A stretch of 32,528 nt of DNA from NCBI RefSeq assembly GCF_004306155.1, contig NZ_BIMR01000209.1, forward strand, positions 1 through 32,528, in the 5' to 3' direction. This stretch comes from Cellulomonas biazotea (GTDB lineage: Bacteria > Actinomycetota > Actinomycetes > Actinomycetales > Cellulomonadaceae). Shown here piece by piece: positions 1 to 32,528 of this stretch. A program made the position numbers and the translations under genes. Under the pieces are notes generated by a model that was not told the origin of the DNA, did no database searches, and saw nothing but the letters and a program-made list of their open reading frames with translations. How positions within the stretch are numbered: the first letter of the stretch is position 1; each line of letters opens with the position of its first letter.

Positions 1-14
1 CCCCGGCCCGGGTC

Positions 15-1340
15 TCACTGGTCGAGGACCGCCGTGATGGCGTCGTTGTCCTCGTCGACCGTGCCGGTCTTGTCGAAGGTCGCGTTGCGGAACAGCGTGA
101 CCCACGGGCTGCCCGAGGCGTTGAACGCCTCGGAGAAGTACTCGGCGACCGGCGTGCGACCGTCGGCGGCGAGCTTGTTCATCGTGAGGGCCAGCGGGTC
201 CTCCTGCGCGTACTCGTTGTCGAGCAGGCTGTTGCGGCCGGGGACCTCGCCGTTCTTGGCGATGACCTCGAGCTGCGCCTCGTCGGACGTCATCCAGGCG
301 AGGAAGTTCCACGCCTGCGCGACGTGCTCGGAGTCCTTGGAGACGCCCATGGCGTCGCCGCCGAGGAACGTCGACTGGCCGCCGTCGACACCGGGGATGC
401 CGGTGACGCCGACGTCGATGCCGGCCTCCTTGGCCGCGTAGACCGCGGTGTTCGGGTACTGCATGACGCCGACCTCGCCGTTCGAGAACGGGGCCGTCCA
501 CGTCGCGCCGGTCTCCTCCTTGGAGCCCGCACCGACCGCGCCCGCGTCGTTCAGCGCGGCGTACGTGTCGTAGACCGCCTGCGCCGACTCGGACGCCAGC
601 AGCGACTCCTTGCCGTCGGCGGACAGGACCTCGTCGCCGGACGCCCAGATGCTCGGGAACCAGGTGAAGACGAGGCAGCCGCCGCAGTTGCCGCCGTAGT
701 ACGTGCCGGACACGCCGGGCTTGCCGAGCGCCTGGACGGCCTCGGCCTGCTCCTGGAACTCGGCCAGGTTGGTCGGGCCCTTCTCCGGGTCGAGGCCGGC
801 CTCGGCGTACAGCGCCTTGTTCCAGACCATGACGGAGATGTCGGTGACGAACGGCACCGTGTGCTTGGCGCCGTCCGGGTCGGTGCCGGCGTCGACGTGG
901 CCGCGCGTGATGTCGTCGGCGTAGTCGAGACCGTCGATGTTGTCGGTCAGGTCGGTGAACAGGCCGTTCGCGACCCAGTAGGGCAGACGCACGACGTCGC
1001 CGGCCAGGAGGTCGGGCAGCTCGTCGTTCGTGGCGGCCGCGCCGACCTTCCCCTCCATGTCGTCGTTGGGGATGATCTCGAGCTCGACCTGGTTCTCGTG
1101 CGACGCGTTGTACGCCTCGACGAGGGCCTTCGCCTGGCGCTCCAGGGGAGCGCGCGTCCACATGGTGAGGGTGGTGCCGTCGTCGACACCGTCGGGGCCG
1201 ACGGACTCCGCGGGGGCGTTGCCGCCGCCGTCGTCGTCGGATCCGCTGCTGCAGGCCGCCAGGCCGGTCAGCGCCAGGCCGGCCACGGCCAGCAGGGCAG
1301 CGCCTCGTGCACCCCGCGATCGGGACAACCGCTTGCTCAT
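15..1340 (-). CDS. Sugar ABC transporter substrate-binding lipoprotein (family 1 solute-binding protein)
   Basis: This is the extracytoplasmic binding component of a carbohydrate ABC importer, 441 residues. The N terminus is a lipoprotein signal: a basic stretch (SKRLSRSRGAR), a hydrophobic core and a lipobox LTGLAAC with Cys30, followed by an S/D/G-rich linker. The mature part has the pattern of maltose- and oligosaccharide-binding proteins (LTMWTRAPLERQ near the start, then DLLAGDVVRLPYW, VPFVTDISVMVWNKALY, FLGGDAMGVSKDSEH, AWNFLAWMTSDEAQ). The ATG at 1340 is preferred over in-frame starts further upstream because GAGGAG sits six bases before it and the signal peptide begins there. The gene ends 14 bases from the window edge, so permease genes probably follow outside. 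It diverges from the LacI-type gene at 1549, which probably regulates it. The substrate is not readable from sequence; the family is very likely correct. Confidence 0.93.
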   Translation of the reverse strand: MSKRLSRSRGARGAALLAVAGLALTGLAACSSGSDDDGGGNAPAESVGPDGVDDGTTLTMWTRAPLERQAKALVEAYNASHENQVELEIIPNDDMEGKVGAAATNDELPDLLAGDVVRLPYWVANGLFTDLTDNIDGLDYADDITRGHVDAGTDPDGAKHTVPFVTDISVMVWNKALYAEAGLDPEKGPTNLAEFQEQAEAVQALGKPGVSGTYYGGNCGGCLVFTWFPSIWASGDEVLSADGKESLLASESAQAVYDTYAALNDAGAVGAGSKEETGATWTAPFSNGEVGVMQYPNTAVYAAKEAGIDVGVTGIPGVDGGQSTFLGGDAMGVSKDSEHVAQAWNFLAWMTSDEAQLEVIAKNGEVPGRNSLLDNEYAQEDPLALTMNKLAADGRTPVAEYFSEAFNASGSPWVTLFRNATFDKTGTVDEDNDAITAVLDQ

Positions 1341-1415
1341 CGTGCTCTCCTCGGACTTCATCGTCGAAGCGAACTCCGTGCGTCCCCCGTCGGGCGCCCG
1401 GTGGCTGAGGGTCTG

Positions 1416-1431
1416 CCGAAACCCTTTTCGG
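1416..1431. promoter_or_regulatory. Candidate LacI-family operator (CCGAAA-N4-TTTCGG)
   Basis: CCGAAACCCTTTTCGG is an inverted repeat with perfect 6-bp arms and a 4-bp spacer in the divergent region between the binding-protein gene and the lacI-like gene. It runs into GAAACG, giving a second overlapping half-site arrangement (TTTCGGAAA, 1426-1434). Many actinobacterial LacI regulators use operators built on CGAAA half-sites. The same CCGAAACCC 9-mer recurs upstream of the giant glycosidase gene (16911-16919, opposite strand). Confidence 0.6.
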
Positions 1432-1548
1432 AAACGTAGCGGTGGGCCTCCGCGCACGTCAAGTGGTCACTTCGGCGCGTCGTACCGCTACGATCCGGGG
1501 AAGACGTCGGCGTCCGCCCCGTCGGTTTCGCTCGACCAGGGGGTGAAG

Positions 1549-2577
1549 GTGCAGACGACGCCCGGAAATCCGCGGAAGCCACCGACCCTCGCGGACGTCG
1601 CGAAGCTCGCTGGCGTCTCCCTCGCGACGGCCTCCAAGTCGCTCAACGGCCGGCAGCAGGTCAAGGCCGAAACCCGTGAGAGGGTCCTTTCAGCCGCCGA
1701 GCAGCTGAACTTCTCCCCCAACGTGCTCGCCCGGCACCTGCTGTCCGGGCGGTCCGGCACCATCGGCCTCGTCACGCACGACCTCGAGGGCCGGTTCTCC
1801 ATCCCGACGCTCATGGGCGCCGAGGACGCCGCCGGCACCGGCAAGACGTCCGTGCTCCTGTGCGACGCCCGCGGCGACGCGCTGCGCGAGCAGTACCACG
1901 TGCAGGCGCTGCTCGGTCGGCGCGTCGACGGGCTCATCGTCGTGGGTGCCCGCCCCGACCCCCGCCCGTCGCTCGGCCAGCTCCCCGTGCCCGTCGTCTA
2001 CGCGTACGCGCCGTCGCAGGACCCCGCCGACATGTCCGTCGTGACCGACAACCTGCTCGGCGGGCGGCTCGTCGCCGAGCACCTGCTCACCTGCGGCCGG
2101 ACCCGCGTCGCGATCGTCACCGGCGACGCCGGGTACGGCGCCGCGCACGACCGCGTCGACGGCGCATCCGCCGTGCTCGCGGAGGCGGGCGTCGAGGTGC
2201 TCGGGGGGCAGGCGCTCTACGGCTCGTGGACCGAGGAGTGGGGCCGCACCGCCGCGGGCCTGCTCATCTCCCGGTTCGACGACGTCGACGCGATCGTCTG
2301 CGGGTCCGACCAGATCGCGCGCGGCGTGCTCGACACCCTGCGCGAGTCCGGCCGCCGCGTCCCCGAGGACGTCGCCGTCACCGGCCACGACAACTGGGAG
2401 ATCCTCGCGCTCAACGCGCGCCCGCAGCTCACCAGCATCGACATGAACCTCGAGGAGCTCGGCCGCCGCGCCGCGGCCCTGCTGTTCGACGCCATCGAGG
2501 GCAACCCGCACAGCGGCACCGAGGTCATCCCGTCCCGCCTGGTCCCCCGCGGCTCGACGGGCCCGAAGCCGGCCTGA
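1549..2577 (+). CDS. LacI-family transcriptional regulator
   Basis: A DNA-binding repressor of the LacI/GalR family, about 342 residues, which is normal family length. The N terminus holds the helix-turn-helix (TLADVAKLAGVSLATASKSL, then NGRQQV) and the hinge helix (NFSPNVLARHLLSGRS). A periplasmic-binding-protein-like effector domain follows (TIGLVTHDLEG, RRVDGLIVVGA, VVTDNLLGGRLVAEHLL, DAIVCGSDQIARGVLDTL, VAVTGHDNWEI, LTSIDMNLEELGRRAA). There is no ATG near the HTH. GTG 1549 is preferred because AGGGGG lies five bases before it; GTG 1543 is an alternative. A TACGAT hexamer at 1489-1494 could be the -10. The gene diverges from the sugar-binding lipoprotein gene and probably controls it through the 1416-1431 palindrome. 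Its last codons lie inside the first copy of a 105-bp tandem repeat. The effector sugar is unknown. Confidence 0.93.
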   Translation: MQTTPGNPRKPPTLADVAKLAGVSLATASKSLNGRQQVKAETRERVLSAAEQLNFSPNVLARHLLSGRSGTIGLVTHDLEGRFSIPTLMGAEDAAGTGKTSVLLCDARGDALREQYHVQALLGRRVDGLIVVGARPDPRPSLGQLPVPVVYAYAPSQDPADMSVVTDNLLGGRLVAEHLLTCGRTRVAIVTGDAGYGAAHDRVDGASAVLAEAGVEVLGGQALYGSWTEEWGRTAAGLLISRFDDVDAIVCGSDQIARGVLDTLRESGRRVPEDVAVTGHDNWEILALNARPQLTSIDMNLEELGRRAAALLFDAIEGNPHSGTEVIPSRLVPRGSTGPKPA

Positions 2578-2779
2578 CCTGCCCCGGCCGGGCTGACCGC
2601 CGACCCGGGGCGACCCCGTCATGGTGAGCGGAAGTCGGCGCCGTGCGGGCACCATCACGGGGTCGACGGCCGGCCGGCCTGACCTGCCCGGCCGGGCTGA
2701 CCGCCGACCCGGGGCGACCCCGTCATGGTGAGCGGAAGTCGGTGCCGTGCGGGCACCGTCACGGGGTCGACGGCCGGCC
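2571..2779. repeat. Tandem duplicated 105-bp hairpin element between convergent genes
   Basis: Two direct copies, 2571-2675 and 2676-2779, differ by one missing C and two substitutions. Each contains a long imperfect inverted repeat with 16-base arms: 2611-2626 with 2650-2665 (15 of 16 pair), and 2715-2730 with 2754-2769 (14 of 16 pair), each with a 23-base spacer. The first copy starts inside the last codons of the lacI-like gene and includes its stop. The position between the ends of a rightward and a leftward gene suggests a bidirectional terminator, but neither hairpin has a T tract and the duplication is unusual. It could also be a dispersed genomic repeat. Confidence 0.8.
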
Positions 2780-2797
2780 CTGCCTGACCGCGACCGG

Positions 2798-3931
2798 TCA
2801 GCGCGGCGGGCGGCGGGTCGGCAGGTGGAGGCGGACGCTGGTGCCCTGCGCCGGGCGCGAGCGGAGCGTCGCGCGACCCCCGTGGCGGGCGGCGATGACC
2901 CGGACCAGCGCGAGGCCCAGGCCCGAGCCCGGCAGACCGCGGGCGTCCCGTCCTCGGGCGAGCTCGTCGAACACCACGTCGACCTCGTCCGGCGGGATGC
3001 CGGGACCCGAGTCCGCGACCTCGACGACGACCGTCCCGTCCTCGTCGGTCCCCCGGACCTCGATGCGGGTGCCCGGCGGCGAGAACTTCACGGCGTTCCC
3101 GAGCAGGTTGTAGACGGCCAGGTACAGCAGGTCGACGTCGCCTCGCACGTGCGGCAGGGGCCACGGGACCGTCGGCAGCGTCACCACGACGTCCGGCCGC
3201 GGACCGCCCGCGGCCACGGCCTGCGCGGTCACGTCCTCGACGGCGTCGCGGACGACCTCCGCCATGTCGACGTCCTCGTCCTCGATCTCCTGCGTCTCCA
3301 GCTCGGCGAGCTTGCGCAGGTCGGTCACCAGCGCCGCGAGCCGCGTCGACTGCGACACGAGCGTCGCCCGGGCACGCCCCGCGTCGTCGCCGCCGTCCGC
3401 ACCCGCCGCGACCGCCGCCCGGATCGCCGTCACCGGGTTCTTGAGCTCGTGGTCCAGGCGCGCGAGGAAGCGACGGCGCGCGTCCCGCTCCGCCCGACAA
3501 CCGGCCGCCTGCGCGTGGCGGACCTCCGCGTCGGCCCGGCTCCGGCGGCGCGCCGCGGCGGCTCCGGCGACCAGGACCACGGCCGCCAGGACCACGCCCG
3601 CGACGAGCAGCATCGGGGCCGGACGGACGGTGAAGCGCAACGCCGTCGACGGGGCCGCGAGCGCGACCACCAGCGCCGCCACGACCGCGACGGCCAGCAC
3701 GGCCACCGCGGCGACCACGGAGCCGCGAACCCGCCGCGACGGCGCCGGGCGGTCGCCGTCGCGGAACGGCAGAGCGTGTGGGTCGGCGTCGCGCGCAGAA
3801 GACCTGGACGGGTCGGCGTCGTGCGCGGACGCGCTGCGCGGGTCGGCGTCGTGCGCAGACGGCGTGGGCGGGTCGGCGTCGCGCAGCGGCGGTGCGGGTG
3901 CGTCGGCTCCGCGACGCGGCCAGGTCGTCAT
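2798..3931 (-). CDS. Two-component sensor histidine kinase without an extracellular sensor domain
   Basis: A membrane histidine kinase of 377 residues. In order it has a cytoplasmic N terminus with five 10-residue DADP repeats (18-67), two transmembrane helices (about 71-93 and 106-126) joined by a loop of only about 12 residues, a HisKA region with phospho-acceptor His161 (RLDHELKNPVT), and an ATPase domain. The ATPase has an N box (NLLGNAVKFSP), a G1 box (DSGPGIP) and a G2 box (GSGLGLAL). With almost no external loop, it must sense inside the membrane or through partners. The start is ATG 3931, whose ATGA overlaps the stop of the response regulator by four bases, so the two are translationally coupled. 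It is the last gene of a five-gene operon with two lipoproteins and a small membrane protein, which are candidate signal inputs. Confidence 0.93.
   Translation of the reverse strand: MTTWPRRGADAPAPPLRDADPPTPSAHDADPRSASAHDADPSRSSARDADPHALPFRDGDRPAPSRRVRGSVVAAVAVLAVAVVAALVVALAAPSTALRFTVRPAPMLLVAGVVLAAVVLVAGAAAARRRSRADAEVRHAQAAGCRAERDARRRFLARLDHELKNPVTAIRAAVAAGADGGDDAGRARATLVSQSTRLAALVTDLRKLAELETQEIEDEDVDMAEVVRDAVEDVTAQAVAAGGPRPDVVVTLPTVPWPLPHVRGDVDLLYLAVYNLLGNAVKFSPPGTRIEVRGTDEDGTVVVEVADSGPGIPPDEVDVVFDELARGRDARGLPGSGLGLALVRVIAARHGGRATLRSRPAQGTSVRLHLPTRRPPR
3731..3880 (-). repeat. 30-bp coding tandem repeat (10-residue DADP units) in the kinase N terminus
   Basis: On the plus strand the 10-mer ggtcggcgtc recurs at 3781, 3811, 3841 and 3871, exactly 30 bases apart, with a degenerate fifth copy at 3751. 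In the kinase it encodes DADPPTPSAH, DADPRSASAH, DADPSRSSAR, DADPHALPFR and DGDRPAPSRR. Units are acidic-then-polar and probably disordered. An exact 30-bp period makes copy-number change by slippage plausible. Confidence 0.9.
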
Positions 3932-4653
3932 GTGCGGCTGCCGCGTCGGACGTCGCCGCAGAAGCGGTAGCCCTGCGCCGGGACCGTCTCGACGAACCGG
4001 GGCGCGGCGACGTCGTCGCGCAGCACCCGCCGGATCTCCGCGACGCGGTGGTCGACGGCACGCGTCGTGACCATCGACTCGAACCCCCACAGGGCCGCGA
4101 GCAGCCGCTCGCGCGTGTGCAGCTCGCCCGGGTGCGTCATGAGGTAGTCGAGCAGCAGCGACGCCTTCGGCGTGAGCGCGACGGCCGCGCCGCCGAGCGT
4201 CACGCGCCGGGCCGAGCGGTCGACGCGCAGGTCGCCGCAGACCAGGACGTCCGACGCCGCGAGCGCCGGCTGGCCCGGCACCGCGCGGCGCAGGACCGCC
4301 CGCACGCGCGCGAGGAGCTCCTGCGGGTCGAACGGCTTGTTGAGGTAGTCGTCCGCCCCCTCCTCCAGGGCGGCCGACCGCTCGTACGACTCGCCGACCT
4401 GCGTGAGCAGCACGACGGGCGTCCAGTCGCCGCCGGCGCGCAGCCGCCGCACGAGCGCCCGCCCGTCGAGGCGGGGCATGAGGACGTCGCACACGAGGAT
4501 GTCGGACGGCGTGCGCGCGTGGGCGTCGAGCGCCGCCTCACCGTCCGGCGCCGTGCTGACCCGCAGCCCGGACCGCTCGAAGAACGGCACGAGCCCGTCG
4601 AGGATCGCGGGCTCGTCGTCGACGAGCAGGACGTGGGGCGGCGGCGCCGTCAC
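3928..4653 (-). CDS. OmpR/PhoB-family response regulator
   Basis: A 241-residue transcription factor that is the partner of the downstream kinase. The receiver domain (residues about 7-125) shows the acidic pair in LLVDDEPAIL, the phospho-acceptor Asp56 (DILVCDVLMPRLDG), the Thr switch (VVLLTQVG) and conserved Lys106 (YLNKPFDP). The C-terminal half is a winged helix (LTPKASLLLDYLM, LLAALWG, TRAVDHRVAEIRRVL, VPAQGYRF). The GTG start at 4653 overlaps the stop of the DUF4190 gene in a GTGA tetranucleotide, and the gene end overlaps the kinase start. Direct repeats with 11-bp spacing upstream of the operon (6795-6823) are the kind of site OmpR-type regulators bind, so autoregulation is likely but unproven. 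Confidence 0.95.
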   Translation of the reverse strand: MTAPPPHVLLVDDEPAILDGLVPFFERSGLRVSTAPDGEAALDAHARTPSDILVCDVLMPRLDGRALVRRLRAGGDWTPVVLLTQVGESYERSAALEEGADDYLNKPFDPQELLARVRAVLRRAVPGQPALAASDVLVCGDLRVDRSARRVTLGGAAVALTPKASLLLDYLMTHPGELHTRERLLAALWGFESMVTTRAVDHRVAEIRRVLRDDVAAPRFVETVPAQGYRFCGDVRRGSRT

Positions 4654-4907
4654 CGGGTCCCCCACCACACGGCACCGCCGACGACGAGGAGCACCACGAC
4701 GTACAGCAGGGACGTCAGGTAGCCGAGCACGAGGCCGGTGACGGCCAGGCCGGTCCCCCGGTCTCCGCTGCGGCCGATCTGGCGGAGCGCGACGTGCCCG
4801 AGCACGACCGGGATCGCGGCGAACCCGCACAGGCCGAGCACGAGGGACGCGACCGCGAGCGCGTTGGTCCGCGGGGCGACCGCGTACCCCGGGGCGACGC
4901 CGGTCAC
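4650..4907 (-). CDS. Small DUF4190-type membrane protein
   Basis: An 85-residue protein with the usual DUF4190 plan: a short N-terminal tail, a first hydrophobic helix (NALAVASLVLGLCGFAAIPV), a conserved polar loop (LGHVALRQIGRSGDRGTG) and a second helix (LAVTGLVLGYLTSLLYVVVL), ending in WWGTR. The start is GTG 4907, overlapping the DUF3060 stop by four bases (GTGA); its own stop overlaps the response-regulator start in the same way. The family's function is not established. Its place between two lipoproteins and a two-component pair suggests a membrane accessory to the sensor kinase, which has no external domain; this is inference from context only. Confidence 0.85.
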   Translation of the reverse strand: MTGVAPGYAVAPRTNALAVASLVLGLCGFAAIPVVLGHVALRQIGRSGDRGTGLAVTGLVLGYLTSLLYVVVLLVVGGAVWWGTR

Positions 4908-5557
4908 CGGTCGCTCCCCGCGGTGCCCGCCCCACCCGCGGCGGGGTCGGTGCCGGGGTCGGGCACGCCGGGCTCGGGCAGGCCGAGCTCGACCGTGCCG
5001 ACGGGGCCGTACGCGTTCCCGGCGCCGCCGTCCCGGACCGCGGGGTCGCCGTCCTCCCACGCGACGCGCACGTCGGCGGCGTCGAGGTCGACCGACGAGA
5101 CGCTCGCGACGACCACCCGGACCGACGAGGCCGACACGGCGAGCCGCTCGACGTCGCCCGCGACGACCAGCGCCCCGGCACCGTCGACCGTGAGCGTCCC
5201 GCACGCGTCCCCGACGACGACCGCCACGGCGGCGTTCTCGACCCGCAGGTCGCCGCCGTCGCAGGTCAGGTGCTGCGTCGCGCGCGACCCGAGCGTGGCG
5301 CGGTCGAGCATCGCGGCACCGGCGTCGTCCCGACCGACGGTGCGGCGAGGGGGCGCGGTGTCGTCGGCCGCCTCGATGCCCTGCGACGTCGGGTCGCCGC
5401 CCGCGGTGTCGCCGTCCGACGTCCCGGCGTCGCTGCCCTCCGGGTCGTCCTGGACGACCTCGACGCTGCACGCCGCGAGGGTCACGGACAGCAGCGCGAC
5501 GGCCCCGACCGCTCGCGCACGGCGCCCGGCCGCAGACGTCCCGCGTCGTGCGGTCAC
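4904..5557 (-). CDS. DUF3060-like lipoprotein
   Basis: A 217-residue exported lipoprotein. The signal has a basic N region (TARRGTSAAGRRAR), a hydrophobic core (AVGAVALLSVTLAAC) and a lipobox Cys, then an acidic D/S/G-rich linker. The mature domain begins near the QHLTCDGGDLRVENAAVAVV segment and runs as short repeating beta-strand units (CGTLTVDGAGALVVAGD, VERLAVSASSVRVVVASVSS, VDLDAADVRVAWEDGDPAV), the pattern of DUF3060. It ends in a Pro/Gly/Asp tail. The GTG start at 5557 overlaps the stop of the OmpA-like gene (GTGA), which fixes the start and implies coupled translation. The function of the domain is unknown. It could be an extracellular sensory or wall-associated partner of the same operon's kinase. 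Confidence 0.82.
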   Translation of the reverse strand: MTARRGTSAAGRRARAVGAVALLSVTLAACSVEVVQDDPEGSDAGTSDGDTAGGDPTSQGIEAADDTAPPRRTVGRDDAGAAMLDRATLGSRATQHLTCDGGDLRVENAAVAVVVGDACGTLTVDGAGALVVAGDVERLAVSASSVRVVVASVSSVDLDAADVRVAWEDGDPAVRDGGAGNAYGPVGTVELGLPEPGVPDPGTDPAAGGAGTAGSDR

Positions 5558-6750
5558 GACGGCACCACGATCTCGACGCGGCGGTTGAGCTGCCGCCCCG
5601 CGGGGTCGTCGACGCCGTCGACCTCGTTGGGCGCGACGGGGCGCGTCTCGCCGAAGCCGGTCGTCTCGAGCGACCCGGTCATGCCGCGGTCGGCCAGCGC
5701 GGCGGCGACCGCGTCCGCGCGACGCTCCGACAGGGCCTGGTTGAGCTCGTGCGACGACACCGCGTCGGTGTGCCCCTCGACGCGCGCGGCCGGGACCGTC
5801 GCCAGGACCTGCGCGACCGCGTCGAGCGTGGCCGTGGCGTCGGGTCGCAGCGCGTGGCTGCCGAAGTCGAACAGGACGGCGGCGTCGAGGACGACCCGGG
5901 TCCCGCACGACGGCACGGGGGCGAGCACGCCCATCGACGGGAACGAGCCGAGCCGCGGCACGGGCGGCAGCTCGGGCATGTCGGTCGGGATCCCGTCGAC
6001 GAGCCCCGAGCCGTCGCCGTGGTTGACGATCGTCAGGTCCGGCCCGTCGTAGAGCCCGGACCCGTCGCCGTAGTTGGTGATCGTGGTGGCACCGTCGGCG
6101 TACGTGCCGGAGCCGTCGCCGTAGTTCGTGATGGTGCGCTCACCGCGCGCCCACGTGCCTGACCCGTCGCCGTAGAGCGTCACGCTGGTCGTGCCGTCGT
6201 CGTACGAGCCCGATCCGTCGCCGTAGCTGACGACGGTCGTCGTCGCGTCGGAGTACGTCCCCGACCCGTCCCCGTAGACGGTCACCGTCGTCCCGTTGAG
6301 GGTGTACGACCCGGACCCGTCGCCGTAGTTGACGACGGTGCCGTCGGGGCCGGTCAGCGTCCCCGACCCGTCGCCGTACGCCAGCAGCGCACCGGGCGAC
6401 GCGATGCCCTGCGCGTCGCACCGGGCCGGCTCGACCCGCACGCCCGGCAGGTCGCCGACGGCGTCGTCCACGGTGACGGCGAACCCGGCGAGCGACGCGT
6501 CGAGCATCCCGAGGTCGGGCAGCACGAACAGCGGCACGGGCGGGATCTCGCCGACGTCGTACCCGGCCACGACGGGGAGCGTCGGGGTGGGCGTCGAGGT
6601 CGCGGACGGGCGGCTCGCACGGGCCGTGCGGCTGGGCGCGTCACCCTCGGGCGTCGTCGGACCGCCGCACGCGGTGAGGGCGGCCGTCGCCGCGAGGATC
6701 ACGAGAACGCGCGCCGACCTGCGACGGGACAGGGTGCGGGAGGAGGGCAT
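5554..6750 (-). CDS. OmpA-family lipoprotein with seven 17-residue YGDGSG repeats
   Basis: First gene of the envelope/two-component operon, 398 residues. It has a lipoprotein signal with Cys28 (LTACGG), a Ser/Thr/Pro linker (about 31-60), a short folded segment, a repeat array at 125-243 plus a partial eighth unit, and a C-terminal OmpA-like domain (about 283-398). The OmpA domain shows LFDFGSHALRPDATATLDAV, VEGHTDAVSSHELNQALSERRADAV, TGFGETRPVAPN and NRRVEIVV, the usual peptidoglycan-binding pattern. In a Gram-positive cell the lipid anchor would hold it in the membrane while the OmpA domain grips the wall. The repeats probably form a beta-solenoid. The ATG start at 6750 has no Shine-Dalgarno, but TAGTTT lies six bases upstream, suggesting a leaderless mRNA. 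The stop overlaps the next gene. Confidence 0.9.
   Translation of the reverse strand: MPSSRTLSRRRSARVLVILAATAALTACGGPTTPEGDAPSRTARASRPSATSTPTPTLPVVAGYDVGEIPPVPLFVLPDLGMLDASLAGFAVTVDDAVGDLPGVRVEPARCDAQGIASPGALLAYGDGSGTLTGPDGTVVNYGDGSGSYTLNGTTVTVYGDGSGTYSDATTTVVSYGDGSGSYDDGTTSVTLYGDGSGTWARGERTITNYGDGSGTYADGATTITNYGDGSGLYDGPDLTIVNHGDGSGLVDGIPTDMPELPPVPRLGSFPSMGVLAPVPSCGTRVVLDAAVLFDFGSHALRPDATATLDAVAQVLATVPAARVEGHTDAVSSHELNQALSERRADAVAAALADRGMTGSLETTGFGETRPVAPNEVDGVDDPAGRQLNRRVEIVVPS
5992..6378 (-). repeat. 51-bp coding repeat array (17-residue YGDGSG units)
   Basis: Seven consecutive units of exactly 17 residues start with YGDGSG (residues 125-243 of the OmpA-like lipoprotein), followed by a partial eighth starting HGDGSG (244-253). 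Each unit continues with an aromatic or hydrophobic residue, a short polar turn, and an alternating T/V strand ending in N, V, S or L. The exact period and Gly/Asp turns suggest one solenoid coil per unit. Confidence 0.95.
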
Positions 6751-6756
6751 GCCGAC

Positions 6757-6762
6757 AAACTA
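6757..6762 (-). promoter_or_regulatory. -10 hexamer TAGTTT for a likely leaderless OmpA-operon mRNA
   Basis: On the minus strand TAGTTT fits the actinobacterial TAnnnT -10 and lies six bases before the ATG at 6750. Transcription would then begin at or beside the start codon. No Shine-Dalgarno-like run is present in the gap. A clear -35 is not visible. Confidence 0.55.
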
Positions 6763-6794
6763 CGTGGACCGGACCGACCCGGCGGTCGCGGCGC

Positions 6795-6823
6795 TGTCGC
6801 AGCGGTGTCGCAGTACTGCGACA
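6795..6823. promoter_or_regulatory. 18-bp perfect palindrome and 11-bp-spaced direct repeats upstream of the OmpA/two-component operon
   Basis: TGTCGCAGTACTGCGACA at 6806-6823 is a perfect palindrome. Its half-site TGTCGCAG also occurs at 6795-6802, exactly 11 bp before the copy at 6806-6813. The cluster lies about 45-73 bp upstream of the predicted start of transcription at 6750, a position suited to an activator. An 11-bp period puts sites on one DNA face, as for OmpR-family boxes, so the operon's own response regulator is the first candidate ligand. Confidence 0.65.
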
Positions 6824-6884
6824 GGGCGACGCGGTTCACCCGTCCGGGCGTCGGCGCCGCACCGCGGCACGGGCGCGCAGGTGT

Positions 6885-6914
6885 GGGTGGCCGCGCCCCT
6901 CCGCGCGGCCACCC
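6885..6914 (-). terminator. Strong GC hairpin after the GH43 gene
   Basis: A perfect 12-bp stem (GGGTGGCCGCGC at 6885-6896 with GCGCGGCCACCC at 6903-6914) encloses a 6-base loop and begins 14 bases past the stop codon of the GH43 gene. There is no T tract, which is common for actinobacterial terminators. It would end the two-glycosidase transcript before the divergent OmpA-operon control region is reached. Confidence 0.75.
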
Positions 6915-6928
6915 CCACCCCGGTCAGG

Positions 6929-9900
6929 TCAGTCCCAGGGCCAGCGCCAGCCGCCGCCCGACCACGGCCACTCCCAGCCCGTCTTGGGCGGGAGGACCGG
7001 GCCGACCGGGTCGGACACCGCCGACGCGGTGACCAGGCCCGCGCCGAAGCCCGTGACCCGGACGGTGACCGTCGCACCCTCGAGGTCCGCGGGGACCTTC
7101 AGGCGGTCAGCGGTCGCCCCGGCGACGCGGACGCCGTCGGCGAACCAGACGTACGCGAGGCGCACGTCGCGCGGCTGCCAGCCCTTCGTCTCGACCTTGA
7201 GGGTCTCGCCGACGCGGACCTTCCCGGTGACCTTCACGGTGCCGGGGACGACGGCCGCGGCGGGCGAGCAGTCGGGGACGTCGGCCCGGAAGGCCCACGA
7301 CACCGCCTGCGGTCCGGCCGGGAAGGCGTACCCGTCGAGCGGCACGGCCGCGACCGTGACGACCGACCCGAGTGCCACGGCGACGGTCCCGGTGACGACC
7401 GAGCCGTCGACGCGGTACTCGACGCCGTCGGTGGTCGGCACGGCGAGCGACCCGTCACCGGGCTCGCCGTCGGTGCAGACCGGGCCCGTGTAGACCGGGA
7501 CGGCGGGTGTGACGACGACGTCCTCGACGGGGCAGTCCGGGGCGGTGAAGACGTGCTCCCACGTCGTCGTCGCCCCGTCGGCGAGCGTGTACCCGTCGGC
7601 CGCGCGGGCGGTGACGACGACTGCTGCGTCGGCCGCGACCTCCACGGTGCCGGTGACGTCCGTGCCGTCGATCGCGTAGACGACGCCCTCGACGTCCGGG
7701 ATCACGACCCGGGCCGCCTCGGCGACGCCGTCGGTGCAGACCGCTGACGCCGTGAAGGTGGGCGCGGCGGGCGTGACGACCCCGTCGGGCTCGGCGGCGC
7801 CGACCTGCCACTCACGGATCCCGACCGACCCCTGCCCGGCGGCCTCGCCCCAGGACTGGGCGACGATCCGCAGCGCGCGGGTCGTGACGGCGTCGAAGCC
7901 GACGGGCACGAAGCCCGTCGAGGTGCGGGCGTAGGTGCCGGACGTCAGCGCGACGTCGTGCCAGGTGGTGCCGTCGGCGTCGAGGTACTGCAGGGTCCAC
8001 GACCGGGGCGCGATGAGGCCCTCGTTCTGCGCGTCGGGGACGTTCTGGTACCACCACACGTTCGCGCGGTCGACGGTCACGTCGAAGTCCCACGTGAGCT
8101 GCGCCCACTGCTCGCCGACGCGGTCCCACGTGCCCCACGACGACCCGTACTTCGACGCGTCGTCCTCGCCCCAGGCGTTGGTGCCGTCGACCATGCCCGC
8201 GACGTTCTCCCACCCGGAGGTGAAGGACGCCGTGGCGGTGGCGTACGGGGCGACGTTGCCGGACAGCGACGCGCCGTCGCCGAGCGGGATCGTCACCGTG
8301 GCGGTGGCGGTGTTGCCCGCGCGGTCGCGGGCGCGGACGACGAGCTCGTGCGGGAGCATGTCGGGCGCGTCGACCACGGCACCGTCGGCGGCGACGACCC
8401 ACTCACCCGTGCCGTCGAACCGGTACTCGACCGCGGCGACCCCGGACAGGGAGTCGGTCGCGCCGAGCGTGACGGCCCGGGTGGCCTCGTCGAGCGCGGC
8501 GGTGACGGCGGGGACACCGGTGTCGACCTTGACCGTGCGGCTGACCTCGGCGGACGTATTGCCCGCGGCGTCGGTGGCCCGGCCGCGGACGACCGTCTCC
8601 CCCTGCGCCGACACCGGGACGTCGACCGACCGGGCATCCGGTGTCGAGATCCACGCACCGTCGCCGACCCGCGTGCCGATCGTCGTGAGGTACGACGTGT
8701 CGTCGTCGGCAGACACCCGGACGGTGACGGGCGAGGAGAACCAGCCGTCCTCGCCGGACGTGCCGGACGCGGACAGCGTGACCGCCGGGGCGGTCGTGTC
8801 GTCCTCACCGGGGTCGACGGTCCCGCCGACGTGCACGGTCGCGGTCACGTACCCGGCGGACTGGCCGAGCGCGCGGCCCTCGACGGTGAACGTGCCCTCG
8901 GCGGCGTAGTCCGCCGGGTCGACGGGCCGCCAGTTGACCGGCGCCCACGCGGAGGAGTCGCCGAACGGCAGGCGGACGGCCGCGGGCAGCGACGGTGCGA
9001 CGCCGACGGGTGTCGCGACGGACACCGACGGCAGCGACGACGCCTGCGCGGAGTAGACCTCCCACTCGGAGACGGACACCGAGTGGACGTACGGGCCCTC
9101 GTCGAGCCCGCGGAACGTGGCCCGCAGCGCGGTCGTCGAGACCGGGTCGAACGTCACGGTGTGCCACGTGTCGGTGGCCGTCGGGTACGTCGCGCCGGAC
9201 ACCGGCTGCCAGTCGCCGGCCTCGTCGAGGTACTCGACGACCCACGACTGCGGCGGCCGGATCCAGTTGCCGTCGCGGTGGAGCTCGATGCCGACCGACC
9301 CGGTGCGCACGGGCGCGTCCCACGTGTACTGCACCCAGTCGGACGGGTGCGACGACGTCGTGCCGCGGTAGTTGCCCCACTGGTCGGGCGGCAGCAGCGC
9401 GGTGGTCCGGCGGAAGCCGTCGTTGACGGCGCCGAGCCGCATGGGCGGCTGCTCGGTGAAGGACGCCGACGCGGTCGCCTCCAGCGCCACGTTGTCCGTC
9501 AGCCGGTAGGCCGGGTCGTCGGCGAGCGTCTGCTCGACCGGCAGGATCCGGTCACCGTCCCACTGCACCTCGTCGATCGCGATGGACCGGCGGAAGTGCC
9601 CGCCGCCCACGGCGTCCTTCGTGTGGTACGTGATCCACCAGCGACCCTCGTGCTCGACGATCGACGGGTGCACGGTCGTCGCGGACGTGCCGCCGAGGAT
9701 GATCCCCTGGTACGTCCACGGGCCCAGCGCCGACGGTGCCGTCGCGTACGCGATGCACGCCTGGTAGTTCGACGGCGTGCACTCGCTGCCGCCCTGCTTC
9801 CAGTCGTACGCCAGGTAGTAGGTGCCGTTGCGCTCGAACACCCACGGCGCCTCGAAGAACCCGGTGAGGCCGGGGATCGTCGCGATCGTGCCGTCCAGCG

Positions 9901-10588
9901 CCGTCATCGACGACGTCAGCTTGACGACCCGGGCGACGCTCCACGAGCCCCAGTACAGGTAGACGGACCCGTCGGTGTCGGTGAAGACGTGCGGGTCGAT
10001 GACCTCCTGGCCCGTCGTGGACGAGCCGAAGACGTCGGTCCAGGTGAGCAGCGGCGCGCCGATCGCGTCCGTCCACGGACCCACCGGGGAGTCCGCGACC
10101 GCGACGCCGATCGCCATGTGGTTCGGCACGGCCGTGTTCTCCCACTGCACGGGCGCGTACCAGTAGAACTTCCCGTCGGCCCCGGTCGTCACCTGCCCCG
10201 CGAACGCCGAGTCGCCCGTGGCCCACCCGAAGACCTCGTCGGGGTCGAGGTTGTCGGCGTACAGGTCCCAGTCGCCCGACGCGGGGTCGTCGGTCGCGAA
10301 GACCCCGTAGTCGTGCATCTCGAAGCCGCCCTGCTGCTCGGCGGCCTCGTCGTGCCCGCCGTAGACGTAGAGCGTCCCGTCGACCGACAGGGGTGCCGCG
10401 TCGGCCGAGTAGTAGGTGCCGTCACCGAGGATCGGGTTGCCGTCGGTGTGGAAGGACCGCGTGGGCGCCGGCGGGTCCGCCGCGACGGCGGCGGTCGGCC
10501 ACGCGGCCACCGCCGTCGCGACGAGGGCCCCGGCCAGTGCGGCGGCGACGGTCCTGCGTGTCGTGGTCTGCCTGGTCTGCGTGGTCAT
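6929..10588 (-). CDS. Secreted multidomain GH43 glycosidase (arabinofuranosidase/xylosidase type)
   Basis: A 1219-residue exported enzyme. The signal peptide (basic start, TVAAALAGALVATAVAAW, AVAA before DPP) is followed by a five-bladed GH43 domain with Asp63 (YSADAAPL) as likely base, Asp198 (VIDPHVF) as pKa modulator and Glu246 (FFEAPWVF) as likely acid. After it come a discoidin-like module (from NVALEATASASF), a bacterial Ig-like group-4 module (PVGVAPSLPAAVRL to TVEGRAL), OmpL47-like repeats with RATDAAGNTS and RARDRAGNTA, a second discoidin-like module (from NVAPYATATASF), two short Cys-containing modules and an Ig-like module shared with the neighbouring glycosidase. It ends in GWEWPWSGGGWRWPWD. 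ATG 10588 is two bases after the upstream stop, so the pair is coupled. The exact substrate is uncertain; arabinose- or xylose-containing plant glycans are most likely. Confidence 0.9.
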   Translation of the reverse strand: MTTQTRQTTTRRTVAAALAGALVATAVAAWPTAAVAADPPAPTRSFHTDGNPILGDGTYYSADAAPLSVDGTLYVYGGHDEAAEQQGGFEMHDYGVFATDDPASGDWDLYADNLDPDEVFGWATGDSAFAGQVTTGADGKFYWYAPVQWENTAVPNHMAIGVAVADSPVGPWTDAIGAPLLTWTDVFGSSTTGQEVIDPHVFTDTDGSVYLYWGSWSVARVVKLTSSMTALDGTIATIPGLTGFFEAPWVFERNGTYYLAYDWKQGGSECTPSNYQACIAYATAPSALGPWTYQGIILGGTSATTVHPSIVEHEGRWWITYHTKDAVGGGHFRRSIAIDEVQWDGDRILPVEQTLADDPAYRLTDNVALEATASASFTEQPPMRLGAVNDGFRRTTALLPPDQWGNYRGTTSSHPSDWVQYTWDAPVRTGSVGIELHRDGNWIRPPQSWVVEYLDEAGDWQPVSGATYPTATDTWHTVTFDPVSTTALRATFRGLDEGPYVHSVSVSEWEVYSAQASSLPSVSVATPVGVAPSLPAAVRLPFGDSSAWAPVNWRPVDPADYAAEGTFTVEGRALGQSAGYVTATVHVGGTVDPGEDDTTAPAVTLSASGTSGEDGWFSSPVTVRVSADDDTSYLTTIGTRVGDGAWISTPDARSVDVPVSAQGETVVRGRATDAAGNTSAEVSRTVKVDTGVPAVTAALDEATRAVTLGATDSLSGVAAVEYRFDGTGEWVVAADGAVVDAPDMLPHELVVRARDRAGNTATATVTIPLGDGASLSGNVAPYATATASFTSGWENVAGMVDGTNAWGEDDASKYGSSWGTWDRVGEQWAQLTWDFDVTVDRANVWWYQNVPDAQNEGLIAPRSWTLQYLDADGTTWHDVALTSGTYARTSTGFVPVGFDAVTTRALRIVAQSWGEAAGQGSVGIREWQVGAAEPDGVVTPAAPTFTASAVCTDGVAEAARVVIPDVEGVVYAIDGTDVTGTVEVAADAAVVVTARAADGYTLADGATTTWEHVFTAPDCPVEDVVVTPAVPVYTGPVCTDGEPGDGSLAVPTTDGVEYRVDGSVVTGTVAVALGSVVTVAAVPLDGYAFPAGPQAVSWAFRADVPDCSPAAAVVPGTVKVTGKVRVGETLKVETKGWQPRDVRLAYVWFADGVRVAGATADRLKVPADLEGATVTVRVTGFGAGLVTASAVSDPVGPVLPPKTGWEWPWSGGGWRWPWD

Positions 10589-10590
10589 CG

Positions 10591-13500
10591 TCAACGTCCC
10601 ACCTTGATGCCGTCGGAGGTGCGCGTGGTCGGTGCGTAGCCGGTCTTGGTGCCGGTCACCTCGACGGTGAGGACGGCGCCGCGGTCGGCGGTGCGCACGA
10701 GGTACAGCGGGCTGGTCGCGCCCTTGACGGCCTTGCCGTCGACGAACCACTGGTACGAGGTGGTCACCGGGAACGGTCCCCACGCCGCGTGCATGGCGGT
10801 CACGACCGACAGGGGCTTGGCCAGGCCCACGATCCGCACGTCGCGGGCCGTGAGGGTGCCGGGCTGCACCGTGGTCGGTGGCGAGGACGCCCAGGTCGAC
10901 GGCTCGTGGCCGGCGGCGGTGCCGCGGACCTCGACCGTGAGGACCTTGCCCGCGTCGGACGCCGCGACCTTGTAGCCGCTGGACGTGGCGCCCTTGACGG
11001 CCTTCCCGTCGAGCAGCCAGCGGTACTCGAGGCGGACGCCGTCGGCCCAGGCCGAGGTCTGCGCCCGGACGGTGCTGCCGACGACCGCGGTGCCCGCGAT
11101 CGCGACCGACCCGGCCTGCACGGTCGGCTTCACGACCGCTGCGGTCGGGGCGGACGTCACCGAGACGCTCTCCCAGCCGTCCAGGTAGCCCGTGACCTCG
11201 ACCGTGACGGTCTTCCCGAGGTCCTTCTGCGTCGGCGTGTACTGCGACGCGGTGGCTCCGGCGACGACCTTGCCGCCCGCCGACCAGCGGTACGCGAGCT
11301 CGACGCCCTCGGGTCCCCAGCCCGCGGTCTGCGCGAGCAGCACCTGCCCGACGGTCGGGACCCCGACGACCTCGACTGTGCCTGCGTTGACGACGGCCTC
11401 GCCCGGTCCGGCGACGACGGTCAGCGACGACTCCGCCACCGACTCCCCCGCCGCGGCGCGGACCGTGTAGTCCCCGCCCGCGAGGTCGCGCGGCAGCGGC
11501 GCCGTGCGGAGCGTCCCGGAACCCCGGGAGTCCGTCGTCAGCGAGCCGAGGGCGACACCGCCCGGCTCGACCGTCACCGCGTAGGCGGTGTCGACGACCC
11601 CGCCCGTGAGCGTCACGTCGAACGCGTCGCCCGCGGTCACCGGCTCCGTGGGTCCGGTGAGGACCAGCGGTGCCACGGGAGCGCTGTCGACCTCCCACTC
11701 GACGATGCCGACCCAGCCCGACGTGGGCTTGGTGAGCGTCGCCCGCAGAGCCGTCGTCGTGACCGGCGTGTGCGTGACCGTGTCGAACTGGCCGAGCGTC
11801 GTCGTGAAGCCCGAGGGCTCGGGGACGGTCGCCCACGTGACGCCGTCGTCGAGCAGGTACTCGAGCGTCCACGACGCCGGGAGCCGCATGCCACCGCCGT
11901 CGTCGAAGAACATCAGGCGGCTCGTGCCGGTGGTGACGGGCGTGGGCCAGTCGAGGCGCGCCCACTGGGTGTCGCCCGCGATGTTCCACGTGCCCCAGGC
12001 GGTCGCCTGGTTCGTCACCGGCATCGTCGCGACGCCGTCCGTGATGCCCGCGGCGCGGTTCCACGTGGTCGACGCGGACACGCTGACCGCGGCGTTCGGG
12101 GCGATGTTGACGGGCGCGTTCGGGTCCGGTGCCGGGACGGCGATCGTCCCGACGGCCGAGACGTTGCCCGCCCGGTCGGTGGCGCGGTACTCGACGGTCG
12201 CGGCCTGCGCGATCGTCGCGCCGGTGCCGTAGGCCGTCCAGGCGCCGCCGTCGACGCGGTACTCGACGGTCGCGACGCCCGAGCCGGTCTCGGTGGTCGC
12301 CAGGGTGAGGCGCCGCCGGGACTCGTCGAAGGTCGCGGTCACCACGGGTGCGGTGCCGTCGATGTCGACCGCGGCGGACTGCACGGGCGAGACGAGCCCG
12401 CCGGAGTCCGTGGCGCGGGCGCGCACCGTGTGCCGGCCGTCACCGCTGACGGCGACCGGGCCGGTGACGGCCGTCCACGCACCGCCGTCGACCTGCGCCT
12501 CGACCGTGGGCGACGGGTCGTCGTCGTCGGTCGCGGTGACCGTCACGGCGACCGGGCCGGTGAACCAGCCGGACGCGGGACGCTCGGGGTCGGTCGCGAG
12601 CGTGACCACGGGCGCCTTCGGCGCACCCGACCGCACGGTGACCGTGACGACGGGCCGCTTGTCCGTGCCGGCCACCGTCCCCTCGACGGTGAACTCACCG
12701 GCGGCGGCGTACGACGCCGGGTCGACGTCGTCCCACGTCACGGGCAGCGACGCCTCGGAGCCGTCGTTGTAGACCGCGACCACGCGGGCCGGCAGCACGG
12801 GCGCGGTGCCCGCCACGGTCGACACCGCGAGCGGGTCGAACGTGTTGATCTGCACGGCGTCGGTGGGCCGCACGAAGACGGTCGCGCGGGCCAGCTTGGA
12901 CGTCCCCTGCACGAAGCCGGGGACCGTGAACTCGCCCTGCGCGGCGTACGCGTCGGCGGGCACGTCCTGCCACTGCACGGACCGCTGCGTGCGCGTCCCG
13001 TCGGCGAACGTCACCTCGACGGCCTCCGGGAGGACCGGCGCGACGCCGACGAGCGTGCGGACCGCGACCTCCTCGACCGCGACCGGCTCGTCCGCGAGCG
13101 CCTGCCACTCGATGATGCCCGGGTACGACGCCCCGTTGCGGACGAGCGTGGCGCGCAGCGACGTCGTCGTGACGGCGCCGTGCGTGACGGCGTTGAGCTC
13201 GCCGTCGACGGTCGGGTACGCGCTCGGGTCGGGCACCGGCTGCCAGGAGCCGTCGGTCGCCAGGTACTCCAGGGACCACGACGACGGCGGCAGGACGCCG
13301 TCCGACGCCCGGTTGGAGTGGAACAGGATGCGGGACTCGTCGACCCGCACCGGCTCCGGCCAGGTCAGGCGCGCCCAGTACGTGTTGCCCGCACCGGCGG
13401 CGGTGCCCCACGTGCCCCACGCGTCGGACTCCGCCGCGACCGGGTAGGACGCGTTGCCGTCGTTGATCGCGGCGACCCGGTTCCAGCCGGTGACGGCCGA

Positions 13501-16500
13501 CGCGGACGCGGTGGCGTCGGGTGCGACGTTCGTCTTGGCGGTGCCGCTGACGTCGACGTCGACCGTGACGTCCCTGCTGGTGGTGAGCTCGCCGTCGGAC
13601 GCCGTCAGACGCAGCGTGTACCGGCCGGTCGTGTCGAACTGCACGACGGTGGTCGCCTGCGTCGGGCTCGCGACGACGGCCTGCGCACCCTCGGGCGCGC
13701 TGACCACGGTCCACGCCGAGGACAGGGCGCCCGCCGGCTGGGCGTCGTCGGACACCGAGCCGACCAGGCGGACCTGGGCGGGCTGGTCGAACGCCGGGTC
13801 GCGGTAGACCGTGACCTTCGGGGCCGCGTTGGTCGACGGCGGCGCCTCGACACCCGTCGCGAACGCCTGGACCTCCTTGACGCCCGTGCGGAAGCCGGCC
13901 GCGTGCTTCGCGGTGACCCGCAGCCGGTCGGCCCGGACCTCCGGGAACTGGACGCGGTTGAGGTTGGCCGTCGAGTACACGGGCGTGCGGGCCTGCCCGG
14001 GGACCGGGTGCCAGCCCGCGGCGTCGTGGTACTCGAGCGTCCACAGCTCGGGTGCCGCGTACCCCTGGACGGTCGCGCTGGACGACGACCGGTAGAAGTA
14101 GACGCGCACGTCGTCGACGGCCTGCGTGCCGTCGAGCTCGACCTCGATCGAGTCGGTGGCGTTCGGCGAGCCCGCGGTGCCCCAGAAGGGCTCGTTGGCG
14201 GTGCTGCCGTCGACGGCGCCGGTCGCGGCGCGGCCGGTCGTCGCGTACGTCGTGGTCACCGGCCGGCCGGCCGCGAGGTTCGCGGAGCCGGTCGACGCCG
14301 GGGCGATGTCGGTCCCCGCCTTGGCGAACACGTCGACGACCCGGTCGGTCGCGGCGAACCGCACGTCGGAGGCCGCCGCGAGCGACGACGCCGTGGCCGT
14401 CACGACCTGCGCGCCGCCGTCCGGCAGCTCGACGGTCCCGGTCGCCGGGTCGTACACCACGTGCGCGAGGTCGTCGACCGTGAACGCGAGCTCGCCGTCG
14501 AGGAACACCGAGTACCCGGCGGGCACGTCGGCGCCGTAGTGGTCGCCTGTCTCGTCCCACGTGACCGTGAGGTCGCGGTCGTGGTACCGCACGTTGTTGA
14601 CCGTGAAGTACGGCCAGTCCACGTCGATCGGGTCGAGCTCGATCTTGCCGTCGGCCCGGCTGCGCAGGCCCATCGCGTCCTCGATGACCGTGAAGTTGGT
14701 CGCGCCGAGGATCGTGTGGTGGATCCACGACCGGTAGCCGATGGAGCCGCCGTCGGCCGCCGACCCGTTGGACCAGAACTCGTTCTGGTTGGGCAGCCGG
14801 TTGTCACCGCCCTGGTAGTGCGCGAACGCGTTCCAGTAGAGGAGCTGCTTGTACATCTCCGGCGTCACGTAGTCCGTCGGGTAGTCACGCAGGACGGAGG
14901 AGAACATGCGGAACAGCACGGTCGAGTTGATGACCGAGAAGTTGTTCGACCCCGGGTCGGGCGAGTCCGCCTTGTCGACCTGGTTGGCCGTGAAGAACGG
15001 GAACACCGGGTACTGGTCGGCGTCCGCGAACAGGCGCAGCGCCTCGACGTACGGCTGGTCGTAGTCCGGGTCACCGGGCTTCGGCATGAGGCCGACGGTG
15101 AACGGGTAGTAGTTGTTGATCTCCTTGTACGGGTTGAGCGTCCCGTCCTGCGTCATCTGGTGCTTGAGCAGGTTGCCGAACAGCCCGACCTTGTCCGCGG
15201 TCGTCTGCGCGGGCTCCCACAGGTGCTCCAGGACGGCGGCCTTGACGCGCTCCGCGAGCGCGTCCATGTGGTCGGCCTTCTCCGTCTGACCCGCGACGCG
15301 GAAGAACTCCGCCGCGGCCTTCGAGTTCGAGTACAGGTACGCGCTCTCGGTCCTGTCCATGTTGTCGCCGTGGCCGGTCCAGTGGAACGACACCGCGTCG
15401 GCGTCGTTGCCGGTCATGGCGCCCCACGAGTACTCGATGAGGTCGTTGCCGTTGCCGTCGTACGCGTCGAGGAGGCCCTCGACGTCGTCCATCGAGTGCT
15501 GGCCGAGCGTCGCGCCGATCGCGCCGGGCCCGCCGTGCAGCTCGTAGGCCCGCCACGCGGCCTCGGTGATGTACTGCGTGTAGGAGTTCGACCAGTTGGC
15601 GGGGTCGCCCGGGTTGTCGACGAACTTGCCGCGCTTGGAGGTCTCCCCGACCGCGAGCGCCGGGCCGTACGCGTACGTCGGGTCACGGAAGTACTTGAGG
15701 TCGTCGACGAACATCCCGACGGTGAGGACGATCGCGTTGTTGTACCCGAGCACGCCCTCCATGGACGTCGGGAACTGGTAGTCGTTCCCGGGGATGTCGG
15801 CGTCGAGGAAGTTGTAACGCATCAGCCACCAGCGGTAGAAGAGCGTCTTGTCGATGTCGTCCGACGGGGTGTCGAGGTACGGGACGTTCTCCGCCCACCA
15901 CCGGTTGTACGTCGTGACGTGCGTCGTGAACGCCTCGGCCGGGCTCGCGGCCCGGTAGGCGGCGTACTCGGCGGCCGACGACGGGAGCTCGTCGGTCAGC
16001 ATGCCGAGCTGGAGCTTGGTCGTCGCGCTGCCGCCCGCGGGCACGGCGAGGTCGCGCACGAGCGAGGCCGTGCCGGGTGCCGCCGTGAAGCCGTCGCCCG
16101 ACAGGCGCGGGGTGACCGTCGTGAGGCTGTTGAACGCCCGCACGGTGCCGACGAGCTCGTCGCCCTCGACCGTGCCGGCCTGCGGTGACGTCGCGGCGAC
16201 CCGGACGGTGCGTGCCGCGCCGCTCGTGTCGGTGACCTGGACGTTCGCCACGAGGACGTCGTCGGCGGTGATGAACTTGGTCTGCGTGAGGCGCAGCCCA
16301 CCGCCGGTGAAGACCGACTGGAAGTACGACGGCGTCTGCCGCCGCTGCGACGCCTGCTCGGTGAGCGTGACGGCCTGGCCGTCGGCCTGCACGGTGAACG
16401 TGAAGGCACCGCCGCCGCCGAGTGACTCCCAGTACGCGACGTCGCCGTCCCAGCCGAGCCGCGTGGGCTGGTGCGTCTTCATGAACACCGCCCGGCCGCG

Positions 16501-16836
16501 CGTGAACGCGACGAGGTTCTCGGTGCCGTCGAACATCGGGCCGGTGCGCGCGAGCATCCGGTCCATCCAGAAGTCCTGGCCCGGTGCGCTGCCGGCACCC
16601 GCGGCGAGGTCGGCGTCGAAGACGCGCTGCAGGTAGGGCGACGGGCCGTAGTCGACGCCGGTCGCGGGGACGGGGGTGTCGGAGCCCGTGAACTCGGGCA
16701 TGCCGAGACTGCTCTGCGGGGTCTCGTCGCCGGGCACGGCGGCCGCGGCGACGGGGATGAGCCCGGCGGCGACGACGGCGAGTGCGGTGAGGGAGGGAAC
16801 CACGGCACGCCTGCGTGCCACGCGGGAAGATCTCAC
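10591..16836 (-). CDS. Giant secreted MGH1-like glycosidase with discoidin and Ig-like modules
   Basis: A 2081-residue exported protein. The signal peptide spans about residues 1-33. The catalytic part (about 40-775) is rich in Trp and Tyr and looks like an (alpha/alpha)6-barrel glycosidase (TTHVTTYNRWWAENVPYL, DKTLFYRWWLMRYNFLDAD, YQFPTSMEGVLGYNNAIV, SFHWTGHGDNMDRTES, WIHHTILGATNF). Accessory modules follow: discoidin-like units starting near 849, 1102 and 1575, an Ig-like segment near 1040, two group-4 Ig-like units near 1259 and 1332, OmpL47-like repeats near 1409-1570, and three C-terminal Ig-like repeats from about 1817. The start is GTG with AGAGAGG about 10 bases upstream. CCGAAA-type repeats precede it, suggesting control by the LacI-type regulator. 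The exact glycoside hydrolase family is not certain; GH142 or another MGH1-like family is possible. It is the first gene of a two-gene unit with the GH43 enzyme. Confidence 0.82.
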   Translation of the reverse strand: MRSSRVARRRAVVPSLTALAVVAAGLIPVAAAAVPGDETPQSSLGMPEFTGSDTPVPATGVDYGPSPYLQRVFDADLAAGAGSAPGQDFWMDRMLARTGPMFDGTENLVAFTRGRAVFMKTHQPTRLGWDGDVAYWESLGGGGAFTFTVQADGQAVTLTEQASQRRQTPSYFQSVFTGGGLRLTQTKFITADDVLVANVQVTDTSGAARTVRVAATSPQAGTVEGDELVGTVRAFNSLTTVTPRLSGDGFTAAPGTASLVRDLAVPAGGSATTKLQLGMLTDELPSSAAEYAAYRAASPAEAFTTHVTTYNRWWAENVPYLDTPSDDIDKTLFYRWWLMRYNFLDADIPGNDYQFPTSMEGVLGYNNAIVLTVGMFVDDLKYFRDPTYAYGPALAVGETSKRGKFVDNPGDPANWSNSYTQYITEAAWRAYELHGGPGAIGATLGQHSMDDVEGLLDAYDGNGNDLIEYSWGAMTGNDADAVSFHWTGHGDNMDRTESAYLYSNSKAAAEFFRVAGQTEKADHMDALAERVKAAVLEHLWEPAQTTADKVGLFGNLLKHQMTQDGTLNPYKEINNYYPFTVGLMPKPGDPDYDQPYVEALRLFADADQYPVFPFFTANQVDKADSPDPGSNNFSVINSTVLFRMFSSVLRDYPTDYVTPEMYKQLLYWNAFAHYQGGDNRLPNQNEFWSNGSAADGGSIGYRSWIHHTILGATNFTVIEDAMGLRSRADGKIELDPIDVDWPYFTVNNVRYHDRDLTVTWDETGDHYGADVPAGYSVFLDGELAFTVDDLAHVVYDPATGTVELPDGGAQVVTATASSLAAASDVRFAATDRVVDVFAKAGTDIAPASTGSANLAAGRPVTTTYATTGRAATGAVDGSTANEPFWGTAGSPNATDSIEVELDGTQAVDDVRVYFYRSSSSATVQGYAAPELWTLEYHDAAGWHPVPGQARTPVYSTANLNRVQFPEVRADRLRVTAKHAAGFRTGVKEVQAFATGVEAPPSTNAAPKVTVYRDPAFDQPAQVRLVGSVSDDAQPAGALSSAWTVVSAPEGAQAVVASPTQATTVVQFDTTGRYTLRLTASDGELTTSRDVTVDVDVSGTAKTNVAPDATASASAVTGWNRVAAINDGNASYPVAAESDAWGTWGTAAGAGNTYWARLTWPEPVRVDESRILFHSNRASDGVLPPSSWSLEYLATDGSWQPVPDPSAYPTVDGELNAVTHGAVTTTSLRATLVRNGASYPGIIEWQALADEPVAVEEVAVRTLVGVAPVLPEAVEVTFADGTRTQRSVQWQDVPADAYAAQGEFTVPGFVQGTSKLARATVFVRPTDAVQINTFDPLAVSTVAGTAPVLPARVVAVYNDGSEASLPVTWDDVDPASYAAAGEFTVEGTVAGTDKRPVVTVTVRSGAPKAPVVTLATDPERPASGWFTGPVAVTVTATDDDDPSPTVEAQVDGGAWTAVTGPVAVSGDGRHTVRARATDSGGLVSPVQSAAVDIDGTAPVVTATFDESRRRLTLATTETGSGVATVEYRVDGGAWTAYGTGATIAQAATVEYRATDRAGNVSAVGTIAVPAPDPNAPVNIAPNAAVSVSASTTWNRAAGITDGVATMPVTNQATAWGTWNIAGDTQWARLDWPTPVTTGTSRLMFFDDGGGMRLPASWTLEYLLDDGVTWATVPEPSGFTTTLGQFDTVTHTPVTTTALRATLTKPTSGWVGIVEWEVDSAPVAPLVLTGPTEPVTAGDAFDVTLTGGVVDTAYAVTVEPGGVALGSLTTDSRGSGTLRTAPLPRDLAGGDYTVRAAAGESVAESSLTVVAGPGEAVVNAGTVEVVGVPTVGQVLLAQTAGWGPEGVELAYRWSAGGKVVAGATASQYTPTQKDLGKTVTVEVTGYLDGWESVSVTSAPTAAVVKPTVQAGSVAIAGTAVVGSTVRAQTSAWADGVRLEYRWLLDGKAVKGATSSGYKVAASDAGKVLTVEVRGTAAGHEPSTWASSPPTTVQPGTLTARDVRIVGLAKPLSVVTAMHAAWGPFPVTTSYQWFVDGKAVKGATSPLYLVRTADRGAVLTVEVTGTKTGYAPTTRTSDGIKVGR
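10594..11385 (-). repeat. Three tandem Ig-like modules at the C terminus of the giant glycosidase
   Basis: Three units of about 90, 85 and 89 residues start near 11385, 11115 and 10860. Each has the pattern G-x-V-x-(V/I)-x-G ... A-W ... Y-(R/Q)-W-x-x-x-G-K-x-V-x-G-A-T ... V-L/V-T-V-E-V-x-G. A fourth, more divergent copy closes the neighbouring GH43 protein (TVKVTGKVRVGETLKVETKG). Neither protein has an LPxTG sorting signal or a C-terminal membrane anchor, so these modules may serve wall or substrate attachment. Confidence 0.85.
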
Positions 16837-16913
16837 GTCCGAAACGCCTCTCTACGTTGAGAATGCGAGGTTCTCGGCGAGAGTGACATGGCACGCCATC
16901 GCACCGCAATGGG

Positions 16914-16938
16914 TTTCGGTGTTTTCGGTCTTTTCGGT
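16914..16938 (-). promoter_or_regulatory. Three tandem 9-bp TTTCGGT repeats upstream of the giant glycosidase gene
   Basis: On the plus strand TTTCGGT, TTTTCGGT and TTTTCGGT end at 16920, 16929 and 16938, a strict 9-bp period. Read towards the glycosidase gene this is a row of ACCGAAA half-sites. A further TTTCGG lies just before the GTG start (minus strand, 16839-16844). The half-site equals the arms of the palindrome between the binding-protein gene and lacI (1416-1431). Confidence 0.55.
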
Positions 16939-17005
16939 TGCGGCGCCGCAGGTCGCGCCTCCGACCGACGGGCGGACACCCTCTGTCGCGGCGAGTGAGG
17001 GCAGG

Positions 17006-17024
17006 CTAAGTTAGGGCAGCCTCA
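17006..17024 (+). promoter_or_regulatory. Iron box (DtxR/IdeR-like) overlapping the -10 of the siderophore-interacting protein gene
   Basis: CTAAGTTAGGGCAGCCTCA matches the known 19-bp DtxR/IdeR consensus (TTAGGTTAGGCTAACCTAA) at 13 positions. AGGCT (17003-17007) and AGCCT (17018-17022) form its palindromic arms. TAAGTT (17007-17012) within it fits a TAnnnT -10, so repressor binding would block transcription when iron is plentiful. Confidence 0.6.
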
Positions 17025-17088
17025 GTCAGCCTCGACAGGCACCCGACCGACATCCGCCGACATCCGCCGACACCGCCCGGAGAGCCGC

Positions 17089-17910
17089 GTGCCCCAGATC
17101 GCCGTCACCCACGCCCCCAGCGGCCTCGTGCACGCCACCGTCGTGCGCGCCCGACGCGTCACCCCGCACATGGTCCGCGTCACGCTCGGTGGCGACGACC
17201 TGCGCCGGTTCGAGTACCGCGGCTTCGACCAGTGGGTCCGGCTCGCCGTGCCCGTCCGCGACGACACCCGGTTCGACAACCTCGCCGACACCTTCGACAC
17301 CCGCGGCTACCTGCGCTACCTCATGCTGCCGAAGAACACCCGGCCCGTGATCCGCAGCTACACCATCCGCGACCACCGGGCCGACGGCCCCGACGGCACC
17401 CCCGAGGTGGACATCGACTTCGTCTGCCACGGCACCGCCGGCGTCGCCGGGCCGTGGGCCGAGTCCGCTGCCACCGGGGGTGTCGAGGCCGGGACCGAGG
17501 TCGCGTTCATCGACCAGGGCTGCGGGTGGGTGCACGTCCCCGCCGACCACGTCCTGCTCGTCGCCGACGAGAGCGGCCTGCCCGCCGTCGCCGGCGTCCT
17601 GCGCGACCTGCCCCGGGACACCGTCGGGCACGCGTTCGTCGAGCTCATCGACGCCGCCGACGCCCAGGACGTCGACGCCCCCGACGGCGTCACCGTGCAC
17701 TGGCTGCCCCGCACGGGCGGCGAGGCCGTCGGCGACCTCGCGCTGCAGGCGCTGCGCGACCTGCCCTGGCCCGGCGGCACCGTCGCCGCGTTCGCGGTCG
17801 GCGAGTCACGGCTCGCGACCGGCACCCGCCGGTTCCTCGTCGGCGAGCGCCAGGTGCCCAAGAGCCACGTCACCTTTTGCGGTTACTGGAAGGCCGGATC
17901 GCCACGGTGA
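17089..17910 (+). CDS. Siderophore-interacting protein (FAD/NAD(P)H ferric-siderophore reductase)
   Basis: A cytoplasmic flavoprotein of 273 residues, the usual length for the family that reduces imported ferric siderophores to release iron. The N-terminal FAD-binding barrel shows RVTPHMVRVTLGGDDL and the flavin-binding RSYTIRDHR, followed by VDIDFVCHG and GPWAESA. The C-terminal nucleotide-binding half shows VLLVADESGLPAVAGVL, VHWLPR, AFAVGESR and the typical GYWKAG ending. The GTG start at 17089 has GGAGA about five bases upstream. A 10-bp tandem repeat (catccgccga twice, 17051-17070) sits in the leader with no obvious role. An iron-box-like palindrome overlapping the likely -10 points to derepression under iron limitation. 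No siderophore synthesis or uptake genes are visible next to it. Confidence 0.93.
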   Translation: MPQIAVTHAPSGLVHATVVRARRVTPHMVRVTLGGDDLRRFEYRGFDQWVRLAVPVRDDTRFDNLADTFDTRGYLRYLMLPKNTRPVIRSYTIRDHRADGPDGTPEVDIDFVCHGTAGVAGPWAESAATGGVEAGTEVAFIDQGCGWVHVPADHVLLVADESGLPAVAGVLRDLPRDTVGHAFVELIDAADAQDVDAPDGVTVHWLPRTGGEAVGDLALQALRDLPWPGGTVAAFAVGESRLATGTRRFLVGERQVPKSHVTFCGYWKAGSPR

Positions 17911-17925
17911 CCTCAGGGGCGCTGC

Positions 17926-17931
17926 TAGCGT
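17926..17931 (+). promoter_or_regulatory. -10 hexamer TAGCGT, likely leaderless start
   Basis: TAGCGT lies seven bases before ATG 17939 and no Shine-Dalgarno is present in between, so the membrane-protein gene may have its own leaderless promoter just past the stop of the siderophore-interacting protein gene. Confidence 0.45.
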
Positions 17932-17938
17932 CCCGCGG

Positions 17939-19033
17939 ATGGTGTCGAAGCGGACGATCCTCCTGTCCCTCGCGGCGAGCGGGATCGCGCTCGTCGTCTG
18001 GCTCGCCGTCGGCGCGCTGCACGTGCTCCTGGAGCACGCGGGCGTCCCCGCCGGGCTGCAGGGGTTCGTCGCCCCCGCCACGCCTGCCGTGCTGCTCGTC
18101 TGGCACGCCCCCGACACCGCACTCGTCGCCGGGATCGCCCTCGCCGTGGTCGTGGCCGTGCTCGCCGCACCGTCCGTGCACGCCTCCGGCACCGGGTTCG
18201 CGCCGCGCGTGCTGGGCGTCTGGTTCGCCGTCGTCGTCGGCGGGGCCGTCGCCTGCGGCTTCTCCGGCTGGCCGACGATCCTCGGGATGCTCCAGTACGG
18301 CACCGACGGGCTCACGCAGGCCGCGCTCCTCGGGATGTTCGAGCCCGTCCGCCGTGGCACCGCCTGGGGAGCGACCTACGGGTGGGTCGTCGGGCTCGCG
18401 GTCGTCGCGATCGCCCGCCGCCTCGAGGGCGGCGAGCCGACCGCCCGCCGAGCCGGTGGCGCCCTGCCCGCGGCCCTCGTCGTCGGCGCCGTCGCCGCCG
18501 CGGGGTGGTCGCTCGCCGCGGTCGCGCACGGCTGGGTCGACCGGACCGTCGCCGAGTACGTCACCACCGCACGCTCCGCGCTCGCCGGGACGGTCAGCAC
18601 CGCCGCCGACTGGCTCGCCCCCGTGACCACCGCGGGCGACGCGTCGCTCGGCGCCGTCCTCGCGTGCGCCGGGCTCGTCGGCACCGTCGCCGGCGGGCTC
18701 ACCTACGTCGCCGCCCGCAGCACCGTCCTTCCCGCCGGCCGCACGGTCCTCGTCCTCGCGGTGTGGGTCGCGTGCGTCGCCGGCGCCCTCCTCGGCGCGA
18801 TCCCCACCGCCCTCGTCGGCGTCGGGCTCGACCCGCAGGGCGACGGCCGGTACCTCGCGCAGAGCCTGCTGAAGTCCGGCCCGACCGACGGCGGCGCCGC
18901 GGGCCTGCTCTACGGCTGGATCCCCGCCGTGCTCGCGCTCCTCGTGCTCCGCCGGCCCGCCCAGCCGGACGCCGACGACCTCGCGGGTGGCGACGCCGGT
19001 CCCGCGACCACGCCGCTCGACGTCACCGTCTGA
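17939..19033 (+). CDS. Polytopic membrane protein of unknown function (about eight helices)
   Basis: A 364-residue integral membrane protein. Hydrophobic helices are visible at about TILLSLAASGIALVVWLAVG, TALVAGIALAVVVAVLAAP, VLGVWFAVVVGGAVACGFSG, GATYGWVVGLAVVAIA, AALVVGAVAAAGWSLAAVAH, AVLACAGLVGTVAGGLTYVA, TVLVLAVWVACVAGALLGAI and AGLLYGWIPAVLALLVL. There is a soluble loop between helices 3 and 4 with LQYGTDGLTQAALLG, and an acidic C-terminal tail after RRPAQPD. No transporter or enzyme motif is recognised. It resembles the Streptomyces streptophobe-type membrane proteins in layout, a weak impression only. ATG 17939 is chosen because the first helix follows directly and a TAGCGT hexamer sits at leaderless distance. 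It starts 28 bases after the siderophore-interacting protein gene. Confidence 0.8.
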   Translation: MVSKRTILLSLAASGIALVVWLAVGALHVLLEHAGVPAGLQGFVAPATPAVLLVWHAPDTALVAGIALAVVVAVLAAPSVHASGTGFAPRVLGVWFAVVVGGAVACGFSGWPTILGMLQYGTDGLTQAALLGMFEPVRRGTAWGATYGWVVGLAVVAIARRLEGGEPTARRAGGALPAALVVGAVAAAGWSLAAVAHGWVDRTVAEYVTTARSALAGTVSTAADWLAPVTTAGDASLGAVLACAGLVGTVAGGLTYVAARSTVLPAGRTVLVLAVWVACVAGALLGAIPTALVGVGLDPQGDGRYLAQSLLKSGPTDGGAAGLLYGWIPAVLALLVLRRPAQPDADDLAGGDAGPATTPLDVTV

Positions 19034-19113
19034 CCCCCTGCGCCGACAGGCGCCGGCCCCTCGGGACGCGGCCGCTGCCACGCCGTCCCGCGCCGCGTGT
19101 CGGTGGTCGCGCC

Positions 19114-19119
19114 TAGCCT
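19114..19119 (+). promoter_or_regulatory. -10 hexamer TAGCCT, near-leaderless start
   Basis: TAGCCT fits TAnnnT and lies nine bases before ATG 19129, giving a leader of zero to three bases. No ribosome-binding site is visible. Confidence 0.4.
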
Positions 19120-19128
19120 TCTGACGTC

Positions 19129-20235
19129 ATGGTGCTCCACCTGTCCCGCACCGACGCGCGACGCCTCGCCGTCCGCGCCCAGCTCCTCACGTCGCCGCGC
19201 CCCGACGACGTGCACGCCGTGGTCAGCCACCTGACGATGCTGCAGGTCGACCACACCACGGCCGTCGCCCCCAGCGCCGACCTGGTGCTGTGGAGCCGCC
19301 TCGGGTCCCGGTACGACCCTGCCGAGCTCGCCGACGCCGTGGACGGGCAGGCCCTCGTCGACGTGCAGGGCATGATCCGCCCCGCCGAGGACCTCGCCCT
19401 GTACCGCGCGGAGATGGCGCAGTGGCCGGGCCCCGACGCCAAGGCGTGGGAGCAGGCGCAGCACCGGTGGCTGCTCGACAACGCCGGGTGCCGCCAGGAC
19501 ATCCTCGACGCGCTGCGCTCCGACGGCCCCCTCACCGCCCGGGACCTGCCCGACACGTGCGCGCGCCCCTGGCGTTCGAGCGGCTGGAACGACGACCGCA
19601 ACGTCCCCATGATGCTCGACGTCATGGTCCGCGCCGGCGACGTCGCCGCGGCGGGCCGCCGCGGGCGGGACCGGCTGTGGGACCTCGCCGAACGCATCTA
19701 CCCCGCCGACGAGCCCGTGCCCGTCGAGCAGGCGCGGCGCGAGCGCGACGAGCGGCGCCTGCGGGCGCTCGGCGTCGCGCGCGCCCGCGGACCCGAGTGC
19801 CCCGTCGAGCCGTTCGACGTCGGCGACGCGGGCGAGCCGGCCGTCGTCGACGGCGTGCGCGGCGAGTGGCGCGTCGACCCGAGGCTGCTGGACGCGCCCT
19901 TCGAGGGCCGCGCCGCGCTGCTGTCCCCGTTCGACCGGCTCGTGCACGACCGCAAGCGGATGGTCGAGCTGTTCGAGTTCGACTACGCGCTCGAGATGTT
20001 CAAGCCCGTCGCCGCCCGACGGTGGGGCTACTACGCGCTGCCCGTCCTGCACGGGGACCGGCTCGTCGGGAAGCTCGACGCGACCGCCGACCACCGCGAC
20101 GGGGTGCTGCGGGTGCACGCCGTGCACGAGGACTTCTCCTGGTCGCCGGCCGTCCGGTCGGACGTCGCCGACCAGATCGAGGACCTGGCCCGCTGGCTCG
20201 AGCTCGACCTGCGCCTCGGGGCCCGGACCCGCTGA
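19129..20235 (+). CDS. AlkZ/YcaQ-like winged-helix DNA glycosylase
   Basis: A 368-residue protein of the HTH_42/YcaQ family, whose characterised members (AlkZ, YcaQ) unhook DNA interstrand crosslinks or remove bulky alkylated bases. The catalytic Q-x-D motif is present as LQVD (Gln39, Asp41), followed by the expected segment ending in LVLWSR. Later landmarks are the long helical wing domains, LLSPFDRLVHDRKRMVELFEFDYALEMFKP and RRWGYYALPVLHGDRLVGKLD, all typical of the family. The ATG at 19129 is preceded by TAGCCT and no Shine-Dalgarno. It is a single gene, ending 16 bases from the end of the convergent phytochrome gene. No toxin biosynthesis genes adjoin it, so a general repair role is more likely than self-resistance. 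Confidence 0.87.
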   Translation: MVLHLSRTDARRLAVRAQLLTSPRPDDVHAVVSHLTMLQVDHTTAVAPSADLVLWSRLGSRYDPAELADAVDGQALVDVQGMIRPAEDLALYRAEMAQWPGPDAKAWEQAQHRWLLDNAGCRQDILDALRSDGPLTARDLPDTCARPWRSSGWNDDRNVPMMLDVMVRAGDVAAAGRRGRDRLWDLAERIYPADEPVPVEQARRERDERRLRALGVARARGPECPVEPFDVGDAGEPAVVDGVRGEWRVDPRLLDAPFEGRAALLSPFDRLVHDRKRMVELFEFDYALEMFKPVAARRWGYYALPVLHGDRLVGKLDATADHRDGVLRVHAVHEDFSWSPAVRSDVADQIEDLARWLELDLRLGARTR

Positions 20236-20251
20236 CCCGCCGCGCGGTCGC

Positions 20252-22510
20252 TCACGCCTCCCGGCACAGGACCAGCAGCGTGAGGTCGTCGGCGGCGGCC
20301 TCGTCCCGGCACGCGTCGAGGACGTCGTCGATGCGCAGCGGCCGGGTCGGGTCGTCCGTCCGGTCCACCGCGGCCCGCAGCCGGGCGAGCCCGTCGCGCA
20401 GCCGCGTCGCGCGCGAGTCGACCAGGCCGTCGCTGTAGAGCACGAGCGCACCCCCGGCCGGCACCTGCAGCGTCGCGGCGGGCGGCGTCCCGGAGCCGAC
20501 GCCGAGCGGGCGGTCCACCGGCAGCGACACGAGCTCGGCCCGGCCGTCGGCGTGCAGCAGGACCGGGCGCGGGTGGCCTGCGACCGCGACGTCGGCGTGC
20601 CCCGTCGCGGGGTCGACGAGCGCGACCACGGCCGTCGCCATCTCGAACGGCATCGTCCAGCGGGCGACGAGGTCGAGGCCAGCCAGCACCTGCGTCGGGC
20701 TGTCGCCCCGCAGCAGGTAGGCGCGCAGGGCGTTGCGCAGCTGGCCCATCGCGGCCGCCGCGGCGAGCCCGTGACCGGCGACGTCGCCGACGACGACCGC
20801 CAGCCGGCCGTCCGGCAGCAGGAGTGCGTCGAACCAGTCGCCGCCGACCCGGCCGCCCGCGGCGGGCTCGTACCGGGCGTCGACGTGCCACCCGTCGAGC
20901 ACGGGCAGGCTCGCGGGCAGCAGGCTGCGCTGGACGGTCTGCGCGGCGCGCAGCTGCGTCCGGCTCCGCAGGACCAGCACCTCCAGGAGCCGCGAGCGCA
21001 GCTCCGTCGCGGCCTCCACGTGGTGGGCGTCCCAGGGGGCACTGCGCCCGCGGACCGTCTCGCGCCACAGGTCGAACGACAGGCGCGGGCTCAGCCGGAC
21101 CGTGTCGCCCTCGCGTCGGGCGATCGCCTTGTTGTGCGGGTCGCCGCCCCAGTCCACGTGGTGCACCTGCTCGCGCCGGACCCACACGACGGACTGGCCG
21201 TCGGGCAGCCGCAGCGCGAGGACCCCGGCGACGTCGGGGACCTGCGCCGCGAGCGCGGGCTCCTCCTCGCCGAGCGCGGCGCGGACCACCACGTCGTCGG
21301 CCTGCTCCGCGACCCACGTGAGCAGCGCGGGCAGGCCGACCGGGACGACCCCGGCCGTCTGCACGGCGCCGTCGACCTGTGCGACCGCGCCGTCGGCGGG
21401 CACCAGGCCCAGCAGTCCGGGGCCGTCGAGCAGTGCCTGCGCGAGGGGGCGGTCCTCGTCGCGCGCGGCCTCGAGCAACCGCCCCAAGGCGTCCGACGCG
21501 GTGAGCCGCTCGCGGTGCTCGTCCTCCTCGACGCGCGCGACGAGCCGCAGCGACAGGGTCGACCCGAGGAACTCGGCCGCCGCGCGCACCCCGTACGGGG
21601 GGACGTGCGGGCCCGCGTAGTGATGGCAGGCGATCAGGCCCCACAGCCGCCCGTCGCGCAGCAGCGAGATCGACATCGACGCGGCGACGCCCATGTTGCC
21701 CAGGTACTCGCAGTGGATCGGCGAGACGCTGCGCAGCACCGCGTGCGTGAGGTCCAGCGGCAGGCCCGTGGGCCCGTCGAGACCGGGCACGAGCCGCGCG
21801 GGCGTGTACGCGACGTCGGAGATCAGGCGCAGCCAGTTCTTCTCGTACAGCGCGCGGGCCTGCGGCGGGATGTCGGACGCCGGGTAGTGCAGGCCGAGGA
21901 ACGCGTTGAGGTCCTCGCGGCGCGCCTCGGCGACGACCTCGCCGTTGTACTCGGCGTCGAACCGGTAGACCATCACGCGGTCGAAGCCGGTGAGCGCCCG
22001 CACCTCGCGTGCGGTGATGTCGTAGAGCTCGTCGAGCCCGTGCGCGCGGTTGAGCCGCTCGACCGCGCCGCGGACCGCCTGGTACGTGTTCGGGAACGAG
22101 AACGGGCGCGGTCCGGTCGCGGGCTCGAGCTCGACGACGAGCAGCGTCGAGTCGCCCGACGCGAGCCGGTGCAGCACCGCGTCCACCTCGAGGTCGCCGT
22201 CCGGGGTCGGCACCGTGAGCTGCAGGGGGTTCCGGTCGCGCAGGTTGCCCCACGTCGCGACGTGCTGCCGGACGGCCGCCTCGGCGTCGGCGCCGACGGC
22301 ACGGGCGAGCGGCCGACCCAGCACCGCGTCGACGGGCGGGCCGAGCAGGTCGCCGACGTTCTCGGAGACGTGCGCGACGACCAGGTCGGGCTCGGTCACG
22401 GCGAGCAGGACGCCTCGGGGCTGGATGCTGCCCGGCACGTGGATCGGCTCGCGCGCGCAGTTGTCGAGGTCGACGGGCTCACCGGGTGCGAGGAAGGTGA
22501 CCTCGGTCAT
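20252..22510 (-). CDS. Bacteriophytochrome fused to a SpoIIE/RsbU-type PP2C phosphatase
   Basis: A red/far-red photoreceptor of 752 residues. The PAS domain carries the expected biliverdin-linking Cys18 (DNCAREPIHVPGSIQPRG). The GAF domain (about 150-325) has PASDIP (Asp213), His266 (SPIHCEYLGNMGV) and LWGLIACHH, all matching landmarks of bacterial phytochromes such as DrBphP. The PHY domain (about 335-505) keeps the tongue motif PRLSFDLW. In place of a histidine kinase the output (about 530-750) is a PP2C-like phosphatase with GGRVGGDWFDA, VVGDVAGHG, LYSDGLVDS and a DDLTLLVL ending, as in RsbU-type regulators of anti-sigma antagonists. The ATG at 22510 has GAGGAG six bases upstream. No heme oxygenase or anti-sigma gene is nearby. 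Light-controlled partner switching is an inference. Confidence 0.93.
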   Translation of the reverse strand: MTEVTFLAPGEPVDLDNCAREPIHVPGSIQPRGVLLAVTEPDLVVAHVSENVGDLLGPPVDAVLGRPLARAVGADAEAAVRQHVATWGNLRDRNPLQLTVPTPDGDLEVDAVLHRLASGDSTLLVVELEPATGPRPFSFPNTYQAVRGAVERLNRAHGLDELYDITAREVRALTGFDRVMVYRFDAEYNGEVVAEARREDLNAFLGLHYPASDIPPQARALYEKNWLRLISDVAYTPARLVPGLDGPTGLPLDLTHAVLRSVSPIHCEYLGNMGVAASMSISLLRDGRLWGLIACHHYAGPHVPPYGVRAAAEFLGSTLSLRLVARVEEDEHRERLTASDALGRLLEAARDEDRPLAQALLDGPGLLGLVPADGAVAQVDGAVQTAGVVPVGLPALLTWVAEQADDVVVRAALGEEEPALAAQVPDVAGVLALRLPDGQSVVWVRREQVHHVDWGGDPHNKAIARREGDTVRLSPRLSFDLWRETVRGRSAPWDAHHVEAATELRSRLLEVLVLRSRTQLRAAQTVQRSLLPASLPVLDGWHVDARYEPAAGGRVGGDWFDALLLPDGRLAVVVGDVAGHGLAAAAAMGQLRNALRAYLLRGDSPTQVLAGLDLVARWTMPFEMATAVVALVDPATGHADVAVAGHPRPVLLHADGRAELVSLPVDRPLGVGSGTPPAATLQVPAGGALVLYSDGLVDSRATRLRDGLARLRAAVDRTDDPTRPLRIDDVLDACRDEAAADDLTLLVLCREA

Positions 22511-22537
22511 GGGCAGCTCCTCACCGACGGCCGCACC

Positions 22538-22580
22538 GCCGCGGTCGTGCCTGACGGCGCCGTGTCCTGACGACCGCGGC
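22538..22580 (-). promoter_or_regulatory. 11-bp inverted repeat in the leader of the phytochrome gene
   Basis: GCCGCGGTCGT (22538-22548) and ACGACCGCGGC (22570-22580) are perfect complements 21 bases apart; the spacer contains a 10-bp palindrome (ACGGCGCCGT, 22554-22563). A TATCCT -10-like hexamer lies just upstream on the minus strand (22582-22587), so the repeat would span the start of transcription and the 5' leader. It could be an operator or an RNA hairpin. Confidence 0.45.
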
Positions 22581-22646
22581 CAGGATACGGGTCGGCCCTG
22601 ACGGCCGGTCCGCGCGGCCGGGCGGGTGCGCGGCGACGGCCGCAGG

Positions 22647-24155
22647 TCAGACGAGCGCGGGCAGCAGCCCGACGACGAGCCCGAGCGCGGCGCACACGCC
22701 GAGCGTGCGGAGCACCGACCACCGCAGGCGCAGCAGCAGGACCGCGGCGACGAGCGCGATCCCGACCGCGACCGGGTCGAGCGACGTGAGGTCGGGCACC
22801 TCGAGGCTCACCGGGCCGAGCGTGTGGGTCGTCGTCGTGCCGAACAGCGTGTGCAGCGCGAAGTACAGCGCGAGGTTCGCGATGACCCCGACGACCGCCG
22901 CGGTGATCCCCGTGAGCACCGCGGCCAGGCCGGCGTTGCCGCGCAGCCGCTCGACGTACGGCGCGCCGAGGAAGATGAACAGGAAGCTCGGCACGAACGT
23001 CACCCACGTCGTCAGCAGCGCGCCGACCAGCGCGGCCACCCACGGGTCGAGGTCGCCGGGGTGCCGGTACGCGCCGACGAACGCGACGAACTGCACGACC
23101 ATGATGAGCGGCCCGGGCGTCGTCTCCGCCAGCGCCAGCCCGCGCACCATCTCCCCCGGCGCGAGCCACGCGTACGTCTCGACCGCCCGCTGCGCGACGT
23201 AGGCGAGCACCGCGTACGCCCCGCCGAACGTCACGAGCGCCGACCCCGCGAAGAACACGCCCTGCTCGCTGAACACGCTGCCCGCGCCGGTGAGCGCGAC
23301 GACCAGGGCCAGCGGCGCCAGCCAGACCACCAGGCCGACCGCGAGCACCCGCACCGCACGGCCCGTCGACGGCCGCTCGGCGTGCAGGACGTCGTCGGGG
23401 ATGAGCGGCGGCGGGCCGTCGTCCGCGGCCTCGCCGTTCGTGCGCGGCGTCGTCAGGCGTGGTGCGAGCCGGTGCAGCAGCCAGCCCGCGAGCCCCGCGA
23501 CCGCGATGACCAGCGGGAACGGCAGGCCCAGCAGCGCGAGCGCCACGAACGCGCCCACCGCGAGGCCGACGAGCGCCGGGCTGGTCAGCGCGCGCGTCCC
23601 CAGCCGGTGGACGGCCTGCACGACGATCGCGAGGACCGCCGGGGCCAGCCCCGCGAACAGGGCGGCGACCGTCGCGGTGTCGCCGAACGCCACGTACACC
23701 GCGGACAGCACCAGCAGCGCGACGACGCCCGGCAGCACGAACAGCACCCCGGCGACCAGCCCGCCCCGCAGGCCGTTGAGCAGCCATCCCGTGTACACGG
23801 CGAGCTGCTGCGCCTCGGGTCCGGGCAGGAGCATGCAGTACGACAGCGCGTGCAGGAACCGCCGCTGCCCGATCCAGCGCTTCTCGTCCACGAGCGTGCG
23901 CTGCATGACGGCGATCTGCCCCGCGGGCCCGCCGAACGTCTGCAACGAGATCGCGAACCACGCCCGCGTCGCCGCGCCGAACGGGACGAGGTCGCGCACG
24001 GGCCGGTCGTCACCCGGGGCCGCCGACGGGTCGAGGACCTCGTCCGGCGCCGCAGGCGGGTCCGCGGGCAGCCCCGAGGCCGGACCGGTGGACGGGCCCG
24101 AGGGCGGGCTCGGCGGTGAGGTCGGCGGCGGGGCGGCGGGCACGCGCCGATGCAA
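22647..24155 (-). CDS. chrA: ChrA-type chromate transporter (two CHR domains)
   Basis: A membrane exporter of about 502 residues with two homologous CHR halves, as in long-chain ChrA proteins that expel chromate. The first half shows TFGGPAGQIAVMQR, the WIGQRRFLHALSYCMLLPGP segment and AVYTGWLLNGLRGG. The second shows ALVTFGGAYAVLAYVAQR, WLAPGEMVRGLALAETTPGP and LIMVVQFVAFVGAYR. About ten hydrophobic helices are visible. A Pro-rich, probably disordered N-terminal tail precedes the first half. The start is unsure: TTG 24155 has GGGGGAG at a good distance, GTG 24143 lacks a clear ribosome-binding site, and GTG 24263 would overlap the upstream acetyltransferase gene. No ChrB-like regulator is adjacent. 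Not every CHR protein moves chromate. Confidence 0.87.
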   Translation of the reverse strand: MHRRVPAAPPPTSPPSPPSGPSTGPASGLPADPPAAPDEVLDPSAAPGDDRPVRDLVPFGAATRAWFAISLQTFGGPAGQIAVMQRTLVDEKRWIGQRRFLHALSYCMLLPGPEAQQLAVYTGWLLNGLRGGLVAGVLFVLPGVVALLVLSAVYVAFGDTATVAALFAGLAPAVLAIVVQAVHRLGTRALTSPALVGLAVGAFVALALLGLPFPLVIAVAGLAGWLLHRLAPRLTTPRTNGEAADDGPPPLIPDDVLHAERPSTGRAVRVLAVGLVVWLAPLALVVALTGAGSVFSEQGVFFAGSALVTFGGAYAVLAYVAQRAVETYAWLAPGEMVRGLALAETTPGPLIMVVQFVAFVGAYRHPGDLDPWVAALVGALLTTWVTFVPSFLFIFLGAPYVERLRGNAGLAAVLTGITAAVVGVIANLALYFALHTLFGTTTTHTLGPVSLEVPDLTSLDPVAVGIALVAAVLLLRLRWSVLRTLGVCAALGLVVGLLPALV

Positions 24156-24187
24156 CCCGCCCGCTCCCCCGTTGTCCAGCGACGCGG

Positions 24188-24853
24188 TCAGCCGCTCACC
24201 GGACGTTCGCCCGCGGTTCCGTCGGGCGCCGCCGCGAGGACACGCGGCGGCCGGTACGACCACTCGCGGTCCGCGTCCGTGATCTCGCGGACGACCCGCG
24301 CGGGCACGCCCGCCACCACGACCCCGGGCGGGACGTCACCCGTGACGACCGCCCCGGCGCCGACCACCGACCCCGCACCGATCGTCACGCCGGGCAGGAT
24401 CGTCGCCCCCGACCCGACCCACACGTCGTCCTCGATCCGCACGGGCGCCGAGAACTGCGACCCGTCACGCCGCAGCTCCGGGTGCACCGGGTGGCCCGTC
24501 GTCGAGATCGTCACGTTCGGCGCGAACATGACCCGGTCCCCGACGACGACCTCGCCGTCGTCGACGAGCGTCAGCCCGACGTTCACGTAGACGTGGTTCC
24601 CCAGGTGGACGTGGCGCCCGTACATGACGCGCAGCGGCGGCTCGACCCACACGCCCTCGCCCACGCTGCCGAGCAGCTCGCGCAGGATCCGCTCCCGCTC
24701 CGCCGTCTCGCGGGGGCGCGTCGCGTTGAAGTCGTGCACGAGCTCCTTGCCGCGGACGCGCTCCTCGTCGAGCGCCTCCAGGCCCGGTCCGCTGTCGGTG
24801 TAGAGCTCGTGCGCGGCCATGCGGCGGCGGACCTCGCGCTCGCGGTCGTCCAT
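24188..24853 (-). CDS. maa: Maltose/galactoside O-acetyltransferase-like hexapeptide-repeat enzyme
   Basis: A 221-residue cytoplasmic acetyl-CoA-dependent sugar acetyltransferase of the LacA/Maa/NodL type. The N-terminal helical domain is typical (ELYTDSGPGLEALDEERVRGKELVHDFN). The left-handed beta-helix follows as hexapeptide repeats (YGRHVHLGNHVYVNVGLTLVD, VVVGDRVMFAPNVTIST), with the likely catalytic His121 in TTGHPVHPELR and the C-terminal IEDDVWVGSGATILPGVTIG and GAVVTGDVPPGVVVAGVPARVV. The ATG at 24853 has AGGAGG six bases upstream. The C terminus carries a short extra tail. It is followed 32 bases on by chrA and diverges from a GNAT gene. The sugar acceptor cannot be read from sequence, so the symbol reflects family only. 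Confidence 0.88.
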   Translation of the reverse strand: MDDREREVRRRMAAHELYTDSGPGLEALDEERVRGKELVHDFNATRPRETAERERILRELLGSVGEGVWVEPPLRVMYGRHVHLGNHVYVNVGLTLVDDGEVVVGDRVMFAPNVTISTTGHPVHPELRRDGSQFSAPVRIEDDVWVGSGATILPGVTIGAGSVVGAGAVVTGDVPPGVVVAGVPARVVREITDADREWSYRPPRVLAAAPDGTAGERPVSG

Positions 24854-24994
24854 CGTCGTCCTCCTGGGTGGGCTCGCGGCCCGGTCGGGACCCGCGCTGC
24901 GCGGGCCCGGCCCATCGTGCCCGAGCGGCACACGGAGCCCCGGCCGTACGCGCGGGGCGGATCCCCACCCACAGCCCGCGCTGGGACGGCGGCC

Positions 24995-25000
24995 TAGGGT
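24995..25000 (+). promoter_or_regulatory. -10 hexamer TAGGGT, likely leaderless start
   Basis: TAGGGT (TAnnnT) ends exactly six bases before GTG 25007. The leader contains no separate ribosome-binding site. Confidence 0.5.
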
Positions 25001-25006
25001 CGGGGC

Positions 25007-25567
25007 GTGCCCCCCGAGCCCTCCACGCCCTCCGCGCGCGTGACGCCCGTGCCCGCGCAGCCCGGCGACGTCGACGCGATCCACGCCCTGCGCCGGTCGC
25101 TCGAGGACTGGATGGCGGACCGCGGCGTCGTGCAGTGGCCGCGCGGCTCGCTCCCCCGCGAGCGCGTCGCGACGCAGGTGGCCGCGGGCGAGTGGTGGGT
25201 CGTCCCCGACGGCGCCGACGACGGCCGTCCGGGCGGGTCCGCGCGTGCGCTCGCCGCGACCGTCCGCCTGCTGCGCGCCGACCCCGACTTCTGGGGCGAC
25301 GACACCACCCCGGCCGTCTACGTGCACGGGCTGATGGTCGACCGGCGTCGCTCGGGCGACGGCCTGGGCGCCGCGCTGCTCGACTGGGCCGCCGCGCAGG
25401 GCCGGGACGCCGGGGTCGGCCTGATCCGGCTCGACTGCCGCACCAGCAACCCGGCACTGCGTCGCTACTACGAGGGCCGCGGGTTCCGGGCCGTCGGCGA
25501 GCGCGACTTCGGCACGCACGTCAACGTGCTGCTCGAGCAGCCGCTCGGCGGGGACGCGGGGTCGTGA
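25007..25567 (+). CDS. GNAT-family N-acetyltransferase
   Basis: A 186-residue acetyl-CoA-dependent acetyltransferase of unknown acceptor. It has an N-terminal region with two helices (VDAIHALRRSLEDWMADRG), the substrate-facing strands (YVHGLMVDRRRSGDGLGAAL contains the acetyl-CoA loop, here S-G-D-G-L-G-A), and the C-terminal signature LIRLDCRTSNPALRRYYEGRGF ending with a beta-strand VNVLLEQ. The layout resembles GNATs with an initial W-x-x-G segment (VVQWPRG). The GTG at 25007 is supported by the TAGGGT hexamer at leaderless distance. The stop overlaps the next gene start in GTGA, so the two are coupled. Confidence 0.9.
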   Translation: MPPEPSTPSARVTPVPAQPGDVDAIHALRRSLEDWMADRGVVQWPRGSLPRERVATQVAAGEWWVVPDGADDGRPGGSARALAATVRLLRADPDFWGDDTTPAVYVHGLMVDRRRSGDGLGAALLDWAAAQGRDAGVGLIRLDCRTSNPALRRYYEGRGFRAVGERDFGTHVNVLLEQPLGGDAGS

Positions 25568-25860
25568 CCGGCCCCACGGTCGGGTTCCTGCACACCGCGG
25601 AGGTGCACGTCGCGACGTTCGACGCGCTCGTCGCCACGCAGCACCCGGGCGCGTGGGACGCGTTCGAGGCGGGTGACACCGACGGCTACGAGCGCCTCGT
25701 CGAGGCGGCGGCCCGTGCCCTCGCGCCGACGGTCGACGTGGTCGTGCTCGCGCAGGCGAGCATGGCGGGCGCCGCGGACCGTCTGCGGGACCTCGGCGTC
25801 CCCGTGCTCACGAGTCCCGGTCCGGCCGTCCGGGCGGCGCTCGAGGCCGCGAGGCCCTGA
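25564..25860 (+). CDS. Miniature Asp/Glu-racemase-like protein, apparently lacking its central region
   Basis: A 98-residue protein coupled to the GNAT gene by a GTGA overlap. Its beginning (VGFLHTAEVHVATFDALV, then HPGAW) matches my recollection of the N terminus of a roughly 200-residue Asp/Glu racemase-like family, often misnamed arylsulfatase. Its end (VDVVVLAQASMAGAADRLRDLGVPVLTSP) matches the C-terminal part of the same family. The middle, which normally holds the first catalytic Cys region, is missing, and the join (FEAGDTDGYERLVEAAARALAP) is in frame without stop codons. It may be a decayed gene still translated, or a shortened functional form. Family assignment is from motif memory and should be treated as moderate. 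Confidence 0.65.
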   Translation: MTGPTVGFLHTAEVHVATFDALVATQHPGAWDAFEAGDTDGYERLVEAAARALAPTVDVVVLAQASMAGAADRLRDLGVPVLTSPGPAVRAALEAARP

Positions 25861-25882
25861 CCGGCGCGACCCGTCAGGCCGC

Positions 25883-26419
25883 TCACTGGCGCGGCGGGAA
25901 GATCCCCTGCAGCGCGATGATGAAGTTCAGTACCAGGTACGGCGGCATGTTGTTGTGCGGCTGGTCGCCGCCCTCGACGGACAGCGCACCCGACCCCATG
26001 GTGACCGTGCCGGCGCCGCTGCCGTAGAGCTCCTCGGTGGCGCGGCCGATCCGGCTCGTCGCCCACGCGGCGCCGGACGGGTTGCCCGTCGTGCCGCGGG
26101 TCCCGTCGGGTGCGCTCGCGACCGGGTGGCTGTGGGCGGGGATCTCGGACCCGATGAGCGTCACGGTCGGCGAGCCGAGCTGCTGGCCCAGGTCGACGGT
26201 GTCGAGCCCCGCCCCCCACCCGTGGTGCACCGGGCTGCGTCCCTGCAGGTCGGGCAGCGCGAACGTGCTCCTGCCGTCGCCGCCGTACGTCGTGCCGAGC
26301 AGCGAGAACAGGGCGGTGTTCTGCGAGATCGGCATGATCTGCCCGTTGCACAGCGCCCAGCCCTTGGGGGCGAAGCTGCCGGCGAACATCCGGATCTCGG
26401 CGACGAAAGGATCAGCCAT
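25883..26419 (-). CDS. Phage tail collar-domain protein (third of three paralogues)
   Basis: A 178-residue protein of the tail-collar/microcystin-dependent-protein type. The diagnostic N-terminal block is complete: FVAEIRMFAGSFAPKGWALC, NGQIMPISQNTALFSLLGTT, YGGDGRSTFALPDLQGRSPV. The middle carries IPAHSHPV, a conserved histidine segment, and the end GDQPHNNMPPYLVLNFIIAL with IFPPR. No signal peptide is visible. It starts three bases after the stop of the preceding paralogue and is the last gene of the cassette, ending 22 bases from the convergent racemase-like gene. In phages such domains trimerise at fibre tips; chromosomal relatives have no agreed function. No capsid, sheath or baseplate genes are present here. 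Confidence 0.9.
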   Translation of the reverse strand: MADPFVAEIRMFAGSFAPKGWALCNGQIMPISQNTALFSLLGTTYGGDGRSTFALPDLQGRSPVHHGWGAGLDTVDLGQQLGSPTVTLIGSEIPAHSHPVASAPDGTRGTTGNPSGAAWATSRIGRATEELYGSGAGTVTMGSGALSVEGGDQPHNNMPPYLVLNFIIALQGIFPPRQ

Positions 26420-26422
26420 CGG

Positions 26423-26917
26423 TCAGTCCCTGCTGGGGAAGATGCCGACCAGGGCGATGACGGCCTGGAGGGCGGCGTACGGGGGCATGTTCTCGTGCGG
26501 CTGCGAGCCGCCGGTCGGGCCGACCAGCCCGTCGGCCATGACGGCCTGCGGCGTCGGGCCGTAGTGCGGCGCGTCTGTGACGGCCCACCGGCCCTGGCCC
26601 GGCGCGGTCCGGTCGGAGGCCGCGGCGGCGCGCACCGGGTGCGTGTGGGCCGGCAGCTCGCCGACGGTCAGCGTGTGGGCCTCCTCGCCGCCGACCTGCC
26701 CGAGCGTGAGGCCGGCGCCCTCGTGCACCGGCACCCGGCCGCGCAGGTCGGGCAGCGCGAAGGTGACGCGCCCGTCGCCCCCGTACACGGTGCCGAGGAG
26801 CGAGAACAGCGCCTGGTTCTGGTTGATCGGCAGGAGCTGGCCGTTGCACTGCGCCCACCCGCGCGGCGGGAAGCCGAACGCGGTGAGGCGGATCTCCGCG
26901 AGGAACGGTTCCGACAT
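26423..26917 (-). CDS. Phage tail collar-domain protein (second paralogue)
   Basis: A 164-residue paralogue with the same plan: FLAEIRLTAFGFPPRGWAQC, NGQLLPINQNQALFSLLGTV, YGGDGRVTFALPDLRGRVPV, then GEEAHTLTVGELPAHTHPV and a C-terminal GSQPHENMPPYAALQAVIAL ending IFPSRD. It is the shortest of the three, with a variable middle (about residues 95-135) unlike its neighbours, as expected for a tip or binding region. ATG 26917 lies nine bases after the stop of the first paralogue, and three bases separate its stop from the third. The three products may assemble together, as their ends are conserved while their middles differ. Confidence 0.9.
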   Translation of the reverse strand: MSEPFLAEIRLTAFGFPPRGWAQCNGQLLPINQNQALFSLLGTVYGGDGRVTFALPDLRGRVPVHEGAGLTLGQVGGEEAHTLTVGELPAHTHPVRAAAASDRTAPGQGRWAVTDAPHYGPTPQAVMADGLVGPTGGSQPHENMPPYAALQAVIALVGIFPSRD

Positions 26918-26926
26918 GACGTGTCC

Positions 26927-27451
26927 TCAGTTCTGCGAGGGGAAGATGCCGTAGAGCGAGATGATGAACGACACCGCGAGGACCGGGTGCCGGTTCTCGT
27001 GCGGCTGCGACCCACCCGCCGCCCCGACGACGTCGGCGGCGAGCGCGTTGGCCTGCGCGCCCGTCGACGGCACGAACGCGGGCGCCGTGGACGCCGCCCA
27101 CACCGCCCCCTCGGGAGACGTGGCGGTCGCGGCCGCCACCGCCGCCTGCGGGCGGTGCCGGTGGCTCGGGATCTGCTGCGTCGACAGCGTGACCCGCTCG
27201 ACGCCGGCCTTCTCGCCGAGCGTGTACGTCGTCGGCGACTGGGGGTTGCGACCGACGTGCAGGGGTGTGCGGCCCTGCAGGTCGGGCAGCGCGAACGTCT
27301 CCTGACCGTCGCCGCCGTACGTCGTGCCGATCAGCGCGAAGAGCGGGTCGTTCTCCGCGATCGCCAGCAGACCGCCGTCGCAGAACTCCCACCCGGCGGG
27401 GGCGAAGTTGCCGGCGAACATGCGGATCTCGCCGATGAAGGGCTGGGACAT
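26927..27451 (-). CDS. Phage tail collar-domain protein (first paralogue)
   Basis: A 174-residue paralogue: FIGEIRMFAGNFAPAGWEFC, DGGLLAIAENDPLFALIGTT, YGGDGQETFALPDLQGRTPL, then ERVTLSTQQIPSHRHRPQA and GSQPHENRHPVLAVSFIISL ending IFPSQN. Its ATG at 27451 shares one base with the stop of the GNAT-DUF6916 gene (TGATG), so translation is coupled. The central Ala-rich segment differs from both other copies. Replacement of the usual NMPPY by NRHPV near the end is a departure from the other two. No export signal is visible. Confidence 0.9.
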   Translation of the reverse strand: MSQPFIGEIRMFAGNFAPAGWEFCDGGLLAIAENDPLFALIGTTYGGDGQETFALPDLQGRTPLHVGRNPQSPTTYTLGEKAGVERVTLSTQQIPSHRHRPQAAVAAATATSPEGAVWAASTAPAFVPSTGAQANALAADVVGAAGGSQPHENRHPVLAVSFIISLYGIFPSQN

Positions 27452-28326
27452 CAGGCCTCCGTCCCGGCGTCCGGGGCGGTGTCGCCCGGCGTGCCGTCGG
27501 TCGTCGGGTGGGTCGGGTCGGCGGGTGCTGCGTCGGGGGTCTCGTCGGGCACGACGAACGTCGCGACGAGCACGGTGCCGTCGGCGTCGGCCCGGCTCGG
27601 GACCGCGAGCACCGCCTGCGGTCCGACGCCGGGCAGGTCGAGCACGACCGTCTGCTGGTCGGTGCCGAGCGGTGCGCGGAAGGTGACGTCCCAGGTCGCC
27701 CAGCCAGCCGACGACCGCCGCTCGGAGCAGGCGCGGACGGTCCACGTGACCGGCGGCTCGACGGCGACGTCCGCGCCGACGGCTGCGCGCCAGTCGGACC
27801 AGGTGGCGACACGGTTCACGGGCGGGGCCTCCAGCAGCACGTCGAGCGCGGTCCCGGGGCCTGCGGCGGTGCCTGCGGCGTCGGCGCCCTCCCCGGCGTC
27901 GCTGCCGTCCGCGTCGACCGGGACGAAGCCGAGCCTCGCGTACAGGGCCGCGGCGCGCACGTTCGTGGCCCGCACGTGCAGCCGGACGACGTCGCCCGAC
28001 GCGTGCGCCTCGGTCAGGACCCGACGCAGCACCGCGGTGCCCGTGCCACGGCCCTGGTGGTCGGGGTGCACGGCGACGTCGAGGACGCGGACGACACCGG
28101 GCTCGTGCCCGCGGACCAGCCGCCCGACGGCGAGGCCCTCGACCTCGACGACCTCGTCGCGCGACCCGGCGAACGCCGCCTCGCGTGCCGCGTGCTGCCC
28201 CCGCAGGAAGGCGGCCGTCGTCGCGTCGTCCCACCCGAACGCGGCGACCTCGGTGGCGCGGGTCGCGGCGTACAGGTCGGCGACGAACGCCGCGTCGGCG
28301 GTGGTGGTCGGGCGCAGGACGGGCAC
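27451..28326 (-). CDS. GNAT acetyltransferase fused to a DUF6916-like domain
   Basis: A 291-residue two-domain protein. Residues 1 to about 150 are a GNAT domain (LRPTTTADAAFVADLYAATR, VVRVLDVAVHPDHQGRGTGT with the acetyl-CoA loop, VRLHVRATNVRAAALYARLG, FVPVD). After an acidic Gly/Ala linker, residues from about 190 (VNRVATWSDWRAAVGADVAV, WDVTFRAPLGTDQQTVVLDL, GVGPQAVLAVPS, VLVATFVVP) resemble the DUF6916-type protein encoded just upstream. It starts at GTG 28326, eight bases after the upstream stop, and its stop overlaps the first collar gene. The fusion ties an acetyltransferase to the collar cassette; the acceptor may be one of the collar proteins or a surface molecule, which is speculation. 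Confidence 0.83.
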   Translation of the reverse strand: MPVLRPTTTADAAFVADLYAATRATEVAAFGWDDATTAAFLRGQHAAREAAFAGSRDEVVEVEGLAVGRLVRGHEPGVVRVLDVAVHPDHQGRGTGTAVLRRVLTEAHASGDVVRLHVRATNVRAAALYARLGFVPVDADGSDAGEGADAAGTAAGPGTALDVLLEAPPVNRVATWSDWRAAVGADVAVEPPVTWTVRACSERRSSAGWATWDVTFRAPLGTDQQTVVLDLPGVGPQAVLAVPSRADADGTVLVATFVVPDETPDAAPADPTHPTTDGTPGDTAPDAGTEA

Positions 28327-28334
28327 GACCGGGC

Positions 28335-28730
28335 CTAGACCGTCCGGTCGACGACGGCCTCGAGGTCCGTGCCGTCGGGGCCGACCGGGCCGACGTACAG
28401 CACGAGGTCGCCGTCGTCGTGGGCGAGGGTGCGGACCGCCCCCGGGAGGTCGCGGGTCGACGCGGCACGGAACGTCAGCGCGAACGCGTCGGACGTCGGC
28501 GCGGCGCCGGCCGGGCCGCTGACCGCGGCGAGCGTGAGGACGTGCATCGTCCCCTCGACGTCTGTCGTGAACCGGCCACCGACGAGCGCACGGACCGCGG
28601 CGAGCTCGAGCGGCACGGTGCGGCGCAGCAGCGGGACGCCGACGACGGCGGCGACGGCCCCCACGGCGACGGCCCCGGCCCCGCCCGCGAGGACGGTGCG
28701 GCGCGAGACGACGGCGCGGCGCGAGAGCAC
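28335..28730 (-). CDS. Tat-signal DUF6916-like protein, first gene of the collar cassette
   Basis: A 131-residue protein with a twin-arginine type leader (VSRRTVLAGGAGAVAVGAVA) and a single hydrophobic stretch to about residue 35. The rest is one small domain: VRALVGGRFTTDVEGTMHVL, LTLAAVSGP, DAFALTFRAASTRDLPGAVR, HDDGDLVLYVGPVGPDGTDL, then EAVVDRTV, the beta-rich pattern of DUF6916. The start is GTG 28730 with AGGAGG just upstream. It is separated from the next gene by eight bases, making it the head of a five-gene operon with the GNAT fusion and three tail-collar proteins. It diverges from the giant Ig-repeat gene across an inverted-repeat promoter region. The function is unknown. Confidence 0.8.
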   Translation of the reverse strand: MLSRRAVVSRRTVLAGGAGAVAVGAVAAVVGVPLLRRTVPLELAAVRALVGGRFTTDVEGTMHVLTLAAVSGPAGAAPTSDAFALTFRAASTRDLPGAVRTLAHDDGDLVLYVGPVGPDGTDLEAVVDRTV

Positions 28731-28828
28731 GGCTCCTCCTGTCGGCGGGGACGTCCGGGTGCCTCACGGGCACGCCGGTGCAGGGTGGCGAGCGGCGCGC
28801 GTCCCGGGTGCGGTGGGCCGCGCGGCTC

Positions 28829-28895
28829 GGTGAGCCTACGAGGTTTCACCCCCGCCGCCAGGGCCTCGCAGCGGGTGAAACCTCCTACGCTGACC
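28829..28895. promoter_or_regulatory. Mirror-image divergent promoter/operator for the collar cassette and the giant Ig-repeat gene
   Basis: GAGGTTTCACCC (28840-28851) and GGGTGAAACCTC (28873-28884) are perfect 12-bp complements with a 21-base spacer. Allowing three mismatches the symmetry extends to 23-base arms (28829-28851 and 28873-28895). Each arm ends outward in a TAnnnT hexamer: TACGCT (28886-28891) on the plus strand, six bases before GTG 28898, and TAGGCT (28833-28838) on the minus strand, facing the DUF6916 gene. One regulator bound to both arms would control both directions. Confidence 0.65.
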
Positions 28896-28897
28896 CG

Positions 28898-31800
28898 GTG
28901 CCGCACCGCACTGACCTGGGATTTTACCGATTTGCCGCTCTTGCCGCCGTCCTCGCGGCAGGTTTGTCCGGATCGGTCGCCGCTGCCCCCGCGGCATTCG
29001 CCGCGCCGACGCCGCTCGTCGTGACGACGACCGTCGACGCACCCGTCGACGCCTCCTGCGCGGACGCGCTGCCCGCGTCCCTCTCGCTGCGCGAGGCCCT
29101 CTGCCAGGCGCAGTCGCTGAGCGACGCTGCGGTCACCGTGCCGGCGGGCGTCGTGACGCTGACGGCGGGGGCGCTGGTCTACGCGCCGACGTCCGGCGGA
29201 CGGTCGCTGACGATCACCGGCGCGGGCCGGGACTCGACGCGCGTCGACGCCGGGGAGGCGTCGCGCGTGCTCGACCTCGACCGTGACGCGGTCGGCGCGC
29301 TCGACGTCACCGTCGCCGACCTGACGCTCGCGGGCGGCCGGCCGACGTCCGCCGACGCGACGTGGGGCGGTGGCGCCGTGATCGCCGGTTCCGGCGTCCC
29401 GGGCGCGCCCGACGCCCTGACGCTCACGGGCTGCCGGGTGACGGGCAGCAGCAACGTGCCCGCGGGCGAGCTCGACCAGGGCGCGGTCGGCGGTGGCGTG
29501 CAGATGACCGGCGGCACGCTCACCGTGCGCGACTGCCTGGTCGACGCGAGCACCGCGAGCGACGCGGTCGGCGGCGGCGTCGCGTTCGTCGGGCTCGACG
29601 CGGGCGACGCGGTCGTCGTGGAGAGCTCGACGTTCACCGGCAACGCGTCGGTCGGTACGACGGGGACCGGCGTGACGGGCGGCGGGGCGCTGTTCGTGTC
29701 CGGGGACGTCGACGTCACCGTCACGGCCTCGACGTTCGCGGGGAACTCCGTGGCGAGCACGTCGGCCGCATCCGCGCTGGGCTCGGCGGTCCTCGTGGAG
29801 TCGGGCACCGCCACCGTCTCCGGCTCGACCGTCACCGGGAACACCGTGACCTCGCCCGCGGGCAGCGTCGGCTCGCGGGGCGCGCTCGTCCTGGCGCACG
29901 GCCAGGTCACGACGTCCCGGCTCGCCGGGAACACGACCACCGTCGGCGGCGCCGTCACGCGCGACGCCGTGCGCGGCGGCGCGACCGTGCCGCGCAACTG
30001 GTGGGGCTGCGTCGACCCGGCCACCGGCACGGGCTGCGACACCGCCCCGGACGCGGCGACGCGCGAGCCGTTCGCGCGCCTCGCGCTCGCCGCCTCCCCC
30101 ACGATCGACCTGCCCGGGCGGACGTCCGCGATCAGCGGCGCCGTCTCGATGTCCGACGGCTCCGCGGTGCCCGCCGCGCTCGCCGCGACCCTGGCCGACC
30201 TGCCGCTGACCTGGGCGACGACCGCCGGCTCGCTGGGCGGCCGCGAGTCGACGCTCGGCGCCGACGGCACCGCGGGCGCCACCCTGACGATTGCCGCGGG
30301 CGACCCGCGCGTCTCGCTCGGCGTGGACGGCTCCGCCGCGACGACGACCGTGACGACCGCGGTCCCCGCGACCGTCGCCACCCAGCCGGTCGCCGCGAGC
30401 GTCGTCGAGGGCGCGACGGCCGCGTTCACCGTCGTCGCCGCGGGCACGCCCACCCCGACCGTGCAGTGGCGCACGTCCGCGCCGGGGTCCTCGACCTGGG
30501 CCGACGTCCCCGGCGCGACCGCCGCGACCCTCACGGTGCCGGGCACGACCCGGGCGATGGACGGCACCCGCTACGCCGCGGTCGTGCAGAACGACTTCGG
30601 TGCGCCCGTCACGTCCTCGGCCGTGGCGCTCGCCGTCCGGTGGGGCGCCGAGGTCACGCTCGACCCCGCCGACGTCACGGTCGTCGCCGGTCAGGACGCC
30701 GCGTTCACCAGCCAGGCCGCGGGCAAGCCCGCCCCGACGACCACCTGGGAGCGCTCGACGGACGGCACGACGTGGGCCCCGGTCGCGGCCGCGACGGGCA
30801 CGACGCTCACGCTGCCCGCGGTCACCGCAGGCGACGACGGCCTGCGGGTGCGGGCCGTGCACACCGGCGAGGCCGTCGCGACGACCGCCGCCGCACGCCT
30901 CACCGTGCAGACCCGCCCGACCCTGTCGGCCGTCGCCGGCGCGGTCGTCGCGGACGGCGGCACCGCGCAGCTCACGACGACCGTCGGCGGCTCGCCCGCA
31001 CCCGCCGTGCGCTGGCAGCGGCTCGTCGGCGGCACGTGGACCGACGTGCCGGGCGCGACCGGCGCGACGCTCTCCGTCGTCGTCGACCCGTCCTTCGACG
31101 GCGCCCGCTACCGGGCCGTCGCGACGTCCGTCCTAGTCGACGGCACGTCGTCGGCGACGAGCAACGAGGCCGTCCTCGACGTGCGGTACGGGCCGCTCGT
31201 CGACGTGCACCCGCTGCCCGCGACGGGCGTCGCTGGCGGCACCGCGCTGCTCACCGCCGCCGCGCACGGCAACCCCGCGCCGACCGTGCAGTGGCAGACG
31301 TCGACCGACGGCACCACCTGGGCGGACGTCGCGGGCGCGACCGACGTCATCTACGCGCGGCCCCTGACGCTCGCCGACGACGGGCTGCAGGTCCGGGCGC
31401 GGTTCAGCGGCCACGGCACGACCGACACGACGGCCGTGACGCTCACCGTCGAGGAGGCGCCGACCGTCACCGACCCCGTCGGCACGACCGTCGACGCGGG
31501 CGGCACCGCGACGTTCACCGTGTCCGCCACGGGCACCCCCGCCCCGGCGGTCCGCTGGCAGTCGCTCGTCGACGGCACCTGGACCGACGTGCCCGGCGCG
31601 ACCGGCCCGACGTACGCGGTGACGGCGACCGGCGCGCTGCACGGCTCGTCCTACCGGGCCGTCGCGGTCAACGTGCGCGGCACCGCCGTGTCCGCCGCCG
31701 CGACCCTGGGTGTCCGCACGCCGCCGACCGTCACCGACCCCGCCGACGTCCTCACCCGCCCGGGCGACGACGCGACGTTCACGGTGACGACCACCGGTCG

Positions 31801-32528
31801 CCCCGCGCCCGACGTCACGTGGGAGCAGTCCGTCGACGGCACCACCTGGACTCCCGTCGCGGGCGCCACCGGGCCGTCGCTCACCCTCACCGCGGCCGGC
31901 ACCGACGACGGGCTGCGTGTGCGCGCCGTCGCGACGTCGACCCTGGGCACCGGGCCCGTGACCGTCCGGAGCGCCGCGGCGACGCTCACCGTCGTGCCCG
32001 TCCCCGACGAGGTGTCCGGGCCCGCCCCGAGCACCCCGGTCGCGTCCGTCGCCGGGCAGCCCACGACGATCACCTTCGTCGTCCTCGGGTCCGACCTGAG
32101 CGGCCGCTGGGAGGTGTCCCGCGACGGCGGTGCGACGTGGGCGCCCGTCGGCCCGGAGGTCACGACGAACACCATCACCGGCGTCTCCGCGCTGCGCTCC
32201 CTGCGCTCCGCCGCACCGCCCGCCACACGGACCGCGTTCACCGCGACCTTCACGCCGACCGCCGCCGACGACGGGTCGCTGCTGCGCCTCGTCGTCGCCG
32301 ACGCGGCCGGGGAGACCGTGCTGCGACCGGTCGCGGTGCAGGTCGCAGCCGCGCCGACCCCGTCGGCCAGTCCGACACCCACGCCGATCCCCGGGTCGGG
32401 CGGGACGCCGGGCGGGAACTCCGGCGGCGCGCCGGGCGGGGCCTCCGGCGGGACGTCGGGCGGGTCGTCGGGCGGGGCCGTGGGCACGGGCGGGGCGTCG
32501 GGCGGCCAGGCCGTGGGCGGGACCGGGA
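28898..32528 (+). CDS. Giant secreted beta-helix and Ig-repeat surface protein (3' end outside the window)
   Basis: At least 1210 residues, open at the window edge. The frame runs without stops from GTG 28898 to 32528. A signal peptide (FAALAAVLAAGLSGSVAAAP, cleavage near AFAAP) is followed by a CSLREA-like motif (SLSLREALCQ, about 63-72) and a parallel beta-helix region (about 90-390) with repeated SSTFTGN, ASTFAGN, STVTGN and SRLAGN rungs and an NWWGC motif near residue 365. Seven Ig-like units of about 90 residues then run from about 490 to 1148, most with a P-A-P-x-V-x-W-(Q/E) core and STDGTTWADVAGAT-like strands. The visible end is a TPTPIPGSGG-type linker and a Gly/Ser-rich stretch, suggesting a wall-spanning region before an anchor outside the window. 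Six bases after a TACGCT hexamer, the mRNA is probably leaderless. Likely an adhesin or glycan-binding surface protein; no catalytic residues are identified. Confidence 0.88.
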   Translation, partial: MPHRTDLGFYRFAALAAVLAAGLSGSVAAAPAAFAAPTPLVVTTTVDAPVDASCADALPASLSLREALCQAQSLSDAAVTVPAGVVTLTAGALVYAPTSGGRSLTITGAGRDSTRVDAGEASRVLDLDRDAVGALDVTVADLTLAGGRPTSADATWGGGAVIAGSGVPGAPDALTLTGCRVTGSSNVPAGELDQGAVGGGVQMTGGTLTVRDCLVDASTASDAVGGGVAFVGLDAGDAVVVESSTFTGNASVGTTGTGVTGGGALFVSGDVDVTVTASTFAGNSVASTSAASALGSAVLVESGTATVSGSTVTGNTVTSPAGSVGSRGALVLAHGQVTTSRLAGNTTTVGGAVTRDAVRGGATVPRNWWGCVDPATGTGCDTAPDAATREPFARLALAASPTIDLPGRTSAISGAVSMSDGSAVPAALAATLADLPLTWATTAGSLGGRESTLGADGTAGATLTIAAGDPRVSLGVDGSAATTTVTTAVPATVATQPVAASVVEGATAAFTVVAAGTPTPTVQWRTSAPGSSTWADVPGATAATLTVPGTTRAMDGTRYAAVVQNDFGAPVTSSAVALAVRWGAEVTLDPADVTVVAGQDAAFTSQAAGKPAPTTTWERSTDGTTWAPVAAATGTTLTLPAVTAGDDGLRVRAVHTGEAVATTAAARLTVQTRPTLSAVAGAVVADGGTAQLTTTVGGSPAPAVRWQRLVGGTWTDVPGATGATLSVVVDPSFDGARYRAVATSVLVDGTSSATSNEAVLDVRYGPLVDVHPLPATGVAGGTALLTAAAHGNPAPTVQWQTSTDGTTWADVAGATDVIYARPLTLADDGLQVRARFSGHGTTDTTAVTLTVEEAPTVTDPVGTTVDAGGTATFTVSATGTPAPAVRWQSLVDGTWTDVPGATGPTYAVTATGALHGSSYRAVAVNVRGTAVSAAATLGVRTPPTVTDPADVLTRPGDDATFTVTTTGRPAPDVTWEQSVDGTTWTPVAGATGPSLTLTAAGTDDGLRVRAVATSTLGTGPVTVRSAAATLTVVPVPDEVSGPAPSTPVASVAGQPTTITFVVLGSDLSGRWEVSRDGGATWAPVGPEVTTNTITGVSALRSLRSAAPPATRTAFTATFTPTAADDGSLLRLVVADAAGETVLRPVAVQVAAAPTPSASPTPTPIPGSGGTPGGNSGGAPGGASGGTSGGSSGGAVGTGGASGGQAVGGTG

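Follow-up and report, generated by a model that had tools for sequence, protein, structure and literature searches.

How signals reach histidine kinases that have no sensor domain is an open question, for which the locus described here offers a small self-contained case. Its kinase is encoded together with two lipoproteins and a small membrane protein, which raises the question of whether these products serve the kinase as input, as output, or as both.

Operon organization and conservation

The window (the whole stretch of DNA analysed, 32,528 nucleotides, from the soil-type actinobacterium Cellulomonas biazotea) contains five ORFs joined end to end on the minus strand. In order, they encode an OmpA-domain lipoprotein (5554..6750; 398 aa, lipobox Cys28), a DUF3060 lipoprotein (4904..5557; 217 aa), a DUF4190 small membrane protein (4650..4907; 85 aa), an OmpR/PhoB-type response regulator (3928..4653; 241 aa) and a histidine kinase with two membrane helices (2798..3931; 377 aa). 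As originally predicted, adjacent genes are linked by four 4-base stop/start overlaps: all of the ORFs were found, as were the minus-strand junctions GTGA (5554..5557), GTGA (4904..4907), GTGA (4650..4653) and ATGA (3928..3931).

The same five-gene order recurs in nine Cellulomonas/Actinotalea cassettes (one contig stops before the kinase gene) and in genome G151, which supports the view of one conserved operon. The cassettes of these relatives sit in differing gene neighbourhoods, and the set of nine includes near-copies, judged by their regulators, from C. sp. B6 and C. iranensis. C. algicola is another carrier of the cassette. Rearranged versions of the module were detected in other families. 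Loci L135 and L136 duplicate L085 and L087, so each locus was counted once, and a Hymenobacter match (L093) was removed as spurious. Linkage of the kinase with OmpA and DUF3060 lipoproteins, expected from the original prediction, is therefore present in relatives. In a response regulator tree, cassette regulators did not form a single clade; three changes are needed, a pattern still compatible with one origin.

Conservation of the overlaps was partial. A single 4-base overlap is commonplace in GC-rich operons, and this length was kept at 26 of the 35 junctions in the nine cassettes: 9/9 for OmpA/DUF3060, 3/9 for DUF3060/DUF4190, 7/9 for DUF4190/regulator and 7/8 for regulator/kinase (the ninth contig ends before the kinase). 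Where the DUF3060/DUF4190 overlap is not kept, the genes lie 40-75 nt apart or have alternative starts (G011, Actinotalea), and the DUF4190/regulator junction is a 1-base overlap in two cassettes. One regulator/kinase pair is separated by 4 nt, and two of the seven overlapping pairs have an additional start 2 nt downstream. This weakens the suggestion that overlaps fix the ratio of the five products, since in most relatives the junction between DUF3060 and DUF4190 is open.

Regulator and kinase

The response regulator has the Pfam domains Response_reg and Trans_reg_C. This receiver and output domain combination, along with a candidate site made of direct repeats in an 11-base register, places it in the OmpR/PhoB family. 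It scored below the CseB equivalog (152.5 bits vs a cut-off of 350), and the MtrAB equivalogs were not reached (MtrA, 150.5 vs 300; MtrB, 78.2 vs 450).

Only HisKA and HATPase_c exceeded Pfam cut-offs in the kinase, with no match to HAMP, PAS or other sensor domains in Pfam. In the window kinase, as in the scanned orthologues, two hydrophobic stretches separated by a short loop precede the H-box; the window loop is approximately 12-15 residues as judged by eye. Hydrophobic stretches and Pfam thus agree with the earlier description of two helices, a loop of about 12 residues and no external sensor. With two helices, a short loop and no other sensor domain, the protein has the predicted features of an intramembrane-sensing kinase. 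In G031, genes for a DUF4232 lipoprotein and an L,D-transpeptidase come after a related regulator/kinase pair.

Candidate operator and promoter

We identified an operator consensus upstream of the operon, TGTCGCAGnnCTGCGACAn4TGCGAC, which was not part of the original prediction. The window copy (6785..6823, minus strand; 73 bases before the start codon) reads TGTCGCAG-TA-CTGCGACA-CCGC-TGCGAC and repeats GCGAC at 11-base spacing (offsets 12, 23 and 34). A -10-like hexamer, TAGTTT (6757..6762, minus strand), lies 12 bases before the ATG, suggesting that the OmpA transcript would be near-leaderless.

The operator was present in 14/14 kinase-linked loci tested, with 0-4 mismatches of 22; G400 (L172), whose contig ends inside OmpA, was left out. 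In controls, 15 upstream regions had 7-11 mismatches and shuffles of the kinase-linked regions never fell below 6. A -10-like TAnnnT occurred exactly 49 or 60/61 bases from the operator, a step of 11, at all 23 module promoters (19 genomes); these promoters had been selected for an operator match, with the G135 OmpA promoter, which has only two clear repeats, excluded. Such co-occurrence across genomes argues strongly that the operator would be bound by the module's own response regulator.

In none of the nine cassettes does a TAnnnT hexamer occur within ~45 nt upstream of the DUF4190 start considered (the earlier start where G011 and Actinotalea offer a later alternative). In G135 and G363, DUF4190 forms a separate unit bearing its own copy of the operator at -72/-73 and hexamer at -12/-13, the same geometry as in the operon. 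Scans of 2560-7000 for sigma-70 consensus promoters and terminators gave nothing; they say little about internal promoters, because the OmpA promoter also went unrecognized.

Extent of the regulon

With no more than two mismatches, the operator occurred once per genome in 4/4 cassette genomes and was absent from 35 others. An order-wide scan of 396 genomes yielded 10 such sites in 8 genomes, all at module genes, compared with ~0.6 expected from base composition. Nine are oriented towards a module gene; the tenth, in G333, reads the palindrome before an OmpA gene in reverse. One site precedes a DUF4190 gene that lies some 150 kb away from its cassette. In the split modules of G333, G307 and G449, the operator was found at both halves with 0-4 mismatches; G449 and G496 were located via the operator and are not independent evidence for its presence. 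OmpA genes without a kinase pair had no operator upstream in those tested.

Order-wide sites with three mismatches (36 of 46 entries, including three module sites) were regarded as noise, since a backward control also gives matches and ~14 sites with up to three mismatches are expected. The half-operator TGCGACAn4TGCGAC, with one mismatch allowed, showed no enrichment over the backward control in 8 genomes (cassette genomes: G000, 5 vs 8; G007, 13 vs 8; G008, 9 vs 9; G011, 5 vs 12), which leaves room for weaker targets elsewhere, below the reach of this search. Only the zero-mismatch half-operators stand out, one each in these four genomes, at the cassette promoter.

Membrane-anchored products

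The OmpA domain (PF00691; 63.8 bits vs a cut-off of 27.2) is peptidoglycan-binding-like and spans residues 293-377 (5620..5874, minus strand). Judged from motif and spacing, its invariant D329 and R344 would correspond to the DAP-binding Asp271 and Arg286 of Acinetobacter OmpA. Upstream are eight 17-residue YGDGSG repeats (5998..6378, minus strand), predicted to form a beta-solenoid with pLDDT of about 75-85 in the later rungs and low values in the first ones. Seven or eight repeats were present in the 14 kinase-linked OmpA proteins scanned. The lipoprotein reached none of the 25 NCBIfam cut-offs listed, and the 50 Foldseek matches listed were OmpA-like domain proteins, which makes this a comparison of the OmpA domain rather than of the solenoid. 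A C-terminal OmpA domain with GHTD and LSxxRA motifs is shared with Pal, YiaD, YfiB and the actinobacterial Rv0899; unlike in these proteins, an eight-rung YGDGSG solenoid here separates the lipid anchor from the OmpA domain.

The window DUF3060 protein (PF11259) scored 22.5 bits, slightly below the cut-off of 23.1, and three orthologues exceeded it (29.4, 24.6 and 32.9), as did three further copies (28.7-41.7). Residues ~91-190 are predicted to form a beta-helix with pLDDT above 90. Foldseek of this model returned nothing below E 0.001. The top VIA match, the CAP C-terminal domain (Z 12.4, rmsd 2.0, 99 residues), was set aside as a shared beta-helix fold with no functional meaning. Our literature search turned up a single paper that names DUF3060, a vaccine design study.

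The DUF4190 assignment (PF13828) is clear, at 63.3 against a cut-off of 35. DUF4190 was not found named together with a histidine kinase in the literature search. No such gene was detected in five cassettes (G057, G078, G063, G363 and G400) or in four loci (G333, G307, G449 and G496). Because it went undetected in these nine kinase-linked loci, or stands apart, it is not essential to the circuit in every case. DUF4190 genes are widespread (32/39 genomes), so it is by its operator that the G363 copy outside the operon (55.0, same cut-off) was identified with the module gene.

Discussion

We favor, with a probability of roughly 60%, a self-contained, positively autoregulated envelope module in which the lipoproteins and DUF4190 are accessory subunits of the kinase. 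The regulator would bind the 11-base-phased TGCGAC direct repeats upstream of a single operon promoter and switch the operon on, and its other products (the two lipoproteins with predicted solenoids and the small membrane protein) would be the main output. Because the kinase has no sensor domain, its signal would most likely arrive through these membrane-anchored products. As accessory subunits, the external lipoproteins and the membrane-embedded DUF4190 protein may set the kinase/phosphatase balance and, by analogy with SaeP/SaeQ acting on SaeS and, apparently, CseA on CseC, would most likely damp the kinase once enough of them is made. The stimulus, the weakest step, would probably be a wall or membrane change that frees or occupies the lipoproteins.

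This arrangement has known counterparts. In SaePQRS of Staphylococcus aureus, the operon likewise runs from a lipoprotein through a membrane protein and a response regulator to a two-helix kinase whose loop is very short (nine residues in SaeS; PMC5083920). Its autoinduced promoter, with two regulator binding sites, precedes the first gene, and induction of the phosphatase activity of SaeS depends on the lipoprotein and the membrane protein (PMC5083920). In the window, a candidate operator with its -10 geometry lies before the lipoprotein gene, where an autoinduced promoter may likewise be at work. There are also differences: a HAMP domain is present in SaeS but has no match here; SaeRS governs many virulence genes and has a second promoter inside the operon, whereas the strict operator here was found at module genes alone; and the module has two lipoproteins (OmpA/solenoid and DUF3060) and comes from a different phylum. 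We claim no homology between the OmpA, DUF3060 and DUF4190 proteins and their Sae counterparts.

The sigE-cseABC operon of Streptomyces coelicolor is likewise an actinobacterial operon with a lipoprotein, a response regulator and a histidine kinase; according to PMC6767563, its own promoter seems to be the sole regulator target and loss of the lipoprotein raises promoter activity. CseC is described there with an extracytoplasmic domain, whereas the window kinase has no external sensor domain, and the output, unlike here, is a sigma factor. The best reading is that the module is organized like SaePQRS and CseABC but uses other parts. LiaR belongs to a different regulator family than the window regulator, and LiaFSR is not known to contain lipoproteins of the module type or an OmpA domain. 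What is comparable in LiaFSR and other Firmicutes systems is an intramembrane-sensing kinase aided by an accessory protein, LiaF. The top matches of a search of mainly non-subscription literature contained no description of this operon.

A less likely alternative is that the lipoproteins and DUF4190 are only output, i.e., wall-bound structural or protective effectors, and the kinase helices sense the membrane directly. In at least 14 of 27 surveyed genomes, a lower bound since only 12 or 6 candidates per genome were scored in two of the surveys, an OmpA-repeat protein is encoded with no kinase pair beside it, so this protein has an independent role; the dispensability of DUF4190 in some kinase-linked loci points the same way. 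However, the recognizable regulon consists of the module's own genes only, and a loop of about a dozen residues with no sensor domain match also speaks, though not decisively, against a kinase that senses by itself.

The original prediction of a wall-stress or membrane-to-wall spacing sensor, in which OmpA grips peptidoglycan and passes tension or lost contact to the kinase, now seems rather unlikely. The invariant D329/R344 pair, the near-constant predicted solenoid and the L,D-transpeptidase beside the related G031 pair are in its favor. The known ligand of OmpA domains is DAP, but Actinotalea subterranea, a cassette carrier, has L-Orn(Lys), A4beta peptidoglycan, in which ornithine/lysine replaces DAP, and the OmpA protein often has no kinase pair beside it. 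Distinctly doubtful is a closed-loop envelope homeostat, in which the two-component system would regulate only its own sensor lipoproteins. The eight-rung solenoid would then be a fixed-length ruler from membrane to wall, its engagement relayed through DUF3060/DUF4190 to the kinase, and the ruler would therefore be made until the membrane-wall gap is spanned. Finally, an ordinary two-component operon with incidentally linked lipoproteins and a wider, unrelated regulon, reached through sites too degenerate to recognize, is very improbable. OmpR-family sites are often degenerate, and elsewhere in each genome matches to the two-repeat pattern are about as frequent as chance would give. In the genomes scanned, however, the strict operator marks only module genes, including DUF4190 genes outside the operon, and bypasses the tested OmpA genes without a kinase pair.

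As the operator marks members even when genes are apart, the recognizable regulon provides a nearly complete parts list for the accessory-subunit module: two lipoproteins, one small membrane protein, a response regulator and a histidine kinase. Natural variants, without DUF4190 or with the OmpA lipoprotein only, make the role of each part testable, and the module suggests functions to propose for DUF3060 and DUF4190.

Five genes and their products

Five minus-strand genes lie at the positions given in the original prediction (2798-6750) and are joined by GTGA, GTGA, GTGA and ATGA; they encode an OmpA-domain lipoprotein, a DUF3060 lipoprotein, a DUF4190 membrane protein, an OmpR/PhoB-type response regulator (RR) and a histidine kinase (HK). 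Its domain names were borne out by domain scans, except that the window DUF3060 score (22.5 bits) was slightly below the cut-off, which three orthologues passed. The window kinase does have two hydrophobic stretches with a short loop between them, and the domain scan found no HAMP or PAS match in it; it has nothing outside the membrane for sensing. Among ten aligned kinases, its N-terminal ~60 residues were found in this genome only, and they include decapeptides (xxDADP) encoded by a 30-base tandem repeat (3738-3907), absent from the nine others. Between the kinase gene and a convergent gene, presumably of LacI type, lies a tandem duplication of 104 bases (2568-2789) that contains inverted repeats. 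With 11 full or partial matches in its own genome and single weak matches in five of 23 relatives, this duplication looks like a dispersed palindromic repeat.

The OmpA lipoprotein carries eight 17-residue YGDGSG repeats (5998-6378). Each of the 14 linked OmpA proteins scanned had seven or eight such repeats, usually spaced by 17 residues (range 15-19; matches upstream of the start codon being excluded by eye), a number that varies little for a tandem array; OmpA proteins of loci L142-L145 had fewer. AlphaFold2 predicted regular strands, with a confidence of about 75-85 in the later repeats, but the first repeats and the linker scored low. The high-confidence model of the DUF3060 protein is a beta-helix; of the candidates proposed by Foldseek, the CAP C-terminal domain was the nearest. 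OmpA residues D329 and R344 were invariant in aligned relatives and, judged by motif and spacing, correspond to the DAP-binding pair Asp271 and Arg286 (PMC5974059). Yet PMC8878594 gives the peptidoglycan of Actinotalea subterranea as A4beta with L-Orn(Lys), so that an OmpA grip on this wall stays putative.

Distribution and rearrangement of the module

Among 39 genomes, 25 of them from the genus (including the own genome), close relatives of the OmpA protein and the kinase were found in G007, G008 and G011, with DUF3060 and DUF4190 adjoining. G014 retained the OmpA protein alone. Several RR/HK pairs of G004 were diverged, and an OmpA-repeat gene came after one of them. In G016 a DUF3060-like gene (L074 7997-8719) stands by itself, with an unalignable tail and no operator, between genes we take to be dnaX and recR; the same site holds a complete cassette in G011, and the gene looks like a cassette remnant. 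A single scan of named species genomes (11 loci, of which a Hymenobacter match was discarded) detected the cassette in Cellulomonas algicola (contig ending before the kinase), C. sp. B6 (the same as G007), C. iranensis, C. hominis, A. subterranea and C. triticagri. OmpA proteins also occurred in three Micrococcales MAG loci and one fragment, with an upstream RR/HK pair in one. Gene neighbourhoods differed between cassettes, and the linkage therefore amounts to more than inherited position. In another family, a related RR/HK pair is followed by DUF4232 lipoprotein and Ig-YkuD (L,D-transpeptidase) genes (L072 5626-9544).

A search with the window OmpA protein (E 1e-30) gave matches in 13 of 150 family and 17 of 297 order genomes, in total at least 27 distinct genomes, a lower bound because the scoring covered only part of the candidates in each genome. 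Within flanks of a few kb, a kinase pair adjoined the OmpA gene in 13 of the 27 and was not seen in 14 (the G318 contig stops close to its OmpA gene). All five genes were in order in G151; G057, G078, G063, G363 and G400 had OmpA-DUF3060-RR-HK without DUF4190; and in G333, G307 and G449 the genes form two neighbouring units, DUF3060-RR-HK and OmpA-DUF3060. In G135, DUF4190 and OmpA are divergently oriented, RR-HK lies past OmpA on the opposite strand, and there is no DUF3060 match. G449 was found through the operator, as was G496 (L207 5494-6735), where an operator precedes a lipoprotein-like gene that matches nothing in Pfam, together with a short OmpA-domain protein with no solenoid, both converging on RR/HK.

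A putative operator found at module genes

The motif TGTCGCAGnnCTGCGACAn4TGCGAC, a putative operator, was found upstream of OmpA in the four genus cassettes. Across the 39 genomes, with up to 2 mismatches allowed, it occurred once in each cassette genome and was absent from the remaining 35. In nine Cellulomonas and Actinotalea cassettes of the same gene order, the operator starts 72 or 73 bases, and a TA[CG]nnT hexamer 12 or 13 bases, upstream of the start codon; pairwise identity was 88% in the motif versus 39% upstream and 51% downstream. The best upstream match had 0-4 mismatches of 22 in all 14 kinase-linked loci tested, against 7-11 in 15 control regions (seven OmpA genes lacking a kinase pair, the L067 OmpA and RR genes, five related RR genes without a cassette and the G016 remnant) and always at least 6 in shuffled regions. 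Directly before OmpA in the OmpA-only loci L163, L164, L166, L169-L171 and L173-L177, no operator was detected at up to 5 mismatches; L171 and L176 had 5-mismatch matches elsewhere in the locus. A scan of 396 genomes from the order yielded 10 sites with no more than 2 mismatches, in 8 genomes (about 0.6 expected by base composition), all at module genes. Nine point toward a module gene, and the remaining one, in G333, is the palindromic operator before OmpA read in reverse.

In 23 module promoters from 19 genomes, TAnnnT began exactly 49 (9 promoters), 60 (11) or 61 (3) bases after the operator start, and a second TAnnnT was present in two. All 23 carry GCGAC at offset 12, with a further copy at 23 or 34. 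An OmpR-type activator binding upstream requires spacing steps of one helical turn. Since the hexamer begins 12 or 13 bases upstream of the start codon in 19 promoters (the other four have longer leaders), we infer a near-leaderless mRNA.

The operator also marks genes standing apart. It precedes both halves of the split module in G333, G449 and, with 3 and 4 mismatches, G307. G363 has a second operator ~150 kb from its DUF4190-less cassette, before a DUF4190 gene (55.0 bits), and G135 has one in front of its divergent DUF4190; both promoters retain the -72/-73 and -12/-13 geometry. As DUF4190 genes are widespread (32 of 39 genomes), identity of the G363 gene with the module gene depends on its operator. 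In G212, an 11-base CTGCGACGGGG repeat array with a TAGCGT hexamer (L176 7144-7185) precedes a lipoprotein-like gene (7252-8346) without a Pfam match, near an OmpA-repeat gene that has no kinase pair.

Transcript and circuit

A 4-base overlap was possible at 26 of 35 junctions in the nine cassettes: OmpA/DUF3060 9/9, DUF3060/DUF4190 3/9, DUF4190/RR 7/9 and RR/HK 7/8. Ribosome-binding-like AGGAG or GGAGG preceded DUF4190 in four open-gap cassettes, and no TAnnnT occurred in the final ~45 nt before the DUF4190 start used in any of the nine (G011 and Actinotalea have alternative later starts). Together these features point to a single transcript in which translation is coupled within two blocks, and not to the one fixed ratio of five products proposed earlier.

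The regulator's recognisable targets appear to be its own module's genes only, and thus the lipoproteins and DUF4190 would be circuit output, input, or both. SaePQRS (PMC5083920) is an autoinduced operon in which the lipoprotein and the membrane protein join the kinase in a complex and elicit its phosphatase activity. For CseABC, PMC6767563 presents the operon promoter as seemingly the sole target, and loss of the lipoprotein raises that promoter. By analogy with both systems, the module lipoproteins may be accessory, probably damping, partners of the circuit. The module is real, conserved and better defined than in the original prediction, and is probably a closed, autoregulated lipoprotein/kinase unit. 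Modules of this kind are known; what is new is its parts and a regulon apparently confined to the module itself.
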